Shown: positions 1-64,000 of the stretch, one piece after another | Layout: each line of letters opens with the position of its first letter | Position numbering within the stretch: the first letter of the stretch is position 1 | NCBI RefSeq assembly: GCF_009068765.1 | Contig: NZ_CP035534.1 | Coordinates: forward strand, 682,001 to 746,000 | Origin: Sulfurimonas hydrogeniphila | GTDB taxonomy: Bacteria > Campylobacterota > Campylobacteria > Campylobacterales > Sulfurimonadaceae | Reading direction: 5' to 3' | DNA: 64,000 nucleotides | The notes under the pieces: model-generated | Databases searched by the model: none | The model's input: the letters and a program-made list of their open reading frames with translations, nothing else | What the model was told of the DNA's origin: nothing | Program-made: the position numbers and the translations under genes

Positions 1-863
1 ATCTGTGAAATAGTGCCTTCGGCAAAATTGTCACCGTCACTTGAGGAACGGGTAATGATAATACCGGTTGCAGTTGAGGTAATGAGTGCCGGAATCTGGC
101 TGACAAGACCATCCCCGATTGTAAGGAGTGTGAAGGTAGAAGCGCTGTCTGCAACGCTCATATCGTACTGAAAAACACCGATGAGAAAACCGCCGATGAT
201 ATTTATAAGAGTAATAATAATACCTGCAACAGCATCGCCTTTGACAAATTTTGAAGAACCGTCCATCGCCCCGTAAAAATTGGCATCCTGAAGAATTTCT
301 GCACGGCGTTGTTTTGCTTCGGCATCATCAATGAGTCCTGCATTTAAATCCGCATCAACCGCCATCTGTTTTCCGGGCATAGAGTCAAGTACAAAACGTG
401 CTGCAACTTCTGCAACCCTTGTGGAACCTTTTGTAATAACCATAAAGTTTATAAGAACCAAAATGGAAAAAACGATAATTCCGATAACATAGTTTCCCCC
501 GACAACAAAATCACCAAAACTTGTAATAACATCACTGACCTGTTCCGGTCCCTCATAACCGTGACTTAAAATCATTCTGGTTGTCGCAATGTTGAGTGAA
601 AGCCTAAAAAGGGTGAGAATCAGTATAAGTGTCGGGAAGGTAGTCAAGTCTGTCGGTTTTGGTACATATAATGAAATAAGCAAGATTAAAACAGACAAGG
701 CAATTGAAATTGTCAGCAAAACATCCAATATCGAAGAAGGCAGAGGAACAATGATAATGGCGAGTATTGCCATTACAAAAAAGACAACACCAAGATCACG
801 TTTGCCTAGTAAAAAGTTAAGGGAGGTTCCGATTTTTTGTTTTGTTGTCAATTTTCTTGCCAA
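1..863 (-). CDS. flhA: FlhA, flagellar export gate protein (5' part; runs off the window)
   Basis: FlhA is the inner-membrane gate subunit of the flagellar type III secretion apparatus. About 287 N-terminal codons are present: a short basic N-terminus, several hydrophobic helices from about residue 20, and the conserved cytoplasmic loop with [16 protein letters not shown]. The start is taken as TTG at 863, giving [10 protein letters not shown]; an in-frame TGA at 867-869 excludes a longer protein, and TTG at 851 is the alternative. A GGTGAG stretch lies about 10 bases upstream. It follows the Rrf2 gene by 20 bases, so the two are probably cotranscribed. The C-terminal cytoplasmic domain is outside the window. 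Confidence 0.93.
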
Positions 864-883
864 GTGTCAGTGTCTCACCAAAT

Positions 884-1288
884 TTAGTCGTCGAGTAAGT
901 CTGCCAAAGTCAAGTTTGCCAAAAACAAATCTATTTTCCCCTGGAGTTTGTGTAAAAAAGGCCATATTGTACATGTACTGGCTTTTTCGGAAGGACAGTC
1001 TTCCAAAGAGGGAGCACACTCAAAAACAGTAGGTGCTTTGCCTTCTACGCAGGACGCGACACTAAGCATATTGATATCTTTGGGATCTTTGTTGAGTGCA
1101 AAACCACCATTGACACCTTTGTATGAGTTTAAAATCTGCGCTTTTGCCATAGACTGAAGAATTTTTGCCAAAAAACTTTTGGAGATAGAAAGCTCTTTGG
1201 AAAGAGTATCACTGTCCATTGGCGCTTCTGCTTTGCAAAGCAGTATAAGTGATAAGATGGCATATTCGCTGGCACGGGTTATAAGCAT
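884..1288 (-). CDS. Rrf2/IscR-family transcriptional regulator
   Basis: A 134-residue protein with the Rrf2 architecture: an N-terminal winged helix (MLITRASEYAILSL start, recognition helix near residues 36-50, wing GVNGGFAL near 58-65) and a cysteine-bearing linker. Cysteines at 91, 98 and 106 (plus 80) have spacing close to, but not the same as, the Fe-S-binding cysteines of IscR, so sensing by an iron-sulfur cluster is plausible but inferred. It lies immediately upstream of flhA on the same strand. Whether it regulates flagellar genes cannot be told from the sequence. Confidence 0.85.
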   Translation of the reverse strand: MLITRASEYAILSLILLCKAEAPMDSDTLSKELSISKSFLAKILQSMAKAQILNSYKGVNGGFALNKDPKDINMLSVASCVEGKAPTVFECAPSLEDCPSEKASTCTIWPFLHKLQGKIDLFLANLTLADLLDD

Positions 1289-1381
1289 GTATTTACTTTC
1301 ATTGTTTAAACTTTTAAAATGATATTATATCCAAAATTACTGCTGAAATAAACAAAAATAAAATTTAAAGAAAAGTTTTGC

Positions 1382-1387
1382 TATAAT
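1382..1387 (+). promoter_or_regulatory. rpsO promoter -10 box (TATAAT)
   Basis: TATAAT preceded by TTTTGC, about 60 bases before rpsO. The same TATAATCACGC string occurs at the ATP synthase promoter (13871), which supports both as real -10 elements. No clear -35 is visible, as is usual in Campylobacterota. A strong AGGAGG ribosome-binding site follows at 1440-1445. Confidence 0.7.
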
Positions 1388-1450
1388 CACGCTTCAATTC
1401 TTCTGCATTGTGCATTTGAGTTAGATTATTATACCTATCAGGAGGCTATT

Positions 1451-1726
1451 ATGGCTTTAGATTCGGCTAAAAAACAAGAAATAGTTGCGAAATACGGTCG
1501 CAGTGAAAATGACACTGGTTCAAGTGAAGTTCAAATTGCACTTTTAACTGAAAGAATTAAAGAGTTAACAGAACACTTAAAAGTTTTCAAAAAAGATCAC
1601 GCATCTCGTTTGGGATTACTGAAATTAGTTGGTCAGCGTCGTCGTTTGATGAAATACTTCAAAAGAAAAGACAAAGACGCCTATATGAAACTCATCGAAG
1701 ATTTAGGCATCCGTGACAATATCTAA
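1451..1726 (+). CDS. rpsO: 30S ribosomal protein S15
   Basis: A 91-residue protein with the complete S15 fold and near-canonical length (usually 88-90). Recognisable segments include the [14 protein letters not shown] helix and the rRNA-contacting H-x3[15 protein letters not shown] region. It binds the central domain of 16S rRNA. The start is fixed by AGGAGG six bases upstream. It is monocistronic here, with its own promoter and a terminator downstream. Confidence 0.98.
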
Positions 1727-1746
1727 GTTTTAAACTTTTTCTTTAA

Positions 1747-1766
1747 AAGTCCCTTTTAAGGGACTT
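1747..1766. terminator. Bidirectional terminator between rpsO and kdsB
   Basis: A 9-bp perfect stem (AAGTCCCTT / AAGGGACTT) with a two-base centre, flanked by A/T-rich sequence on both sides. It sits between the convergent rpsO and kdsB genes and can serve both. Confidence 0.8.
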
Positions 1767-1771
1767 CTTCC

Positions 1772-1781
1772 TTACATGTAA
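1772..1781. repeat. TTACATGTAA palindrome (one of 16 exact copies)
   Basis: This is the only intergenic copy of a 10-bp palindrome repeated through the window. Other exact copies start at 4842, 6958, 10638, 11453, 17494, 28725, 33639, 34893, 40525, 42015, 44603, 45230, 50797, 53684 and 57043, all inside genes. One-base variants occur at 2346, 28750 and 60828. Many copies extend to TTTACATGTAAA. The count was made by eye and may miss some. Confidence 0.85.
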
Positions 1782-1789
1782 ACTAATTT

Positions 1790-2506
1790 TTATAAAAAAA
1801 TCTCAATCGCCCTTTGTAAATCATCTTTTGTATCTATACCAAAACCCGTACTCGCCACTTTGACCATAGCTATATTTTTTCCATGGTATATTGCACGAAG
1901 CTGCTCTAGTTTTTCTATGTCTTCAACAGGGGCATCAGGGAGTGAACAAAACTCTTTTAAGCTTTTTTTAGAAAAACCGTAAATACCGATATGTCCGAAA
2001 TAGACAGCTTCTCCGCTTTGATTGAATGGTATTTTAGCACGGGAAAAATAGACGGCATTGCTGTTTGCATCGAGCACAACTTTGACGAGATTGGAATCCT
2101 CTGCCGCTTGTGCATTAACAGCATTGTAGCAGCTTCCCATAATAAAATCTTTTTTTTCTTTTTGCAGTTCTTTGAGTTTTTGTATAAGGGACTCAACAAC
2201 ATCAGGCTCTATAAAAGGTTCATCTGCCTGTACATTGATAATAAGTTCTTCATCCGATAAATTTAAAATAGTGGCACATTCATGAATTCTGTCCGTACCG
2301 CTTTTATGTGTTGTGGATGTCAGCATAGCTTTGATTCCATACTTTTTACATGTAGTAATGATACGTTCATCATCGCACGCGACAACTACATCATCCAAAT
2401 GTGATACTCTTTGTGCCGTTCTTACCACCATAGGCAAGCCTCCTATGTCTGCTAAAACCTTTTGCGGAAACCGTGTGGATGCCAATCTTGCCGGAATAAT
2501 AATCAT
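1790..2506 (-). CDS. kdsB: 3-deoxy-manno-octulosonate cytidylyltransferase (CMP-Kdo synthetase)
   Basis: Activates Kdo with CTP for lipopolysaccharide inner-core synthesis in the cytoplasm. The 238-residue length is typical. The N-terminus MIIIPARLASTRFPQKVL carries the CTP-binding PARLxSTRxPxK motif; TSTTHKSGTDRIHE and NVQADEPFI are also family signatures. Translation begins at ATG 2506, and the gene ends next to the shared terminator with rpsO. Confidence 0.95.
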   Translation of the reverse strand: MIIIPARLASTRFPQKVLADIGGLPMVVRTAQRVSHLDDVVVACDDERIITTCKKYGIKAMLTSTTHKSGTDRIHECATILNLSDEELIINVQADEPFIEPDVVESLIQKLKELQKEKKDFIMGSCYNAVNAQAAEDSNLVKVVLDANSNAVYFSRAKIPFNQSGEAVYFGHIGIYGFSKKSLKEFCSLPDAPVEDIEKLEQLRAIYHGKNIAMVKVASTGFGIDTKDDLQRAIEIFL

Positions 2507-2524
2507 ATTAATCTGCCCTTATGA

Positions 2525-2530
2525 TATAAT
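2525..2530 (+). promoter_or_regulatory. -10 box for the operon starting at 2562
   Basis: TATAAT in the context GATATAATTGCAA, 31 bases before the methyltransferase start. The same extended context precedes thrC (54408). The ribosome-binding site is probably AAGGGA at about 2547-2552. Confidence 0.6.
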
Positions 2531-2561
2531 TGCAATATTATAACCCAAGGGACTTTAATTC

Positions 2562-3257
2562 ATGCTTCTTTACCAACCGGATTCTGGTTACTGCTATAAC
2601 AGCGACTCTCTTTTTTTGTACGATTTTATCAACTCTTTTCATCCCAAAGGGAAAGTTTTGGATGTAGGTGCAGGTTGCGGAGTGGTAGGACTGCTTGTTG
2701 CAAGAGACAATGAAAAAATAGAACTTGAAGCAGTGGAAAAGCAGGAAGTTTTCAGGCATTTTTCAAAAACGAATGCCCGAGTCAACAAAATAGCGTATAG
2801 ACTGCATGAGTGTGATTTTTTGGATATGCAAGAAATACAGAAATATGACTATATTATTTCGAACCCGCCGTTCTATCCGGCTGGTGTACAAAAAAGCCAA
2901 AATGAGATATTATTTAATGCACGCTATAATGTACACCTCCCTTTAGAGAAGTTTTTTAAAAAGGTGTCGCGTTTGTTGCGGCCACATTCACATTTTATAT
3001 TTTGTTATGATGCGACACAGTTTGGAAATGTCTGCGTTGAACTTGAGAGAGTCAAAATGAAGATAGTGGATGTGCAGTTTGTCCACCCAAAAATTGACAG
3101 GAGTGCATCACTTGTAATGATACATGCAAGAAACGGTTCAAAGGCAATGATGAAGGTCTGGCCTCCATTGATAAGTTTTGAGGGAGACAATCCTTCACAA
3201 AAAGTACAAAACATTTATAAAAAAGCCAATACACAGAGTATAAAATGTCAAATATAA
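2562..3257 (+). CDS. tRNA1(Val) A37 N6-methyltransferase-like protein
   Basis: A 231-residue class I SAM-dependent methyltransferase. The SAM-binding motif VLDVGAGCGVVGLL is at residues 32-45 and the N6-adenine catalytic tetrapeptide NPPF at 101-104. This combination, with the N-terminal PxSGYxYNSDS segment, matches the TrmN6/YfiC group that methylates A37 of tRNA-Val. It starts a tightly packed plus-strand operon and overlaps the next gene by 13 bases. The precise substrate is inferred from family resemblance. Confidence 0.8.
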   Translation: MLLYQPDSGYCYNSDSLFLYDFINSFHPKGKVLDVGAGCGVVGLLVARDNEKIELEAVEKQEVFRHFSKTNARVNKIAYRLHECDFLDMQEIQKYDYIISNPPFYPAGVQKSQNEILFNARYNVHLPLEKFFKKVSRLLRPHSHFIFCYDATQFGNVCVELERVKMKIVDVQFVHPKIDRSASLVMIHARNGSKAMMKVWPPLISFEGDNPSQKVQNIYKKANTQSIKCQI

Positions 3258-3625
3258 TAAAAAAAGAAAATTATCCTTATGCTTTTGATGCCAGTGCATG
3301 TGCTGCATGCGAAGGCAGATGCTGTACAGGGGAGAGTGGTTATATATATGTCACTAAAAATGAAATATTTGCAATTGCAGAAGTTTTAGCAATGGATGTT
3401 AATGAATTTGCGTTAAAATATCTCTTTAAGAAAGGGTATAAATACTCTATCAAAGAAAATAAAATTAATGACTCCTATGAATGTGTTTTTTATGACAGAA
3501 AAACAAATGGGTGTAAAATATACAGTGCCCGTCCAAATCAGTGTAAAACATTTCCTTTTTGGGATTATTACAAAACCAGAGTTGATGAGCTAAAACTTGA
3601 GTGTCCAGGAATAATAGATGATTAG
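3245..3625 (+). CDS. YkgJ-family cysteine cluster protein
   Basis: A 126-residue protein with an N-terminal C-x2-C-x3-CC cluster (Cys19, 22, 26, 27) and later cysteines in CVFYD, GCKIYSARPNQC and ECPG. This is the zinc- or iron-chelating CxxCxxxCC family (UPF0153/YkgJ), whose function is unknown. It overlaps both neighbours by 8-13 bases, indicating translational coupling within the operon. Confidence 0.8.
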   Translation: MSNIIKKENYPYAFDASACAACEGRCCTGESGYIYVTKNEIFAIAEVLAMDVNEFALKYLFKKGYKYSIKENKINDSYECVFYDRKTNGCKIYSARPNQCKTFPFWDYYKTRVDELKLECPGIIDD

Positions 3626-4913
3626 AATTCTCCTTTTAGTAACAGTGTCGCTGTTTTTTGTTTCATGCTCAACGCATCCCAGACCGATAAGTTCAAATGA
3701 AAAAGCTTTTGAGGGTGAAGATCTCTATATTATGCTTGCGTTAAATGCTGAACTTACAAAACATTATGATGTGGCGGCAAAGCGTTTTGAAGAACTTTAT
3801 GACAAAGCATCCAAAAAAGAGTATCTGTATCGCTCTTTGCATAACTATCTTTTGGCAAAAAAGAATGAAAAAGTGATTGAAAAAGTTGATGAAATAACAG
3901 AGGGTACTTTCTCTGATCCAGCGCTTATCCGTCTAAAAATCATTGCTTTGACGGAAATGGGAAAACTCGATTATGCAAAAAAACTCTCAATCGCACTTGC
4001 AAAAAAAACACAAAAAGCAGAGGATTACCTTTTAGCCAGTGATGTGTATATCAAAAACCAGGAATTTGATGTAGCTTTAAAGTATCTTAACAGTGCATAT
4101 ATGAAAGAGTATAACGAAAAAATACTTGATAAAATGGCAATTATTCTGTATGTTAATCTGCACAGGAAAAAAGATGCGATTGCCTATCTTGAGACACATA
4201 CACGCATGCACGGATGCTCACAGCTTATTTGTAACCGTTTGATCGGAATTTACAGTAATGAAAACAATATTGAAGGTTTGCTCTCTGTATATAAAAGACT
4301 CTACAATTTAAAAAAAGACAAATCAGTCGCACAAAAAATAATCCGTATATATGCCTATAAAAGAGACTATGTCAAACTTATTGACTTTTTGGAAGAGACA
4401 CATGCAGATGATGCGGTACTTTTAGAACTCTATATGACAGGGAAAAATTATGCAAAAGCAAGTGCTTTGGCGCAGAAACTTTATGAAAAAAGCGGGGATA
4501 TAAAATATTTGGGACAAAGTGCTGTTTATGAGTATGAAGCACACAGCAAGAAAATGACAAAAAAGCTTTTGGCATCTATAGTAAAAAAGTTGACAAAAGT
4601 TACCAAAGAGACAGATGAACCACTCTATCTAAACTATTTGGGCTATATTCTGATTGATCATGACCTGGATATCAAAAAAGGTATGTACTACATCAAAAAA
4701 GTATTAAAAACAAATCCGGATTCTGCATTTTATCTGGATTCCCTGGCATGGGGCTATTATAAACTTGGAAAGTGCGTTGAAGCGAAAAAAGTGATGGAGA
4801 GAGTAGTCAATATGGAAGGCGGAGACAATCCTGAAGTACTCTTACATGTAAAGAAAATAGAGGCATGTTACAAAAAGAGTTTAGAACACAAAAAGGGGAA
4901 GAAGAAAAAATGA
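3618..4913 (+). CDS. TPR-repeat lipoprotein
   Basis: A 431-residue exported protein. The N-terminal hydrophobic stretch ends in FFVSC (Cys17), a plausible lipobox, so it is probably anchored to a membrane by lipid. The rest is helical with tetratricopeptide-like repeats, clearest near residues 335-395 ([20 protein letters not shown]). The C-terminus is strongly basic (KKGKKKK). A role as an envelope scaffold is likely; no enzymatic motif is visible. It contains one TTACATGTAA copy (4842). Confidence 0.75.
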
Positions 4914-5713
4914 TTTTAGATGATATTATTAAAAAAACAAAAGAAGATCTGATACAAAGAGAGAAAGAGTTTTCTCTGGACTGGCTAGGCCGTTCTCTTG
5001 CATTCAATGCCAGACAGCCGCGTGATGTAATTCCGTTTTTAAAAGCTACAGAGGAAGACCCGTACAGAATTATTGCTGAGGTGAAAAAGGCCTCACCTTC
5101 AAAGGGTGTCATTCGTGAAGATTTTGATCCGCTCGCCATTGCTCAGGCGTATGAACGGGGAGGGGCAAGTGCTATTTCTGTTTTAACAGAACCGCACTTT
5201 TTTCAAGGTTCTCTTGATTATCTTGCAGGTATTCGCAGATATGTTTCTGTTCCTCTTTTAAGAAAAGATTTTATTATTTCAAAATATCAGGTACTTGAAG
5301 CTCTGGTTTTTGGGGCTGATTTTATTTTGCTTATTGCAGCAGCTTTAAGCAAGAAAGAGCTCAAAGATTTGCTGGGCTATGCAAGACACTTGGGATTGGA
5401 AGTTTTGGTTGAGGTGCATGACAAAAAAGATTTGGTAAAAGCTATTTATGCCGGAGCAGATATTATCGGAATAAATCACAGAAATCTGCAGACGTTTGAG
5501 ATGAATATGAACCTTTGCTATGAATTGATTCCTTTAATACCAAACGGAAAAATTATTGTGGCGGAGAGTGGCATATACGAGCATGGACAGCTTGAAGATT
5601 TAAGCAAAGCAGGGGTTGACGCATTTTTGGTCGGTGAATCATTAATGCGGCAAGAAGATGAAGAGTTGGCAGTAAAGAAACTGAAATTCGGAGAAAATTA
5701 TGAAAAAAAATAA
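4910..5713 (+). CDS. trpC: Indole-3-glycerol phosphate synthase
   Basis: Catalyses ring closure of CdRP to indole-3-glycerol phosphate in tryptophan synthesis. About 267 residues from ATG 4910, chosen because [10 protein letters not shown] is the usual beginning; an earlier in-frame ATG at 4865 would add residues encoded within the preceding gene. TIM-barrel signatures: [40 protein letters not shown] and VGESLMR. It is a stand-alone trpC with no other trp gene nearby, so the pathway is dispersed. It overlaps the next gene by 14 bases. Confidence 0.95.
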
Positions 5714-6050
5714 AATTATTATTCTGCTTTTTACACTCACAGTGTTCTTTTTGAGCGGATGTACGCAAGAAGCACAAAATAAAATAGGACGCTCTATCCA
5801 AAACTGGACAGGAACAAACGGTGTGCTTGATATTTATATGGGCGGCAAACTGGTGCAGAGATTTATCAAAATTGACAAACTTACCACAGCGACGAGTACA
5901 GACGGAAATACACCGAGAAACTACCGCTACGGGTATGGTTATATAGATACAAACAGAAATTTTGTAGTTGATAAAGGGGAGAAAAAAGTCTACTTTGAAA
6001 TCAGTAATTATTCAACACCCTATGTGTTTTATGAAAACCCAAAGAATTAA
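5700..6050 (+). CDS. Small lipoprotein of unknown function
   Basis: A 116-residue protein with a clear lipoprotein signal: basic start MKKNK, a hydrophobic core and the lipobox LSGC (Cys21). The mature part is short, polar and probably beta-rich ([23 protein letters not shown]). The start is inside the end of trpC and the stop is immediately followed by dapE. I do not recognise the family. Confidence 0.7.
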
Positions 6051-7157
6051 ATGATGGATGTGATTCAACTGTTTAAATATCTGATCAACTCAAAAAGTGA
6101 AACACCGGATGATGGCGGTATTTTGAATTTTGTTGAGGATTATCTTCCCGGTTTTGAAGCGATAAGAATTGATATTGAAGATGTCAAAAATCTTTTTATC
6201 TATAAAAGATTTTCCGAGGGTGAGCATCTCTGTTTTGCCGGGCATGTTGATGTTGTTCCTGCAGGAAAAGGATGGGATACAAACCCGTATGAAGCTGTGG
6301 AAAAAGAGGGCTTTATATATGGTCGCGGTGCACAGGATATGAAAAGCGGACTCGCCGCTTTTATTCAGGCTGTAAAAGATACGAAAAACTTTAAAGGCAC
6401 GCTCTCTTTGCTTTTAACTTCGGATGAAGAGGGTGAAGCAACGAACGGTACGGTCAAAGTACTGGAATATTTGAAAAAGAACAATATGCTTCCGGATGCC
6501 TGTGTGGTTGCAGAGCCTACATGCGAAAAAGAGTTTGGCGATGCCATAAAAGTGGGACGCCGCGGTTCTATTAACGGGTACCTTACTCTTAAAGGAAAAC
6601 AGGGGCATGCAGCTTATCCCGAAAAAGCGATAAACCCCATACACCAAATAGCAAAAGTTTTGGGTGATATGGCAGGTGTTGATTTGGATGAGGGAGATGA
6701 GTTTTTTGCACCTTCAAAGTTTGTCATTACCGATATTCGTTCTGGTATGCAGGTGACAAATGTTACACCCAATGAGCTGAAAATGATGTTTAATGTGCGC
6801 AACAATACAAAAACCACACAAAAAGAGGTAGAAGAATTTGTTGCCAGACATTTACAGGGATTGGACTATGAACTGCGTCTGACACAAGGTTCCTATCCTT
6901 TTAAAACAGATACGGATACGAAACTTGTCAAAAAAATAGACACGGCTATAGAAATGGTTACATGTAAAGTGCCAAAACACTCTACGGCAGGCGGAACAAG
7001 CGATGCAAGATTCATTGCACCTCTTGGTATAGATGTGGTTGAGTTTGGTGTAAAAAATGACACCATTCACTCGATAAATGAGAGAACAACACAAAAAGAG
7101 GTACAAGATCTCTATAGCGTTTTTAAAACGCTTATCAGCGAGTGGAACAGGCAGTGA
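6051..7157 (+). CDS. dapE: Succinyl-diaminopimelate desuccinylase
   Basis: A di-zinc M20-family peptidase that makes LL-diaminopimelate for lysine and peptidoglycan. The 368-residue length is close to the family norm. Metal- and substrate-site motifs are in order: FAGHVDVVPAGKGW, GRGAQDMKSG, TSDEEGEA, and HSTAGGTSDARF near the C-terminus. The start is one of two adjacent ATGs (6051 or 6054). Its stop overlaps the likely GTG start of the thioredoxin gene. It carries TTACATGTAA at 6958, read as Thr-Cys-Lys. Confidence 0.96.
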   Translation: MMDVIQLFKYLINSKSETPDDGGILNFVEDYLPGFEAIRIDIEDVKNLFIYKRFSEGEHLCFAGHVDVVPAGKGWDTNPYEAVEKEGFIYGRGAQDMKSGLAAFIQAVKDTKNFKGTLSLLLTSDEEGEATNGTVKVLEYLKKNNMLPDACVVAEPTCEKEFGDAIKVGRRGSINGYLTLKGKQGHAAYPEKAINPIHQIAKVLGDMAGVDLDEGDEFFAPSKFVITDIRSGMQVTNVTPNELKMMFNVRNNTKTTQKEVEEFVARHLQGLDYELRLTQGSYPFKTDTDTKLVKKIDTAIEMVTCKVPKHSTAGGTSDARFIAPLGIDVVEFGVKNDTIHSINERTTQKEVQDLYSVFKTLISEWNRQ

Positions 7158-7585
7158 AATCTCTTTTTGTGCTGCTCTTTTTCAGTGTCACTCTTTTTTG
7201 TGCACCGCTTCATTGGAGTCATGACTATTTGAAAGCATTGTCAGATGCAAAAAAAGAGCATAAGCTTATCTATGTGTTAATCGTTTCTGACACATGCGGG
7301 TGGTGCAAAAAATTTGAAAAGACAACTTTGCAAAATACAAAGATTAAAGAGAGAGTTAATAAAGAATTTGTTACTGTTTTACTCTCAAGAGACAGACATG
7401 CAATACCGAAATTTTTGAAAACATCTCCTGTTCCAAGACACTATTTTTTGGATGAAACAGGAAAAATACTGTATGCATCTTTAGGATACAGAGACGAAGA
7501 GATGTTCAATGCATTTATGGACAATGCCCAAGAACATTATGAAATACTAAAGGATGAAAACTATGAAACAAGTAAAGACAGATAA
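7154..7585 (+). CDS. Periplasmic thioredoxin-like protein
   Basis: About 143 residues from GTG 7154, which overlaps the dapE stop (GTGA) and gives a clean signal peptide (KSLFVLLFFSVTLFCA); a GTG at 7142 would add four residues. The thioredoxin fold carries the redox motif C48-G-W-C51, and the cis-proline region is probably TSPVPRHYFLD. It is likely a thiol oxidoreductase of the envelope; the partner is unknown. It overlaps ridA by 23 bases. Confidence 0.8.
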   Translation: MKSLFVLLFFSVTLFCAPLHWSHDYLKALSDAKKEHKLIYVLIVSDTCGWCKKFEKTTLQNTKIKERVNKEFVTVLLSRDRHAIPKFLKTSPVPRHYFLDETGKILYASLGYRDEEMFNAFMDNAQEHYEILKDENYETSKDR

Positions 7586-7955
7586 AGCACCTTCGGCAAT
7601 AGGACCCTATTCACAGGCAATCGTGGCAAACGGAATCGTTTATACATCAGGACAGATTGCGTTAACGGCTTCAGGCACAGATGAGCTGCTTCAAGAAGAT
7701 GTGTCAATTCAAACAGTTGCAGTTTTAAAAAATCTTCAGGCAGTTTTGGAAGAAGCGGGAAGCTCTTTACAGGATGTGGTAAAAACAACAATTTTTTTGG
7801 CAGATATGGACTCGTTTGCCACAGTTAATGCAATATATGAAAAAGCATTCGGTGAACATAAGCCGGCACGCGCAACAGTAGCGGTAAAAACACTGCCTAA
7901 GAATGCTTTGGTAGAAATAGATGCCGTGGCATTAGTGACAGACTACTCTTTTTAA
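7563..7955 (+). CDS. ridA: RidA-family enamine/imine deaminase
   Basis: A 130-residue YjgF/YER057c/UK114 family protein that hydrolyses reactive 2-aminoacrylate-type enamines made by PLP enzymes. Family motifs: APSAIGPYSQA near the start, SGQIAL, and ARATVAVKTLPKNALVEIDAVA at the end, including the arginine that binds the carboxylate. Start ATG 7563 is preferred because AAGGATGAAAA lies at the right spacing; ATG 7554 is possible. It is the last gene of the operon that starts at 2562. Confidence 0.92.
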   Translation: MKQVKTDKAPSAIGPYSQAIVANGIVYTSGQIALTASGTDELLQEDVSIQTVAVLKNLQAVLEEAGSSLQDVVKTTIFLADMDSFATVNAIYEKAFGEHKPARATVAVKTLPKNALVEIDAVALVTDYSF

Positions 7956-7999
7956 GTGGTATTTCTTTTTGTTTAATCAAGACTTAAAGCTTGAATGGG

Positions 8000-8005
8000 T
8001 ATAAT
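8000..8005 (+). promoter_or_regulatory. rplU-rpmA promoter -10 box
   Basis: TATAAT in GGGTATAATTCCGG, 48 bases before rplU, implying a leader of about 40 bases. No -35 is evident. AAGGACC near 8043-8049 is the ribosome-binding site. Confidence 0.6.
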
Positions 8006-8052
8006 TCCGGACTTTTGTAGAAATACAAGCTAAAAATATGTAAGGACCATAG

Positions 8053-8361
8053 ATGTACGCAATTATTAAAAATGGTGGTAAGCAGTATAAAGTTCAAGAG
8101 GGTGATGTTTTATCATTAGATAAATTATCTCTTGACACTGGTGCTACGGTAGAGATTAAAGAGGTTCTGGCTGTGAATGCCGGAGAGCTTAAGATCGGGA
8201 CTCCTTTTGTAGAGGGTGCAGTTGTAACTGCTGAAGTTATTGCAGAAGGACGTGACAAGAAAGTTGTAATTTTCAAAAAGCGTCGTCGTAAAGATTCTAA
8301 AGTAAAACGTGGTTTCAGAAGAGACTATACTCGTGTTAAAATCACGAAAATAGCTGCGTAA
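8053..8361 (+). CDS. rplU: 50S ribosomal protein L21
   Basis: A 102-residue L21 of standard length. Diagnostic segments are [18 protein letters not shown] at the start and [27 protein letters not shown] at the end (the basic rRNA-binding tail). It is followed after 19 bases by rpmA, the widely conserved rplU-rpmA-obgE order. Confidence 0.98.
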
Positions 8362-8380
8362 TAAATTAAGGAGATAAGTA

Positions 8381-8638
8381 ATGGCACATAAGAAAGGTCA
8401 GGGTAGTACACAGAATAATCGTGATTCGGCTGGTAGAAGACTTGGTGTAAAAAAATTTGGTGGAGAGGCTGTAGTGGCCGGTAACATCATTATTCGTCAA
8501 AGAGGAACAAAAGTTCATCCAGGCAAAAATGTAGGTATGGGAAAAGATCATACTATATTTGCTTTGGTTGACGGTGTTGTTGCGTTTGAGCGAAAAGACA
8601 AAAAGCGTCAACAAGTTTCCATTATACCTGCTGCGTAA
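8381..8638 (+). CDS. rpmA: 50S ribosomal protein L27
   Basis: An 85-residue L27. It starts [18 protein letters not shown], so it is the short form without the cleavable N-terminal extension of Firmicutes. The tail near the peptidyl-transferase centre and the [15 protein letters not shown] core are intact. Confidence 0.98.
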
Positions 8639-8659
8639 TTTCTACAGTATAAAACCTCT

Positions 8660-8685
8660 TGTTTCCATCATATCCGATGGAAACA
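8660..8685 (+). terminator. Hairpin downstream of rpmA
   Basis: A perfect 10-bp stem TGTTTCCATC / GATGGAAACA with a 6-base loop, 21 bases after rpmA. There is no U-run directly after it, so it may attenuate or stabilise the 3' end rather than terminate fully. Confidence 0.55.
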
Positions 8686-8725
8686 TATTCCACAAAGAAA
8701 ATTCAAAATATTTAATAAGTTACTT

Positions 8726-8731
8726 TATAAT
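8726..8731 (+). promoter_or_regulatory. obgE promoter -10 box
   Basis: TATAAT about 57 bases before obgE, after the rpmA hairpin. It suggests that obgE-proB-fmt-birA can be transcribed separately from the ribosomal protein genes. Confidence 0.5.
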
Positions 8732-8787
8732 TCATAGTATTTTCTTAAGTATTTACAATGGCATAAAGCCATAAAAAGGATTCACGA

Positions 8788-9888
8788 ATGTTTACAGATA
8801 GTGTCGAATTAACAGTTAGTTCTGGAAAAGGCGGGCAAGGGTGTGTGGCTTTTCGCCGTGAAAAGTTTGTACTCAATGGTGGTCCAAACGGTGGCGACGG
8901 CGGAAAAGGCGGTGATATATGGTTTAAGTGTGACAACAATACGCATACACTTTCACACTTCCAGAGAAAAATGCATATAAAAGCTGAAAACGGCAAACCC
9001 GGCGAAGGTTCAAACTGTACCGGAAAATCAGGGGCAAAAAAAGTCATTATTGTCCCACCCGGAACACAGATTATTGACCAGGAAAGCGGTGAAGTTCTTT
9101 TTGATATGGTTGAAGACGGACAGGAAGTGAAATTTCTGCAAGGCGGAAAAGGCGGACTCGGCAATACACACTTTAAGTCACCTACAAACCAAAGACCGAC
9201 GTATGCACAGCCTGGTGAAAAGGGTGAAACGAGAAATATCAAGCTTGATTTGAAACTGATTGCAGATATCGGACTGGTCGGTTTTCCAAATGTCGGAAAG
9301 TCTACGCTTATTTCTACTGTGTCCAATGCAAGACCTGAAATTGCAAATTATGAGTTTACAACATTAACGCCGAAACTCGGTCAGGTAAATATCGGAGATT
9401 ATGAATCATTTGTTATGGCAGATATTCCCGGAATTATCGGCGGAGCGCATGAAGGCAAAGGCCTTGGAATAGAATTTCTTCGTCATATCGAAAGAACAGA
9501 GATATTGCTGTTTATGATAGACTTGGCATCGTACAGAGATCTCAAAGAACAGATAGAGGTACTCAAAGACGAAGTAGCTTCTTTTTCGCAAAAGTTGGGC
9601 ACTTCGCGATATGCAATAGCATTAACACGAACAGATATAGTGCCTCAAGAAGAAGTTTCCCAAAAAATCGCCGAATTTATCAAGATGCTTGATCTTGAGT
9701 CCAGCAAGGGAAGTGAATTTGATTTTGATGAGGATTTGCCTTATTTTATTCAGGGGAGTGTTGATGAAACATTAGGGTATGATAGAGAAAAACCTTATTT
9801 TGTTGTGCCTATTTCTTCCGCGATTAACAAAAATATTGAACCTTTAAAGTACGCACTCTTTAATTTAGTACAGCAAACAAGGCAGTAA
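8788..9888 (+). CDS. obgE: GTPase Obg
   Basis: A ribosome-associated GTPase involved in 50S maturation and stress control. The 366 residues form the glycine-rich Obg domain (about 1-157, e.g. [12 protein letters not shown]) and a G domain with G1 [10 protein letters not shown]3 DIPG and G5-like PISS. The G4 position reads TRTD instead of NKxD, a conservative Lys-to-Arg change at a guanine-contacting site. The long C-terminal tail of some Obg proteins is absent. It lies directly upstream of proB. Confidence 0.96.
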
Positions 9889-9892
9889 TTCC

Positions 9893-10654
9893 ATGCGTGT
9901 TGTAGTCAAAGTAGGCAGTGCCGTCTTAACCCAGGATGGCAATATAGCACTTGATCGTATGCGTTCTCTCGTAGAATTTCTAAGCGAGTTAAAAAAAGAG
10001 CATGAAGTGATTTTGGTCTCTTCCGGTGCAGTTGCGGGTGGTTATACCGAGCTGAAACTTGATAGAAACAATATTGCGAACAAACAGGCTTTAGCTGCAA
10101 TAGGCCAGCCTGTTTTGATGAATAAATATGCGAACAAGTTTTCAAAATACGAAATACTGACAGCACAGGTGTTAGTGACTGCTGCAAATTTGAATACTCC
10201 TTCTGATATTAAGCGTGTGCGCGCAACTGTTGAAACACTTTTGCAAAACAGTGTGCTTCCTATTGTCAATGAAAATGATGCAACGGCAACAGATGAACTT
10301 GAACTTGGTGACAATGACCAGCTCTCAGCATATATAGCAAAAGACATGCAGGCCGATATGCTTGTGATTCTTTCAGATATTGATGCCTATTATGACAGCG
10401 ATCCGAGAAAAAATCCCGAGGCAAAAGCATTCAAAACAGTAAACAAAATCAGTGAGGAAGAACTGCATAAAGAAGTCACTCCAAACAATGTTTTTGCAAC
10501 AGGGGGTATCGTTACGAAACTAAAAGCCGCAGAATATCTTCTGCAGGCAAACATAGATACATTTCTTGCCAGTGGTTTTGATTTAAGTGATGTGAAAAGT
10601 TTTATGCTTGAAGGTTCCCACAAGGGCGGTACTCTCTTTACATGTAAAGGTTAG
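9893..10654 (+). CDS. proB: Glutamate 5-kinase (short form without PUA domain)
   Basis: The first step of proline synthesis, phosphorylating glutamate. The 253 residues comprise only the amino-acid kinase domain: KVGSAVLT at the start, LVSSGAVAGGYTEL, PIVNENDATATDELELGDNDQLSA, and ATGGIVTKLKAA. The C-terminal PUA domain present in E. coli (367 residues) is missing, as in other Campylobacterota. The other proline genes, proC and proA, are 47 kb away in this window. A TTACATGTAA copy lies at its 3' end (10638). Confidence 0.95.
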   Translation: MRVVVKVGSAVLTQDGNIALDRMRSLVEFLSELKKEHEVILVSSGAVAGGYTELKLDRNNIANKQALAAIGQPVLMNKYANKFSKYEILTAQVLVTAANLNTPSDIKRVRATVETLLQNSVLPIVNENDATATDELELGDNDQLSAYIAKDMQADMLVILSDIDAYYDSDPRKNPEAKAFKTVNKISEEELHKEVTPNNVFATGGIVTKLKAAEYLLQANIDTFLASGFDLSDVKSFMLEGSHKGGTLFTCKG

Positions 10655-10656
10655 CA

Positions 10657-11571
10657 ATGAAAAATATAATATTTATGGGGACACCTGAGTATGCCCAGAA
10701 AATTCTTCAAAAAGTAATAGCAACAGAAGATATAAATGTTGTTGCCGTCTATACACAGCCTGACAAACCTGTCGGGCGCAAAAAAGTACTTACGCCTCCT
10801 CCTGTGAAGCTTACTGCGCAAGAGCATAACATTCCGCTCTATCAGCCAAAAAAACTTCGGGATGAGGAAACTGTAAAAGAGATTCTGGAAATTCCCTGTG
10901 ATTTTATAGTGGTGGCCGCATACGGGCAGATTTTACCACGAGAAATTTTAGATCATGCACCCTGTATCAATCTTCACGCTTCGGTTTTACCGCAATATCG
11001 CGGAGCAAGCCCGATACAGCAAACCTTGTTAAACGGTGACAAGGCAACCGGTGTAACTGCCATGCTTATGGAAGAGGGGCTCGATACGGGTGACATTTTA
11101 AAAATCGAGAAAGTCTCTGTCGGTGAGGAGATGATGGTTGAAGAGTTGTTTGAAAAGCTTACACAGACTGCTGCTGATCTGACGATAGATGTGCTGCGCA
11201 ATTTTCATACATATACGCCCAAAAAACAGGATGATGCGCATGCTTCTTATTGTAAAAAAATAACAAAAGCAGACGGTGCAGTTGTTTTTGACAATGCGCA
11301 GGAGATTTATAACAAATACCGTGCTTTTACACCATGGCCGGGAATTTATCTTGCAAGCGGACTGAAACTAAAAGAGATACAGCTTGAAAAAAAAGATGAA
11401 GAACATGCTGATGCCGGCAAAATAACTGCAATAGACAAAAAAAGTATTGTCGTTACATGTAAGCAGGGGGCTCTTCGTATTTATAAGGTACAGCCACAGT
11501 CAAAAAAAGAGATGGATGTTATCTCTTATATTAACGGGAAAAGACTCGGACTTGAAGATACATTACTATAA
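10657..11571 (+). CDS. fmt: Methionyl-tRNA formyltransferase
   Basis: Formylates initiator Met-tRNA. The 304 residues contain the N-terminal formyltransferase domain with FMGTPEYA, the catalytic NLHASVLPQYRGASPIQ loop and GVTAMLMEEGLDTGD, followed by the smaller C-terminal domain (FTPWPGIYL). It begins two bases after proB and overlaps the birA start by 20 bases. TTACATGTAA occurs at 11453 as Thr-Cys-Lys. Confidence 0.96.
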   Translation: MKNIIFMGTPEYAQKILQKVIATEDINVVAVYTQPDKPVGRKKVLTPPPVKLTAQEHNIPLYQPKKLRDEETVKEILEIPCDFIVVAAYGQILPREILDHAPCINLHASVLPQYRGASPIQQTLLNGDKATGVTAMLMEEGLDTGDILKIEKVSVGEEMMVEELFEKLTQTAADLTIDVLRNFHTYTPKKQDDAHASYCKKITKADGAVVFDNAQEIYNKYRAFTPWPGIYLASGLKLKEIQLEKKDEEHADAGKITAIDKKSIVVTCKQGALRIYKVQPQSKKEMDVISYINGKRLGLEDTLL

Positions 11572-12187
11572 TACACTGCCATCAACGCAGCTTTTTTTAA
11601 AAGAACAGTTGAAAAACAAGAAGCTGACTGCTCCTGTGGCTGTGGTTGCAGATATTCAGACAAAGGGAATCGGCAGTCGAAACAACGAATGGAGTTCCCA
11701 AAAAGGAAATCTTTTTTTGTCCTTTGCACTCGATACAGAACAATTGCCTCATGATTTAAAATTAGAATCTGTGTCACTGTACTTTTCTTATCTGCTCAAA
11801 GAAACTTTATCTGAATTTGGTTCAAAAGTTTTTTTAAAGTGGCCGAATGATTTTTATATCGGTACAAAAAAAACAGGCGGAATGATTACAAACAGAGTAG
11901 ACGATACACTTGTCTGCGGTGTGGGAATAAACCTTGTAACAGCACCACAGGGCTTTGCATCATTGGATATTACGCTCAACAGAAAAATATTAATTGCAGC
12001 ATATTTGAAAAATATAGAAAAAAAGGTTTTATGGAAGCAAGTTTTTAGCAAATATAAGTTAGAATTTGAAAACAACAAGGAGTTTTTTACCCATAGTGAT
12101 GGTAAAAAAATATCACTTGAGTCTTGTGTACTCGAGAGTGATGGCAGTTTGAATATAAATGGTGAGAGGATATACAGCAGGCGATGA
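11552..12187 (+). CDS. birA: Biotin--[acetyl-CoA-carboxylase] ligase
   Basis: Attaches biotin to the carboxyl carrier protein. About 211 residues from TTG 11552, which yields MKIHYYNTLPSTQ, the usual N-terminus; longer in-frame starts lie inside fmt and add non-homologous sequence. It has the catalytic domain only (KWPND and GVGINL motifs) and no N-terminal repressor helix-turn-helix. The biotin-binding loop, usually GRGRxGR, reads GIGSRNNEW, diverged but aligned. It overlaps parA by four bases. Confidence 0.88.
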   Translation: MKIHYYNTLPSTQLFLKEQLKNKKLTAPVAVVADIQTKGIGSRNNEWSSQKGNLFLSFALDTEQLPHDLKLESVSLYFSYLLKETLSEFGSKVFLKWPNDFYIGTKKTGGMITNRVDDTLVCGVGINLVTAPQGFASLDITLNRKILIAAYLKNIEKKVLWKQVFSKYKLEFENNKEFFTHSDGKKISLESCVLESDGSLNINGERIYSRR

Positions 12188-12966
12188 GTGAAGTAATAGT
12201 AATTGCAAATCAAAAGGGCGGAGTAGGCAAAACGACTACCGCTGTAAACTTGGCAGCGTCACTTGCTGTTGCAGAAAAAAAAGTGCTTTTGATTGACTCA
12301 GATCCGCAGGCAAATGCCACGACATCATTGGGCTTTCACAGAAATGATTATGAGTTTAATATTTATCATGTGCTTATAGGTACAAAAAAGCTCAAAGAAA
12401 TTATTCTCAAATCAGACCTGCCTACCCTGCATTTAGCACCTTCAAACATAGGTCTTGTGGGAATAGAAAAAGAGTATTATGATGCAGACAAAGCCAAAGG
12501 GCGTGAACTTGTTTTGAAAAAAGCGATTGCAAATGTACAAAAAGAGTATGATTATATTATTATAGATTCTCCGCCGGCGCTTGGTCCGATGACGATCAAT
12601 GCACTTTCAGCGGCAAACTCGGTCATTATTCCGATACAGTGTGAATTTTTTGCACTTGAAGGGTTGGCACAGCTTCTCAATACTGTCAAGTTGGTAAGAA
12701 AATCAATTAATCCGAAACTTGCGGTAAGAGGCTTTCTTCCAACTATGTTTTCATCACAAAACAATTTGTCCAAACAGGTATTTGCAGATTTGCGTCAGCA
12801 TTTTAAAGGCAAACTGTTTAAAGATGCTGCAGATAAATATATAGTGGTACCGAGAAATGTAAGACTTGCAGAATCTCCGTCATTCGGAAAACCTGCAATC
12901 TTGTATGATGTAAAATCAAGCGGTTCTATTGCATACCAAAATTTAGCACAGGCGATTATACGATAA
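12184..12966 (+). CDS. parA: Chromosome partitioning ATPase ParA (Soj)
   Basis: A 260-residue deviant Walker ATPase that moves the origin region with ParB. The P-loop KGGVGKTTTAVNL is at residues 10-22, followed by DSDPQANAT and DSPPALGP. ATGA overlaps with birA upstream; the stop overlaps the parB ATG. I found no ParB-binding palindrome of the GTTTCACGTGAAAC type in the window. Confidence 0.96.
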   Translation: MSEVIVIANQKGGVGKTTTAVNLAASLAVAEKKVLLIDSDPQANATTSLGFHRNDYEFNIYHVLIGTKKLKEIILKSDLPTLHLAPSNIGLVGIEKEYYDADKAKGRELVLKKAIANVQKEYDYIIIDSPPALGPMTINALSAANSVIIPIQCEFFALEGLAQLLNTVKLVRKSINPKLAVRGFLPTMFSSQNNLSKQVFADLRQHFKGKLFKDAADKYIVVPRNVRLAESPSFGKPAILYDVKSSGSIAYQNLAQAIIR

Positions 12967-13814
12967 TGAAGTCACAAAAACTAGGCAGAGGGCTGGACGC
13001 TCTTCTTGGAGAAATAGACGAAGCATATGAAAATGAAGGAAGCCAGTATGATGCTGTATTGGAGATTCCGCTCAAAGATATCCGACCGAATCCTTTTCAG
13101 CCAAGAAAATCCTTTGACGAAACTGCTCTTCTGGAACTTGCCGAATCCATAAAAAATGACGGACTGATTCAGCCTATAGTTGTAACAGAAGATATTGACG
13201 GCTATATCTTAATTGCAGGAGAGCGGCGACTACGCGCCTCAAAGCTTGCAAAACTCAAAGAGATACGGGCAGTAGTTCTCAACTCTGATGAACAAAAAAT
13301 GCGGCAATTCGCGTTGATTGAAAATATTCAAAGAGAAGAATTAAATGCTGTAGAACTGGCAGAGGCATATACAGAACTTATAAAGCTGCATGATGTAACA
13401 CATGACGAACTTGCCAATATTATTCATAAAAGCAGAACCCATATAACAAATACTCTGCGTCTGCTGCAGCTTGCTCCAAAGACACAAAAGGCACTGGTTG
13501 AAAAAAAGATTTCAGCAGGACATGCAAAAGTAATGGTTGGGTTAAATGAAAAAGACCAGCAGCTGATACTCAATTCGATTATAGGGCAGAAACTGAGTGT
13601 ACGCGAAGTTGAAGCTATGATAAAAAACATGAAAAATGTAGAGCCTGCACCAACTGAGTCTGTCAAAAAGAGCGATACCGATTATGATTTTACACAGATA
13701 AAAGAAAAATTCAGTGCACTTGGATTCCATGTAAAGGCTTCTAAAAATAAAATAAGCGTCAGTTTTGCATCACAAGATGAAATTGATGAATTTTTGACAC
13801 ATTTTAGAAACTAA
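12966..13814 (+). CDS. parB: Chromosome partitioning protein ParB
   Basis: A 282-residue CTPase/DNA-binding clamp. The N-terminal KLGRGLDALLG start, the LKDIRPNPFQPRKSFD box, the CTP-binding GERRLRASKLA motif, ENIQREELNAVELA and a central helix-turn-helix (TRTHITNTLRLLQL) are all present, with a C-terminal dimerisation segment. It is cotranscribed with parA and ends 84 bases before the ATP synthase operon. Confidence 0.96.
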   Translation: MKSQKLGRGLDALLGEIDEAYENEGSQYDAVLEIPLKDIRPNPFQPRKSFDETALLELAESIKNDGLIQPIVVTEDIDGYILIAGERRLRASKLAKLKEIRAVVLNSDEQKMRQFALIENIQREELNAVELAEAYTELIKLHDVTHDELANIIHKSRTHITNTLRLLQLAPKTQKALVEKKISAGHAKVMVGLNEKDQQLILNSIIGQKLSVREVEAMIKNMKNVEPAPTESVKKSDTDYDFTQIKEKFSALGFHVKASKNKISVSFASQDEIDEFLTHFRN

Positions 13815-13870
13815 TCACTCAAATAACAAATTTATACCTCCATTTAACTATCGTTTCAATTTTATAATAG

Positions 13871-13876
13871 TATAAT
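13871..13876 (+). promoter_or_regulatory. ATP synthase operon promoter -10 box
   Basis: TATAATCACGC, identical to the rpsO promoter core, 28 bases before atpF'. A second TATAAT overlaps just upstream at 13863-13868. AGGAGG at 13890-13895 is a strong ribosome-binding site. Confidence 0.65.
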
Positions 13877-13898
13877 CACGCAACTTTTAGGAGGTGCT

Positions 13899-14321
13899 AT
13901 GTTAGATATAAATCCAATACTACTTTTGGCTACATTTGTTGTATTTGTTTCCCTTATAGCCGTTCTGAACAGTTGGCTTTATAACCCATTACTTTCTTTT
14001 ATGCAAAAGCGTGATGATGACATTAAAAAAGATCTTGAAAAAGTAGGATCAAATGACAATGAAATCAATGAGCTCAAAGCAAAAGCAGAGTCAATAATTA
14101 TGAATGCCAAGCTGGAAGCTGCGGCCCTAAGAGAAAAAGTTATCGCGGATGCTAAGGAATTAGCTGACAGTAAGTTAGAATCAAAACGTGCTGAACTCGC
14201 GGCAGAGTATTTAGAGTTTGAGCAATCACTTGCAAAATCTAAAGATGAGTTGACTTCTGACTTAATGTCACAAGTTCCGGTATTTAAAGAAGCTGTAAAA
14301 GCTAAATTTAGTCAGATATAA
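13899..14321 (+). CDS. atpF': ATP synthase subunit b'
   Basis: A 140-residue peripheral-stalk subunit: one N-terminal transmembrane helix (about residues 6-26) and a long charged helical region. It is the first of two b-type genes, a heterodimeric stalk typical of Campylobacterota and of photosynthetic bacteria. Subunits a and c are not encoded in this window, so F0 is split between loci. Confidence 0.9.
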   Translation: MLDINPILLLATFVVFVSLIAVLNSWLYNPLLSFMQKRDDDIKKDLEKVGSNDNEINELKAKAESIIMNAKLEAAALREKVIADAKELADSKLESKRAELAAEYLEFEQSLAKSKDELTSDLMSQVPVFKEAVKAKFSQI

Positions 14322-14330
14322 AGGTGTAAT

Positions 14331-14843
14331 GTGAGTAGAATTTTAGTATTAATGCTAATGATATCAACTTATGCATTGGCATCTGGGCACGAGCATGCAG
14401 GAACAGACATAGTTCAAAGAACTGTAAACTTTCTGTTATTTGCCGGGCTTGTTTGGTATCTAGTTGGGGAACCTGTAAAGAATTTCTTTGCATCAAGAAG
14501 TCAGGCAATAGCTGACGAATTGAAAAAGGTTCAGGAAAAGCTGAATGAATCAATCGCTCTTAAAAAAGAGGCATTGGCAAAAATTTCTGAGGCTGAAAAG
14601 TTTGCTGAAGAGTTGGCGATTGTTTCTAAAAAAGAGAACAAAATTTTGAATGACACGATTATTGCACAGGCAGAAAGTGATATTGAAGCTATGGTGAAAA
14701 AATTTGCTCTCAAAAAAGAATTTGAAGAAAAGAAAATGATTCGCAGTGTTGTTGAAGATGTCTTAAAAGAGACATTGAAACAAAGCAGTGATAGTTTTGA
14801 CAGAGAAACTATGGCTAATATCATTTTGAAAAAGGTTGCCTGA
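14331..14843 (+). CDS. atpF: ATP synthase subunit b
   Basis: A 170-residue second b subunit with a short hydrophobic leader (LVLMLMISTYALASG), then a transmembrane helix near residues 30-50 (FLLFAGLVWYLVGEPV) and a long coiled coil. Start is GTG 14331, with AAGGTGT just before it. The N-terminal leader could be a cleaved signal or an additional membrane segment. Confidence 0.92.
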   Translation: MSRILVLMLMISTYALASGHEHAGTDIVQRTVNFLLFAGLVWYLVGEPVKNFFASRSQAIADELKKVQEKLNESIALKKEALAKISEAEKFAEELAIVSKKENKILNDTIIAQAESDIEAMVKKFALKKEFEEKKMIRSVVEDVLKETLKQSSDSFDRETMANIILKKVA

Positions 14844-14844
14844 T

Positions 14845-15378
14845 ATGGAAGAACTGATTGCAAAACGATACATAAAAGCTTTAGGTATGGGTTCTGACTT
14901 AGCATCTATGCAAAATATGACAACAGTATTTTCTGCCTTGGCAGAGTCATTTAAAAATGACAAGTTTGTCAGTATTATTGCTAACCCAAGCATAAAAGCT
15001 CAAGAAAAATCAAAGATTTTGTTAGAGGCGGTAAAAAGTGCCAACTCTGATAAAATCAACAACTTTATCAAGCTGTTGGTAGAAAACAAACGTATCAATA
15101 TTATTCCGGCAATTGCACAGGAATTGAAAAGTGATTTGGCAAAAGCGGCTAAAACTTATGAAGGTGTTATTTACAGTGATACAGATATCAATTCAAAAGT
15201 AATAGAAGAATTGAGTGCCGGCTTAGGCAAAAAGTATGATGTAACTATCAGCCTGACATTTGTTAAAAATGACTTTAACGGTATAAAAGTAGAAGTAGAA
15301 GGTCTTGGTATAGAAATTAATTTTTCTAAAGACAGAATAGACAGACAAATTATAGAACATATAATAAAAGCAATTTAA
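14845..15378 (+). CDS. atpH: ATP synthase subunit delta
   Basis: A 177-residue OSCP/delta subunit joining the stalk to the top of F1. Start ATG 14845 gives [13 protein letters not shown], the standard helical beginning; the in-frame TTG at 14836 is less likely. The C-terminal part ([30 protein letters not shown]) matches the beta-rich domain of the family. Confidence 0.94.
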
Positions 15379-15401
15379 CTTTCAATGAGAGGAGAACAAT
15401 A

Positions 15402-16919
15402 GTGGTAGCAAAAATTCAAGCTGATGAAATCAGCTCAATAATTAAAGAGCGTATCGACAACTTTGAACTAAGTGTTGATATCAATGAAACAGGTAAAATT
15501 GTTTCTTATGCCGATGGTGTTGCGAAGGTTTACGGACTGAGCAATGTTATGGCGGGAGAAATGGTAGAATTTGAAGAGGGAACAAAAGGTTTGGTTCTAA
15601 ACCTGGAAGAGAGCAGCGTTGGTGTTGTTATTCTCGGTTCTGGTCCTGAACTTCGTGAGGGAATGAGCGTGAAGCGTTTGGGAACACTTCTAAAAGTTCC
15701 TGTAGGGGATGCCCTTCTTGGCCGTGTTGTAAATGCACTTGGCGAACCGATTGACGGTAAGGGTCCGATTGATACTACAGAAGTTCGTTTTGTAGAAGAA
15801 AAAGCACCTGGAATTATGGACAGAAAATCTGTACATGAGCCACTTGCAACGGGTATCAAAGCAATTGATGCACTTGTTCCGATTGGTCGCGGGCAACGTG
15901 AACTTATCATCGGTGACAGACAAACCGGTAAAACTACAGTTGCGTTAGATGCAATCATCAACCAAAAAGGCAACGGTGTTGTATGTATATATGTTGCCAT
16001 CGGTCAAAAAGAGTCGACTGTTGCACAAATCGTTCGTCGTCTGGAAGATCACGGAGCAATGGAGTATACAATTATTGTATCTGCTACTGCTGCTGAAGCT
16101 GCTGCACTTCAATTTTTAGCTCCGTATACCGGTGTTACTATGGGTGAGTATTTCCGTGACAATGCAAGACACGGTTTGATTGTATATGATGATTTGTCAA
16201 AACATGCGGTTGCATATCGTGAAATGTCACTGATTCTTCGTCGTCCTCCGGGTCGTGAAGCATATCCTGGTGATGTTTTTTATGTTCACTCCCGTTTGCT
16301 TGAGCGTGCTGCAAAAATGTCTGACGAAAACGGAGCCGGTTCTTTAACTGCTCTTCCTATTATTGAAACACAGGCCGGAGACGTTGCGGCATATATTCCT
16401 ACGAATGTTATCTCTATTACCGATGGTCAGATTTTCTTGGAAACTGACTTGTTTAATTCAGGTGTTCGTCCTGCGATCAATGTCGGTCTTTCAGTATCTC
16501 GTGTTGGTGGTGCTGCGCAAATTAAAGCTACAAAACAGGTGGCAGGTACATTAAGACTTGATCTTGCATCATTTAGAGAATTGCAGGCATTTGCCCAGTT
16601 CGCATCTGATCTTGATGAAGTTTCACGTAAACAGTTAGAGCGTGGACAAAGAATGGTTGAAATCCTAAAACAGGGGCCTTTTTCACCACTTCCTGCTGAA
16701 AAACAGGTTGTTATTATATTTGCCGGAAATGAAGGTTTCCTGGATGATATGGATGTATCAAATGTTGTTCGTTTTGAAGCAGAACTGTATCCGTTTATAG
16801 AAGCATCATATCCTCAGATCTTTGAAAATATCAGAAGTACTAAAAAAGTAGATGATGAAACAAAAACACTATTGATGAAAGCACTAGAAGAGTTCAAAGC
16901 CAGCTTTGTAGCTAACTAA
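15402..16919 (+). CDS. atpA: ATP synthase subunit alpha
   Basis: A 505-residue F1 alpha subunit with P-loop [26 protein letters not shown] and the [13 protein letters not shown] signature. Start GTG 15402 follows AGAGGAGAA. No TTACATGTAA copy occurs in this highly conserved gene. Confidence 0.99.
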
Positions 16920-16929
16920 GGAATAACTT

Positions 16930-19226
<2,297 letters not shown>

Positions 19227-19253
19227 GCATATTGCTTAAGACAAAGGACTGTA

Positions 19254-19646
19254 ATGGATACATTTAAACTTGAAATCCTAACGCCTGACGGTGAAATCTA
19301 TAATGGTAAAGCTGTCAGTGTTGTTCTTCCTGGAAAAGAGGGAGAGTTTGGTGTTCTGGCAGGTCATGCATCTCTAACTACATTGTTAGAAGCTGGCGTG
19401 GTAGATATCGAAAAAGAAGATAAATCAGTCGAGTCTATTGTTGTTAACTGGGGTGTTGTTCAAGTTGATGAAGAAAAAGTTGTTATTTTGGTTGAAGGTG
19501 CTGCTGCAATTCGCGGTGAAACTGAATCTGAGATTGCGCAGGCACTTGATGCAGCAAAAAAACTTATTAATGAAATTGCAGATTCAAGCACTGCTATCGC
19601 ATCAGTATCAGCAAAAATAGAATCTGCCGCACAAAAGTTAATATAG
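19254..19646 (+). CDS. atpC: ATP synthase subunit epsilon
   Basis: A 130-residue subunit with the N-terminal beta-sandwich (TPDGEIYNGKAVSVVLPGKEGEFGVLAGH start region) and a C-terminal helical hairpin that regulates ATPase activity. It is the last atp gene and is followed after seven bases by tolQ, so the Tol-Pal genes are probably cotranscribed. Confidence 0.95.
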   Translation: MDTFKLEILTPDGEIYNGKAVSVVLPGKEGEFGVLAGHASLTTLLEAGVVDIEKEDKSVESIVVNWGVVQVDEEKVVILVEGAAAIRGETESEIAQALDAAKKLINEIADSSTAIASVSAKIESAAQKLI

Positions 19647-19653
19647 TAACCGT

Positions 19654-20220
19654 ATGATTAATAATTTAATAGATTTTTATCTAAAAAGCCACCCTGTGAC
19701 TCTCGGAGTATTGCTACTGCTCTCTTTATACTTTATAGTATTGAACTGGGTGTTTTTTTACCGCTATTTTTCTCTTAATAACTGGCTTTCTAGTGAAAGT
19801 GCTTCTCTTGAATCACTTTTACTTGGAGCTACTACTGTAAATGAAAACTCTTTTTTAAATAATTTTATAAAAACCAGTAATGTTGTTTCAAAAGAAGTTT
19901 TAGGACTCGGTATGCTTGCTGCGACAAAAGAAGCGACAAAAGGACTTTCTGTACTTTCTATTTTTGCTTCTACCTCTCCTTTTATCGGACTGTTTGGTAC
20001 AGTTGTTTCTATTTTAGATACATTTTCTCATATCGGACAAAACAGCGGAGGTATGTCAATTATTGCCAGTGGCGTTTCGGATGCATTAGTGGCAACCGCT
20101 TCAGGTATATTTGTAGCCACATTCGCCTATACATACCATCAGGTTTTAAAAAGAAAGTCATATGAACTTATAAGCTATCTCCAAATGCAAAGTGATGCGA
20201 TTTTAGCACGTAAGGCGTAA
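19654..20220 (+). CDS. tolQ: TolQ/ExbB-type proton channel protein
   Basis: A 188-residue MotA/TolQ/ExbB family protein with three membrane helices: about 18-38, then a pair in the C-terminal half with the STSPFIGLFGTVVSILDTF and VSDALVATASGIFVATFAY signatures. With TolR it forms the proton-driven motor that energises TolA across the envelope. Position immediately upstream of tolR, tolA and tolB favours TolQ over ExbB. Confidence 0.9.
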   Translation: MINNLIDFYLKSHPVTLGVLLLLSLYFIVLNWVFFYRYFSLNNWLSSESASLESLLLGATTVNENSFLNNFIKTSNVVSKEVLGLGMLAATKEATKGLSVLSIFASTSPFIGLFGTVVSILDTFSHIGQNSGGMSIIASGVSDALVATASGIFVATFAYTYHQVLKRKSYELISYLQMQSDAILARKA

Positions 20221-20224
20221 AACA

Positions 20225-20617
20225 GTGCTGTATGATTGGGAAGAAAAACCGGAGCTTAATATTACTCCCCTTGTGGATGTAATGCTTGTATTGCTTGTCG
20301 TTTTAATGGTTATCGCTCCAAATATTATATATGAAGAAAATATAAAACTGCCGCAGGGCTCAACAACTGAGCAACTCTCGAAGATTCCTCCTGTGCATAT
20401 AACAATAGACAAAGACAGAAATATAAAAGTCAATAAAGACAACTATCTCTTAAATGCTTTTATGGATAACTTTTCATTGTATGCAAGAAAGTTAAATAAA
20501 AAAGCAACTGTATTAATCAGTGCAGATAAACGTTTGGACTATGGTATAGTTATGTCAGTGCTTGCTGCGGTTAAACAGGCAGGTTTCACTGAGGTATCTT
20601 TAGCTACAAATGGATAA
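20225..20617 (+). CDS. tolR: TolR/ExbD-type protein
   Basis: A 130-residue protein with one N-terminal membrane helix (LNITPLVDVMLVLLVVLMVIAP region) carrying the proton-conducting aspartate in PLVDVMLVLLVV, then a periplasmic domain. Start is GTG 20225. It overlaps the next gene by eight bases. Confidence 0.9.
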   Translation: MLYDWEEKPELNITPLVDVMLVLLVVLMVIAPNIIYEENIKLPQGSTTEQLSKIPPVHITIDKDRNIKVNKDNYLLNAFMDNFSLYARKLNKKATVLISADKRLDYGIVMSVLAAVKQAGFTEVSLATNG

Positions 20618-21326
20618 CAACAGCCGTTATTTTTACATAAGTGGCTTTTTGTCACTCTTTCTTTTTGCATTTTTTTTATTCTCATTTCTTTATATGATGT
20701 TTCATGCTTCCAAAACAAAAGCATATGGCTATAAAAAAGAAAATTATATTTCTGTTTCAATTAATGTCACAAATACAAAGCACCCGATGAAAAAGAAAAG
20801 TTCCAAAACAGTTCCCGCAACTAAAAAAGTTGTAAAAAACATAGATATCAATAATCTGTTCAGTGATGTATGGACAAAAAAAATAGACAACAATGTAAAA
20901 AAAGTTAAAAAAACTGACAATAATAGACGGATAGAACAGATTACAAGAAAAATCAGGCCCACAAAACAAGAAGACAGAGAGTCTGTCACACAAAAGATCA
21001 GTACACTTCAGGCAAGTCATGACCCGTCAAAAAGTGAAGCAACATCTGCTGCGAATGAAGTTAATGAATATTTGGCTAAAATTCAGGATATTGTTTATCA
21101 ACATTTTAATGTGCCGCAAAACAGTGAGGGCAACAGTGTAAAAACAGTAATCGAACTTGACCCTTTTGGTAAACTTATTGATTTTAGAATACTGAGTTAT
21201 TCTAAGAATGAAGCACTCAATGAAGAAGCAGACAGGATTAAAGAACGATTAAAAGATGTTGTATTTCCTGTTAACCCGAAAAACAGACCGAGCAGAACGA
21301 TTGTTATATTAATTTCTAAGGAGTAG
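20610..21326 (+). CDS. tolA: TolA/TonB-like energy-transducing protein
   Basis: A 238-residue protein with an N-terminal membrane anchor (about 10-32), a Lys-rich flexible linker (about 50-145) and a C-terminal TolA/TonB-type domain (NEYLAKIQDIVYQHFNVP ... TIVILISK). The layout and its position between tolR and tolB fit TolA, which links the TolQR motor to Pal. Sequence alone cannot exclude service to TonB-dependent receptors such as the one at 29143. Confidence 0.82.
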   Translation: MDNNSRYFYISGFLSLFLFAFFLFSFLYMMFHASKTKAYGYKKENYISVSINVTNTKHPMKKKSSKTVPATKKVVKNIDINNLFSDVWTKKIDNNVKKVKKTDNNRRIEQITRKIRPTKQEDRESVTQKISTLQASHDPSKSEATSAANEVNEYLAKIQDIVYQHFNVPQNSEGNSVKTVIELDPFGKLIDFRILSYSKNEALNEEADRIKERLKDVVFPVNPKNRPSRTIVILISKE

Positions 21327-21329
21327 ATT

Positions 21330-22580
21330 TTGAAAATATTTTTTTCTTTGTTCATTTTAATCAGCCTTGCTTTTGCAGGTGATGCAACTATAGAAGTAGT
21401 GAAAAAAGCAGACTCTTTGCCTTCCTTGGCAGTTGAAGATGCGTCGATCAGCTATAATGACACATTTAAGCTGCGTTTTTTTAAAGCTTTGATAGCAGAT
21501 TTAAATGTTATTTCTTTATTTAATGTTGACAGACATCACAGGTTTGCCGATTTTGATGATACAAATGTACTTGTTGCCAATAAAGATATGAATTATGTTT
21601 TGCGCTATAAACTGTTTGAGGATGACAACAAAGCTTTAAATATTGAAATGACTCTGTTTCACCAAAATGAAGTAGTCTTTTCAAAACGATACAGAGTAAA
21701 CAACAAAAAAATCTATATGTTTATATCTCATGCAATGGCTTATGATATCAATGAGTTTATGGGTGAACCTTCTGTTGGATGGATGAAGAGAAAAGTTATA
21801 TTTTCCCGTATAGTTGCGCCTAAAAAAAGTGAAATCATTATTGCGGACTATACACTCTCTTACCAGCATGTAATCATCTCAGGCGGATTGAATATCTTTC
21901 CAAAATGGGCGAACAAAGCACAGACCGCATTTTATTATACATCTTTGGATTCTTTTGAACCTACTTTGAAATATGTTGACATTAAAACTGCAAAAGTGAA
22001 AAACATTATATCTTCTGACGGGATGATGGTATGTTCAGATGTCAGCGAAGACGGAAAAAAGCTGCTGCTCACAATGGCAAGAGACGGTCAGCCGGATATT
22101 TATCTTTACAATACAGAGACAAAAAAATATAAAAGAATTACCACATACAGCGGAATAGATGTGAACGGACAGTTTATGGGAGATGATAAAATTATTTTTA
22201 TTTCATCCCGTTTAGGCTATCCCAATGTGTTTTCCAAAAGATTGGACAACGGGCTTGTGGAACAGCTGGTCTATTACGGAAAAGCAAACTCTTCATGCAG
22301 TGCGCAAGGACATTATGTAGTCTATGAGGCCCGTGAGAGTTCAAATGCTTTTAGTGCAAATACATTTAATCTGCATCTTATCTCCACAGAGACCGATTTT
22401 ATTCGCAGGCTCACTGCGACAGGAGTGAATGAGTTTCCAAGGTTTTCCAAAGACGGTGATGCGATTATATTTATAAAAAACTACAAATCGCAAAGTGCCA
22501 TTGGCATTATTCGGCTGATGCACAATAAAAACTATCTTTTTCCTCTAAAATCAGGAAAAATACAATCTATGGACTGGTAA
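21330..22580 (+). CDS. tolB: TolB periplasmic beta-propeller protein
   Basis: A 416-residue exported protein: signal peptide (IFFSLFILISLAFA), an N-terminal alpha/beta domain to about residue 160, and a six-bladed propeller of WD40-like TolB repeats (DGMMVCSDVSEDGKKLLLTM, GVNEFPRFSKDGDAIIF). Start is TTG 21330 after AAGGAG. It interacts with Pal in outer-membrane constriction. Confidence 0.93.
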   Translation: MKIFFSLFILISLAFAGDATIEVVKKADSLPSLAVEDASISYNDTFKLRFFKALIADLNVISLFNVDRHHRFADFDDTNVLVANKDMNYVLRYKLFEDDNKALNIEMTLFHQNEVVFSKRYRVNNKKIYMFISHAMAYDINEFMGEPSVGWMKRKVIFSRIVAPKKSEIIIADYTLSYQHVIISGGLNIFPKWANKAQTAFYYTSLDSFEPTLKYVDIKTAKVKNIISSDGMMVCSDVSEDGKKLLLTMARDGQPDIYLYNTETKKYKRITTYSGIDVNGQFMGDDKIIFISSRLGYPNVFSKRLDNGLVEQLVYYGKANSSCSAQGHYVVYEARESSNAFSANTFNLHLISTETDFIRRLTATGVNEFPRFSKDGDAIIFIKNYKSQSAIGIIRLMHNKNYLFPLKSGKIQSMDW

Positions 22581-22616
22581 AGTTTTAAGTGTTCATCACT
22601 TATTACATTTTTTTGG

Positions 22617-22622
22617 TATAAT
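22617..22622 (+). promoter_or_regulatory. pal promoter -10 box
   Basis: TATAAT in TTTTTTTGGTATAATATATC, 31 bases before pal. It gives pal-cpoB a promoter independent of the upstream atp-tol transcript. Confidence 0.6.
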
Positions 22623-22652
22623 ATATCAATTTTAAAAGCAAGGAAATAAATA

Positions 22653-23210
22653 ATGAAAAGTATAGTTCTTTCAAGTGTTGTAGTAGCACTTTTGGTTTTC
22701 AGTGGTTGTAGTACAAAAGAACCGGCAGTCGACACAAAGACTGAAGAAGTCACAGCACCGGTAGCACAAGAAGTTGAAGAAGTGATGACTGAAACTGTGA
22801 CAGGTGAAAATGCGGAAATTAGTTCATCTTCAAATACACTCAACAGCAATCAGTTAAGTGCCAGTGCAATTGAATCAAAATTCCCTACAGTCTATTTTGA
22901 TTTTGACAAGTATAACATTAGACCTGACATGCAGGAGAAAGTGGATACTGCAGCAGAACTTGGAAAAACTACTGCAAAGTCTTTTAATATAAAACTTGAA
23001 GGCAACTGTGATGAGTGGGGAAGTGATGAGTACAATTTTGCACTTGGACTCAAACGTGCAAACAGTGTAAAAAAAGCTTTGGTTGCCGAGGGCATTGACG
23101 CTTCTCGTATTTCTATGGTCAGTTACGGAGAGAGTAATCCTGTATGTACTGAGCACACAAGAGAATGCTGGGCTAAAAACCGTCGTGTAAATTTCAAACT
23201 TTTACCATAA
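22653..23210 (+). CDS. pal: Peptidoglycan-associated lipoprotein Pal
   Basis: A 185-residue outer-membrane lipoprotein with lipobox FSGC (Cys20), a disordered acidic linker, and a C-terminal OmpA-like domain that binds diaminopimelate in peptidoglycan: VYFDFDKYNIRPD, GNCDEWGSDEYNFALGLKRA and WAKNRRVNF. It is the outer-membrane end of the Tol-Pal system. Confidence 0.96.
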   Translation: MKSIVLSSVVVALLVFSGCSTKEPAVDTKTEEVTAPVAQEVEEVMTETVTGENAEISSSSNTLNSNQLSASAIESKFPTVYFDFDKYNIRPDMQEKVDTAAELGKTTAKSFNIKLEGNCDEWGSDEYNFALGLKRANSVKKALVAEGIDASRISMVSYGESNPVCTEHTRECWAKNRRVNFKLLP

Positions 23211-23219
23211 GTTTTATAG

Positions 23220-24125
23220 ATGAAAAGTAATATACGCACTTTATTACTTCTTACTTTTGTCTCTTCTTTATCGTTTGCTTCTGAACCTTCTGCGTTCGGA
23301 GCAGGCGACTTGACCGCACCGACACCCTACGGACTTACTCAAAGTGAAAAAGTTATTTTGCAAACAAAAGATACTTTAAAAAAAGTTGCCATAAATACAA
23401 AATCACAAGCCAGCAAACTTGATTCATTGCGCGAAAGGGTAGACGGTATACAAAGTGTTGTAGAGAATCTGAGTGTACGCTCTCATGAAAATAAGCGAGA
23501 ATTACAAAAATTCAAAGAGCAAAACAGAGTAAATCTTGACAATATTCATGAGTTTCAAACCAGGCTGGCTGAAAAAGTACAGAAGAATCAGGATGAGATA
23601 GCAAAACTGCAAACTATGATCTTTGAGCTTTCAAAAGTCGTAGATAAAATAAATGCTCAGTATGTAAGCAAAGATACATTCAATACTCTTGTAAAAGATA
23701 TCAATGATTTTAAAACATTGATTGCAAAAGAGATGCAGTCTAGAAAAAACAGTGTGAAACCGGGCAAAATAAGCAGTGCGCAGTTATACAACCAGGCAAA
23801 AGCAAATTTTGACAAAAGATACTATACAAAAGCGATTCAAAACTATAAAGAACTCATTAAAAGAAAATACAAACCGGCCTATGCACATTATATGATAGGT
23901 GAGATGAACTTTAAAAGAAAAAATTATGCAGAGGCAATTTCATATTTTAAAAAAAGTGCTTCTTTGTATGACAAAGCTTCGTATATGCCAAAACTGTTGT
24001 TACATACTGCAATTGCGATGGATAAAACAGGAGACAAGGCACATGCAAAGGCATTTTACAATGCTGTAATTGCAAAATATCCTCATTCAAAAGAGGCAAA
24101 AGAGGCTAAGAAACATTTAGACTAA
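23220..24125 (+). CDS. cpoB: Tol-Pal system coordinator CpoB (YbgF)
   Basis: A 301-residue periplasmic protein: signal peptide ending near SFAS, a coiled coil (about 45-160; SKLDSLRERVDGIQ, NQDEIAKLQTM) that trimerises in the family, then C-terminal TPR repeats (AQLYNQAKANFDKRYYTKAI, AHYMIGEMNFKRKNYAEAI). It lies nine bases after pal, as in most tol-pal operons. It is expected to coordinate constriction with peptidoglycan synthesis. Confidence 0.92.
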   Translation: MKSNIRTLLLLTFVSSLSFASEPSAFGAGDLTAPTPYGLTQSEKVILQTKDTLKKVAINTKSQASKLDSLRERVDGIQSVVENLSVRSHENKRELQKFKEQNRVNLDNIHEFQTRLAEKVQKNQDEIAKLQTMIFELSKVVDKINAQYVSKDTFNTLVKDINDFKTLIAKEMQSRKNSVKPGKISSAQLYNQAKANFDKRYYTKAIQNYKELIKRKYKPAYAHYMIGEMNFKRKNYAEAISYFKKSASLYDKASYMPKLLLHTAIAMDKTGDKAHAKAFYNAVIAKYPHSKEAKEAKKHLD

Positions 24126-24200
24126 ACTGGGGTAAAAGATGCTTTTCAGCAATAATATAGATTATTATGATAAAATCCCAAAAAAATAAAAGGTAAAATA

Positions 24201-24725
24201 ATGGCAATTCAAGACAATCAAATTGTATCAATGGAATATGAAGTACGTGATGGCGATCAAATCGTAGACAGTAACAAAGGTGGAGCTCCATTGGTATTTA
24301 TGTTCGGAAAAGGACAAATTATTCCAGGACTTGAAAACGGAATCAAAGATATGAATACAGGTGACAAAGCTGACATTTTAGTTAAAGCAGCAGATGCCTA
24401 TGGTGAATATAATGCAGATGCAACGCAAGAGGTTCCAAAAGAGCAGTTTGCCGGAATTGATTTAACTGAGGGCATGACTCTTTACGGTCAGGGTGAAGAT
24501 GGCGGAACTGTGCAGGTTATAGTGAAAGAAATCAAAGATGATACTGTTGTCATTGATTTTAATCATCCTCTTGCCGGAAAAGATTTAATGTTCACTGTTG
24601 CCATTAACAATGTAAGAGATGCCTCTGCTGAAGAAGCAATGACTGGTGTTCCGGAAGAAAACAAACCTTCTGATGAAGAGGGTTGTTGTGGAACAGGTGG
24701 CGGCAGCGGTTGTGGATGTAACTAA
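24201..24725 (+). CDS. slyD: SlyD-type FKBP peptidyl-prolyl isomerase
   Basis: A 174-residue two-domain protein: the FKBP domain is interrupted by an insert-in-flap chaperone domain (about 70-130), the SlyD layout. FGKGQIIPGLENGI is the family signature. The C-terminus is not His-rich as in E. coli but ends in a short Cys/Gly tail (six Cys/Gly-rich residues pairs including CC and CGCN), likely for metal binding. Its 3' end overlaps the next gene's start. Confidence 0.92.
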   Translation: MAIQDNQIVSMEYEVRDGDQIVDSNKGGAPLVFMFGKGQIIPGLENGIKDMNTGDKADILVKAADAYGEYNADATQEVPKEQFAGIDLTEGMTLYGQGEDGGTVQVIVKEIKDDTVVIDFNHPLAGKDLMFTVAINNVRDASAEEAMTGVPEENKPSDEEGCCGTGGGSGCGCN

Positions 24726-25476
24726 ATTTCTAACTGCCTGTGAGGCTTCCTCCCAGGCTAAAAAGACAGCGACTCTTTTAAAAACACTTACGGTAAATGC
24801 ACTTATTACAGGTGAACACGGTGTTGGAAAAAAGACCTTGGCTTCTTTTATTCTCCCTGATGCATTTATAATTGACGCATCTAATTTTGATGAGCTGCTT
24901 CTTTCGTTAGAAAACACACAAGCTATCATAATCACAAATCTTGACAATTCACCCAATATTGAACGTTTGGTACAGGCTGTAAAAGAAAACAATGTAAGAG
25001 TTATAGCAACGGCAAAAGACTCTTTTTCCCACCGGGCAATTGATGAACTTTTCAGTGTGAAGTTTAATATTCCTCCTTTACGAGAGAGAATGGAAGATGT
25101 CAAAGCATTAATCGAAAAGTTTGTGAGCGAAGCTATTGTGTTATTTGGTGAGTGCAGTAACTTTGACGTAAGTAATTTTAAGCCTGATTTGTCCCAAAAT
25201 GCCATCTCTTTAAAAAGACAGGTGATGATAAATTATTTACTTCAAGATATTCAAGACAGTGAGCTAATGGACATTATTGAACATTATCTTTACGACAAAC
25301 TTGGTTCTAAGAGTGATTACAGAAACTATTTGTATCTTTATGAAGTACCGCTTCTCAAAGCAGGTCTGCATAAGTTTAAATCACAGGTACAGTTAGCTGA
25401 AAGTCTGGGTTTAAACAGAAACACATTACGAAAAAAGATAACAGAAAATAAAAAATATATAGAAGGAAAAATATGA
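24712..25476 (+). CDS. AAA/Fis-type protein resembling a reduced sigma-54 activator
   Basis: About 254 residues from GTG 24712 (longer frames run inside slyD). A P-loop-like GEHGVGKK and a short AAA core (AIIITNLDNS at the Walker B position, with no DE pair; NIPPLRERMEDVKALI at the sensor region) resemble sigma-54 activators, but there is no GAFTGA loop for contacting sigma-54. The C-terminus is a Fis-type helix-turn-helix (QVQLAESLGLNRNTLRKKI). It is probably a DNA-binding regulator that has lost remodelling activity. It overlaps slyD by 14 bases and fabD by four. Confidence 0.75.
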   Translation: MDVTKFLTACEASSQAKKTATLLKTLTVNALITGEHGVGKKTLASFILPDAFIIDASNFDELLLSLENTQAIIITNLDNSPNIERLVQAVKENNVRVIATAKDSFSHRAIDELFSVKFNIPPLRERMEDVKALIEKFVSEAIVLFGECSNFDVSNFKPDLSQNAISLKRQVMINYLLQDIQDSELMDIIEHYLYDKLGSKSDYRNYLYLYEVPLLKAGLHKFKSQVQLAESLGLNRNTLRKKITENKKYIEGKI

Positions 25477-26411
25477 AAAAAATAGCTATGATATTTGCAG
25501 GACAGGGTTCTCAGGCAGTTGGTATGGGAAAAGATTTTTATGAAAATTCTGAAACTGCACGCGAAATGTTTGATAAAGCCGGTGAAAGAATCGGTGTGGA
25601 TTTTAAAGAACTTATTTTTGAAGAAAATGAAAAACTGGGACAGACGGCCTATACACAGCCGGCAATTTTACTTGTTCAGATGATAGCATACAGACTTTTC
25701 AAAGAGGCCTGTCCCGACACTAAAGCCGAACTTTTTTTAGGACACTCTCTGGGTGAGTTTTCTGCTTTATGTGCAGCAGGTGCCATTGATTATGTAGATG
25801 CCGTAGAACTTGTGCATAAACGCGGTGCTTTTATGCAAGAAGCCTGTGAAGGAAAAAATGCCGGTATGATGGCAATTGTCGGCCTTGATGACGCAAGTGT
25901 GGAAAAAATCTGCAGTGATGCACAAAACGAAGGCAAACAGGTATGGCCTGCCAACTATAACCAGGACGGACAACTTGTAGTTGCGGGAAATAAAGAAGAC
26001 CTGGCATCACTGGAGCAGACTTTTAAAGAAGCAGGAGCAAAACGAGTCTTGCTTTTAAATATGTCTGTTGCATCACACTGTGATATACTGGCACCTGCAC
26101 AGGAATCTCTTGCCGAAATTATGCAAACACAGATACAAGAGAATTTTGAAGCCCCTGTGATTTCAAATGTTACAACAAAACCCTACAGTACAAAAGCGGA
26201 AGCAGTTGACCTTTTAAAAGAGCAGCTTGTAAAACCGGTAAAATACAAACAGTCAATTCAGGCAATAGCGCCTGAAGTTGACCTGGCCATAGAATTTGGC
26301 AACGGAGTTGTACTAAAAGGTCTTAACAGAAGAATTGCAAAAGAGTTGAAAACACTCAATATATCAGATATGGCATCATTACAAAAAGTGAAAGAGGAAA
26401 TTTGCTCTTAA
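25473..26411 (+). CDS. fabD: Malonyl-CoA:ACP transacylase
   Basis: Loads malonyl groups on acyl carrier protein for fatty acid synthesis. The 312 residues show IFAGQGSQ at the start, the catalytic serine in GHSLGEFSAL and VASHCDILAP with the catalytic histidine. The start overlaps the upstream stop. Confidence 0.96.
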   Translation: MKKIAMIFAGQGSQAVGMGKDFYENSETAREMFDKAGERIGVDFKELIFEENEKLGQTAYTQPAILLVQMIAYRLFKEACPDTKAELFLGHSLGEFSALCAAGAIDYVDAVELVHKRGAFMQEACEGKNAGMMAIVGLDDASVEKICSDAQNEGKQVWPANYNQDGQLVVAGNKEDLASLEQTFKEAGAKRVLLLNMSVASHCDILAPAQESLAEIMQTQIQENFEAPVISNVTTKPYSTKAEAVDLLKEQLVKPVKYKQSIQAIAPEVDLAIEFGNGVVLKGLNRRIAKELKTLNISDMASLQKVKEEICS

Positions 26412-26412
26412 T

Positions 26413-27135
26413 ATGAGAGTCACACTTGCACAAACTTCACCGAAGTTAAACCGTACAAATATTACCGAGGCAGTTGTCTGGATAAATGATGTCAAAGAAA
26501 GTTCAGATCTTATAGTCTTTCCTGAACTCTCTTTAAGTGGGTATTTGCTTCAGGATAAACTTTTTGAAGATGCCTATTTGCTTGAAGAACTGAGTGTTTT
26601 TGAAGAGTTGAGCAAAGATATTGATATTGTTGTCGGCGCAGCACTCAAAGACGGGAATGTTTTTAGAAATACAGCACTGTACTACAGCGGCGGAAAACTT
26701 CTCTCCAAACATATAAAAGTACACCTGCCAAATTACGGAATGTTTGAAGAAGCACGCTATTTTGAAGGCGGTGACAGATTTGAATCATTTGTTGTGGGGA
26801 GAAAAAAAGTTTCGATGCTCATCTGTGAGGATTTGTGGCATACCAGTGTGCATGAAGAACTCACCAGCCTTGATCCGGACTTGATTATCGTTCTTGTGGC
26901 ATCCCCTGCTCGCGGATTTAATGAAAAATCTTTGGATATTCAAGACAAATGGTATGGAATTATCAGCAATGTTGCAAAAGAGTGCCGTGCAGAGCTTCTT
27001 TTTGTCAACCGTGTGGGATTTGAAGACGGACTTGGCTTTTGGGGCGGAAGCTGTATCGTTCAAAAAGAGGGCAAAAGAGTGCATCAGTTGCCACTGTTTG
27101 AAAAATCAATACAGACATTTACAATCGAGGAATAA
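26413..27135 (+). CDS. Nitrilase-superfamily amidohydrolase
   Basis: A 240-residue C-N hydrolase with the Glu-Lys-Cys triad: Glu in FPELSLSGY (about residue 38), Lys in KVHLPNYGMF and Cys in CEDLWH. The single-domain form resembles N-carbamoylputrescine amidase or omega-amidase-like enzymes and the glutaminase domain of NAD synthetase. The substrate cannot be assigned from the sequence. It lies one base after fabD and two before mtnN. Confidence 0.82.
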   Translation: MRVTLAQTSPKLNRTNITEAVVWINDVKESSDLIVFPELSLSGYLLQDKLFEDAYLLEELSVFEELSKDIDIVVGAALKDGNVFRNTALYYSGGKLLSKHIKVHLPNYGMFEEARYFEGGDRFESFVVGRKKVSMLICEDLWHTSVHEELTSLDPDLIIVLVASPARGFNEKSLDIQDKWYGIISNVAKECRAELLFVNRVGFEDGLGFWGGSCIVQKEGKRVHQLPLFEKSIQTFTIEE

Positions 27136-27137
27136 AT

Positions 27138-27830
27138 ATGACAATAGCAATAATGGGTGCAATGCCTGAAGAAATCGCACCGATTTTAGAAAAATTAGGT
27201 GAATACAAAGCGACTGTATATGCAGGAAACAAATATTATGAAGCAAATTACAAAGGCACAGATCTTGTCATAGCCTATTCAAAAATAGGAAAAGTATTTT
27301 CAACATTGACGGCAACCACCATGTGTGAACATTTTGGAGCGCAAAAACTTCTGTTTTCAGGTGTTGCCGGAGCAATATCGCCAAAGCTAAAAGTAGGAGA
27401 TTTGATTGTAGCTACAAAACTTGCCCAACACGATCTTGATATTACAGCCTTTGGACATCCTTTTGGATATGTGCCAGAGGGTGCTGTTTATGTTGAAGCA
27501 GACAAAGAACTGACAGCCCTGTCAAAAGAGGTTGCAAAAGAGATGGGCAAAAATGTCCAAGAAGGTATTATTGCAACGGGTGATCAGTTTGTAGCAGATG
27601 AAAAAAGAAAAAACTGGATTGGAGAGACGTTTCATGCAGATGCACTGGAAATGGAAGGGGCAAGTGTCGCTGTTGTATGTGATGCTTTGGATGTGCCTTT
27701 TTTTATTCTTCGTGCAATAAGTGATGCGGCAGACATGGATGCAAGTTTTTCTTTTGATGAGTTTTTAGAGACCAGTGCCGTGGAATCCGCTGAATTTATT
27801 ATGAAAATGGTTGATAAACTTGTCGGTTAA
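27138..27830 (+). CDS. mtnN: 5'-methylthioadenosine/S-adenosylhomocysteine nucleosidase
   Basis: A 230-residue nucleosidase of normal length. Motifs: IMGAMPEEIAPI at the start, GVAGAISPKLKVGDLIVAT, ATGDQFV, and the purine-binding EMEGASVAVVC followed by RAISDAADM. In Campylobacterota this enzyme also cleaves 6-amino-6-deoxyfutalosine for menaquinone synthesis, a likely second role here. Confidence 0.94.
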   Translation: MTIAIMGAMPEEIAPILEKLGEYKATVYAGNKYYEANYKGTDLVIAYSKIGKVFSTLTATTMCEHFGAQKLLFSGVAGAISPKLKVGDLIVATKLAQHDLDITAFGHPFGYVPEGAVYVEADKELTALSKEVAKEMGKNVQEGIIATGDQFVADEKRKNWIGETFHADALEMEGASVAVVCDALDVPFFILRAISDAADMDASFSFDEFLETSAVESAEFIMKMVDKLVG

Positions 27831-28569
27831 ACTTTCCAAAAAAATTATGTCAAAACTCGGTAAAACAAATGCCAAGTTTTCCTTGATAGAAGAGGGGGAC
27901 AAAATTCTTGTCGGACTCAGCGGAGGTAAAGACTCTCTGACAATGATTCATGCGATGAAAGAGCAGCAGCGCCGGGCCCCTTTTGCCTTTGATTTTATTG
28001 CCGTTACCGTAAGCTACGGAATGGGTGAAAATTTTGACAAACTCTCCGCACATTGCAGGGAATATGGTATAGAACATATAGTAAAAGAGACCCAGACCTA
28101 TGATTTGGCAAAAGAAAAAATTCGCAAAAATTCTTCCTTTTGCAGCTTTTTTTCCCGTATGCGGCGAGGGTATCTTTACAGTGTTGCCAAAGAACTGGGA
28201 TGTAACAAGGTTGCACTTGGCCATCATATGGATGATGCGGCAGAGAGCTTTTTTATGAATTTTATTTACAATGGACAGATGCGCAGTCTTGCTCCGAAAT
28301 ATACAGCCCAAAACGGGCTTGTTGTGATTCGTCCTCTGATTCAGATGCGTGAACGTCAGCTGCGTGCTTTTGTGGAAGACAACGGCATAGAAGCCATAGG
28401 CGATGAAGCCTGTCCTGCCATGCGTTTTGATGTCAAAATGCCCTATGCAAGAGCACAGATGAAAGAGATGCTCTCATCAATGGAAAAAGAACACCCTCAG
28501 CTTTTTACTTCACTTAATGCCGCTTTTAAAAACATCTCAGTCGATAGTTTTTTTATGAGTGAGGAGTAG
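27820..28569 (+). CDS. ttcA: TtcA-like PP-loop tRNA thiolation protein
   Basis: About 249 residues from TTG 27820 (TTG 27811 is also possible). The ATP pyrophosphatase PP-loop VGLSGGKDSL and GHHMDDAAES match TtcA, which makes 2-thiocytidine at tRNA position 32. In E. coli TtcA an Fe-S cluster is held by a C-x2-C pair and a later Cys. Here the pair reads C-S-F-F, so the second cysteine is missing, while the Cys in DEACPAMR is kept. The function may therefore be modified. The start overlaps the end of mtnN. Confidence 0.8.
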   Translation: MSVKLSKKIMSKLGKTNAKFSLIEEGDKILVGLSGGKDSLTMIHAMKEQQRRAPFAFDFIAVTVSYGMGENFDKLSAHCREYGIEHIVKETQTYDLAKEKIRKNSSFCSFFSRMRRGYLYSVAKELGCNKVALGHHMDDAAESFFMNFIYNGQMRSLAPKYTAQNGLVVIRPLIQMRERQLRAFVEDNGIEAIGDEACPAMRFDVKMPYARAQMKEMLSSMEKEHPQLFTSLNAAFKNISVDSFFMSEE

Positions 28570-29056
28570 CATCTTCATCATAGATTACAATGGTTCCGGC
28601 AATTAAATCATGCAGTCCTCTTTTGTCTTTTCGAAAAGCCACCATCAAAAACCCGAGTCCGAACAACAGTAATGAGGGGATATAGGCCAAAGAACGTGTA
28701 ATCGCCTGTTTGTTGTTTATATCTTTACATGTAAAGGCGTCAACTATCTTTACATGTAGAAATTTTTTCCCGGGGGTCGCTCCGCGCCATTTTTCCCAAA
28801 AAAGAATTGTTACAAGCAAAACTGAAATCTCAAAAACAAATTCCCATGTTAAAGAGGTATGGGGCTGTTGGTCAAGAGCATGTATATTCCCGTTCATTGC
28901 CATTTGAATATTGTTTTGGTACTGTACAAAATCAAACCAGTTGCCATCACTTACAAAATAAATAATGATACCTACAGGCAGAGCCAAAAAGAGCGTATCA
29001 AAAAATGAAGCAAAAAAGCGTATCCAAAACCCTGCATATCTAATATTTTTTTTCAT
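28553..29056 (-). CDS. RDD-family membrane protein
   Basis: A 167-residue protein with the RDD domain: AGFWIRFFASFFDTLFL at the N-terminus, a central transmembrane helix near 75-95 and a C-terminal helix with RSLAYIPSLLLFGLGFLMVAF. Three membrane spans are likely. The function of RDD proteins is mostly unclear; some move ions. It overlaps the end of the convergent ttcA-like gene by 17 bases. It holds palindrome copies at 28725 and (variant) 28750. Confidence 0.8.
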   Translation of the reverse strand: MKKNIRYAGFWIRFFASFFDTLFLALPVGIIIYFVSDGNWFDFVQYQNNIQMAMNGNIHALDQQPHTSLTWEFVFEISVLLVTILFWEKWRGATPGKKFLHVKIVDAFTCKDINNKQAITRSLAYIPSLLLFGLGFLMVAFRKDKRGLHDLIAGTIVIYDEDATPHS

Positions 29057-29142
29057 ACCCTAAAGATAGCGTAAAAAATCTTACTTAATACTAATGTAAC
29101 ACTTTTTCTATACACTTTTACATATTTTGCGGGAGAAATGTA

Positions 29143-31194
29143 ATGAATAGAAAAATTTTGTTTTTATCTTTGTGTGCATCGTTGGCATCAGCAGAGAGTG
29201 TGGTAGAAATCAGTCCTGTCAGTGTGATAGCAACAGGTGTGAAAGAAAGTGTTTTAGAACAGCCTCTGAGTATAAGCACGAAAGGGGAAAAGGAGATAGA
29301 GCTTGATCAGGTTATATTTCAAAAAGACCTGCTCAACTCCCTTTCCGGTGTGCGTATTGAACAAACCGGTTCTGTTATCGGACATATGACATCCATTCGT
29401 ATGCCTGTGAATACCGGTCCCTATTATCTCTTTATGCAGGACGGAATCCCTGTGCAGTCAAGCGGTTTTTTCAATCATAACGGGCTTGCCTATACTACAT
29501 TTCAGAGTGCTTCGTCTGTTGAAGTGATAAAGGGAGCAGGAACTGCTTTGTATGGATCCGATGCCGTTGCTGCCACTATTGATGTACAATCCTTGAAAAA
29601 ACCTTCAAAAGAGAAGGTTGTTTTACTCAAAGGTATGGGCGGAAGCTACGGATACGGCCTAGGAAGTGCGGAGGTGAGTGATGCTATAGACAAAGAGAGC
29701 GGATATCGTGCAAATATATCTTATATGCACAGTGACGGTTGGCGGGAGCATACAAAAACTGACAGAGTTGAGTCCAATTTTCGTTATGACAAAAGAGTGA
29801 ACGACGATAATGATATAAAAATTATTGCAAATTTTTCTAAAACTGTGGCACAACAGGCTGACAGCTTTAATAACTATGCAAATATAACAAACGGCTCAAC
29901 GGCTGCAAGTGATGATCCGAATTATTATACAGCCTTGCAAAAAACAGATGTAGAGAGAAAGTTTGACTATGCGAGGGTCAGTGTTGAACTGAATAATTAC
30001 AGGTATAATGATTTGGAAATTTCTCTGATTCCGTATCTGCGTTACAACAGAAACAGATATGTTGCAACCTGGGAAACAAATCTTCCAAGCAATGATAATG
30101 AAATTTATACCTTTGGCCTGCAACAGAGAAATACTTATGAAAAAGAATGGGGGAAAATAGTTTTTGGCTTTGATACAGAATATACACAGTCTTCTCTGAA
30201 ATACAATCAGGATTTTGATATTACAACGACAGGATGGGGCGGTGCTACCTATCTTACAGGGGCATTGTATGACTATACGGTAAATTATTTTGCCATAGCC
30301 CCTTACATCCACACAGAATACAAACTGTGGAGTGCCCTGGTTGTGAGTGCCGGCTTGCGATATGACTATAACAGTTACAGTTATGATAATAAACTCGCAG
30401 ATAACAGTTATGACGCCTCGGGAAGATATTACAGACCTGCAGACAGGGATGACAGCTATAATTATCTAAGTCCCAAACTGGCTTTGAGTTATTTTCCTGC
30501 GAAGGATTTAAATCTTTATGCACGGTATGCAAACGGTTTTAGAATTCCACAGGCAACACGTCTGTATTCTGTAAAGGCAGGATACGAACAGATAAACCTT
30601 GATCCCGAAACATCAAATACCTACGAGATAGGATTAAAAAAATCTTTTTCCAAAAAGACATCTTTTGAATTGGCAGTCTATTATATGACTATAGAGGATA
30701 CCATCATACGAGATAGAAATACCGGCGGTTACCGCAATGGTGGCAGTTCTATACACAGAGGGATAGAACTGACACTCAAAGAGGAGATATCTCGGGAACT
30801 GGAGACGGCAGTTGCATATACCTATACAAAACACAATTATGACAATGATCCTGTTCTTGGCGATAATGAAATGGCAGGAGCACCGAACAATATAGCAAAT
30901 GTACGTCTTTTTTATATGCCGGACGCTCTCAAAGGAGTTACCCTGCAGGGCGAATGGCAATATGTCGGTTCCTATTGGATGGATGATGCACATACGGTTG
31001 AGAAATATGACGGATACAGTATCGGTAATGTTAAAATGAATTATAACTACTCAAAGAGGGTAAGAGTTTTTGCCAAAATTACCAATATTACAGATAAAAG
31101 ATATGCTGTCAATGCTCGGTATGCCTACGGAAGAGAAGACTATACACCCGGTGATCCAAGACAGTTTTATGCGGGCTTAGAGTATAAATGGTAA
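29143..31194 (+). CDS. TonB-dependent outer-membrane receptor
   Basis: A 683-residue receptor: signal peptide (ending SAES), an N-terminal plug domain (about 45-150, with VEVIKGAGTALYGSDAVAATID) and a 22-strand-type barrel ending in the usual aromatic residue (LEYKW). It presumably imports a metal chelate or cofactor; the ligand cannot be assigned. It overlaps the next gene by seven bases, so the two act together. I see no convincing Fur box in the 86-base upstream gap. Confidence 0.92.
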   Translation: MNRKILFLSLCASLASAESVVEISPVSVIATGVKESVLEQPLSISTKGEKEIELDQVIFQKDLLNSLSGVRIEQTGSVIGHMTSIRMPVNTGPYYLFMQDGIPVQSSGFFNHNGLAYTTFQSASSVEVIKGAGTALYGSDAVAATIDVQSLKKPSKEKVVLLKGMGGSYGYGLGSAEVSDAIDKESGYRANISYMHSDGWREHTKTDRVESNFRYDKRVNDDNDIKIIANFSKTVAQQADSFNNYANITNGSTAASDDPNYYTALQKTDVERKFDYARVSVELNNYRYNDLEISLIPYLRYNRNRYVATWETNLPSNDNEIYTFGLQQRNTYEKEWGKIVFGFDTEYTQSSLKYNQDFDITTTGWGGATYLTGALYDYTVNYFAIAPYIHTEYKLWSALVVSAGLRYDYNSYSYDNKLADNSYDASGRYYRPADRDDSYNYLSPKLALSYFPAKDLNLYARYANGFRIPQATRLYSVKAGYEQINLDPETSNTYEIGLKKSFSKKTSFELAVYYMTIEDTIIRDRNTGGYRNGGSSIHRGIELTLKEEISRELETAVAYTYTKHNYDNDPVLGDNEMAGAPNNIANVRLFYMPDALKGVTLQGEWQYVGSYWMDDAHTVEKYDGYSIGNVKMNYNYSKRVRVFAKITNITDKRYAVNARYAYGREDYTPGDPRQFYAGLEYKW

Positions 31195-32531
31195 AAATCT
31201 ATAAACTTCATAAAATTGTCGGATTGAGTTTTGCCGCAGTATTGGCTCTTTTGGCTTTTACGGGATTTTTACTGGATCATGACAAATGGAGTTTTTTATA
31301 TACGATAACTTTCAAGAGTGTGCCGCAAAAGAGTATGGAGGCGGACAAAAGGCTTTTTGAAGCGTATTATATTGATAAAAAAAACCCCGGTACTGTTATA
31401 GCGGGCGGTAAACGGGGTCTGTTTAAAAGCACGGATGCAGGAAAGCATTTTGAAAAAATCAGTTCTCTGCAGTGTAATGCGATAAGGGAGCAGAAACACA
31501 CACTGTACATAGCAACATCGCAGGGCGTATACTGCTATGATTTTAAAAAACTGACACCGTTGGTCCTTAAAAACAGATATATAAGCTCCTTGGCCTTATA
31601 TGAAAATAAACTGGTAGCGGTTGAAGAGAAAGAGAGAGTGTATGTAGTAGATATAAAGAGTAGAAAAGTTACAACAAGCACAGAAATACTTCTGCCAAAA
31701 GAAGCACTGCAAGAAGATATAAAACTTTCAAGATTTATACGGGATTTACACTATGCAAGAGGACTTTTTGACGAAGACCTTTCTCTTTTTCTCAATGATT
31801 ACGGGGCACTGGTTTTATTATGGCTCAGTATAAGCGGATATATCATTTGGTATTTGATACGCTCTAAACAAAAGGCACAGTTTGCAAGAAAAATGATAAA
31901 AACACATGCAAATATTTTTGTTATTTTTTCTATATTCCCTCTTTTTATTTTATTGACAACCGGAATTTTTTTAGATCATGCGTCAGCACTTGGAAAATTT
32001 ATGAAATCTGTGACAATTTCACATAAAGTTTTACCACCAATATACAATACTCTAAAAGCTGACATCTGGGCTGTTGACTACGACGGGAAAGTGTATAGAA
32101 TAGGGAATCGTTACGGTATCTACAAAAGTAGGGATTTAAACAAATGGCAATTGGAAAACAGAGGTTTTGCGTACAGAATGATACGAAGAGGAAAACGCCT
32201 CTATGTCAGCGGAATGGGAGCCCCCAACCGTATTTTGGATGCAAAGCATTTTAAAATTTTAAAAAATGCACCGCATATGTTCCGTGACATTATAGAAAAA
32301 GAGAACAGAGTAGAATATTTCAGCCCTGTGCAAAAGAGTGTAAAGTTACCACAGTTTCATGAGGCAACACTCTACTCTGTACTTTTAACACTGCATGATG
32401 GCAGTTTTTTCGCTTCCTGGTGGATATGGGTAAATGATGCAGCTGCTTTGTCTTTGCTGTTGCTGCTGGTAAGCGGGTTTCTACGATGGAGACACAAAAG
32501 AAAGCATTTCAAGTATCTTTTCTTTAAGTGA
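31188..32531 (+). CDS. PepSY-type membrane protein with periplasmic propeller-like repeats
   Basis: A 447-residue protein with the N-terminal helix of PepSY_TM proteins (HKIVGLSFAAVLALLAFTGFLL), two central helices (about 205-225 and 240-262) and one near the C-terminus (about 420-438). Between helices lie two periplasmic stretches with BNR-like motifs (RGLFKSTDAGKHFEKI; YGIYKSRDLNKWQ), as in sialidase-type propellers. PepSY_TM proteins often accompany TonB receptors and may reduce imported ferric chelates. The combination with BNR motifs is unusual. Its end overlaps the convergent gene by eight bases. Confidence 0.7.
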   Translation: MVKIYKLHKIVGLSFAAVLALLAFTGFLLDHDKWSFLYTITFKSVPQKSMEADKRLFEAYYIDKKNPGTVIAGGKRGLFKSTDAGKHFEKISSLQCNAIREQKHTLYIATSQGVYCYDFKKLTPLVLKNRYISSLALYENKLVAVEEKERVYVVDIKSRKVTTSTEILLPKEALQEDIKLSRFIRDLHYARGLFDEDLSLFLNDYGALVLLWLSISGYIIWYLIRSKQKAQFARKMIKTHANIFVIFSIFPLFILLTTGIFLDHASALGKFMKSVTISHKVLPPIYNTLKADIWAVDYDGKVYRIGNRYGIYKSRDLNKWQLENRGFAYRMIRRGKRLYVSGMGAPNRILDAKHFKILKNAPHMFRDIIEKENRVEYFSPVQKSVKLPQFHEATLYSVLLTLHDGSFFASWWIWVNDAAALSLLLLLVSGFLRWRHKRKHFKYLFFK

Positions 32532-35010
32532 GCCCATAGTACTTTGGAGCCTGCGGTTCTCCATAGTAATAACCCTGTAAAAAATCGACGCCAAACTCTT
32601 TGACAAGCAGCGCCAGTTCTTCTGTGCTGACAAATTCGGCAACGGTACGAATATCAGCCTGTTTGGCATACTGTATAATCCCCCGTACCATATTGTTAAT
32701 ATTTTCATCTTTATTGAGCTGTGTTATCAGTGAGCCATCGAGTTTTATATAGTCAAGATGCAGTCTCAAAATATTTGTAAAGTTGGAATAGCCCGAACTA
32801 AAATCGTCAATAGCCACTTGGCATCCGTATTTTTTTACAAATAAAATAAAGGCTTCGACAACAGCATAATCGTCAATATCTTCTGATTCGAGTATTTCAA
32901 ATGTAATTCTTTCCCCTCCGTATTTTTCCAAACGGTTTTTTATATAATCAAGCATAGAGGCAGAGTTGAGGTTCTCATAACTGAGATTGATAGAAATTTG
33001 AATATTGTTTTTTGCATAGACATTAAATACTTTTTGCATCATCTGTCGTGTAAAAAATTCAAATGTTTTATCTTCTTTTGCCGCATCCAAAAAGTAATAA
33101 GGCGAGATAATTTCACCGCTGCTTGTCTGTATTCTTGCCAATGCTTCATATTTGACAGTTTTTCCGCTTTTTGCCTCTATAATAGGTTGAAAATACGGAA
33201 TGATGTCACCGTTGTAAAGTGCTGTTTTATAGACTTTAAGTCTCTGAATTTTCTGTGCTTTTTCATCTTTGAGGGACTGTCTGTTTTTATAGATTTTGTA
33301 TTTTTTTTGTGAAATAAGTGCTTCTTGCAGTGCAATGTTTGCATGTGCCAAAACAGTATCTATACCGTAGGCAATACCTGCTGTAAAGTCAGCCACTATA
33401 GATTCATTGCTTTCATTTTCCTCTGCTTCAGTCGGAAGCAGTAATGAGTGCTGCATTAAAAGTAAATACTTCTCAAAAAGATTTTTATTTGTGATTAAAA
33501 ATGCGAATTCCTGCAAATTAAGATTATATAAGGTCACTTCTTCATCATGGACTATATTATGCAGTTCTCTGGTTTTTTGTCTAATGATATCCTGGACAAC
33601 AGCATTGCCGTAAAGGTCTTTTAACACATTCAGCTGGTTTACATGTAAAATTATCAGCATCGCCTCTTTTTTAAGCAGAGAAAGATCTTCATGCAGTGCG
33701 GTATGATTTGGAAGTTTTGTAAATCTATCCAGGCTTTTGAGATTTTTAATGGCATATTCGTTGACATCAAGCATCACAGTGTTTTTTTGCGCTTTATGCA
33801 GGTTTTCATCGGCTATGCTGTATAAATCATCACAGTTAAGATAAAATTTTGACGTATCAAGATTAATGCCACCTACTGAAAGATGTAAGGATTTTAGAGT
33901 ATTCAATTCAAGAATATTCTTTGCTGTGTCATTTATATATTCATCTTCTTTGTTGTGCACAGTCAGAGCAAATTCATTGTGTGCTATCCGAAATAATTCA
34001 GAATTTTGCGGGTTTCGGAGTTCTTGTAAAAAATGAGATACCTGCAGGATTGTCTCATCTTCAATGGGTTCATCATCGATTTTAATCAGTAAGAGGGCAA
34101 ACAATTCCTCTTTCCAAATGGCATGCTTGTATTCTGTTTTGAGGTAGTTATGAAAGTATTGTTTGTTATATAAAGAGGTAATCGGGTCAAGAGTAGAAAA
34201 ATATTCCAGTCTTTTTTGATAGGTGATGTCTTTTAACAAAGAGGTATAACCGATGATGTTTTTGCTTTTGTCATGCAAAGGTGTAATAACTGCATGTACC
34301 CAATACTCTTCACCTGTACTTTTTGTATTTTTTAAATCACCTTCCCAGGTATTATTGGCAGAGACAGTCTCCCACAAATTTTTTATGGTTTCTCTGTGGA
34401 TATCATGGTTTTTAAAAATACTGTGGTTTTTGCCAAGTATTTCTTCTTTTGTGTAGCCTGTAAAATCCAAATAGGCCTGCGAAATATTTGTTATATTTCC
34501 ATGAATATCCGAAACTGTCAAAAAGATATTTTCATCAATCATTTTCTCTTTTTGCAGTAACAAAAATGCTTTATTTTCCAACTCCTGTACAAGGAGAGAT
34601 TTTTTTGCAAGTTCCAGTAGGGCAAGCAGTGTATCATCTGTATTTTTAAGAGGTTCACTGATATATTTGTCTATTCCTAAACCGATAGCCTCCGGAAAAA
34701 AATGAGAGCTTCCTTTTTGTGTTATAAGGGCAATAACCTGATTTTCATGCTGTTTTTTAATCTCTTTTGCCAGTTCTATGCCCTGGGAGTTTGTGAAATC
34801 CAGGCTAAGGACAACTATATCATAATATTTACTGTGTTTGGAATAGTATGTTTTATAAAGAGAAAGCGCCTCTTTGACATTATCACTTACCGTTACATGT
34901 AAAGAAAGGTTTTGCAGGAGAGAATGAATTTTGTTTCTTACCGAGAGTCTGTTCTCGACATATAAAATTCTTAAATCTGTGTACTCTCTTACATCTTGCA
35001 GAAGGTTCAT
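32524..35010 (-). CDS. Receiver-PAS-GGDEF-EAL protein, probable c-di-GMP phosphodiesterase
   Basis: An 828-residue signalling protein. Order: an N-terminal receiver-like domain (about 10-125) whose phospho-acceptor Asp is replaced by Ser (VVLSLDF); a PAS domain (about 160-275, NITNISQAYLDFTGYTKEEILGKNHS region); a GGDEF-like domain with AHNEF in place of GGDEF; a second GGDEF-like segment with NLQEF; and a C-terminal EAL domain. The EAL domain keeps YEALAR, SINLS, FEILESE, DDFSSGYSNF, KLDGS and LQGYYYG, so it should hydrolyse c-di-GMP. The other domains look regulatory only. Two palindrome copies lie inside (33639, 34893). Confidence 0.9.
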   Translation of the reverse strand: MNLLQDVREYTDLRILYVENRLSVRNKIHSLLQNLSLHVTVSDNVKEALSLYKTYYSKHSKYYDIVVLSLDFTNSQGIELAKEIKKQHENQVIALITQKGSSHFFPEAIGLGIDKYISEPLKNTDDTLLALLELAKKSLLVQELENKAFLLLQKEKMIDENIFLTVSDIHGNITNISQAYLDFTGYTKEEILGKNHSIFKNHDIHRETIKNLWETVSANNTWEGDLKNTKSTGEEYWVHAVITPLHDKSKNIIGYTSLLKDITYQKRLEYFSTLDPITSLYNKQYFHNYLKTEYKHAIWKEELFALLLIKIDDEPIEDETILQVSHFLQELRNPQNSELFRIAHNEFALTVHNKEDEYINDTAKNILELNTLKSLHLSVGGINLDTSKFYLNCDDLYSIADENLHKAQKNTVMLDVNEYAIKNLKSLDRFTKLPNHTALHEDLSLLKKEAMLIILHVNQLNVLKDLYGNAVVQDIIRQKTRELHNIVHDEEVTLYNLNLQEFAFLITNKNLFEKYLLLMQHSLLLPTEAEENESNESIVADFTAGIAYGIDTVLAHANIALQEALISQKKYKIYKNRQSLKDEKAQKIQRLKVYKTALYNGDIIPYFQPIIEAKSGKTVKYEALARIQTSSGEIISPYYFLDAAKEDKTFEFFTRQMMQKVFNVYAKNNIQISINLSYENLNSASMLDYIKNRLEKYGGERITFEILESEDIDDYAVVEAFILFVKKYGCQVAIDDFSSGYSNFTNILRLHLDYIKLDGSLITQLNKDENINNMVRGIIQYAKQADIRTVAEFVSTEELALLVKEFGVDFLQGYYYGEPQAPKYYGLT

Positions 35011-35090
35011 ACTTTAATTCCTCAGTGTTATAATCTATTATATATTATAATACATTGATTGAACATTAAAGTATGTATTTAAAAATTTAA

Positions 35091-36566
<1,476 letters not shown>

Positions 36567-36583
36567 TTATTAGAAATTTTTGC

Positions 36584-36589
36584 ATTATA
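36584..36589 (-). promoter_or_regulatory. guaB promoter -10 box
   Basis: On the minus strand this reads GGTATAATGCAAAAATTT, 48 bases before guaB. The ileS promoter region has almost the same block (GGTATACTGCAAAAATTT), suggesting a shared promoter type. Confidence 0.6.
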
Positions 36590-36601
36590 CCTCTTTTGTG
36601 G

Positions 36602-37033
36602 TTAAAAAGAGGTAAAATCTAAAAACATAAACTGGGAAAGTAAAATGATAATAACGACAAGAACAAAAGGGAAAATATGGCTCTTGAATACCCATGGCTG
36701 TATACCGAAAAATACCTGATTGACACCGCGAAAACCAAGCCAAAGACCTAAAAAGGCTTTGATTGAAAGAGCTATCTGAAAACTGCTTAATCCATCAGGG
36801 GAAATTTTTCCAAAAACCTGTGAAAAAAGATACATTCCCGAAAGTACAGCAACAATAAGAGCCTTCGGTACAACTTTTCGTACATGTATCATAATGGCTT
36901 CACGGGCCTTTTTATGTTCTTCTTCCGTTAATGACTGTTTCATCTTTGCCATAAAAAGATTATCGGTAAAGAGAAATCCTCCGTAAATAAAAACAGCAAA
37001 AATATGTATGGTATGAATGATTGTATATGTGAT
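36602..37033 (-). CDS. Small multi-helix membrane protein, probable non-ATG start
   Basis: The shortest safe reading starts at ATG 36952 (116 residues; two to three membrane helices). The same frame stays open upstream to the stop of the preceding gene (TAA at 37037-37039), and these 27 extra codons encode a typical first membrane helix, IHTIHIFAVFIYGGFLF, but contain no ATG, GTG or TTG. The family usually begins with such a helix, so translation may start at ATC 37031-37033 or another rare codon behind AAAGGATAAG. The overall topology resembles CopD-like membrane proteins. The function is unknown. Confidence 0.6.
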   Translation of the reverse strand: MTYTIIHTIHIFAVFIYGGFLFTDNLFMAKMKQSLTEEEHKKAREAIMIHVRKVVPKALIVAVLSGMYLFSQVFGKISPDGLSSFQIALSIKAFLGLWLGFRGVNQVFFGIQPWVFKSHIFPFVLVVIIILLSQFMFLDFTSF

Positions 37034-37036
37034 GAC

Positions 37037-37444
37037 TTATCCTTTTTTAGGTGTTTTTCTAAAGAGATGATAGTTCTCAGATTCGAGCATATCTTCAACA
37101 TAACTTGCTACACATTTTGTACAGTTTGTCCATATTCCCGAAGGGAGTCTGACTTCAAGCTTTTTCTTTTCCCGGAGTTTAATGATTTTTTTAGGACTCA
37201 ATACTTTTGTGACAGGGGCAAAATCAACATCTGTCAAATCTATATCATCTTTGTAAAAGATCGTCTGTTTTTTGAAATTTCCCCAGCCTGGTATACCGTC
37301 TTCTGTATAAGGAACCTCATGCCCGTTTTTAAATTTTACCATCATTTTGTAATGAGAATCTTCAAAAACCTGAGAAACCTTTCCCCGGCCAAAAACCAAG
37401 CCGTAGAGTTTGTCTTTTACTTTTAGATTGTCAAAATATGCCAT
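37037..37444 (-). CDS. Conserved hypothetical soluble protein
   Basis: A 135-residue protein without signal peptide or membrane helix. An N-terminal beta-rich stretch (KDKLYGLVFGRGKVSQVFE, then MMVKFKNGHEVPYTEDG) resembles small KOW/SH3-like folds, followed by a basic segment with one C-x2-C (TNCTKC). I do not recognise the family beyond similarity to uncharacterised Campylobacterota proteins. It lies directly upstream of, and in the same frame as, the preceding membrane gene entry. Confidence 0.6.
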   Translation of the reverse strand: MAYFDNLKVKDKLYGLVFGRGKVSQVFEDSHYKMMVKFKNGHEVPYTEDGIPGWGNFKKQTIFYKDDIDLTDVDFAPVTKVLSPKKIIKLREKKKLEVRLPSGIWTNCTKCVASYVEDMLESENYHLFRKTPKKG

Positions 37445-37495
37445 TTTACTTCCTTTTTTAAAATAGTAGCAAAAAATTATCTCATTGTCATTACA

Positions 37496-38836
37496 TTATT
37501 TATAGGCAATCTCTTTTTCAAGGCTCATAGCACCGTCAAAGAGTGTCTGCTCTTCATAGGCGTTTGCTATAAGCTGCAGTCCGACAGGCATCCCTGCTGC
37601 ATTTTTCATTATTGGCAATGAAAGGGCAGGCAGACCTGCAAGGTTGACACTGATTGTATAGATATCACTCAGATACATCTCCATCGGATTTGCAAGTTCC
37701 CCGAATTTTGGAGCAACATTCGGAGCAACCGGAGAGAGAATCAAGTCAACATCGTTAAAGATTTTTGCATACTCCTCTTTTATCAAATGGCGTGTTTTTT
37801 GTGCTTTTACATAGTAGGCTTCATAGTAGCCGCTTGAGAGCACAAAATTGCCAAGCAGGATACGGCGTTTGACTTCATCCCCAAAACCTTCGCTTCTTGT
37901 TTTGTAGTAGGTCTCTTCTAAATTTGCACCTTCAACACGGTTGCCGTAACGTATACCGTCATATCGCCCAAGATTGGTTGTTGCCTCTGCTGTAGCCGTC
38001 ACATAGTATGCAGAAATATCATATTTTGCATCCATCATCTCTTTTTCAACAATGGTGTGTCCCTGTGCCTTGAGTGCTTCAACTGCTTTGCGGTAAGCCT
38101 CTTTCACATCATCACTCGCATTTTCTATATACTTTGGCAAAATGGCAATAGTGAGTTTTCTTTCAGGATTGAGATTGTCACTGACTTTGTCATCTCTCAT
38201 GGCATTTGTTGAATCTTTGACATCACTCCCACTGATAATGTCATACAAAATAGCAGCATCTTCTACATTTTGTGTCATCGGTCCGATTTGATCCAGACTT
38301 GAAGCATAAGCCCCCAAACCGTAACGGCTGACTCTTCCGTAAGTCGGTTTCATGCCTACGATACCGCAATACGCTGCGGGTTGGCGAATACTTCCGCCTG
38401 TATCACTGCCAAGTGCAGCTATAGCCAAACCCGCTCCAACTGCAGCGGCACTTCCTCCCGAACTTCCACCGGGAACATGCTCAGGATTGACAGGGTTAAG
38501 TGTTTTGCCGTAGCAGCTTGTCTCAGTTGTCGAACCCATGGCAAATTCATCCATGTTTGTACGACCAAAAGGAGAGAGCCCGGCAGCTAAAAGTTTTTCT
38601 ATGACAGTGGCATTGTAAGGCGCAATGTAGCCTTGCAAAATTTTTGAAGCAGAAGTAACAGACCACTCTTTGACTTGAATATTGTCTTTAATGGCAACAG
38701 GCACACCCTCACCAAAAGTATTTACATCTATATAAGCATTTAAATCTTTGTTTGCTTCTATTTTTGTTTGTAATTCATCTTTAAATTTATTAAGTTCATC
38801 TTTGCTCATTGCAAGCGCTTCTTTTAATGTAATCAC
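37496..38836 (-). CDS. gatA: Glutamyl-tRNA(Gln)/aspartyl-tRNA(Asn) amidotransferase subunit A
   Basis: The amidase subunit of GatCAB, which converts misacylated Glu-tRNA(Gln) to Gln-tRNA(Gln). The 446 residues have the amidase signature with the Ser-Ser-Lys triad: the Lys in VAIKDNI and the [16 protein letters not shown] serines, plus [11 protein letters not shown]. Start is GTG 38836, overlapping the stop of a 38-codon ORF (TAGTG), with AAGGAAAG as ribosome-binding site. gatB and gatC are not nearby. Confidence 0.96.
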
Positions 38837-38952
38837 TAACTTTCCTTTTTAAATTTTTTAACAGCTAAAATACCTATGCCAATCATAACAAATACAGCAA
38901 GTATGGTTGTTCCGATAAATGTTGTACTAACGGGCTCACTGTAATTAATCAT
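38836..38952 (-). CDS. 38-residue single-helix membrane protein between ileS and gatA
   Basis: ATG 38952 overlaps the ileS stop (ATGATTAA) and the TAG stop overlaps the gatA GTG, so the reading frame exactly fills the gap and is coupled on both sides. It encodes a short polar N-terminus ([10 protein letters not shown]), one hydrophobic helix of about 20 residues ([17 protein letters not shown]) and a basic tail (KKFKKES), the positive-inside pattern of a small inner-membrane protein. There is no strong ribosome-binding site of its own. It is too short for normal gene calling. Confidence 0.65.
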
Positions 38953-41713
38953 TGACTACGCTTTGGCATCTTTTACAAAGGCACTCCTCTGCTTCAGCCT
39001 GGTATTTCCAGCATCTTGGACATTTGTGCAGTGTGGCTTTTGCGATGCTGAAGGTGTCTTCATCAACTTTAAAGCTGGCTATAATCTCTTCTTCTGGTTT
39101 GTCTTCAAAAATTCCGGAAACAACAAACCAGTCTTCTGCATCGGTACTGTTCATCTCAAGGACAGTTTTTGATTCTGTGTAAATGACAAGTTCAAGGGTG
39201 TTTTTGATGATTTTTTCTTTTTTGAGTTTATCAACTTCTGCTCCGAAACCTTCACGGGCTTTTACCATATACTCAGCATCAAAAGGTATGTCACCGGCTT
39301 CAATTTTTTCATAGGTCATGTCAAAAATATCTTCGGCATCACCTTTGATGATGGCAGGGGCATTGTCTACTATCTCATCTGCTGTGTAGGTTATAACAGG
39401 AGCCATAATCAAAAGCAGTGTTTTTGTAATGATTGCCATTGCACTTTGGCTTGCACGTCTTCTCGTAGAATCTTTAGCATTACAGTAAAGATTGTCTTTT
39501 GTCATATCGATATACATGCCGCTGAGTTCGTTAACAATAAAGTTGTTGAGTGTGCTCATACCGTTGACAAAGTTATATTCACTAAAATGTTTATGTACTT
39601 CATCAAGCGTGTTTTGTGCAACATTTAAAATCCATTTATCCAAATCACCCATATCTTCGTACGGTGTCAGGTTCTCGAGGTCATTGATATTGGCAAGCAT
39701 AATTCTAAAGGTGTTTCTCAGTTTACGATAGTTTTCAGAAGTCTGTTTTAAAATCCCCTGAGAAATTTTCAAATCACCCTGATAGTCCGATGAAGCAACC
39801 CATAGGCGTAAAATTTCACTGCCGTATTCTTTTAAAACTTTCTCGGGTGCGATGACATTGCCTTTTGACTTGGACATCTTTTCACCTTTTTCATCTACTG
39901 TGAAACCATGCGTCAATACACCTTTGTAGGGTGCTTTGTGCTCAACCGCAGAAGATAAAAAGAGTGATGACTGGAACCAGCCGCGATGTTGGTCAGACCC
40001 CTCGACATACAAGTCAGCAGGATAGTCTCCCGCATCATAATTACGGGATTTCAGTACCGAATTCCAGGTAGAACCTGAATCAAACCATACATCCAAAATA
40101 TCTGTTACTTTTTCAAGCTCTTCGGGCTTGTAACCGCTTCCCGGGTAGAGAAGCTGTGCGATGTCCATAGAGTACCAGGCATCACTTCCCTGCATTTCAA
40201 ATATCATGGCTACAAAGTTGAGCACTTTTTCATCAAGTAAAACTTCACCGGTCTCTTTTACTCTGAAAAATGCAATAGGAACACCCCAGTCGCGCTGGCG
40301 GGAAATACACCAGTCAGGACGATTTGCAACCATAGAAGTCAAACGGTTTTTTCCGGTTTGCGGTATGAAAAGTGTTTTTTCAATCTCATCAAGGGCGATG
40401 TTTCTGAGTGTCTTCTCCTCGTCTTGCGGTTTTTCATCAACAGAGATAAACCATTGTTTTGTAGCACGGTAGATAAGCGGTGTATGACTTCTCCAGCAAT
40501 GCGGATACGAGTGCATAAATTTGCTTACATGTAACACGCTCTCACCCATCATCTCAATGATATCTTCATTTGATTTAAAGATGTGACGCCCTACAAAATC
40601 CTGCGCATTCGGAATCAAAGCATCACGCACAACAGTTGCATCATAACATCCTGTTTCATCCACAGGCATAACAACTTCAAGGTCATATTTCAGTCCGACA
40701 CGGTAGTCATCTTCACCATGACCCGGAGCGGTATGTACACAACCTGTACCATTGTCAACTAAAACATGCTCCCCTAAAACAATACGGGAAGTTCTGCCAT
40801 TGAGCGGGTTGATGGCGTTGAGGTTTTCAAACAGAGTCGCATCAAAAGTTTTGGCGACACCGCCTTTGAGAATGCCGTCTTCAACCAAAGCATTCAATAG
40901 TTTTTTTGCAACAATATAACCCTCAGTTGTAAGAACATACTCTTCTTCAGGGTTTAGCGAAATCCCCGTATTTGCAGGAATTGTCCATGGTGTAGTCGTC
41001 CAGATAACCGGTGCTGCTTTTGTTTCTTTGTCCAGTCCGAGTTTTTCTTTGGCTTCATTGCTGAGTTCAAATGCTACAAAAATCGAGTAGTCTTCTTTGT
41101 CCTCATATTCAACTTCGGCTTCTGCCAGTGCAGTTCGTTCAGCCCATGACCAAAAGACAGGTTTGCTGCGCTCAATCAAAAGACCTTTTTTTGCAACACT
41201 GCAGAGTGTTCTGAAAATATTTGCTTCAAATCTGTAGTCCATTGTCACATACGGTTTTTCCCAGTCAGCAATAATTCCAAGTGTCTTAAACTCTTCTTTT
41301 TGAATGTTTACAAACTTCGCAGCATGTTCGCGGCAAAGTTTTCTTATCTCGGCAGTTTCAAGCTGCTCTTTTTTCTGTTTTCCGCCAAGCTTTTTTTCAA
41401 CCTGCTGCTCAATCGGCAGTCCGTGACAGTCCCAGCCCGGAGTAAAACGGACAGATTTACCGTTGAAATAGTTGTTTTTGATGATAATATCTTTGAGAAT
41501 TTTATTGAGTGCATGACCTATGTGAATATGCCCGTTTGCATAGGGAGGACCGTCATGAAGGGTGAAGTGTTTTGCACCGGCACGTTTTGCCTTCATCTTA
41601 TGATAAACTTTCTTTTTGTCCCATGCAGCATAACGCTTCGGTTCATTGTTTATTAAGTTGCCTCGCATGGCAAACGTAGTTGTTGGTAAAAGTAGTGTGT
41701 CTTTGTAGTCCAT
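38945..41713 (-). CDS. ileS: Isoleucyl-tRNA synthetase
   Basis: A 922-residue class I synthetase: HIGH motif in GPPYANGHIHIGHAL, KMSKS in EKGEKMSKSKGN, a large CP1 editing domain between, and a C-terminal zinc finger (CPRCW ... CLCKRC). It is the first gene of a minus-strand group with the small ORF and gatA. A palindrome copy lies at 40525 (Leu-His-Val-Ser). Confidence 0.98.
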   Translation of the reverse strand: MDYKDTLLLPTTTFAMRGNLINNEPKRYAAWDKKKVYHKMKAKRAGAKHFTLHDGPPYANGHIHIGHALNKILKDIIIKNNYFNGKSVRFTPGWDCHGLPIEQQVEKKLGGKQKKEQLETAEIRKLCREHAAKFVNIQKEEFKTLGIIADWEKPYVTMDYRFEANIFRTLCSVAKKGLLIERSKPVFWSWAERTALAEAEVEYEDKEDYSIFVAFELSNEAKEKLGLDKETKAAPVIWTTTPWTIPANTGISLNPEEEYVLTTEGYIVAKKLLNALVEDGILKGGVAKTFDATLFENLNAINPLNGRTSRIVLGEHVLVDNGTGCVHTAPGHGEDDYRVGLKYDLEVVMPVDETGCYDATVVRDALIPNAQDFVGRHIFKSNEDIIEMMGESVLHVSKFMHSYPHCWRSHTPLIYRATKQWFISVDEKPQDEEKTLRNIALDEIEKTLFIPQTGKNRLTSMVANRPDWCISRQRDWGVPIAFFRVKETGEVLLDEKVLNFVAMIFEMQGSDAWYSMDIAQLLYPGSGYKPEELEKVTDILDVWFDSGSTWNSVLKSRNYDAGDYPADLYVEGSDQHRGWFQSSLFLSSAVEHKAPYKGVLTHGFTVDEKGEKMSKSKGNVIAPEKVLKEYGSEILRLWVASSDYQGDLKISQGILKQTSENYRKLRNTFRIMLANINDLENLTPYEDMGDLDKWILNVAQNTLDEVHKHFSEYNFVNGMSTLNNFIVNELSGMYIDMTKDNLYCNAKDSTRRRASQSAMAIITKTLLLIMAPVITYTADEIVDNAPAIIKGDAEDIFDMTYEKIEAGDIPFDAEYMVKAREGFGAEVDKLKKEKIIKNTLELVIYTESKTVLEMNSTDAEDWFVVSGIFEDKPEEEIIASFKVDEDTFSIAKATLHKCPRCWKYQAEAEECLCKRCQSVVND

Positions 41714-41745
41714 TGAAACCTCAAAATATTATTATAAATTTTTGC

Positions 41746-41751
41746 AGTATA
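41746..41751 (-). promoter_or_regulatory. ileS promoter -10 box
   Basis: TATACT on the minus strand in GGTATACTGCAAAAATTT, 33 bases before the ileS start, nearly identical to the block before guaB. Confidence 0.5.
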
Positions 41752-41783
41752 CCTTTTAAGTGTTTAAAACCTAATAAAAGTGT

Positions 41784-41789
41784 TATAAT
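41784..41789 (+). promoter_or_regulatory. -10 box of the CinA-family gene
   Basis: TATAAT in GTGTTATAATAAGCC, 39 bases before the start at 41828 and divergent from ileS. Confidence 0.55.
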
Positions 41790-41827
41790 AAGCCAAATAA
41801 AATTCTTCAAACAAGGCTGTACAGAGT

Positions 41828-42916
41828 ATGAAAACACATCTGATAATCATTGGAAATAAATTTGTTTATAACAAATCGTTACAGGAATATATTTTGCGGG
41901 ATATTGAAAAAAACAGTGGTTTTATAGATAATATAACTTATTTTAAGGACAGTGACAACTCCTTTTTTCTTTATCTTGAAGAAGAACTCCATGCATCCAA
42001 CCGGGTTATTATCGTTACATGTAAACAAAACTTTTCAACTGTCGGAAAAGTGATATGTACTGCAACCAGTGATAATCAGATTTTAAAAGAGGGGATGCTC
42101 ATACCGCAGAAAGCTTCATTGTTTGCAGAACGTTCCTATCTTTTGGAATTTCAAAGCTCTTTGATAAATGTAGTACAGATGGATGAAGGACAAAAAATGC
42201 CCGAATTGCTTTTGAAAAATGAAGAGATACGGGCAACCATACATATATTTGAAGAAGACAAATCCACTATAGTGACAATTTTGACTCCAATCGCACAAAC
42301 ATATGAAGTCAATATTGATGTAACACAGGAGGTGCAAGGGTGGCACAGAGTAGATGTGACGAGTAACAAGTACGGGGATATTACCAAATTTATTCATGCA
42401 GCAAAAAACCTGTTGCCTAAAAAGCTTATTGCATCATCAAATATTATTGAGTATATCATAGAAAAACTTTCACATTCAGGAAAAAAAATAACATTTGCCG
42501 AGAGTTGCACAGGAGGACTGCTCAGTTACTTTTTTACAAAACACAACGGCGCATCAAAAATTTTAGAGGGAGGCTTGGTAACTTATTCCAATACACTCAA
42601 AGAAAACTGGTTGGCAGTTGATCATGCCATACTTGAAGAAAACGGTGCAGTCAGTGCCGAAGTTGTCAGAGAAATGAGTGAAGGTGCACTCAATGTCAGT
42701 GGAGCAGATTATGCTTTGGCAGTAAGCGGAATCGCCGGAGACACAGGAGGTACACAATTTAAACCGGTCGGTACGGTGTATATAGGTGTACGAAGTAAAA
42801 CACAACACACTGAGAAGCATCTGCATTTTCACGGTGACAGGAATTATGTGCAGGAACAGAGTGCCCTTATGGCAGTAAAAATGTTGCTTTTGCTTGATAA
42901 AGAGACTTTTTTCTAA
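41828..42916 (+). CDS. CinA-family protein with degenerate N-terminal domain
   Basis: A 362-residue protein. The C-terminal part (about 205-355) is a standard CinA_C/PncC domain: ITFAESCTGGLLS, GLVTYSNTLKENWL, ADYALAVSGIAGDTGGT, PVGTVYIGV. This domain deamidates nicotinamide mononucleotide in the family. The N-terminal half aligns in position with the MoCF-like domain but lacks its GDE and GGLGPTxDD motifs (it reads IIIGNKFVYNKS), so only the deamidase activity is predicted. CinA was first tied to competence. It carries a palindrome copy at 42015. Confidence 0.8.
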   Translation: MKTHLIIIGNKFVYNKSLQEYILRDIEKNSGFIDNITYFKDSDNSFFLYLEEELHASNRVIIVTCKQNFSTVGKVICTATSDNQILKEGMLIPQKASLFAERSYLLEFQSSLINVVQMDEGQKMPELLLKNEEIRATIHIFEEDKSTIVTILTPIAQTYEVNIDVTQEVQGWHRVDVTSNKYGDITKFIHAAKNLLPKKLIASSNIIEYIIEKLSHSGKKITFAESCTGGLLSYFFTKHNGASKILEGGLVTYSNTLKENWLAVDHAILEENGAVSAEVVREMSEGALNVSGADYALAVSGIAGDTGGTQFKPVGTVYIGVRSKTQHTEKHLHFHGDRNYVQEQSALMAVKMLLLLDKETFF

Positions 42917-42933
42917 ATTTAGGAGAAAATATC

Positions 42934-42962
42934 TTGACAATTAAAATCTATTTGTCTATAAT
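42934..42962 (+). promoter_or_regulatory. Consensus sigma-70 promoter of the tRNA cluster
   Basis: TTGACA (42934-42939), a 17-base spacer and TATAAT (42957-42962): both hexamers match the sigma-70 consensus exactly. It is the only promoter with a clear -35 that I found in the window, fitting a strongly expressed stable RNA operon. Confidence 0.85.
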
Positions 42963-42967
42963 TTCGA

Positions 42968-42985
42968 CCTCTTAACAATAAGAGG
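42968..42985 (+). other. Leader hairpin before tRNA-Lys
   Basis: A perfect 7-bp stem CCTCTTA / TAAGAGG with loop ACAA, six bases before the first tRNA. It is close to the expected transcription start and may guide 5' processing. Confidence 0.5.
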
Positions 42986-42990
42986 CAAAT

Positions 42991-43066
42991 GTCTTGTTAG
43001 CTCAGCTGGTAGAGCACGTCACTTTTAATGATGTGGCCGATGGTTCGAATCCATCACAGGACACCA
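42991..43066 (+). tRNA. tRNA-Lys (UUU)
   Basis: A 76-base cloverleaf with CCA encoded. The acceptor stem is GTCTTGT/ACAGGAC, the anticodon loop ACTTTTAATG region gives TTT, and the T-loop TTCGAAT is standard. It is the first gene of the cluster. Confidence 0.95.
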
Positions 43067-43081
43067 TTTATTTTATTGAAT

Positions 43082-43157
43082 GGGCGCTTAGCTCAGTTGG
43101 TAGAGCGCTACCCTTACAAGGTAGATGTCACTGGTTCGAGTCCAGTAGTGCCCACCA
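43082..43157 (+). tRNA. tRNA-Val (UAC), copy 1
   Basis: A 76-base tRNA with CCA encoded. The acceptor is GGGCGCT/AGTGCCC, the anticodon stem CTACC/GGTAG with loop CTTACAA (anticodon TAC). It is identical to the copy at 43624. Confidence 0.95.
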
Positions 43158-43410
43158 TTTTTTGATTATTTGCACTCAAATTTTTAGTTCACGTACTTAA
43201 GTGCGCTTCACTAAAAACTTAAGCACAACTAATGCAAAAAACAAGTTTTTTCTTTCTTTAAAAAAGAAAATGTGACAATTTTTTATAAAATTCTTGATTT
43301 TTGTTTTAATCAAGGCAGGCTCTAGAGTGAAAGAGGAGCATAGTTATACTATGTGACGATTGAGCGAAAGGTTCTAACGCCGAGTAAAGCAAAAAGCATA
43401 ATTTTAGGTT
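43158..43410 (+). other. Conserved structured tRNA spacer, copy 1
   Basis: A 253-base non-coding spacer. It holds a long imperfect hairpin near 43180-43218 (TTTTTAGT...ACTAAAAA), a second hairpin CTTGATT/AATCAAG near 43291-43313, and GCATAGTTATACTATGTG near 43338-43356, with a 6-bp stem CATAGT/ACTATG. No open reading frame is credible. The repeat at 43700-43952 keeps all of these. Confidence 0.7.
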
Positions 43411-43487
43411 GCGGTGGTAGTTCAGTTGGTTAGAATACCTGCCTGTCACGCAGGGGGTCGTGGGTTCGAGCCCCATTCACCGCGCCA
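43411..43487 (+). tRNA. tRNA-Asp (GUC), copy 1
   Basis: A 77-base tRNA with CCA encoded and anticodon GTC in the loop CTGTCAC. The last base pair of its acceptor stem (7-66) is G-U; copy 2 has G-C. Confidence 0.95.
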
Positions 43488-43519
43488 TATGTTTTAATAA
43501 CCTTGTTATTGAAGAAAGT

Positions 43520-43595
43520 GACCCTTTCGTCTAGTGGCCAAGGACACTATCACTTCATGGTAGTAACAGAGGTTCAAATCCTTTAGGGGTCGCCA
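43520..43595 (+). tRNA. tRNA-Glu (UUC) with unusual anticodon loop
   Basis: A 76-base cloverleaf: acceptor GACCCTT/AGGGGTC, D arm GTCTAGTGGCCAAGGAC, CCA encoded. The anticodon stem CTATC/GGTAG holds loop ACTTCAT, so the anticodon is TTC but position 33 is C instead of the near-universal U, with A32 opposite U38. The T stem (AGAGG/CCTTT) is weak. It may be functional, or a decaying second copy. It sits between the two duplicated units. Confidence 0.85.
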
Positions 43596-43623
43596 TTTTA
43601 ATTGGTGTTTGAAACATAATTTT

Positions 43624-43699
43624 GGGCGCTTAGCTCAGTTGGTAGAGCGCTACCCTTACAAGGTAGATGTCACTGGTTCGAGTCCAGTAGTGCCCACCA
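43624..43699 (+). tRNA. tRNA-Val (UAC), copy 2
   Basis: Identical to the tRNA-Val at 43082 and part of the second duplicated unit. Confidence 0.95.
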
Positions 43700-43952
43700 T
43701 TTTTTGATTATTTGCACTCAAATTTTTAGTTCACGTACTTGAGTACGCTTCACTAAAAACTTAAGCACAACTAATGCAAAAAACAAGTTTTTTCTTTCTT
43801 TAAAAAAGAAAATGTGACAATTTTTTATAAAATTCTTGATTTTTGTTTTAATCAAGGCAGGTTCTAGAGTGAAAGAGGAGCATAGTTATACTATGTGACG
43901 ATTGAGCGAAAGGTTCTAACGCCGAGTAAAGCAAAAAGCATAATTTTAGGTT
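43700..43952 (+). other. Conserved structured tRNA spacer, copy 2
   Basis: Same spacer as 43158-43410. In the first hairpin it reads CGTACTTGAGTACG where copy 1 has CGTACTTAAGTGCG; both versions still pair with at most one G-U. Confidence 0.7.
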
Positions 43953-44029
43953 GCGGTGGTAGTTCAGTTGGTTAGAATACCTGCCTGTCACGCAGGGGGT
44001 CGTGGGTTCGAGCCCCATCCACCGCGCCA
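43953..44029 (+). tRNA. tRNA-Asp (GUC), copy 2
   Basis: A 77-base tRNA-Asp with CCA encoded; differs from copy 1 by one base that gives a G-C pair at 7-66. It ends the tRNA cluster. The following 139 bases (44030-44168) are A/T-rich and show no gene or clear terminator. Confidence 0.95.
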
Positions 44030-44168
44030 TTCTCTTTTCATTCATTCAGTATACTTATTCAATCATCAAATTCTGTTTTCACATCATCTATTCAAATGTA
44101 TATTAATACTGTTACGTTAAACAGTTTTTTCGGAGCCCGTACTTCACTGCGGTGGCATTGAGACTCAA

Positions 44169-45251
44169 TTAGTCCGGACTGACAGTACTGAGAAAGTCAG
44201 TTGTAATGTGTGCAACATCCCCGGGTGAGAGTTTTTCTATGTTTATGGTTCTGTTCTGTTTTCCCAAAGCACCGTAGACTTGAATATCTGTCTTGTTGAA
44301 AAGTGCCAAAACTTTTGCACCTGAAGCGACTGCAAGATGCATAGGTCCTGTGTCCGCACTGACATACAGATCACATGCCTGAAAAAACGCCCCTAAAACT
44401 CTTAAATCTTTGTTGGCATATTCCAAAACTTTTTCGTTGAGTTTTGTAGGAATATCGGGTGAAAGGATATCTATGATAACAATATTCTCATCAAGTTTAA
44501 GGAGTGTATCTACCCATTCATTCCACCATTCATCACTTATTTTTTTGTCAAATCTTGCATTTCTGAAGATGGCTATAACCTTTGTATCGGTATCAATGTT
44601 GTTTACATGTAACAGTGAAAGCAAGTCTTGCTTTGCCTTTTCTTTCTCCTCTTGTGTCGGTTTTATATCAAGCGTTGGCATTTTTTTGGGAAAATCAATT
44701 TTGAAAAACCGTAAAAATTCCAGACTTTCAAGTCCCATATGCCTGTAGGTCTTTAAGCCTCTTTCTTGAATATGTGTGAAATTTGCCCAGAGTTTGTCAC
44801 TTGCGAAGCTGGCTTTGTATTTTGCTCTTGTGAGTGCCGTGACGATTTGGGCACTGGTGGAACCACCGGAAATATTTAACGCAATATCATACTGTTTTGT
44901 TCTGGCCTGTTTGATATAGGCAAACATTTCAAGCGGATGCAAAAGCAGTTTTCGGGGGATGTCTATGACTTTGTCAACATTTGGCAGAGGTTCAAGAATT
45001 TTTCCGGCAAGTTTCATACCGACAATGATGTCTATTTTGGCATTTGGCATCTCTTTTGAAAGTTCGTTGATAAGAGGCGTTAAAAAAAGCAGGTTCCCTA
45101 TTCGGTAATTTGGCCGTATTATGACAATGCTTTTGATGCGCTCTTTGTCAATATATTGAGCAGGCTGTGATTTGTGAGAAAATAAAGAAAGCACACCATT
45201 GAGAATACTCGAGAGTTTTTTTCTTAGGGTTACATGTAAAGGATATTTCAT
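44169..45251 (-). CDS. Glycosyltransferase family 9 (heptosyltransferase-like)
   Basis: About 360 residues from ATG 45251. The longer frame (ATG 45293) is rejected because a TATAAT -10 box would lie inside it. The protein has the GT-B layout of LPS heptosyltransferases: IVIIRPNYRIGNLLFLTPLI at the N-terminus and the nucleotide-sugar-binding SADTGPMHLAVASGAKVLALF near the C-terminus. It likely adds a sugar to the LPS core; the specific linkage cannot be assigned. Next to it, divergently, is an MsbA-type exporter. Two palindrome copies lie inside (44603, 45230). Confidence 0.83.
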   Translation of the reverse strand: MKYPLHVTLRKKLSSILNGVLSLFSHKSQPAQYIDKERIKSIVIIRPNYRIGNLLFLTPLINELSKEMPNAKIDIIVGMKLAGKILEPLPNVDKVIDIPRKLLLHPLEMFAYIKQARTKQYDIALNISGGSTSAQIVTALTRAKYKASFASDKLWANFTHIQERGLKTYRHMGLESLEFLRFFKIDFPKKMPTLDIKPTQEEKEKAKQDLLSLLHVNNIDTDTKVIAIFRNARFDKKISDEWWNEWVDTLLKLDENIVIIDILSPDIPTKLNEKVLEYANKDLRVLGAFFQACDLYVSADTGPMHLAVASGAKVLALFNKTDIQVYGALGKQNRTINIEKLSPGDVAHITTDFLSTVSPD

Positions 45252-45275
45252 AGGAATCTTTGTTTTTTTTGTGTA

Positions 45276-45281
45276 ATTATA
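45276..45281 (-). promoter_or_regulatory. -10 box of the glycosyltransferase gene
   Basis: TATAAT on the minus strand in GGCTATAATTACAC, 24 bases before ATG 45251. It supports the shorter start and implies a short leader. Confidence 0.55.
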
Positions 45282-45343
45282 GCCAATTAACATTTATATA
45301 GGATAGTTAGTGTAAAATGTCATATTAACTTAACGGAGTGCAT

Positions 45344-47056
45344 TTGAAAGAGATTGTTAAACGGTTTTGGCCTTATATAAAAGAGTATAAACTCTACTAT
45401 TTGCTTGTCATTTTTGGTGGGTTGCTCATTCTTGTGTCAACTGTGGGAACTGCACAGATTATGAAGCCAATGATGGATGATATGTTCATTAAAAAAGACA
45501 AGACAATGCTCTACATTATTCCTCTTGGGCTTATTGCCATTTATGTGACAAAAGCGATTGGAAAGTATATTCAGACAATTTTCATGGAGTACATCGGACA
45601 GAGTATTGTGACCCGTTTTCGTGAAATACTTTTAGACAAAATGATTCATCTTGATATGGCATTTTTGTATGCAAACCGGAGCGGAGAGCTTATTTCTCGT
45701 GTGACAAATGACATAGGCCGAATTCAGTATTTTGTTTCAAATATGCTTCCTGATATGTTTCGTGACCTTTTAACGGTTATTGCACTCGTGGGGTACATTG
45801 TCTATCTCAACCCTTTACTCTCTTTTTATACACTTATTGTTGTGCCTTTGATTATTTACCCTTTGATGCTTATTGCCAAAAAACTCAAAAAATATTCACA
45901 CCGTTCCCAGAGTAAAAATGCCGATTTGGTATCGCGTTTGACAGAAGTTTTTAACAACAGTGAAATCATTAAAGCCAATGCAACAGAAAAATTTGAAGTC
46001 TCCCGTTTCAGTGTAGAAAACTGGAACTTTTTCAAGATAAATATGAAAGCCATTTATGTCGGTGCCCTTGTTTCGCCTATTATGGAGATCATAGCAGTTT
46101 CAGGACTTGCCATGGTCGTGTATGTCGGGGGTAAAGAGGTTTTTGACGGTAAAATGACTGTTGGTGAGTTTACAGCATTTATCACGGCAGTAGGACTTGT
46201 ATTTGAACCGATTCGCAAACTTGGCGGAACCTATTCGAAAATTCAGGATGCGCTTGCGGCAAGTGAGCGTGTTTTTGAAATCATAGACAAAGAAAACAGT
46301 GTCGTCGAGGGTACAAAAGAGCTCAAAGAGGATATTAGGAAAATTGAATACAAAAATGTTGTTTTGCAGTATGAAAATATCAATATATTAGATGGTATTA
46401 CTTTGACAATCAACCAAGGAGAGCATATTGCTCTTGTAGGGGACAGTGGCGGGGGCAAATCTACTTTTATGAATATGCTTTTGCGTTTTTATGATCCCGA
46501 CAGCGGAGAGATTCTCATTAACGGCATCAATATCAAAGAATTCAAGCAAAAGTCACTCAAACATCATATTGCACTTGTTTCACAGCGTATCTACATTTTT
46601 CAAGACACCCTGGCTGCCAATGTTGCCTACGGTGAAGAAAGTATAGATGAGGCAAAAGTCATAGAAGCTCTGAAACTGGCGGATGCCTATGATTTTGTGA
46701 TGCAGCTTGAAGAGGGTATCTATACTATGATGAGTGAAGCAGGGGCAAATCTTTCAGGTGGGCAGAGACAACGCATTGCCATTGCCAGAGCAATATACAA
46801 ACATGCTTCACTGCTGCTTTTTGATGAAGCAACATCGGCACTGGACAATGAGAGTGAAAAACGTATACAAAAAGCACTTGATGCTTACACGAAAGATAAA
46901 ATCACACTGACAATCGCACACCGTCTCTCTACAATTGAGCATGCTGACAAAATTTTGGTACTGCAAAAAGGGCTTATAGTGGCGAGCGGTACACATAAAG
47001 AGCTTTTAGAGTGTTCCGCTGTGTATCAAAGACTGGCGGGAGAACTGAAAAAATAG
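45344..47056 (+). CDS. msbA: MsbA-type lipid A/lipid ABC exporter
   Basis: A half-transporter of about 570 residues, membrane domain first (six helices, about 15-310), then the ATPase: Walker A GDSGGGKST, signature LSGGQRQRIAIARAI, Walker B LLLFDEATSALD, H-loop IAHRLST. Start TTG 45344 is chosen for the GGAG five bases upstream; GTG 45338 overlaps that site. Family members flip lipid A-core or other lipids across the inner membrane; the LPS glycosyltransferase next door fits this. Confidence 0.88.
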   Translation: MKEIVKRFWPYIKEYKLYYLLVIFGGLLILVSTVGTAQIMKPMMDDMFIKKDKTMLYIIPLGLIAIYVTKAIGKYIQTIFMEYIGQSIVTRFREILLDKMIHLDMAFLYANRSGELISRVTNDIGRIQYFVSNMLPDMFRDLLTVIALVGYIVYLNPLLSFYTLIVVPLIIYPLMLIAKKLKKYSHRSQSKNADLVSRLTEVFNNSEIIKANATEKFEVSRFSVENWNFFKINMKAIYVGALVSPIMEIIAVSGLAMVVYVGGKEVFDGKMTVGEFTAFITAVGLVFEPIRKLGGTYSKIQDALAASERVFEIIDKENSVVEGTKELKEDIRKIEYKNVVLQYENINILDGITLTINQGEHIALVGDSGGGKSTFMNMLLRFYDPDSGEILINGINIKEFKQKSLKHHIALVSQRIYIFQDTLAANVAYGEESIDEAKVIEALKLADAYDFVMQLEEGIYTMMSEAGANLSGGQRQRIAIARAIYKHASLLLFDEATSALDNESEKRIQKALDAYTKDKITLTIAHRLSTIEHADKILVLQKGLIVASGTHKELLECSAVYQRLAGELKK

Positions 47057-47065
47057 TCTGTGAGA

Positions 47066-48178
47066 CTATACAAAGCTTTTTGTCCCACCTTTGTCATACA
47101 TATCTTTGTATCGGAATGTGATGAGATTTTGCATGATGGCAAACAGTATCATAAAATTTAAAAAACTGCTGCCTCCGTAGGAAAACATAGGCAGAGGTAC
47201 GCCGACTACAGGGGCATAGCCTATAGTCATGGCAATGTTGACACCCATATATATGAAAATCATAAAAGAGATAGCGACAGTTACAACTTTAATATAGTAG
47301 TCATTGTTAAATATACTCAGACTCAAAAGATGCAGGATGAGCATAGCATAGAGTAAAATGAGTGCTAACGCTCCTAAAAAGCCGGTTCGCTCAACAACAA
47401 AGGCAAAAATAAAATCACTTGTGGCGATAGGCAAAAATTTCATCTGTGTCTGTGTCGCATTCTCTTTGTCTTTTCCTGTCCATCCGCCAGAGCCTATAGC
47501 GATGATAGACTGCTGTACGTGATACGATGGTTTTTCACTTAAAAAATCTGTAATTCTCTCTTTTTGATAATCATGCAGCATAAATTTATAGGCAAGCGGG
47601 GACAGAATCAAAATTCCTGCAACAATAGTGGCTATTATTTTCCAATAAACACCTACATAAAACAAAACGCTATAGCCTATAAGCAGTAAAACAAGGGCTG
47701 TACCCAAATCCGGTTCTTTTGCAATAAGAACAAAAGGGAGCAGTATGTAAAAGCTTATGCGTAAAAAATCTTTGAGTCTGTAGCCTTGTTGAGGAGGAGG
47801 ATTTTTATGTATAAGATAGGCAAGCATTAAAATAAGCGCAGGTTTTACAAATTCTGAGGGCTGTATGGTGGCATTGATGAAGGGTATTTCTATCCACCTT
47901 TGGGCTCCAAGGCGTGAGTGTCCGAAAAGTTCTACTGCAAAAAGCAGGGCAATATTGCCCCAGTATATAAAAGGGATAAGCCAGCTCATCCGTCTGATAG
48001 GCAATAAAAATACAACCAAAAAAGCCAAAAGTGCAACACCGACATAGGCAAGCTGTTTTTCAGCAAGAGCAGGGACAGCTTCACCGATGAGCCAATGAGA
48101 CATAATTATCAAAGGAATGATAAGAATGATGGAAAAAAAGTCAAATTGTGATAAAATACTCTTATCAAATCTCCACAA
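47066..48178 (-). CDS. rodA: RodA, SEDS-family peptidoglycan polymerase
   Basis: A 370-residue polytopic protein with about ten helices. Family motifs: PSEFVKPALILMLAYL, KEPDLGTALVLLLIGY (catalytic-loop region) and the C-terminal VVGVPLPMFSYGGSSFLNFMI. It polymerises glycan strands for cell elongation with PBP2. Length and motifs favour RodA over FtsW. The TTG start at 48178 is uncertain. It converges with msbA. Confidence 0.92.
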   Translation of the reverse strand: MWRFDKSILSQFDFFSIILIIPLIIMSHWLIGEAVPALAEKQLAYVGVALLAFLVVFLLPIRRMSWLIPFIYWGNIALLFAVELFGHSRLGAQRWIEIPFINATIQPSEFVKPALILMLAYLIHKNPPPQQGYRLKDFLRISFYILLPFVLIAKEPDLGTALVLLLIGYSVLFYVGVYWKIIATIVAGILILSPLAYKFMLHDYQKERITDFLSEKPSYHVQQSIIAIGSGGWTGKDKENATQTQMKFLPIATSDFIFAFVVERTGFLGALALILLYAMLILHLLSLSIFNNDYYIKVVTVAISFMIFIYMGVNIAMTIGYAPVVGVPLPMFSYGGSSFLNFMILFAIMQNLITFRYKDMYDKGGTKSFV

Positions 48179-48231
48179 ATTTGTAACTCCAAAATAAAAT
48201 TATTATGATTGTATCATAAAGGCTGTAAAGA

Positions 48232-49206
48232 ATGATAAACACACAAGAATACAAATGCGTAAATCCTGAACGACTGGATACTTTTTTGACTGCACAGATA
48301 GGACAGACCCGTTCGCAGATAGCAGGACTGATCAAACATGAATGTGTCTTTGTAGATGGAAAAAAAGTTCCCCGTCCGGGTGTAAAACTTAAATCAGGAC
48401 AGACAGTCAGGGTAGAATTTCCTGAGGCGAAAGAGGAAAAAGCACTTGATGTAGATTTTGATGTTGAAATTTTATATGAAGATGATGACGTTCTGGTCAT
48501 AAACAAGCCAAGCGGCGTGACAGTTCATCCTGCACCGAGTGTCAAAGAAGCAACACTGGTTGACTGGCTCAAGCACAAAGGTATCAGACTTTCTACTATA
48601 AGCGGGGAAGAGCGTCACGGTATCGTGCATCGTCTGGATAAAGGAACGAGTGGCACAATGGTTGTTGCCAAAAACAATGCTGCCCATGAATTTTTGTCAA
48701 AACAGTTGCAGGACAAAAGTATGGGGCGTTACTATATAGCTGTCATAGTGCCTCCTCTAAAAGAAGAAATTACCACAATAGAATCAAACATAGGCAGAAG
48801 TGCCCATAACCGTTTGAAAATGGCATCCGGACTGGAACATGCAAAGTATGCAAAAACGATGTTTAAACATCTGGCTTTGAGTGAAGATGAACAGACACAG
48901 CTTATAGCCTGTAAGCTTTTTACCGGAAGAACCCATCAGATAAGGGTACACCTTGAGAGTATGAACCGTCATATTTTGGGGGATCATATCTATGGATTGA
49001 GCCCAAAACAGGAGAACTCGGAACGTATTTTGCTGCATGCCTATATGATTTACTTTATTCATCCTTCAACAAAAGAAAAGTTAACTTTTCAAGCAGAGTT
49101 TGATGCTATAATGCGAGAAACAATTTATAAAAAATTTGATACGGAGATTTTAAATGAAGTTATTGAGCCTGAGTACATTATGCGCAGTTTCACTGCTGAT
49201 TCTTAG
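48232..49206 (+). CDS. RluA/RluD-family 23S rRNA pseudouridine synthase
   Basis: A 324-residue protein with an N-terminal S4-like RNA-binding segment (RLDTFLTAQIGQTRSQIAGLI) and the synthase domain with the catalytic aspartate in GIVHRLDKGTSG, then GRTHQIRVHL. The S4 plus RluA layout is most like RluD (U1911/1915/1917 of 23S rRNA). The exact target is inferred. Its 3' end overlaps the following gene by 53 bases. Confidence 0.9.
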   Translation: MINTQEYKCVNPERLDTFLTAQIGQTRSQIAGLIKHECVFVDGKKVPRPGVKLKSGQTVRVEFPEAKEEKALDVDFDVEILYEDDDVLVINKPSGVTVHPAPSVKEATLVDWLKHKGIRLSTISGEERHGIVHRLDKGTSGTMVVAKNNAAHEFLSKQLQDKSMGRYYIAVIVPPLKEEITTIESNIGRSAHNRLKMASGLEHAKYAKTMFKHLALSEDEQTQLIACKLFTGRTHQIRVHLESMNRHILGDHIYGLSPKQENSERILLHAYMIYFIHPSTKEKLTFQAEFDAIMRETIYKKFDTEILNEVIEPEYIMRSFTADS

Positions 49207-50539
49207 TGGCTGTCAGGGAATAAGCCCGCTGCCAAAGAAAAAAGTTGCTATAGACTCTACGCTGCCTGTTGTAATGCTTACAAAAAATGGAATCATGCGT
49301 GATATGAAAACGGTAGCCTTTGAATGGAAAAGTATAAAAGATCCGCGTGTAAACGGTATTTATGTCTATAAAAGAATTCTAGGGAAAAAAGCCACAAAAG
49401 AACTGGATTATTATGACCGTATAGACAATAGATTTAAAACACATTATCTTGATACAAAGAATGAACCGGGTACAAAATACAGTTATGCTTTCAGGGTGGT
49501 TTCCAAAGATGCCCAGGGCAAACTCAGTAAAGTATATAATGTCAGCACTCTCCCTGTCCTGGAATCTGTAGCCTGGATACACTCCATTGCCGGACTTCCT
49601 CGAAGTGCGAAAATTATATGGAGACCGCATGAAAATCAACGGGTTGCATCCTATATAATTGAACGCCAGAGTGTTGAAGATGAATCATTTAAAAAAATTG
49701 CAATACTGAAAGGGCGCTTGAATGCCGAGTATATTGATGAAGGTTTAAAAGACAATGCCGTATATCTGTACAGAATTCGGGTAAAGACCTATGATGGAAT
49801 TATTTCAAAACCTTCACAGATTGTAAAATCTGTAACAAAGGCACTGCCAAAAGGTGTAGAACATATAAGTGCAAGCAAAAATTTGCCAAAAATGATAAAA
49901 ATCAGCTGGTCTGCTTCAAAACAAAAAGATTTTCATCAATACTATTTATACAGAGGCGAAGACATAGACAGCTCTTTTGAACTGATAGCCAAACTGTATA
50001 ACAACAGCTTTACAGATCATATTAACAAAGACGGGCAGGTTTATTTTTACAGAGTCAGTGTTGTGGATAAAGACGGGCTTGAAAGCGAACATGATAAAAA
50101 TACCGTTATGGGGATGACACTGCCAAAGCCTGATGCTCCTGTTATTACCTCAATACAGCTTACTGATTCAGGAGTAGAACTTTCCTGGAAAACTGCAGAC
50201 GCAAGAATCAAATCTTATGAAATTGTCAGAAAGCGCCAGATAGGCTGGTTTAAAGAGACAAAAAAAGAGTATAAGAATATTCATACAAACAGGTTTATTG
50301 ATACAAACATTGCTGCAGACAGTATGTATGCATATACTGTTTACGGTATAGATGAAAACGGTATAGTTTCAAAACCGAGTACTGAAGTCAAAATAAAAGT
50401 TGGTGCATTTACCAAGGTGGTAGATGGAGAAAAGAGTTCGCCGGTGAAAGAGGTTCCTGTCAAAACTTACACAAAGGATACAGACAGCACACAAGAGAAA
50501 GTGACTCCTGTAAAAGATTTAGATTTAAACGAGATTTAA
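49154..50539 (+). CDS. Fibronectin type III repeat lipoprotein
   Basis: A 461-residue exported protein with lipobox ILSGC (Cys20) and at least three Fn3-like modules (about 30-125, 135-220, 225-325, possibly a fourth to 415), each with the repeated YxYRVxxVDxxG pattern (e.g. [32 protein letters not shown]). The tail is Lys/Thr/Pro-rich. It is probably an outer-membrane or surface adhesive or scaffold protein. It starts 53 bases inside the preceding gene, an unusually long overlap. Confidence 0.8.
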
Positions 50540-51711
50540 TGCCACATTTACATATAGAAAAATTTAAACAAATTGATTTTCCAAAGCTTTGTGATGAGGT
50601 GAGTTTTAATTTTATTGCATCAAATGTTTTGCATGCCGATGAAAAACTCATTGCAACAACTGTAGAAGGTGAAGATTTTTTTCTTTTGGTTAAAGAAGAA
50701 GAGAACAGAAGCCTGCTCAAAACTGACAAGCTTACGCGTCCCGCTTCCATACACAATGTACATAAAGCACTTTTGGCATATGCAAAAGCTGCAGGGTTAC
50801 ATGTAATCGCTTCAAATGTACCCCAGGCACCGAAGAATATACATCTGCAGGAAGTAACGGCACTCAAAAAAATAGAATATTTTGCCAATGAATTTCCACA
50901 GGACAAAGAGGTCCGCATTGAAGTAGGCTTTGGCTCTGGACGGCATTTGCTGCATCAGGCAGCAAAGAATCCTGATGTGCTCTTTATAGGTTTGGAGATT
51001 CATCGTCCTTCCATAGAACAGGTACTCAAACAGAGCGTTATACAGAAGCTGGATAATTTACTTGTGCTTGATTATGATGCGAGGCTTTTTATGGAGCTTG
51101 TTCCTTCAAATATCGTCGGGGCTATTTATGTGCATTTTCCTGTTCCGTGGGATAAAAAACCGCATCGCAGAGTTATTTCAACTTCTTTTATCCAAGAGGC
51201 CCGTCGTGTATTGAAAGTTGGCGGGACTTTGGAGCTTAGAACAGACAGTGAAAACTATTATGTGTACTCTTATGAAACCTTTATAGCATTTGACAAAACA
51301 ACACTGCAAATTAATAAAAACAAAGATATAGCCATCAGTTCAAAATATGAAGACAGATGGAAAAGACAAGAAAAAAACATTTATGATGTGACAATGATAA
51401 ATGATGAGTTTTCTCAGGAATTGGCTATTGAAGGTGACTTTACTTTTACAAAACCCGGCTTGAGTGTGGAAGAAATCATTGCACTGCATAATAAGACTTT
51501 TCGTTTTGAAGGCGGTTTTATACATTTTGAACGTGTATACAGACTCAAAGAAGGGGTTATGCTGCGTTTGTCAATGGGGAGTTTTGACAGACCGGAACAT
51601 TTGTATCTTATTATCAATAATGAAGAAGTTTTTTACTATCCAGAGTACCCATTAAAATCACGCAGTAATCTCAAAGCACACAAAGAACTGAACAAGGTGT
51701 TACATGGATAA
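50539..51711 (+). CDS. trmB: tRNA (guanine-N7-)-methyltransferase with N-terminal extension
   Basis: Methylates G46 of tRNA. The 390 residues are much longer than E. coli TrmB (239). The core is in the middle: [16 protein letters not shown] (SAM binding), [10 protein letters not shown], and [16 protein letters not shown] in place of the usual FPDPW. About 125 residues precede the core and about 125 follow it; such long forms are typical of Helicobacter and Campylobacter relatives. It overlaps ftsE by eight bases. Confidence 0.9.
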
Positions 51712-52375
51712 AGTTATTATTGCTCAAAACCTTTCTCTTGCTTATTCCAAAGATGAAACCATTATAAACAAAGCAAATTTTTCTATAGACTCGGGAAGTT
51801 TTGTTTTTATAACCGGAGCAAGCGGTAGCGGAAAATCAACACTGTTAAAGTCACTCTATGGTGCGCTCAAACCCATAGAGGGAAGTCTTGTTGTCGGAGG
51901 TGTTGAACTCAAGGGTGTTTCAAATGCAAAGCTGAATTTTTTGCGAAAGCATCTCGGCATTGTTTTTCAGGACTATAAACTTGTAAAAGAGTGGACGATA
52001 GAAAAGAATATCATGCTGCCGCTGATTATAAACGGCTATGAAAAAAGTATCACACAGAGTCAGGTTGACTCTCTGCTTAAGCATGTAAGACTGCAGCATC
52101 AAGTGGGGAAGTATCCTTTGGAACTCAGCGGCGGAGAGCAACAGCGTGTAGCCATGGCAAGAGCCTTGGCACATAATCCGATTTTGATACTTGCCGATGA
52201 GCCGACAGGTAATCTTGATGATTACTCTTCACAGCTGATCTGGAATCTTTTAGAAGGTGCAAATGAGCAGCTTAAAACTACTGTTATTGTGGTAACACAC
52301 CATATTCCTGAAACAATGAAGGTTGATTACAAGCACTATCATATAGAATTCGGAGAGGTACATGAAGTCATTTAA
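51704..52375 (+). CDS. ftsE: FtsE-like ABC ATPase
   Basis: A 223-residue ATPase: Walker [10 protein letters not shown], signature [15 protein letters not shown], Walker [14 protein letters not shown]. With FtsX it regulates cell-wall hydrolysis at division rather than transport. The assignment relies on its position directly before ftsX and envC with overlapping frames. Confidence 0.88.
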
Positions 52376-53174
52376 AAACCATATCTCTCTTGTTATTGCT
52401 CTTGTGAGTATACTTTTTTCATTGCAGATTTTTACTATAGTAGACAGATCTATCAATGCCTATAAAGAGAATCTGGCAAACAACTATTCACTTGTGGTCG
52501 TCAGTCAAAAAACATTGCAGCCAAAAGAGTTGACGGATAAGATAACAGCACTCTCTTCTGTCGAACAGCTTTCTCCTGATGAGATTATAAAAAAACTCAA
52601 TACCGGGATAAGCAAAAAAAATATAGAACTGTTGAAAATAACATTGCCAAAATTTTATAAATTTAAATTAAAAAGGTATCCGACACCTGTTGAGTTGCAA
52701 AAAATAAAAAAAGAGCTTTTAGCATACCCGTATATTACAAAAGTGGAAACTTTTTCAAATACACATGACACAACCTATAAACTGCTGCTGCTTTTTAAAA
52801 ATGTCATATCTGTTTTGGCTGTATCTATTTTGCTTGTTACGATACTTTTAATATTTAAAGAACTTCGCATATGGCAGTTCAAACACAATGAAAGAATGAA
52901 TATAATGGGATTGTTCGGTGCGCCTACATGGTTGCGTTCAGCAGTTTTGTTTCGGCTTTCCATTGTTGATGCATTTATAGCCTTTGGTATTTCATTTGTA
53001 GCTTTTTCCTATTTTGCCTCAAGTCCGTGGGTAAAAGAACAGTTTGTAAACATAGGCATATCTGTTGTGATTTTTGACAAAGTGTATGATTCACTGATTA
53101 TGCTTGGTGTTTCTATAACAGTCTCTATTTTACTGGCAGGTTTTATAGTTTTAGGGCATAAAGAAGAGGTCTGA
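52362..53174 (+). CDS. ftsX: FtsX-like membrane protein
   Basis: A 270-residue protein with the FtsX topology: an N-terminal helix (about 8-30), a periplasmic domain to about 140, and three C-terminal helices (about 145-165, 200-225, 240-262). NIMGLFGAPTWLRSAVLFRL is the conserved cytoplasmic segment. It overlaps ftsE by 14 bases and envC by one. Confidence 0.87.
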   Translation: MKSFKNHISLVIALVSILFSLQIFTIVDRSINAYKENLANNYSLVVVSQKTLQPKELTDKITALSSVEQLSPDEIIKKLNTGISKKNIELLKITLPKFYKFKLKRYPTPVELQKIKKELLAYPYITKVETFSNTHDTTYKLLLLFKNVISVLAVSILLVTILLIFKELRIWQFKHNERMNIMGLFGAPTWLRSAVLFRLSIVDAFIAFGISFVAFSYFASSPWVKEQFVNIGISVVIFDKVYDSLIMLGVSITVSILLAGFIVLGHKEEV

Positions 53175-54400
53175 TGAGAGCTGTATTATTTTTTTTACTC
53201 TTTATATGCAGCAGTGCTGTATTCGGATCAACAGCAATAGATAAAAAAATAAACAAAACAAGTTCTGCGCTGCAGTCTTATACGAAGAACTATTCTGTAC
53301 TTAATGCGAAAATGGCACAGACGGCCAAAGCTATCATCAAACAAAAAACAGAGTTGGCAAAAAAAACGCGTTATCTCAAACAGTTGGAAAAAGAACTCTC
53401 TCTCAAAGAGAGCAGTCACAGTGAGAATATACAACAGTTGAAAATTTTAAAAAAATCCCAGGAAGCACTTCAAAAAAAACGACAAAAACTCGAAGAGGAT
53501 CTGATTTTTGTTATAGCCAAAACTGTCTCTTTATCAGTTGTTCTGGAAAAAGAGTATCCTGAAAACGAAGAAGCCATCATGGAGTTTGAAGTTTTAAAAG
53601 CTATGCTGAAAGCTTCAAAAGACAAAGCAAAACTTTTAAGCAGAAAATTTTTTGAAAATGAAAAAAATATAGATTTAATCAGTTTACATGTAAGTTCACT
53701 CGAAGTGGCAATCGCAAATATAGATCAAAAAAGAAAAGAAGTAATCCGAAGAAAAAAAGAGAACAAAAAAGCGTTAAAAAAACTGACTTTGGCAAAAGAG
53801 TCCTACAAAAAAGAGTTAAAAAGTCTTATCAGAAGGCAAAATGCTTTAAAAAGGACTCTTTCTAAGCTTAATCTTATAAAAATAGATGAAATTAAAAGAG
53901 CAAAAGAAGAAAAGATGAGAAAACTGGCTTTTGCAAAACGTCAGAACAAACTTGGAAAGAACCTGCCAAAAGTAAAAAAACATGGCAGCAGTTATCAGGC
54001 AATAAAGACAATCAGGTACAGAGGACGAAAAACGATTGCTCCGCTTAATGCGTATACAATTACAAAAAAATACGGTACCTATACAGATCCTATTTACGGT
54101 ATAAAGATATTTAATGAGTCTATCTCTTTGAAACCAAAATATCCTAATGCAAAAGTAAAAACTGTTTTCAACGGTAAAGTGATTTATGCGGCAAAGACAG
54201 CGGTTTTAGACAATATTGTGATTGTCGAACACAAAAACGGACTCCATACGATTTATGCAAATCTTTCACAGATAGCACCAAATGTCAAAAAAGGGAAAAA
54301 GATTGCCAAAGGTGCAACAATCGGCAGGGTTAAAGATGAACTTGTTTTTGAAGTCACACAAAAAACAAATCATATTAATCCGATACGTTTATTTCAATAG
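53174..54400 (+). CDS. EnvC-like murein hydrolase activator
   Basis: A 408-residue exported protein: signal peptide (LFFLLFICSSAVFGS), a long Lys-rich coiled coil (about 25-255) and a C-terminal LytM/M23-like domain (about 310-405). The zinc ligands of active M23 enzymes are missing (GLHTIYANLS and ELVFEVTQK where HVH and HLHFE motifs are expected), so it should activate amidases instead of cutting peptidoglycan itself. Coupling to ftsEX makes this role convincing. A palindrome copy lies at 53684. Confidence 0.87.
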   Translation: MRAVLFFLLFICSSAVFGSTAIDKKINKTSSALQSYTKNYSVLNAKMAQTAKAIIKQKTELAKKTRYLKQLEKELSLKESSHSENIQQLKILKKSQEALQKKRQKLEEDLIFVIAKTVSLSVVLEKEYPENEEAIMEFEVLKAMLKASKDKAKLLSRKFFENEKNIDLISLHVSSLEVAIANIDQKRKEVIRRKKENKKALKKLTLAKESYKKELKSLIRRQNALKRTLSKLNLIKIDEIKRAKEEKMRKLAFAKRQNKLGKNLPKVKKHGSSYQAIKTIRYRGRKTIAPLNAYTITKKYGTYTDPIYGIKIFNESISLKPKYPNAKVKTVFNGKVIYAAKTAVLDNIVIVEHKNGLHTIYANLSQIAPNVKKGKKIAKGATIGRVKDELVFEVTQKTNHINPIRLFQ

Positions 54401-54407
54401 ATTTTGA

Positions 54408-54413
54408 TATAAT
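54408..54413 (+). promoter_or_regulatory. thrC promoter -10 box
   Basis: TATAAT in TTTTGATATAATTGCAA, 33 bases before thrC; same extended context as at 2525. Confidence 0.55.
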
Positions 54414-54440
54414 TGCAAAAATAAAAAACAGAGAAAAAAT

Positions 54441-55913
54441 ATGAACTTTATTCAAACACGCGGCGTAGATAAGAAAAAGCCGCAAACGGTTACCTTTTCG
54501 GAAGCAATATTGAGTCCTATAGCATCTTTTGGCGGTTTATATGTCCCGCAAAATCTTCCTGCTCTCGGAGAAGAATTTTTACAAAAGCATTTGAACTCTT
54601 CTTATAAAGAACTTGCAGCAGATATGTTGGATCGTTTTGAAATAGATATAGCAAAAGAAGTGATTGATGAGGCACTGAGTCTGTATGACAAATTTGATGA
54701 TGCATCCAATCCTGTCCCTGTTGTAAAAGTCAAAGAAAACCTCTATATCAGTGAACTGTATCACGGGCCTACTCGCGCATTTAAAGATATGGCACTGCAA
54801 CCCTTTGGTGTAGTTCTTTCTTCTATCGCACAGAGATTAAATGAAAATTATTTGATTTTGGCTGCAACAAGCGGAGATACCGGTCCTGCGGCACTTGAAA
54901 CTTTTAAAAACAAAGCAAATGTAAAAGTTGCATGTCTCTACCCGGATGGCGGAACAAGTGATGTGCAGCGTCTGCAGATGGTGACAGAAGATGCACCAAA
55001 CCTAAAAGTCATCGGGATAAACGGTGTTTTTGATGATGCACAAAGCGCTTTAAAACGTTTACTGGCTTCACAAAGTTTCAAGAATGCATTGCAAAAAAAA
55101 GATATGAAACTCTCAGCAGCAAATTCAGTCAATTTTGGACGTATAATATTTCAGATTATTTATCATATTCACTCTTATCTGGAGCTGGTTCGTCAAAATG
55201 CAGTCACAATGGGTGAAAAAGTGTATCTGAACGTCCCAAGCGGGAACTTTGGAAATGCTCTTGGGGGATATTATGCCTGGAAAATGGGTCTGCCTGTTGA
55301 AAAAATCATTATTTCATCGAATGAAAACAATGTGCTTACGCGTCTGATTCGTGACGGGAAATATGATTTGAGAAATTGTGAAGTTATCGGTACGACATCA
55401 CCTGCTATGGATATTTTAAAGTCATCAAATGTTGAAAGAGTTTTGTTCGATCTGTTTGGAGAAGACAGAACAAAAGAGTTAATGCAAAATCTTGAAGAAA
55501 ATAATTTCTATGAATTGACAGCGGATGAACTTACAAAGCTTCGTGAGTGTTTTGATGCTGATTTTTGTACAGGAGAAGAGGGTAAAAAATACATCAAAGA
55601 GACTTTTGAAAAATATAACTATTTGATGGATCCGCATACGGCTACATGTATGAAATCCTATGAAACATGTTCAAAACCTGAGATTAAGACTATTGCCTAT
55701 TCGACAGCTGAGTGGACGAAATTTTCTCCGGTAATTGCAAATGCACTGACAGGAGAGATTGATATGAAAGATATTGATGCGTTAGAATCAATATCGAGAG
55801 TGGCAAATTTTGAAATTCCAAAGATGATACAAGAGTTGTTTACAAAACCGATAGTGCAAAAAACAGTGATAGAAAAAGAGGAAATAGAAGAAGAGATACT
55901 TAAATTTTTATAA
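54441..55913 (+). CDS. thrC: Threonine synthase
   Basis: A PLP enzyme converting O-phosphohomoserine to threonine. The 490-residue length fits the longer class II type. The PLP lysine is in YHGPTRAFKDMALQ; LAATSGDTGPAALE and VPSGNFGNALGGYYAWKMG bind phosphate and cofactor. It has its own promoter. Confidence 0.96.
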   Translation: MNFIQTRGVDKKKPQTVTFSEAILSPIASFGGLYVPQNLPALGEEFLQKHLNSSYKELAADMLDRFEIDIAKEVIDEALSLYDKFDDASNPVPVVKVKENLYISELYHGPTRAFKDMALQPFGVVLSSIAQRLNENYLILAATSGDTGPAALETFKNKANVKVACLYPDGGTSDVQRLQMVTEDAPNLKVIGINGVFDDAQSALKRLLASQSFKNALQKKDMKLSAANSVNFGRIIFQIIYHIHSYLELVRQNAVTMGEKVYLNVPSGNFGNALGGYYAWKMGLPVEKIIISSNENNVLTRLIRDGKYDLRNCEVIGTTSPAMDILKSSNVERVLFDLFGEDRTKELMQNLEENNFYELTADELTKLRECFDADFCTGEEGKKYIKETFEKYNYLMDPHTATCMKSYETCSKPEIKTIAYSTAEWTKFSPVIANALTGEIDMKDIDALESISRVANFEIPKMIQELFTKPIVQKTVIEKEEIEEEILKFL

Positions 55914-56002
55914 CATTTTCAAAAAGTGATAAATCATTATTATTAACAGTTTAAGTTGTCATTAACTATTAAAGATGTAAAATAACTTTAATAGGAAAAA
56001 TT

Positions 56003-56413
56003 ATGAATAAAACAACAACTGAGGATAAGTTAAAGCAGAAGCGGAATATGCTTTATTACAATCAGCTGATACTGAATGAAAGACGTGCAAAGTCTTTTCA
56101 TGGAAGAAAAGCAAAAACAGCTAAAAAGCGTACAAGTTTTGGTTCTCAAAAAGTCGATTTTAAAGATTATCTGTTTATTCCCGAACAATGGGAATTCGTT
56201 GCATACATACTCTATTTTGTCGGTATCCCCTATACCGTTGGAGCTTTGTTTTTATTTTTATTTATAGCAAATGCAAATTGGGAAAGCTTTCAGTTACTGA
56301 ATCTCAATGCATTTCCTGTAGTTTGGCTGATAGGGTATGAAATAGTCTCTGTCTGTCTGTTGATCTGGATTATGATTCTGTATTTAACCTATGAAGCAGA
56401 AGACGGGTATTAA
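56003..56413 (+). CDS. Small membrane protein of unknown function
   Basis: A 136-residue protein with a very basic N-terminal half (about 1-50) followed by two membrane helices (about 67-92 and 104-130). No known motif is visible. It stands alone, with an 89-base A/T-rich gap after thrC and a probable terminator behind it. Confidence 0.65.
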   Translation: MNKTTTEDKLKQKRNMLYYNQLILNERRAKSFHGRKAKTAKKRTSFGSQKVDFKDYLFIPEQWEFVAYILYFVGIPYTVGALFLFLFIANANWESFQLLNLNAFPVVWLIGYEIVSVCLLIWIMILYLTYEAEDGY

Positions 56414-56446
56414 AGCAGCCCAGCCTTACAGCTTCACTGCTTTTTT
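56412..56446 (+). terminator. Probable terminator after the gene at 56003
   Basis: AAAGCAG pairs with CTGCTTT across a long 18-base loop and is followed by further T residues. It overlaps the 3' end of the convergent proC gene. Confidence 0.45.
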
Positions 56447-57184
56447 ATAGGCTTCTTCTATTGCTTGGATGCAGGCATTGCGAACATTTCCTTTTTCGAG
56501 TGCAGCATATCCTGCTGCTGTTGTTCCTCCCGGGCTCATGACACCATCTTTAAGCAGTGCAGGGTGTATTTCCTGGATAAGCTCTCCAAAACCGTCAAAC
56601 AAACCACGCATAATAGCCATGGCATCTTCGCGTTTGAGTCCCTGTTTGACTGCTCCGTCGCTTAAAGATTCTGCAATAAGTGCAAGATAAGCAGGACCGC
56701 TGCCGGCAAGAGCTGTTGCTATGTCTATTTCTTTCTCGTTTGCCAGCCATCTTGTTGATCCGATAGAATTAAAAAGCGTTTGTGCTTCTTCTTTATAGGC
56801 GGTATCTCCTGTAAGTGTTGTCATGGATTTTCCAACACTCGCCGCAAGGTTTGGCATAGCTCTTACAACTGCAGATGTGTTAAAATGATCTTTGAGTTTT
56901 TGAATGCCTGTTCCTGCCAAAACCGAATAGAGTATCTCTGCTCTGCCTTGCAGTTTTTTTGACACTTCTTCTACATTTGCCGGCTTTACACACAGGAGAA
57001 TATTTTTATCTTCAATATTAAAATTATCAAGAAGAGATTTCTTTACATGTAAACCGAGTTTTTCTTCAAAACTGTCTAACTTTTTACGGTCTCTTCCAAC
57101 TACTTCTATTTTGTAACTGTTTTTTAAACCTTTGGCAATGCTGAGTGCCATATTGCCATTTCCGATAAATGTAATTGTTTTCAT
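56426..57184 (-). CDS. proC: Pyrroline-5-carboxylate reductase
   Basis: The last step of proline synthesis. About 252 residues from ATG 57184, which gives MKTITFIGNGNMALSIAKGL with the NADPH-binding GNGNMA; the longer frame upstream is not homologous. AGGA lies just upstream. AMPNLAASVGKS and the C-terminal MSPGGTTAAGYAAL signature are intact. It is divergent from proA, so two proline genes share a 66-base intergenic region. A palindrome copy lies at 57043. Confidence 0.95.
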   Translation of the reverse strand: MKTITFIGNGNMALSIAKGLKNSYKIEVVGRDRKKLDSFEEKLGLHVKKSLLDNFNIEDKNILLCVKPANVEEVSKKLQGRAEILYSVLAGTGIQKLKDHFNTSAVVRAMPNLAASVGKSMTTLTGDTAYKEEAQTLFNSIGSTRWLANEKEIDIATALAGSGPAYLALIAESLSDGAVKQGLKREDAMAIMRGLFDGFGELIQEIHPALLKDGVMSPGGTTAAGYAALEKGNVRNACIQAIEEAYKKAVKL

Positions 57185-57207
57185 ACAAGTCCTAAATGTT
57201 TTATGGT

Positions 57208-57213
57208 AGTATA
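57208..57213 (-). promoter_or_regulatory. proC promoter -10 box
   Basis: TATACT on the minus strand, 23 bases before ATG 57184; TATAAC on the plus strand (57210-57215) may serve proA, so the two promoters overlap. Confidence 0.4.
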
Positions 57214-57250
57214 ACATTATTAAAATAAAGTCTAAAAAATGGGTGAGGAT

Positions 57251-58483
57251 ATGGAACAATTTTTAAAAGAAGCAAAGACTGCGAGTAGAGTATTTAACAG
57301 TTTGAGCGGACGTGATAAAAACAAAATACTACATGAAATGGCAAATGCTTTACGTGCCAATACTATGGATCTTATAGAAGCAAATGCTATTGATATGCTT
57401 GAAGGTGAGAAGAACAAATTAAGTTCTGCATTGATGGACAGACTTTTTTTGGACGAGGAGAGAATAGAGTCCATGGCAAAGGCTGTAGAAGAGATAGCTG
57501 CACTCAAAGAACCGGTAGGACGCGTACTTGACGGGTGGTTGACTGAAGATGGGCTGAAAATAGAAAAAGTGAGTATTCCTATTGGGGTTATCGGTATTAT
57601 TTATGAATCACGCCCTAATGTTACGAGTGATACAGCTGCTCTTTGTTTTAAGAGCTCAAATGTTTGTGTCCTTAAAGGCGGCAAAGAAGCAGAACGCTCA
57701 AACAAAGCAATCGCAAAAGTTTTAAAAGCAGTCTTGGAAAATCATGATTTGCCGACATCTCTTATATCTTTGATTCCGGACAGTTCCCGTGAAGGTGTGG
57801 CCAAACTTATCAAAATGGATAAATATGTAGATCTGATTATTCCTCGCGGAGGAGCAGGGCTTATAAAATTTGTCAGTGAAAATGCAACGGTAAGTGTTGT
57901 CAAACATGACAAAGGGCAGTGTCATACCTATATAGACAAGGACGCAAATATTGAGAGCGCTGTAAAAATTGCATTGAATGCAAAAGTACAACGACCGGGT
58001 GTCTGTAATGCTATGGAGACACTGTTGGTAGACAAAACAATAGCAAAAGAGGTACTTCCTCTTTTAAAAGAGGCGTTTGACAATGCAAATACACAATTAA
58101 AGGGCTGTGTGCAAACTCAGGAAATAATCAGTGTTGCAGAGGCGACAGATGCCGATTATGATACTGAGTATTTGGCAAATATTTTAAATTTGAAGGTTGT
58201 TGAGGGTGTCAACGGGGCGATTGAGCATATAGTACGTTTCGGCTCAGGACACTCGGAAGCTATTGTTACTGAAAATATCACTACAGCAGAAAAATTTTTA
58301 AACAACATTGATGCAGCGGCAGTTTATGTCAATGCCTCTACCCGTTTTACAGACGGAGGCGCTTTTGGCTTTGGTGCAGAAGTGGGAATCAGTACAAACA
58401 AACTCCATGCAAGAGGGCCTATGGGAATAGAAGGGTTGACAACGTATAAATATAAAATTTACGGAAGCGGGCAGATAAGATGA
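57251..58483 (+). CDS. proA: Glutamate-5-semialdehyde dehydrogenase (gamma-glutamyl phosphate reductase)
   Basis: The second step of proline synthesis. About 410 residues from ATG 57251, with GGTGAGG as ribosome-binding site; ATG 57239 would add four residues. Motifs: PIGVIGIIYESRPNVTSD, VLKGGKEAERSNKA, the catalytic cysteine in VQRPGVCNAMETLLVD and ASTRFTDGGAFGFGAEVGIST. It overlaps the Crp/Fnr gene by four bases. Confidence 0.96.
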   Translation: MEQFLKEAKTASRVFNSLSGRDKNKILHEMANALRANTMDLIEANAIDMLEGEKNKLSSALMDRLFLDEERIESMAKAVEEIAALKEPVGRVLDGWLTEDGLKIEKVSIPIGVIGIIYESRPNVTSDTAALCFKSSNVCVLKGGKEAERSNKAIAKVLKAVLENHDLPTSLISLIPDSSREGVAKLIKMDKYVDLIIPRGGAGLIKFVSENATVSVVKHDKGQCHTYIDKDANIESAVKIALNAKVQRPGVCNAMETLLVDKTIAKEVLPLLKEAFDNANTQLKGCVQTQEIISVAEATDADYDTEYLANILNLKVVEGVNGAIEHIVRFGSGHSEAIVTENITTAEKFLNNIDAAAVYVNASTRFTDGGAFGFGAEVGISTNKLHARGPMGIEGLTTYKYKIYGSGQIR

Positions 58484-59127
58484 TGTTGACAATTGACGAA
58501 TTAAAAAGTATTGTTTTTTTTGAAAATCTCAATGAAAAAGAGTTGAAACTGTTACTTTCAATCACAAGAAAGAGAAGTTTTTCTCAAGGTGAAATTCTTT
58601 TTTATGAAAAAGACAAAGCACAGCATCTTACGATGGTGCTTGAAGGTGTTGTGAAAATTTATAAAATAGATCCAAAAAACAATGAAATTATTCTGCATCG
58701 GTTTAGACCAAAAAGCATGGTGGCCGAAATGGCGGTTTTTGAAGGTATTCCTTATCCTGCTTCTGCTGCTTTTGAAAGTGACGGGAGTGTTTTAGAGATA
58801 GACTTTGAAAAATTCAAAGAGTATTTTCTTGGAAATCAAGATATCTCTTTGGCTCTTTTTAAATCACTGACCCAAAAAATCAAGCATCTTGACAATGTGA
58901 TAGCCTTGAATGTTGTTCTGGACTCAACGGCAAGAGTTGCAAAATATATTTGTGAAAATGACGAGGCACTGAAGATGAAAAACAATCAGCTTGCACAATA
59001 TCTGCACATGACTCCCGAGACACTCTCGAGAATACTGAAGAAATTTACAAAGTTAGGGTTTGTAAAAAAAGAGGCAAGTTCATACAAAATTACAAACAAA
59101 GAGGCATTAACCATCCTTTTTGAGTGA
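58480..59127 (+). CDS. Crp/Fnr-family transcriptional regulator
   Basis: A 215-residue regulator: cyclic-nucleotide-binding-type beta roll (about 10-120), a dimerisation helix and a C-terminal winged helix. The recognition helix reads TPETLSRIL; the E-x2-SR pattern is that of Fnr proteins, which bind TTGAT-N4-ATCAA. The four N-terminal Fe-S cysteines of Fnr are absent (a single Cys in the protein), so it is more like the DNR/NnrR nitric-oxide-responsive branch. Matching boxes lie at 59142 and 63067. Its start overlaps the proA stop. Confidence 0.88.
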   Translation: MMLTIDELKSIVFFENLNEKELKLLLSITRKRSFSQGEILFYEKDKAQHLTMVLEGVVKIYKIDPKNNEIILHRFRPKSMVAEMAVFEGIPYPASAAFESDGSVLEIDFEKFKEYFLGNQDISLALFKSLTQKIKHLDNVIALNVVLDSTARVAKYICENDEALKMKNNQLAQYLHMTPETLSRILKKFTKLGFVKKEASSYKITNKEALTILFE

Positions 59128-59141
59128 TTTTTCTCTTTTTA

Positions 59142-59155
59142 TTGATATTGGTCAA
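59142..59155 (+). promoter_or_regulatory. Fnr/DNR-type box 1 (TTGATATTGGTCAA)
   Basis: One mismatch to TTGAT-N4-ATCAA. A -10-like TACAAT at 59178-59183 starts 22 bases after the box, which would place the box centre at about -41.5, the class II activator position. It controls the gene at 59214. Confidence 0.7.
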
Positions 59156-59172
59156 CCTGTTATTACGCTTTC

Positions 59173-59186
59173 TTGATTACAATCAT
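59173..59186 (+). promoter_or_regulatory. Fnr/DNR-type box 2 (TTGATTACAATCAT)
   Basis: One mismatch to TTGAT-N4-ATCAA, centred 31 bases after box 1 and overlapping the putative -10. If bound it would block transcription, so it may limit expression or be fortuitous. Confidence 0.45.
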
Positions 59187-59213
59187 GAAATCTTATAAGT
59201 AAAAGGATTGATA

Positions 59214-59561
59214 ATGTCACATATACCCAATGAAGCTGAAAAAATAGTTGTTGACGGTGCTACCGTTGATTTTTATAAATTGCAAAAAGATGGAGAAAGT
59301 ACCTATTATTTTGATACATCAAAAGAGGGGCCGCCACACCCAATGGTAAATGCAATGGCAGGCTTGGCTCTTATAAAAGGAACTAATGACACTTTGGTGA
59401 TGATAAACCATAAAGCACCGGGAGGACTTTTTGCAAAACTTGAAGATGATGTGAAGTATGATATACAAGAGCTGGATGACGGTTTGGTAAAAGTTGTTTT
59501 TTCATATAACAAAGATGCTGCAAGTGAATCTGATTTGACACAGACAAGTTGCGGCGGTTGA
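59214..59561 (+). CDS. DUF2249-like protein
   Basis: A 115-residue soluble protein from ATG 59214 (AAAAGG at 59201 as ribosome-binding site). The segment PPHPMVNAMAGLALIKGTND ... INHKAPGGLFAKLEDDVKY ... ELDDGLVKVVF follows the DUF2249 pattern of a TusA-like fold. It ends in a CGG tail. Such proteins are common beside nitric oxide and nitrite genes, but their function is unknown. It is the first gene of a three-gene unit behind Fnr-type boxes. Confidence 0.72.
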   Translation: MSHIPNEAEKIVVDGATVDFYKLQKDGESTYYFDTSKEGPPHPMVNAMAGLALIKGTNDTLVMINHKAPGGLFAKLEDDVKYDIQELDDGLVKVVFSYNKDAASESDLTQTSCGG

Positions 59562-59569
59562 GTTGAGTA

Positions 59570-60808
59570 ATGGTAAAAATATCGCAGGACTTTGCACCGC
59601 CGTTTAAACTGATAGCTCCTTTTTTCCTGATAGGGAGCCTGTTTTATTTTTTTGCATCAGTCTATCTTTTTTCATTTGATGCTGCAAATCTCTCTTTTGT
59701 CAACCCGGATATGATGGCATTTGTGCATCTGTTTTTATTGGGTTTTGTCATGATGGTGATTTTTGGTGCAATGGCACAACTGGTTCCGGTTGTTCTTGAA
59801 GTCGGACACTTTGGTGTAGAACTTTTTTATGCAATTTGGCCGTTGCTGCTCACGGGTACACTGCTCATGGTGTTCGGATTTTTGTATTTTCCCGCGCTGC
59901 TGCCTTACGGCGGTGTGACTGTATTGATATCTATGCTGATATTTGTAGGCGAAATTTTTTTAACAATATTTAAAGTCAAAAAATTAACTTTGGTGATGAG
60001 CAGTCTGCTCATTTCAAATACTTTTTTGTTTTTCGGAATAATTTTTGGGCTTTTAATGGCACTCTCTTATGCCGGAACAGTTTCTTTGGATATTGCATCC
60101 TTGCTGAAGGCCCATGTCTATGCGGTTTTAGGCGGTTACATTGCGATAACCGTTATGGGACTCTCTATTGTGCTTGTTCCTATGTTTACGCTCTCACACA
60201 GCTTTTCTTTGAAACCGTTAAAGATTTCTTTGATTATGATGAGTATGGCTGTTGTGAGTGTTGTCATATCTTCATTTTTTAAGATAGATATACTGGCCTA
60301 TACCGGCTATGCTTTGGCAGCTGTTTCGATGATCGTCTATTTCTATCTTATCTATATAATTTACAGTACAAGACCAAGAAAAGAGAACGATATCTATGCG
60401 GTCTCTTTGATGTTCTCTTATATTTCCATGTTGGTTTCCATTGTGATTGTCGTGTTTTATTTTCTGACACAAAAAGAGGAATTTTTACTGGCCTCTATGT
60501 GGCTGTTCTTTTTTGGATTTTTTGCTTTTTTGATTACAGGGCATATTTACAAAATAATTCCGTTTTTGGTCTGGTTTGAAAAGTTTTCACCATTGGTAGG
60601 GAAACAGAAGGTTCCGATGCTGGCAGATATGGTACCGTACAAAAGTTCGCAGGCTCAGTTTGTATTTTGTGCAGTCGGTGTTGTTTTGATTACCATCGCA
60701 ATACTTACAAAAGGTGATGCATTGCTGCATGCCGGTGCTTCTTTTCTTTTTATAGGAACATTGGCATTTATCAGAAATGTATTTTATATGATAAATTTTA
60801 AAGCATAA
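59570..60808 (+). CDS. Twelve-helix membrane protein resembling haem-copper oxidase subunit I
   Basis: A 412-residue, very hydrophobic protein with about 12 membrane helices. AFVHLFLLGFVMMVIFGAMAQ (His near residue 53), LKAHVYAVLGGYIAI and GHIYKIIPFLVWFEKF carry conserved-looking histidines inside helices, as in the NorB/CcoN superfamily and its uncharacterised relatives. The full set of six metal-ligand histidines is not visible, so it is probably not an oxidase. A role in nitric oxide handling is suggested by the neighbours only. Confidence 0.6.
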   Translation: MVKISQDFAPPFKLIAPFFLIGSLFYFFASVYLFSFDAANLSFVNPDMMAFVHLFLLGFVMMVIFGAMAQLVPVVLEVGHFGVELFYAIWPLLLTGTLLMVFGFLYFPALLPYGGVTVLISMLIFVGEIFLTIFKVKKLTLVMSSLLISNTFLFFGIIFGLLMALSYAGTVSLDIASLLKAHVYAVLGGYIAITVMGLSIVLVPMFTLSHSFSLKPLKISLIMMSMAVVSVVISSFFKIDILAYTGYALAAVSMIVYFYLIYIIYSTRPRKENDIYAVSLMFSYISMLVSIVIVVFYFLTQKEEFLLASMWLFFFGFFAFLITGHIYKIIPFLVWFEKFSPLVGKQKVPMLADMVPYKSSQAQFVFCAVGVVLITIAILTKGDALLHAGASFLFIGTLAFIRNVFYMINFKA

Positions 60809-60830
60809 AATTTTAGAAGAGGAGAATTAC

Positions 60831-61133
60831 ATGTATACAAAAGATGAATTATTTCAGGCAATTTCAACGGTTATAGATCCGGAAGTAGGTTTTAATCTTG
60901 TGGAAATGGGTCTTATCTATGATGCCAGTTGTGATGAAGAGGGGAATGCTAAAGTAGTCATGACGCTTTCAACAAAGGCCTGTCCTATGCATCAGATGAT
61001 TTTGCAATGGGTAAAAGAAGCAGTAGAAAAACTGCCAAATGTAAAAAGTGCTGATGTAGAAGTTGTCTGGGAACCGCAGTGGAATATTTCCATGGCTGAT
61101 GAAAATGTCAAAAAAGCACTGGGTGCTGCCTGA
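60831..61133 (+). CDS. DUF59/MIP18-family metal-sulfur cluster protein
   Basis: A 100-residue SufT/PaaD-type protein: IDPEVGFNLVEMGLIYD is the family start and the conserved cysteine is in TKACPMHQMI. Family members help to mature Fe-S proteins. GAGGAG precedes the ATG. It ends the DUF2249-like/membrane-protein unit and suggests that the unit handles a metallocentre. Confidence 0.9.
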   Translation: MYTKDELFQAISTVIDPEVGFNLVEMGLIYDASCDEEGNAKVVMTLSTKACPMHQMILQWVKEAVEKLPNVKSADVEVVWEPQWNISMADENVKKALGAA

Positions 61134-61137
61134 TTGT

Positions 61138-61165
61138 ATGAGCCTACTCTTGAGGCTCATGTTTT
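61138..61165 (+). terminator. Terminator after the DUF59 gene
   Basis: ATGAGCC / GGCTCAT with a 9-base loop, followed by GTTTT. It overlaps the 3' end of the convergent gene at 61144. Confidence 0.7.
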
Positions 61166-61437
61166 AAATAACTGTTTTTTATCAGTATCATTTCATATAC
61201 CGAAACTTTTGGCATCGCTTCGTCTATAAGTCGGTCTGTATCTTTATATTTACCCTGCATTCTTTTTATATCATCATAGGCTTTCGGCTTGACTTCACTT
61301 GTTGCAACAGAAATAACAGCAGCCCATATAAGAATAATGGCAATCCATACTATTTTTTTAGCACCGGCATACACGCCTAAAAAATGAAAGATAATTGTCA
61401 GAACAATTCCAATACTCAACAAAAATGTCAAACTCAT
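61144..61437 (-). CDS. Small two-helix membrane protein, nir-linked unknown 3
   Basis: A 97-residue protein with two membrane helices (about 2-22 and 27-46) and a polar tail containing RMQGKYKDTDRLIDEAMP. Its ATG overlaps the stop of the preceding gene (ATGA), with AAGGA upstream. It shares an RMQG-x-acidic tail motif with the gene at 61585, hinting at common origin. I do not recognise the family. It belongs to an overlapping set behind the siroheme decarboxylase gene. Confidence 0.65.
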   Translation of the reverse strand: MSLTFLLSIGIVLTIIFHFLGVYAGAKKIVWIAIILIWAAVISVATSEVKPKAYDDIKRMQGKYKDTDRLIDEAMPKVSVYEMILIKNSYLKHEPQE

Positions 61438-61595
61438 AAATGTATCCTTTCTCCTTCTGGGGTAATTGTAATATTTGCATCTTTAAACATCTGATCTCCA
61501 AAATCTTTGACACCCAGGGTTCCCAGCAGCATTAAAATGACAACTAAAAACAAAAAAATGACAGCCATACCATATCTTTTGAATCTACTTATCAT
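61434..61595 (-). CDS. 53-residue membrane protein, nir-linked unknown 2
   Basis: Starts at ATG 61595, inside the last codons of the upstream gene, and ends overlapping the next. It has one membrane helix (about 8-30, MAVIFLFLVVILMLLGTLG) and a short periplasmic or cytoplasmic tail (FGDQMFKDANITI). The tight overlap on both sides supports expression. The function is unknown. Confidence 0.6.
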   Translation of the reverse strand: MISRFKRYGMAVIFLFLVVILMLLGTLGVKDFGDQMFKDANITITPEGERIHL

Positions 61596-61988
61596 TTTCA
61601 GTCTCATCTTTTGGGGCAATAGGTGAATAGTCTACGCATCTTGCCGTATGAAAATCTCTGATAAAATCAGGATTTTTGAAGTAATCACCATCAAGTCTCC
61701 ATCCAAGCTTTTTTGAAATCAAAACAGATTGTGAAATGGTTCTTCTCATTTTGTTTTCACAGATAACAGTCTTGCCTTCATTAAAGATTTCTTTGACACC
61801 CTGCATTCTTTTGGTAGTTACAAAATAATGAATACCTATCATAATGGCAAATATGGCAAATATACCAGACATTCCTTTTTTAAAGGCACCTTTTGGCATA
61901 AAATCCCTTGTTGTGACAAAGGCGGTAATGGCCAAAAAAATATTCCTATTACAATATATGCAATTTCCAGCTCAAAAAATCTTTCCAT
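61585..61988 (-). CDS. Membrane protein, nir-linked unknown 1; frame interrupted in a T7 run
   Basis: ATG 61988 follows a strong AAAGGAGAA site and encodes MERFFELEIAYIVIGIFF, the start of a membrane helix, but then leaves frame at seven T residues (61934-61940) and soon stops. The other frame, open from TTG 61935, continues the helix and gives 116 residues: a second helix (MSGIFAIFAIMIGIHYF) and a polar domain with two cysteines (VICEN, ARCVDYSP). One additional T would join them into about 134 residues. Annotation as TTG 61935-61585 is the conservative alternative. Confidence 0.6.
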
Positions 61989-62000
61989 TATATTTCTCCT

Positions 62001-63005
62001 TTATGCAACTGTAGCATGTTTTTTTTCCCATTCGGCAAATTTGGGTGTGAAATACTCAATTCTTACCTTTTTAAACTCTTTTGATGAGTACAGAGGCATG
62101 TAGTCTTTTGATTCTATCTCCTGTGCCATCTCCGCAATCATGGCATTTGTCTCTTGGGTCGTTTTTCCGTGGACCATTGTAAAGAGATTATAGGGCCAGT
62201 TTTTGTATTTTGGACGCAGGTAGCAGTGACTTACGGCAGAAAAAGCCGCTGCCTTTGCACCTATGGCATCGCCGAGTGTTTCATCAATATCCCAGACAAC
62301 CATGGCATTTGCATTAAAACCTGCTTTTCTGTGGTTTAAAATGGAAGCAAACCGTCTCATGACACCGGCTTTCTGCAACTCCTGCAGGGTATTGAAAAAG
62401 GTTTCGTAGTCTATATCAAGATCATTGATGATATCAGCAAACGGTTCGCTGACAAAGTCAATGTCATACTGTACTCTCTGAATAATTTTATGGTGTAAAG
62501 GTGTCAGTTCTATATCTTTATGGACAACCTTTTTTACCTCTTCTTTTTTTTCGTCTTTTCCTGTCGTATTGAGTTTGACATTGATCTTAAAAAGCTTCAG
62601 GGTAGGCAGAACAATATAATCATCTGCCTCTGCAAGGCTGGCAAGCGTTTGTATTGTTTTTTCTAAACCCAAAACAGAATCAGGTGCAACTGCCATGGTA
62701 AACCAGATGTTAAAATCATGGTTTCTTTCGTAGTTATGCGAAACACCGGGATGGGCATTGATAATCTTTACGGCACTGTTGATTTTTTCTTCGGGAATTT
62801 TAAACGCAACCAGAGATGATTTGTACCCCAGGCGTTTTGTGTCAAATATGGCGGAAGTCTGACGTATGATATTTGCTTTTTTTTCTGCTTGCAATATCTC
62901 TAAAACTTCATCTTCTCGCATACCCAACTCATCAGCAATCACCTCAAAAGGTTTTTGTACCAACGGAAACTTTTTCTGTATTCTTGAAAGTATCTCTTGT
63001 TTCAT
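62001..63005 (-). CDS. Fused two-domain siroheme decarboxylase (NirDL/AhbAB-like)
   Basis: Decarboxylates siroheme to didecarboxysiroheme in heme d1 (or alternative heme) synthesis. The 334 residues are two AsnC/Lrp-type units in tandem: about 1-150 (VSHNYERNHDFNIWF) and 170-330 (VSHCYLRPKYKNWPYNLFTMVHG). Both carry the SHxYxR signature with the active-site histidine; many organisms encode the two units as separate proteins. It heads a minus-strand operon with the three small membrane genes and diverges from the siroheme synthesis gene across an Fnr-type box. Confidence 0.88.
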   Translation of the reverse strand: MKQEILSRIQKKFPLVQKPFEVIADELGMREDEVLEILQAEKKANIIRQTSAIFDTKRLGYKSSLVAFKIPEEKINSAVKIINAHPGVSHNYERNHDFNIWFTMAVAPDSVLGLEKTIQTLASLAEADDYIVLPTLKLFKINVKLNTTGKDEKKEEVKKVVHKDIELTPLHHKIIQRVQYDIDFVSEPFADIINDLDIDYETFFNTLQELQKAGVMRRFASILNHRKAGFNANAMVVWDIDETLGDAIGAKAAAFSAVSHCYLRPKYKNWPYNLFTMVHGKTTQETNAMIAEMAQEIESKDYMPLYSSKEFKKVRIEYFTPKFAEWEKKHATVA

Positions 63006-63038
63006 CTGTATTACTTTATATTAATTTTTAGCATAATG

Positions 63039-63044
63039 ATTGTA
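63039..63044 (-). promoter_or_regulatory. -10 box of the siroheme decarboxylase operon
   Basis: TACAAT on the minus strand, 22 bases from the edge of the Fnr-type box, identical in sequence and spacing to the arrangement before 59214. Confidence 0.55.
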
Positions 63045-63066
63045 TCTATCTTTATCTAAATTTAAA

Positions 63067-63080
63067 TTGATATTTGTCAA
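63067..63080. promoter_or_regulatory. Fnr/DNR-type box between divergent heme d1 genes (TTGATATTTGTCAA)
   Basis: Differs from box 1 at 59142 by one base. It lies about 41.5 bases from the predicted start of both divergent transcripts, so a single bound dimer could activate both. Confidence 0.72.
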
Positions 63081-63101
63081 GAACTTTATGTCTGTATATG
63101 T

Positions 63102-63107
63102 TATGAT
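63102..63107 (+). promoter_or_regulatory. -10 box of the siroheme synthesis gene
   Basis: TATGAT, 21 bases after the Fnr-type box and 34 before the start at 63141. Confidence 0.5.
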
Positions 63108-63140
63108 TAGATTACAAAAACTTAAGTAAGGGTATTTGGA

Positions 63141-63707
63141 ATGGCTTATTTTCCGGCATTTTTAAAATTAGACGGTAAAAAAATTCTTATAGTAGGTGGC
63201 GGAAATGTTGCGTATGAAAAGTTGGAACATCTTCTTGATTTTACAAAAGACATATATATCATTGCAAATGAATTTTCACAAGAGATGCTGCAACGTATAC
63301 AGGAAGAAAATCTTGTGTATGAAAAGCGTAAGTACAGAAAAGGTGATATACGGGAGTTTGCTGTTGTAGTGGTTGCTGTGGACAGTATTGCACTGCAGGC
63401 GGAGATATTTGAGGAGTCCAAGCAGTACAATTGTTTGTGTAATGCTGTGGACTCAGTGGCCTATTGTGATTTTATTTTTCCTTCGTATGTAAAAAAAGAG
63501 GATCTGATTATTGCAATATCAACTTCAGGTGCTTCTCCTGCAATGGCAAAACATTTAAGAAAGTATCTGCAAAAGATGATTCCAGGTGGAATTTCGAAGT
63601 TTTTGCAGGAGATGAAAAAACTGCGTAAAAGTTTGCCCAAAGGAAAAGAGAGAATGAAAATGCTTGATGAAAAAGCAAAAAAATATATAGAAAATTGGAG
63701 TCAGTAA
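63141..63707 (+). CDS. Precorrin-2 dehydrogenase/sirohydrochlorin ferrochelatase (Met8/CysG-N type)
   Basis: A 188-residue enzyme that oxidises precorrin-2 and inserts iron to give siroheme, the precursor used by the divergent decarboxylase. It has the NAD-binding KILIVGGGNVAYEKLEHLL, the catalytic aspartate region (NAVDSVAYCDFIFPS) and SISTSGASPAMAKHLRKYL. There is no methyltransferase domain. Its stop overlaps the ATG of the next gene. Confidence 0.92.
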   Translation: MAYFPAFLKLDGKKILIVGGGNVAYEKLEHLLDFTKDIYIIANEFSQEMLQRIQEENLVYEKRKYRKGDIREFAVVVVAVDSIALQAEIFEESKQYNCLCNAVDSVAYCDFIFPSYVKKEDLIIAISTSGASPAMAKHLRKYLQKMIPGGISKFLQEMKKLRKSLPKGKERMKMLDEKAKKYIENWSQ

Positions 63708-64000
63708 TGAATGCTAAAAAAGGATTGTTTTTAGGGATGTTGTTTGCATTTTTTGCACTTGGGTTTATAGCGATACAAAAAGCTACCCCGGATACAAAGC
63801 CGCACAGAATTTACAAAGAGATTAAAGTCTACAGTCCGTATAAGTTTGAAAAAACAATCGGGGGTCTTGCCATTGTAGATACAAGAACAGGGACCAAAGA
63901 GAAACCGGATGCGGCAGATTCATTGTACCGTATGGATGAACTGGACCAGAAGTGGGGAAAAAAACATTTGAAAGTTATCGGAAATGATGTTGTCGTCCTT
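63707..64000 (+). CDS. Exported or membrane-anchored protein of unknown function (3'-truncated by window)
   Basis: 98 codons are visible from ATG 63707, which overlaps the preceding stop. There is an N-terminal hydrophobic helix (GLFLGMLFAFFALGFIAIQ) acting as signal or anchor, then a soluble region (KPHRIYKEIKVYSPYKFEKTI...). No motif is recognised in this part. By position it belongs to the siroheme/heme d1 operon. Confidence 0.6.
   Translation, partial: MNAKKGLFLGMLFAFFALGFIAIQKATPDTKPHRIYKEIKVYSPYKFEKTIGGLAIVDTRTGTKEKPDAADSLYRMDELDQKWGKKHLKVIGNDVVVL

Follow-up and report, generated by a model that had tools for sequence, protein, structure and literature searches.

Gene organization of the locus

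The window analysed here is a 64,000-nucleotide stretch of the Sulfurimonas hydrogeniphila genome (2.34 Mb), corresponding to positions 682001-746000 of contig C1. It carries three consecutive open reading frames on the forward strand (59208/59214-59561, 59570-60808 and 60831-61133) separated by intergenic gaps of 8 and 22 bases. These genes encode a DUF2249-like protein, a 12-helix membrane protein and a DUF59 protein and, from their sequence arrangement, are a tight operon. Features of the locus are as follows (window coordinates):

58480..59127, forward strand: CRP/FNR-family regulator with cNMP-binding and Crp-type HTH domains (Pfam PF00027 and PF13545)
59142..59155, forward strand: FNR-type box TTGATATTGGTCAA, approximately 60-70 bases before the first gene
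59214..59561, forward strand: soluble DUF2249-like protein of putative TusA-like fold, its near-terminal Cys almost invariant (alignment, PF10006 in relatives, structure model)
59570..60808, forward strand: 12-helix membrane protein with heme-copper oxidase fold, three four-helix repeats and probably one bis-His heme (profiles and model)
59726..59728, forward strand: His53 codon (helix 2; putative ligand of the heme; 98/98)
60113..60115, forward strand: His182 codon (helix 6; putative ligand of the heme; 98/98)
60831..61133, forward strand: DUF59/MIP18-type iron-sulfur assembly protein with invariant Cys51 (PF01883 E-value: 3.5e-16; alignment of 30)
62001..63005, reverse strand: fused siroheme decarboxylase AhbA-AhbB/NirDL (NF040708 and NF040707, above cut-off)
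63067..63080, forward strand: further FNR-type box TTGATATTTGTCAA, within the divergent promoter of nirDL and cysG
63141..63707, forward strand: CysG N-terminal domain protein of the precorrin-2 dehydrogenase type (TIGR01470, above cut-off)

Genes for the siroheme decarboxylase, CysG, a NirE-type methyltransferase, NirF-like and NirJ-like proteins, NirS, NorB and NorC all lie within approximately 18 kb downstream of the unit. The same nir-nor region encodes a MauG/MbnH-like di-heme protein and a multiheme cytochrome (L155:5117-8118). Three small ORFs between the unit and nirDL (61144-61935, reverse strand) are at least partly of membrane type and keep their order in many relatives (clusters c12, c27 and c13); they have no convincing family match in Pfam or NCBIfam. 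In addition to cNOR and CcoN, the genome has another COX1 protein of NOR/oxidase-like type, encoded with a 204-aa partner approximately 17 kb before the window (L154:821-3120; C1:665115).

Soluble proteins of the unit

The first protein had been read from the sequence as DUF2249-like with a TusA-type fold. In the window its identity as a member of the DUF2249 family (PF10006; presumably the same family as COG4309) is weak, with a score below the Pfam cut-off (12.6 bits against 29.5; E-value: 0.13). Among 59 aligned relatives, 27 match PF10006 at an E-value of 0.1 or below, the best at 2e-8. The structure model (pLDDT 90.4) has as its top rows in VIA the TusA-like domain of YeeD/TsuB (Z 7.9) and a SirA-like protein (Z 7.6), so that agreement with a TusA-like fold is moderate and within the range of chance matches; Foldseek with the same model returned nothing at an E-value of 0.001 or below. 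A weak match to 'rusticyanin' was regarded as spurious (25.8 bits against a cut-off of 146.7). TusA sulfur carriers have a Cys in a CPxP motif. This cysteine is absent from all 59 aligned DUF2249-like proteins, which have Pro (49), His (9) or Ala (1) at the corresponding place (residue 40). A Cys is found two residues before residue 40 in 33 of the 59, and C113, near the C-terminus, is conserved in 56.

The third protein is a DUF59 protein, as previously proposed, since it scores above the Pfam cut-off for PF01883 (DUF59/MIP18; 59.7 bits against 23.5, E-value: 3.5e-16). It falls below the NCBIfam cut-off for the SUF-associated DUF59 model TIGR02945 (84.9 bits against 143.4). Asp16-Pro17-Glu18 and Cys51 are present in all 30 aligned sequences (29 of 31 thinned rows plus the window protein). 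As two more DUF59 domains are encoded elsewhere in the genome, the unit's copy is not the sole one.

Fold and repeats of the membrane protein

The membrane protein (59570-60808) has no match in Pfam or NCBIfam. An AlphaFold2 model was built on 90 relatives (for this alignment L001, L002 and L083-L111 were omitted as likely repeats and the remainder thinned to 110, of which 89 were used together with the window protein). In this model (pLDDT 94.9, pTM 0.93) 12 membrane helices are predicted, the number given by the sequence-only reading. That reading had also proposed a structural comparison with NorB and CcoN, which when run indicated a common fold: the model matches CcoN with a VIA Z-score of 34.8 and NorB with Z-scores of 33.8 and 31.9 (best superposition: 385 residues aligned, rmsd 3.0), and the first 49 rows returned by Foldseek are all heme-copper oxidases and NO reductases (E-value: 2.6e-6). 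Sequence identity is 12-14% for the matches at Z 34.8 and 33.8, and 10-15% to CcoN and NorB in the alignments. Fifteen of the 90 members match the COX1 family at an E-value of 0.01 or below, and the profile of the family matches CcoN in a PDB set (E-value: 4e-9), with helices 1-3 placed onto CcoN helices 9-11. The protein is made up of three internal four-helix repeats (hhalign between repeats: 96%, 93% and 97%). With its 12-helix core over the whole chain and three homologous units, it has the fold of the heme-copper oxidase superfamily.

The loops predicted to be cytoplasmic contain 11 Lys/Arg residues and the periplasmic loops three, a distribution that places the N-terminus inside. The cytoplasmic loops are also the more conserved (mean entropy 1.32 against 2.64), and binding of the soluble partners at the inside face would fit this stronger conservation. 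The membrane protein has no conserved Cys.

Conserved histidines and the predicted heme

Several intramembrane histidines had been claimed for this protein. Three of the five His residues considered are in helices (H53, H182 and H325, in helices 2, 6 and 10, respectively), and the other two (H80 and H210) are in loops on the predicted cytoplasmic side. When conservation was checked as suggested for H53 and the other helix histidines, H53 and H182 were each found in 107/107 rows of the first alignment, from which 9 of 115 matches were left out as duplicates or fragments, and in 98/98 rows of a wider alignment including seven sequences from Thermus, rhizobia and a haloarchaeon. H80, H210 and H325 are lineage-specific and are not kept across the wider set of 98. 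A cytoplasmic 2-His-1-carboxylate site formed by H80, H210 and E337, at equivalent places of the three repeats, was considered and rejected because H80, H210 and H325 are not kept as a set outside the Campylobacterota group. His residues at positions 80 and 337 are nearly exclusive of each other: among 90 proteins, 53 have H80 and 32 have H337, with one having both and six neither. This pattern largely follows clades, and both residues occur together in 6 rows of the less diverse 107-row alignment.

H53 in repeat 1 aligns with H182 in repeat 2, and repeat 3 has mostly Trp or Phe, and no His, at the same place. Aligned to CcoN from the PDB set, H53 coincides with the latter of the two His residues in the GHVH motif and H182 with the His of CcoN helix 2, both low-spin heme ligands. 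The binuclear-site histidines of oxidases and NO reductases are absent: H53 and H182 are the only invariant His residues, there is no set of six, and helix 7 of the window protein has no histidine. As the two invariant histidines are at low-spin heme positions and those of the binuclear site are lacking, the protein is probably a one-heme membrane cytochrome with H53 and H182 as predicted ligands, and probably neither an oxidase nor an NO reductase. A catalytic metallo-membrane system, as first envisaged, does not agree with the absence of the oxidase/NO-reductase metal-site histidines or with the lineage-specific occurrence of H80, H210 and H325.

A more specific reading, which we consider doubtful, concerns the position of the heme in this family of oxidase relatives, which is common to bacteria and archaea. 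The only heme would occupy the pore between units 1 and 2, at helices 2 and 6, and be displaced by one third of a turn relative to the low-spin site found in oxidases and NnrS, through a move of the site or through circular permutation of the units. With its DUF59 partner and the putatively TusA-fold one, the protein would form a membrane station in which a heme on the periplasmic side is coupled to the upkeep of metal-sulfur cofactors in the cytoplasm during denitrification. The best placement of helices 1-3 on CcoN helices 9-11 and of unit 2 on NnrS unit 1 speaks for this shift. The hhalign results are mixed, as unit 2 prefers CcoN unit 3 over unit 1 and all probabilities against CcoN and NorB are low, and permutation is therefore not proved.

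Distribution of the unit

Relatives of the membrane protein are encoded by 124 of 298 Campylobacterota genomes (E-value of 1e-10 or below). By score, 107 of these have the window type, 15 have a paralogue only and two have a third type (G133 and G217); the latter 17 were held separate from the 107. Sufficient flanking sequence is available for 141 loci, which are not independent, a few being repeats of one genome. In 98 of them a DUF2249-like gene directly precedes and a DUF59 gene directly follows the membrane protein gene, so that the three-gene unit, correctly placed at 59214-61133 by the sequence-only reading, has a conserved order. Eleven loci have the DUF2249-like gene only, five the DUF59 gene only and 27 neither, most of the 27 being the paralogue. 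At paralogue loci a hemerythrin gene precedes the membrane protein gene, often with another DUF2249-type gene between the two. S. hydrogeniphila itself has such a paralogous unit (L130:9045-10952, C1 approximately 362000), encoding a hemerythrin, a DUF2249-type protein and a membrane protein of 28% identity that keeps H53 and H182; no FNR box was found at this locus, and the paralogue shows no link in occurrence to denitrification genes. The unit is also carried, with 57% identity to the window protein, by a contig (L050) whose title, apparently a mislabel, names an isolate assembly of Helicobacter pylori.

Ten of 96 matching plasmid records were examined. On a plasmid of Aliarcobacter, a short unnamed gene precedes those for the membrane protein and DUF59. 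In plasmids from Thermus, Sinorhizobium, Shinella, Mesorhizobium, Aminobacter and Haloprofundus, all of other phyla, DUF2249 genes adjoin the membrane protein gene. A DUF59 annotation lies next to this gene in six of the eight annotated non-Campylobacterota regions (the two Thermus ones nearly alike), the exceptions being M. loti and Haloprofundus; a ninth region (Sinorhizobium BG8) is without annotation. Six of the eight also hold nor, nirK, nosZ/nosR or nnrS, the two Thermus regions being without them. Rhizobial copies lie with a nos cluster in Aminobacter and with nor-nirK in Shinella and S. meliloti, and the haloarchaeal copy (Haloprofundus) is near nirK. One Thermus plasmid locus encodes a DrpA-sized DUF2249 protein, a DrpB-type protein, a 144-aa COX1-like protein, a protoglobin, the membrane protein and DUF59. 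The 144-aa protein, which matches only the last third of COX1, and the protoglobin are encoded between the DrpB-type gene and the membrane protein gene (L178:7662-8935).

Regulation and link to denitrification

One exact copy of TTGA-N6-TCAA precedes the unit at 59142. The same box is found in 93 of 110 regions upstream of the first gene, many of them from related genomes, against a mean of 1.2 and a maximum of 4 in 200 Markov-resampled sets, which bears out the earlier suggestion of Fnr-type control. In S. hydrogeniphila, such sites occur upstream of the unit, in the promoter region from which nirDL and cysG diverge and ahead of the short gene leading norCB. Co-expression of the unit with the genes of denitrification, controlled by an FNR-type regulator, is a component of the tentative model given below; the box does not distinguish FNR from DNR or another regulator of this type.

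Co-occurrence was counted in the 298 Campylobacterota genomes, ignoring relatedness, as genomes with both, with the unit only, with the other gene only and with neither. The counts are 79/28/10/181 for NosZ (two split genes included), 70/37/15/176 for c/qNOR and 41/66/5/186 for NirS. The NOR count covers cNOR and qNOR at an E-value of 1e-20 or below and so misses other NORs, such as the third COX1-family locus of S. hydrogeniphila and a second COX1 match in G146. NrfA shows a negative link (31/76/109/82), and genomes with the paralogue only show no link to NosZ (3/12/86/197). Within the genus, NosZ, NirS and NOR all give 12/0/1/5 (Fisher p 0.0007). The link to nitrogen-oxide respiration that had been suspected is therefore seen across the 298 genomes as well as in the adjoining nir-nor region, and by the NosZ counts the unit is not equally frequent in genomes without denitrification. 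Matches to NosZ, c/qNOR and NirS are all lacking in 22 of the 107 unit genomes. Fifteen of these 22 have NrfA and 20 have NapA above cut-off (the NapA share is known for these 22 only), and nitrate or nitrite handling is therefore likely, on these sequence matches, in nearly all. The unit is tied to nitrogen-oxide respiration and not to one enzyme.

Comparison with known systems

In YeeE-YeeD (TsuA-TsuB), as may also be the case in the unit, a membrane protein works with a TusA-fold partner; among the fold matches of the first protein, the YeeD domain ranks highest (Z 7.9). YeeE-YeeD functions in thiosulfate uptake, and its membrane protein is of another kind. CcoN and NorB share the fold of the unit's membrane protein over nearly its full length but differ in having the binuclear-site histidines, with identity of 10-15%. 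NnrS (PF05940) is likewise a 12-helix oxidase-like protein of NO/denitrification regulons, and two NnrS genes are present in the S. hydrogeniphila genome (C1:1341544 and C1:2106409). In an alignment of 18 of 20 NnrS loci the invariant histidines are in units 1 and 3 (H69 and H320, plus H342), whereas those of the unit's membrane protein are in units 1 and 2. None of the 90 members matches PF05940 at an E-value of 0.01 or below, and the match to the NnrS profile is partial and shifted by one unit.

Pei et al. 2014 reportedly defined heme-copper oxidase homology (HCOH) classes that include proteins of three four-helix units. The unit's membrane protein resembles these in its 12 helices, three homologous units, two conserved His, single predicted heme and denitrification/NO context. 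Pei et al. 2014 are cited in PMC11218638 for the linkage of DUF2249 genes with the heme-copper superfamily and for NnrS-like oxidase homologues, and PMC4602095 likewise cites them for HCOH proteins. DUF2249 genes are induced in haloarchaeal denitrification (PMC11218638), and family COG4309 and nnrS are linked with nor genes (Rodionov 2005; PMC1274295). In Thermus thermophilus, the DUF2249 proteins DrpA (DUF2249) and DrpB (DUF1858-DUF2249-DUF2249) are, like the unit, tied to nitrate respiration, with phenotypes reported for their mutants (PMC6282519). The drpAB double mutants keep NarG protein but have approximately a tenth of the nitrate reductase activity, and the nar and dnr promoters are derepressed in drp mutants (PMC6282519). 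The two proteins were proposed to be nitrate sensors, with DrpA reported as periplasmic, and the available portions of PMC6282519 do not name the membrane protein. Thermus plasmids encode proteins with Drp-type domain composition next to DUF59 and a homologue of the unit's membrane protein.

The unit had been thought not to be described. A three-gene unit with DUF59 was indeed not found in the open-licence literature (subscription papers not covered), but NnrS-like oxidase homologues, the DUF2249/heme-copper link (PMC11218638) and the Drp phenotypes (PMC6282519) are in print. Judged by sequence, the unit would centre on an oxidase homologue that resembles NnrS but differs in its pair of putative heme histidines and has two defined partners: a known kind of protein in a new form.

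Proposed model

By sequence and prediction, the unit has the oxidase fold, the repeats, two invariant histidines, a lost set of binuclear-site histidines, a conserved cytoplasmic face, the operon structure, the box and the co-occurrence; from these we infer a function in either iron-cofactor upkeep under NO or sensing of NO or nitrate. In general terms, the set would most likely help cells to withstand the NO that they produce. The best explanation, which we put forward tentatively as a possibility short of a probability, is that a non-catalytic membrane cytochrome and its two soluble partners are co-produced with the enzymes of denitrification, controlled by an FNR-type regulator, and serve the upkeep of iron and iron-sulfur cofactors under NO. 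The model is as follows. One heme b, with H53 and H182 as ligands, would lie towards the periplasmic side. The DUF2249-like protein, of putative TusA fold, and the DUF59 protein may dock on the cytoplasmic loops at residues 77-82, 208-214, 267-274 and 343-356, as the conservation of the cytoplasmic loops suggests. The heme of the assembly would pass electrons or sense NO, and iron and iron-sulfur cofactors of nitrogen-oxide respiration would be built or repaired while NO is present.

It is highly improbable that the membrane protein itself removes NO by reduction or oxidation, as a small NO reductase. Despite the fold in common with NorB (Z 33.8 and 31.9) and the denitrification context, its only two invariant histidines are at low-spin heme positions, no His is found in helix 7 of the window protein or at the ligand position of repeat 3, and real NORs are also present in 70 of the 107 unit genomes. 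A maturation factor for a single denitrification enzyme (NirS, NOR or NosZ) would account for the strong co-occurrence with each of these and for the nos cluster in Aminobacter and nor-nirK in Shinella and S. meliloti. Such a role is quite unlikely, as no one client fits: of the 107 unit genomes 28 are without NosZ, 37 without c/qNOR and 66 without NirS, and the rhizobial and haloarchaeal copies adjoin the copper enzyme NirK. CuZ of NosZ needs sulfide. Sulfur supply specific to NosZ was considered and rejected, given the 28/107 unit genomes without NosZ and the rhizobial copies near nirK/nor.

Alternatively, the unit could be a sensor in which NO, or a redox state governed by nitrate, is detected by the membrane protein's heme, with the DUF2249-type protein signalling to CRP/FNR-family regulators, by analogy with the proposal for DrpA/DrpB. 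This is unlikely, though less so than the roles above. It still stands because drp mutants alter gene expression too, with derepressed nar and dnr promoters (PMC6282519), and it agrees with the Thermus locus that joins DrpA-sized DUF2249 and DrpB-type genes, the COX1-like 144-aa protein, protoglobin, the membrane protein and DUF59. A CRP/FNR gene lies directly upstream of the unit in the window, yet such a gene is no constant neighbour (cluster c3: 44 loci). A DUF59 maturation factor would be an odd component for a sensor, and the FNR box marks the unit as a target and not obviously as an input.

For cofactor upkeep under NO, the DUF59 partner, the sister unit's hemerythrin and the phenotype of Thermus drpAB mutants (PMC6282519) point in the same direction; the paralogous unit, in which a member of the same membrane family is combined with hemerythrin and a DUF2249 protein, counts for repair or maturation. 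The lack of a conserved Cys in the membrane protein and the 22/107 unit genomes without NosZ, c/qNOR and NirS count against it, and the periplasmic location reported for DrpA (PMC6282519) is hard to reconcile with docking on the cytoplasmic side, provided that both families behave in the same way. In denitrifiers, iron-sulfur enzymes that are sensitive to NO lie close to where it is produced, and little is known of the means of keeping these enzymes working. The operon, which is conserved, has relatives in several phyla and is probably under FNR-type control, encodes a probable heme membrane protein and a dedicated Fe-S-type partner, and may offer a handle on enzyme upkeep under NO and on the unexplained DUF2249/Drp proteins.

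Follow-up and report, generated by a model that had tools for sequence, protein, structure and literature searches.

Small membrane proteins encoded behind a heme d1 gene in Campylobacterota are probably partners of a nitric oxide reductase rather than of nitrite reductase

Nitric oxide reductase makes N2O, and the Campylobacterota rank among the important denitrifiers of vents and redoxclines. The cNOR enzymes studied so far, built from NorB and the c-type cytochrome NorC, need NorQ and NorD for their non-heme iron. These two form a pair of a MoxR AAA+ and a VWA-domain protein which inserts this iron, FeB, into cNOR. In NorB of Paracoccus, D220 and E222 are required for the NorQD-driven insertion (PMC9976466). 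There are also alternative nitric oxide reductases, such as gNOR, with a cupredoxin as second subunit, and gNOR has been reported for Sulfurimonas, Sulfurovum and Persephonella (PMC8756737).

The stretch of DNA analysed here (the window, 64,000 nt from the single-contig, 2.34-Mb genome of Sulfurimonas hydrogeniphila) carries on its minus strand three genes for small membrane proteins: X1, the core protein (61585–61988, ATG at 61988), X2 (61434–61595, 53 aa) and X3 (61144–61437, 97 aa). X1 starts 12 bases behind the gene of a fused AhbA/AhbB-type siroheme decarboxylase (NirDL) of the heme d1 pathway (62001–63005, minus strand). X1 and X2 overlap by 11 bases, X2 and X3 by 4. A sequence-only reading had proposed this arrangement of three overlapping membrane-protein genes, and coordinates, predicted helices and orthologues confirm it. 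Of 35 loci measured, 34 show the 4-base overlap of X2 and X3, and the fetched loci hold 95, 85 and 82 distinct orthologues of X1, X2 and X3, respectively. Thus, the trio is a genuine feature beyond chance.

The sizes given in that reading hold for X2 and X3, whereas the 134-residue frame of X1 is intact in relatives but broken in the window assembly. The frame that opens at 61988 is lost at a run of seven A/T bases (61934–61940, minus strand), and the remainder of the protein lies in a different frame at 61585–61935. The nearest relative (G408, with an X3 97% identical) has an intact X1 gene of 134 residues. Over a 17.8-kb comparison with this relative, the break is the sole isolated, uncompensated single-base indel inside a gene body; all others are cancelling alignment pairs or runs, or are situated at gene ends or in intergenic regions. 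It is either an assembly error or a real mutation. Since the window copy is frame-broken, the sequence and structure analyses of X1 are based on orthologues.

Two membrane helices are predicted for X1, one for X2 and two for X3, and nearly all orthologues agree in this. In X1, F4, E8, Y11, T22, H54, T58, R61, F69, G72, C77, W97, F113 and C118 are conserved down to 28% identity; the residues kept in X3 include W31, W38 and an invariant H18 in the first helix. An AlphaFold2 model of an X1 orthologue (pLDDT 88) consists of helices at residues 2–26 and 35–70, followed by a small C-terminal beta domain with the two conserved Cys. Judged by the positive-inside rule, both ends of X1 and the two-Cys domain would be periplasmic, with E8 and H54 towards the same side. 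The motif RMQG, described before as a shared tail of X1 and X3, is indeed present in both (as KRMQG), but mid-protein and poorly conserved: X1 orthologues keep R61 and vary at Q63, those of X3 keep mainly the G. A common origin of X1 and X3 was rejected, as the profile comparison gave a probability of 0.9%.

None of the three proteins has a significant Pfam or NCBIfam match, and family searches bear out the earlier statement that they match no known component of heme d1 synthesis or nitrite reductase. Weak matches to ASTER, OppC_N, DUF3333 and NDUF_B12 were below the cut-offs and are read as generic membrane similarity. No usable match to X1 was obtained by PDB sequence search, nor by Foldseek with the orthologue model. 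Furthermore, no description of X1–X3 or of the protein p129 (see below) was found in the literature and family libraries searched; most subscription journals lay outside this search, so an earlier mention there is possible.

X1 is present in 25 genera of Campylobacterota. Its range is stated for this phylum, as a contig scan with two conserved peptides returned close relatives only. Named relatives with X1 are mostly Sulfurimonas or other Sulfurimonadaceae, and X1 was not found in plasmids or viral contigs. X2 and X3 were seen only in the family of the window, Sulfurimonadaceae, and X3 never without X1. Most of the 80 loci in which X1 was found show the order decarboxylase-X1-X2-X3. A second group of loci has X1-X2 without X3, divergent from p129 and away from the decarboxylase. 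In the window, p129 begins on the plus strand at 63707 and continues past the end of the window at 64000 (genome C1:745707–746084), downstream of a met8/cysG-N-type precorrin-2 dehydrogenase gene (63141–63707, plus strand). It has one membrane helix and a predicted periplasmic domain, mixed alpha/beta in the model, with no Pfam family at E<=0.1 and no usable NCBIfam, PDB or Foldseek match. In the family sample, 83 of the 91 genomes that have X1 also have p129; it is missing from the X1-positive genomes G365 and G383, and occurs also in other families of Campylobacterota. A direct comparison of X1 and p129 showed them to be unrelated.

Several other genes lie close by. About 15 of the 80 loci have the gene of a pentaheme c554-type cytochrome (five CXXCH) after X1, between X1 and X2 (for instance, L070 10720–11853 and L071 10428–11627, also L072, L073 and L074); similar c554-type genes adjoin nirS in other families. 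Three genes at 59208–61133 of the window run convergently to the trio: those of p117, which has very weak DUF2249/rusticyanin matches, of a 412-aa protein with several helices and no Pfam match, and of a DUF59 protein. Elsewhere in the window, at 43119–43279 and 43661–43821, two matches to the Rfam antisense RNA HPnc0260 lie opposite tRNA genes; both are barely above threshold and possibly spurious.

The position behind the decarboxylase in most loci suggests a role for heme d1 or NirS, in anchoring, in assembly or in the export of the d1 precursor, whose necessary passage through the membrane is mechanistically unexplained so far (PMC13168839). Indeed, the statistics appear to support this. 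Among 397 sampled Campylobacterota genomes, X1 was found in 75 (weak matches excluded), proteins with a cd1 domain in 80 and both in 73, leaving nine discordant genomes (Fisher p 9e-69, a significance inflated by shared ancestry; phi 0.93). The co-occurrence that had been suggested as a check is, for cd1 proteins, seen in 73 of 75 X1 genomes. It has exceptions in both directions, however. The single-contig, complete genome G252 possesses nirS, nirC, nirJ, nirF, nirE, the siroheme decarboxylase and met8, the full heme d1 gene set, and neither X1 nor X3 nor p129 was detected in it; conversely, G496 has X1, p129 and a NorB of the kind found in the window genome (window-type NorB), but no cd1-domain protein. 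By the earlier criterion of absence from relatives that share the nir cluster, the nir-cluster reading therefore fails in G252: X1 is not present wherever a complete d1 set exists, and other cd1-positive genomes lack it too. X1 accompanies, moreover, two kinds of NirS which are only about 29% identical to each other, while NorB stays at about 70%; where some Campylobacterota have the second NirS kind in their nir clusters (L202, L208), X1 and the NorB kind are unchanged. The association of X1 with cd1 is very strong but looks indirect, since the discordant genomes separate by the type of their nitric oxide reductase. Export of heme d1, our initial leading idea, was abandoned after inspection of these genomes, and we now consider a role for heme d1 or NirS unlikely.

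The link to NorB is strict. Window-type NorB (66–100% identity) occurs in 24 of 67 genomes tested, which were picked by their X1/cd1 status and hence provide a discriminating test and not an estimate of prevalence. All 24 have X1, and none of the 41 X1-free genomes has this NorB. Only one of the 67, G127, holds X1 without window-type NorB; it is also the sole tested X1 genome with neither NorB nor a cd1 protein, and its X1 (L219 8160–8552) has Asn at His54, a position invariant in alignment A5. A further genome, G469, is 70% complete and has an 85% NorB fragment. Of 21 tested cd1-positive genomes without X1, none has window-type NorB; NorB is here lacking, distant or canonical (39–42% identity to that of the window genome). 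Distances of X1 correlate with those of NorB at 0.55 when NirS is removed, and with those of NirS at only 0.09, practically nil, when NorB is removed (18 genomes, pairs non-independent). The p108-norC-norB genes are about 13 kb from the trio in the window genome, and in several genera X1 is immediately upstream of them. We consider the window-type nitric oxide reductase well supported as the partner; the trio thus probably belongs to this enzyme and not to nitrite reductase, although X1 often adjoins heme genes (decarboxylase, met8). What had been proposed before, a module of uncharacterised membrane proteins which is linked to denitrification and might assemble a reductase, stands in this respect; its assignment to nitrite reductase does not, as the discordant genomes follow NorB.

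NorD shows the reverse distribution. It is absent in 23 of the 24 genomes with window-type NorB, the exception, G129, carrying also a canonical NorB, and it is present in 13 of 13 genomes tested that have canonical NorB but not X1; in G351, G353 and G415 the canonical gene adjoins NorD- and NorQ-type genes. The two residues required for insertion in Paracoccus are presumably D233 and E235 of 3O0R, located in the patch GVDRE, if placed via the numbering offset of E198/E211. The FeB His numbers of the same study (PMC9976466) do not fit this offset. Two canonical NorB have GVDRE at the patch. All 31 window-type NorB sequences are altered there (GAHRK, GAKRE, GAKRQ, GASRK, GAHRQ, GASRQ, HANRQ), the D being never acidic and the E in only six, while the catalytic His/Glu motifs are retained in all 31, as in the canonical ones. 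With this patch altered and NorD mostly absent, the partner enzyme does not fall among the NorQD-dependent cNORs, as far as the offset-dependent residue mapping holds.

Could the proteins sense nitric oxide, or protect against it, and not act on the reductase? An invariant membrane His and two Cys might bind heme or NO, and in G249 (L211) the genes of p117, the 412-aa and the DUF59 protein come immediately after X1, the same neighbours as those of the window trio. Genomes with canonical NorB, however, handle NO as well and do so without X1, and family searches of the trio found no recognised signalling domain. We regard such a role as very unlikely.

Two readings then place the proteins at the reductase itself. 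The first, to which we give about even chances, is that X1, with p129 and in Sulfurimonadaceae also X2 and X3, constitutes an accessory module of a NorQD-independent nitric oxide reductase. Trio and p129 would reside in the cytoplasmic membrane beside the NorB/NorC complex, their soluble ends in the periplasm. From there the module might help to load or assemble NorCB, with regard to FeB or to heme and subunit assembly, and so would replace NorQ/NorD. Conservation, predicted topology, the genomic association with window-type NorB and not with NirS, and the lack of NorD and its docking patch are computed results; contact with NorCB, the periplasmic orientation and the role in maturation are inferred. 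According to the second, X1, and likewise X2, X3 and p129, are permanent small subunits of NorCB-p108, providing stability, docking or a site of electron entry. The same genomic association with NorB would be expected for a subunit. The strong conservation of X1 over 25 genera, its place directly beside p108-norC-norB in several of them and the pentaheme cytochrome gene that a minority of loci carry between X1 and X2 also agree with it. The X1 gene mostly lies apart from norCB, though, whereas p108 is inside the operon, and the occurrence of X1 mirrors that of the assembly factor NorD. Neither point is decisive, but because of them we prefer maturation, which is probably the role of the X1 module, and consider a permanent subunit possible though rather doubtful. 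The qNOR matures without helper proteins; hence, loss of NorQD need not demand a substitute, and a structural role of X1 would be compatible with it. Only tentatively do we extend the maturation reading to an undescribed, phylum-wide route for cNOR, in which the work of the NorQD ATPase machinery, be it FeB loading or enzyme assembly, would be done by X1 with p129, joined in one family by X2 and X3.

Here, a widespread lineage has genomes without NorD, a NorB without the docking patch and a strict, uncharacterised membrane partner. For the question how a NorQD-free cNOR assembles, a short list of genes is now available. Linkage to nirS alone would have pointed to the wrong partner.

Comparison with the known systems specifies this further. 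The trio shares its gene neighbourhood with NirE, NirDL, NirJ, NirF and NirC and has no sequence match to them. p129, with one helix and a periplasmic domain, has a layout which we take to be like that of FixH/CcoH, an assembly factor of cbb3 oxidase, and it fails as a member of this family by the negative Pfam search. gNOR is also a nitric oxide reductase of these bacteria, but the partner enzyme was rejected as gNOR because its second subunit is a cytochrome c, NorC, and not a cupredoxin, and because a gNOR-like pair is encoded separately. This pair (L226 3436–5735; C1:664.4–666.7 kb), by our own reading a COX1-family subunit and a cupredoxin-type second subunit, lies beside a NarK-like transporter. 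The partner enzyme resembles the cNOR of 3O0R and 4XYD: its NorB has retained HLWVE, GHH, SALEP and AHGH as catalytic motifs, with a match to 3O0R at E 1.7e-97, and its NorC, encoded adjacent to norB, has one CXXCH. This NorB is about 40% identical to the canonical NorB found in the phylum and lacks the GVDRE patch, and its operon includes p108, with norD and norQ not beside it. NorQ and NorD are described as cytosolic and ATP-driven; X1–X3 and p129, in contrast, are small membrane proteins without an ATPase or VWA domain and without sequence relation to them. Like NorQ and NorD, however, they are proposed to be needed for a mature cNOR, and their presence is tied to one kind of NorB.
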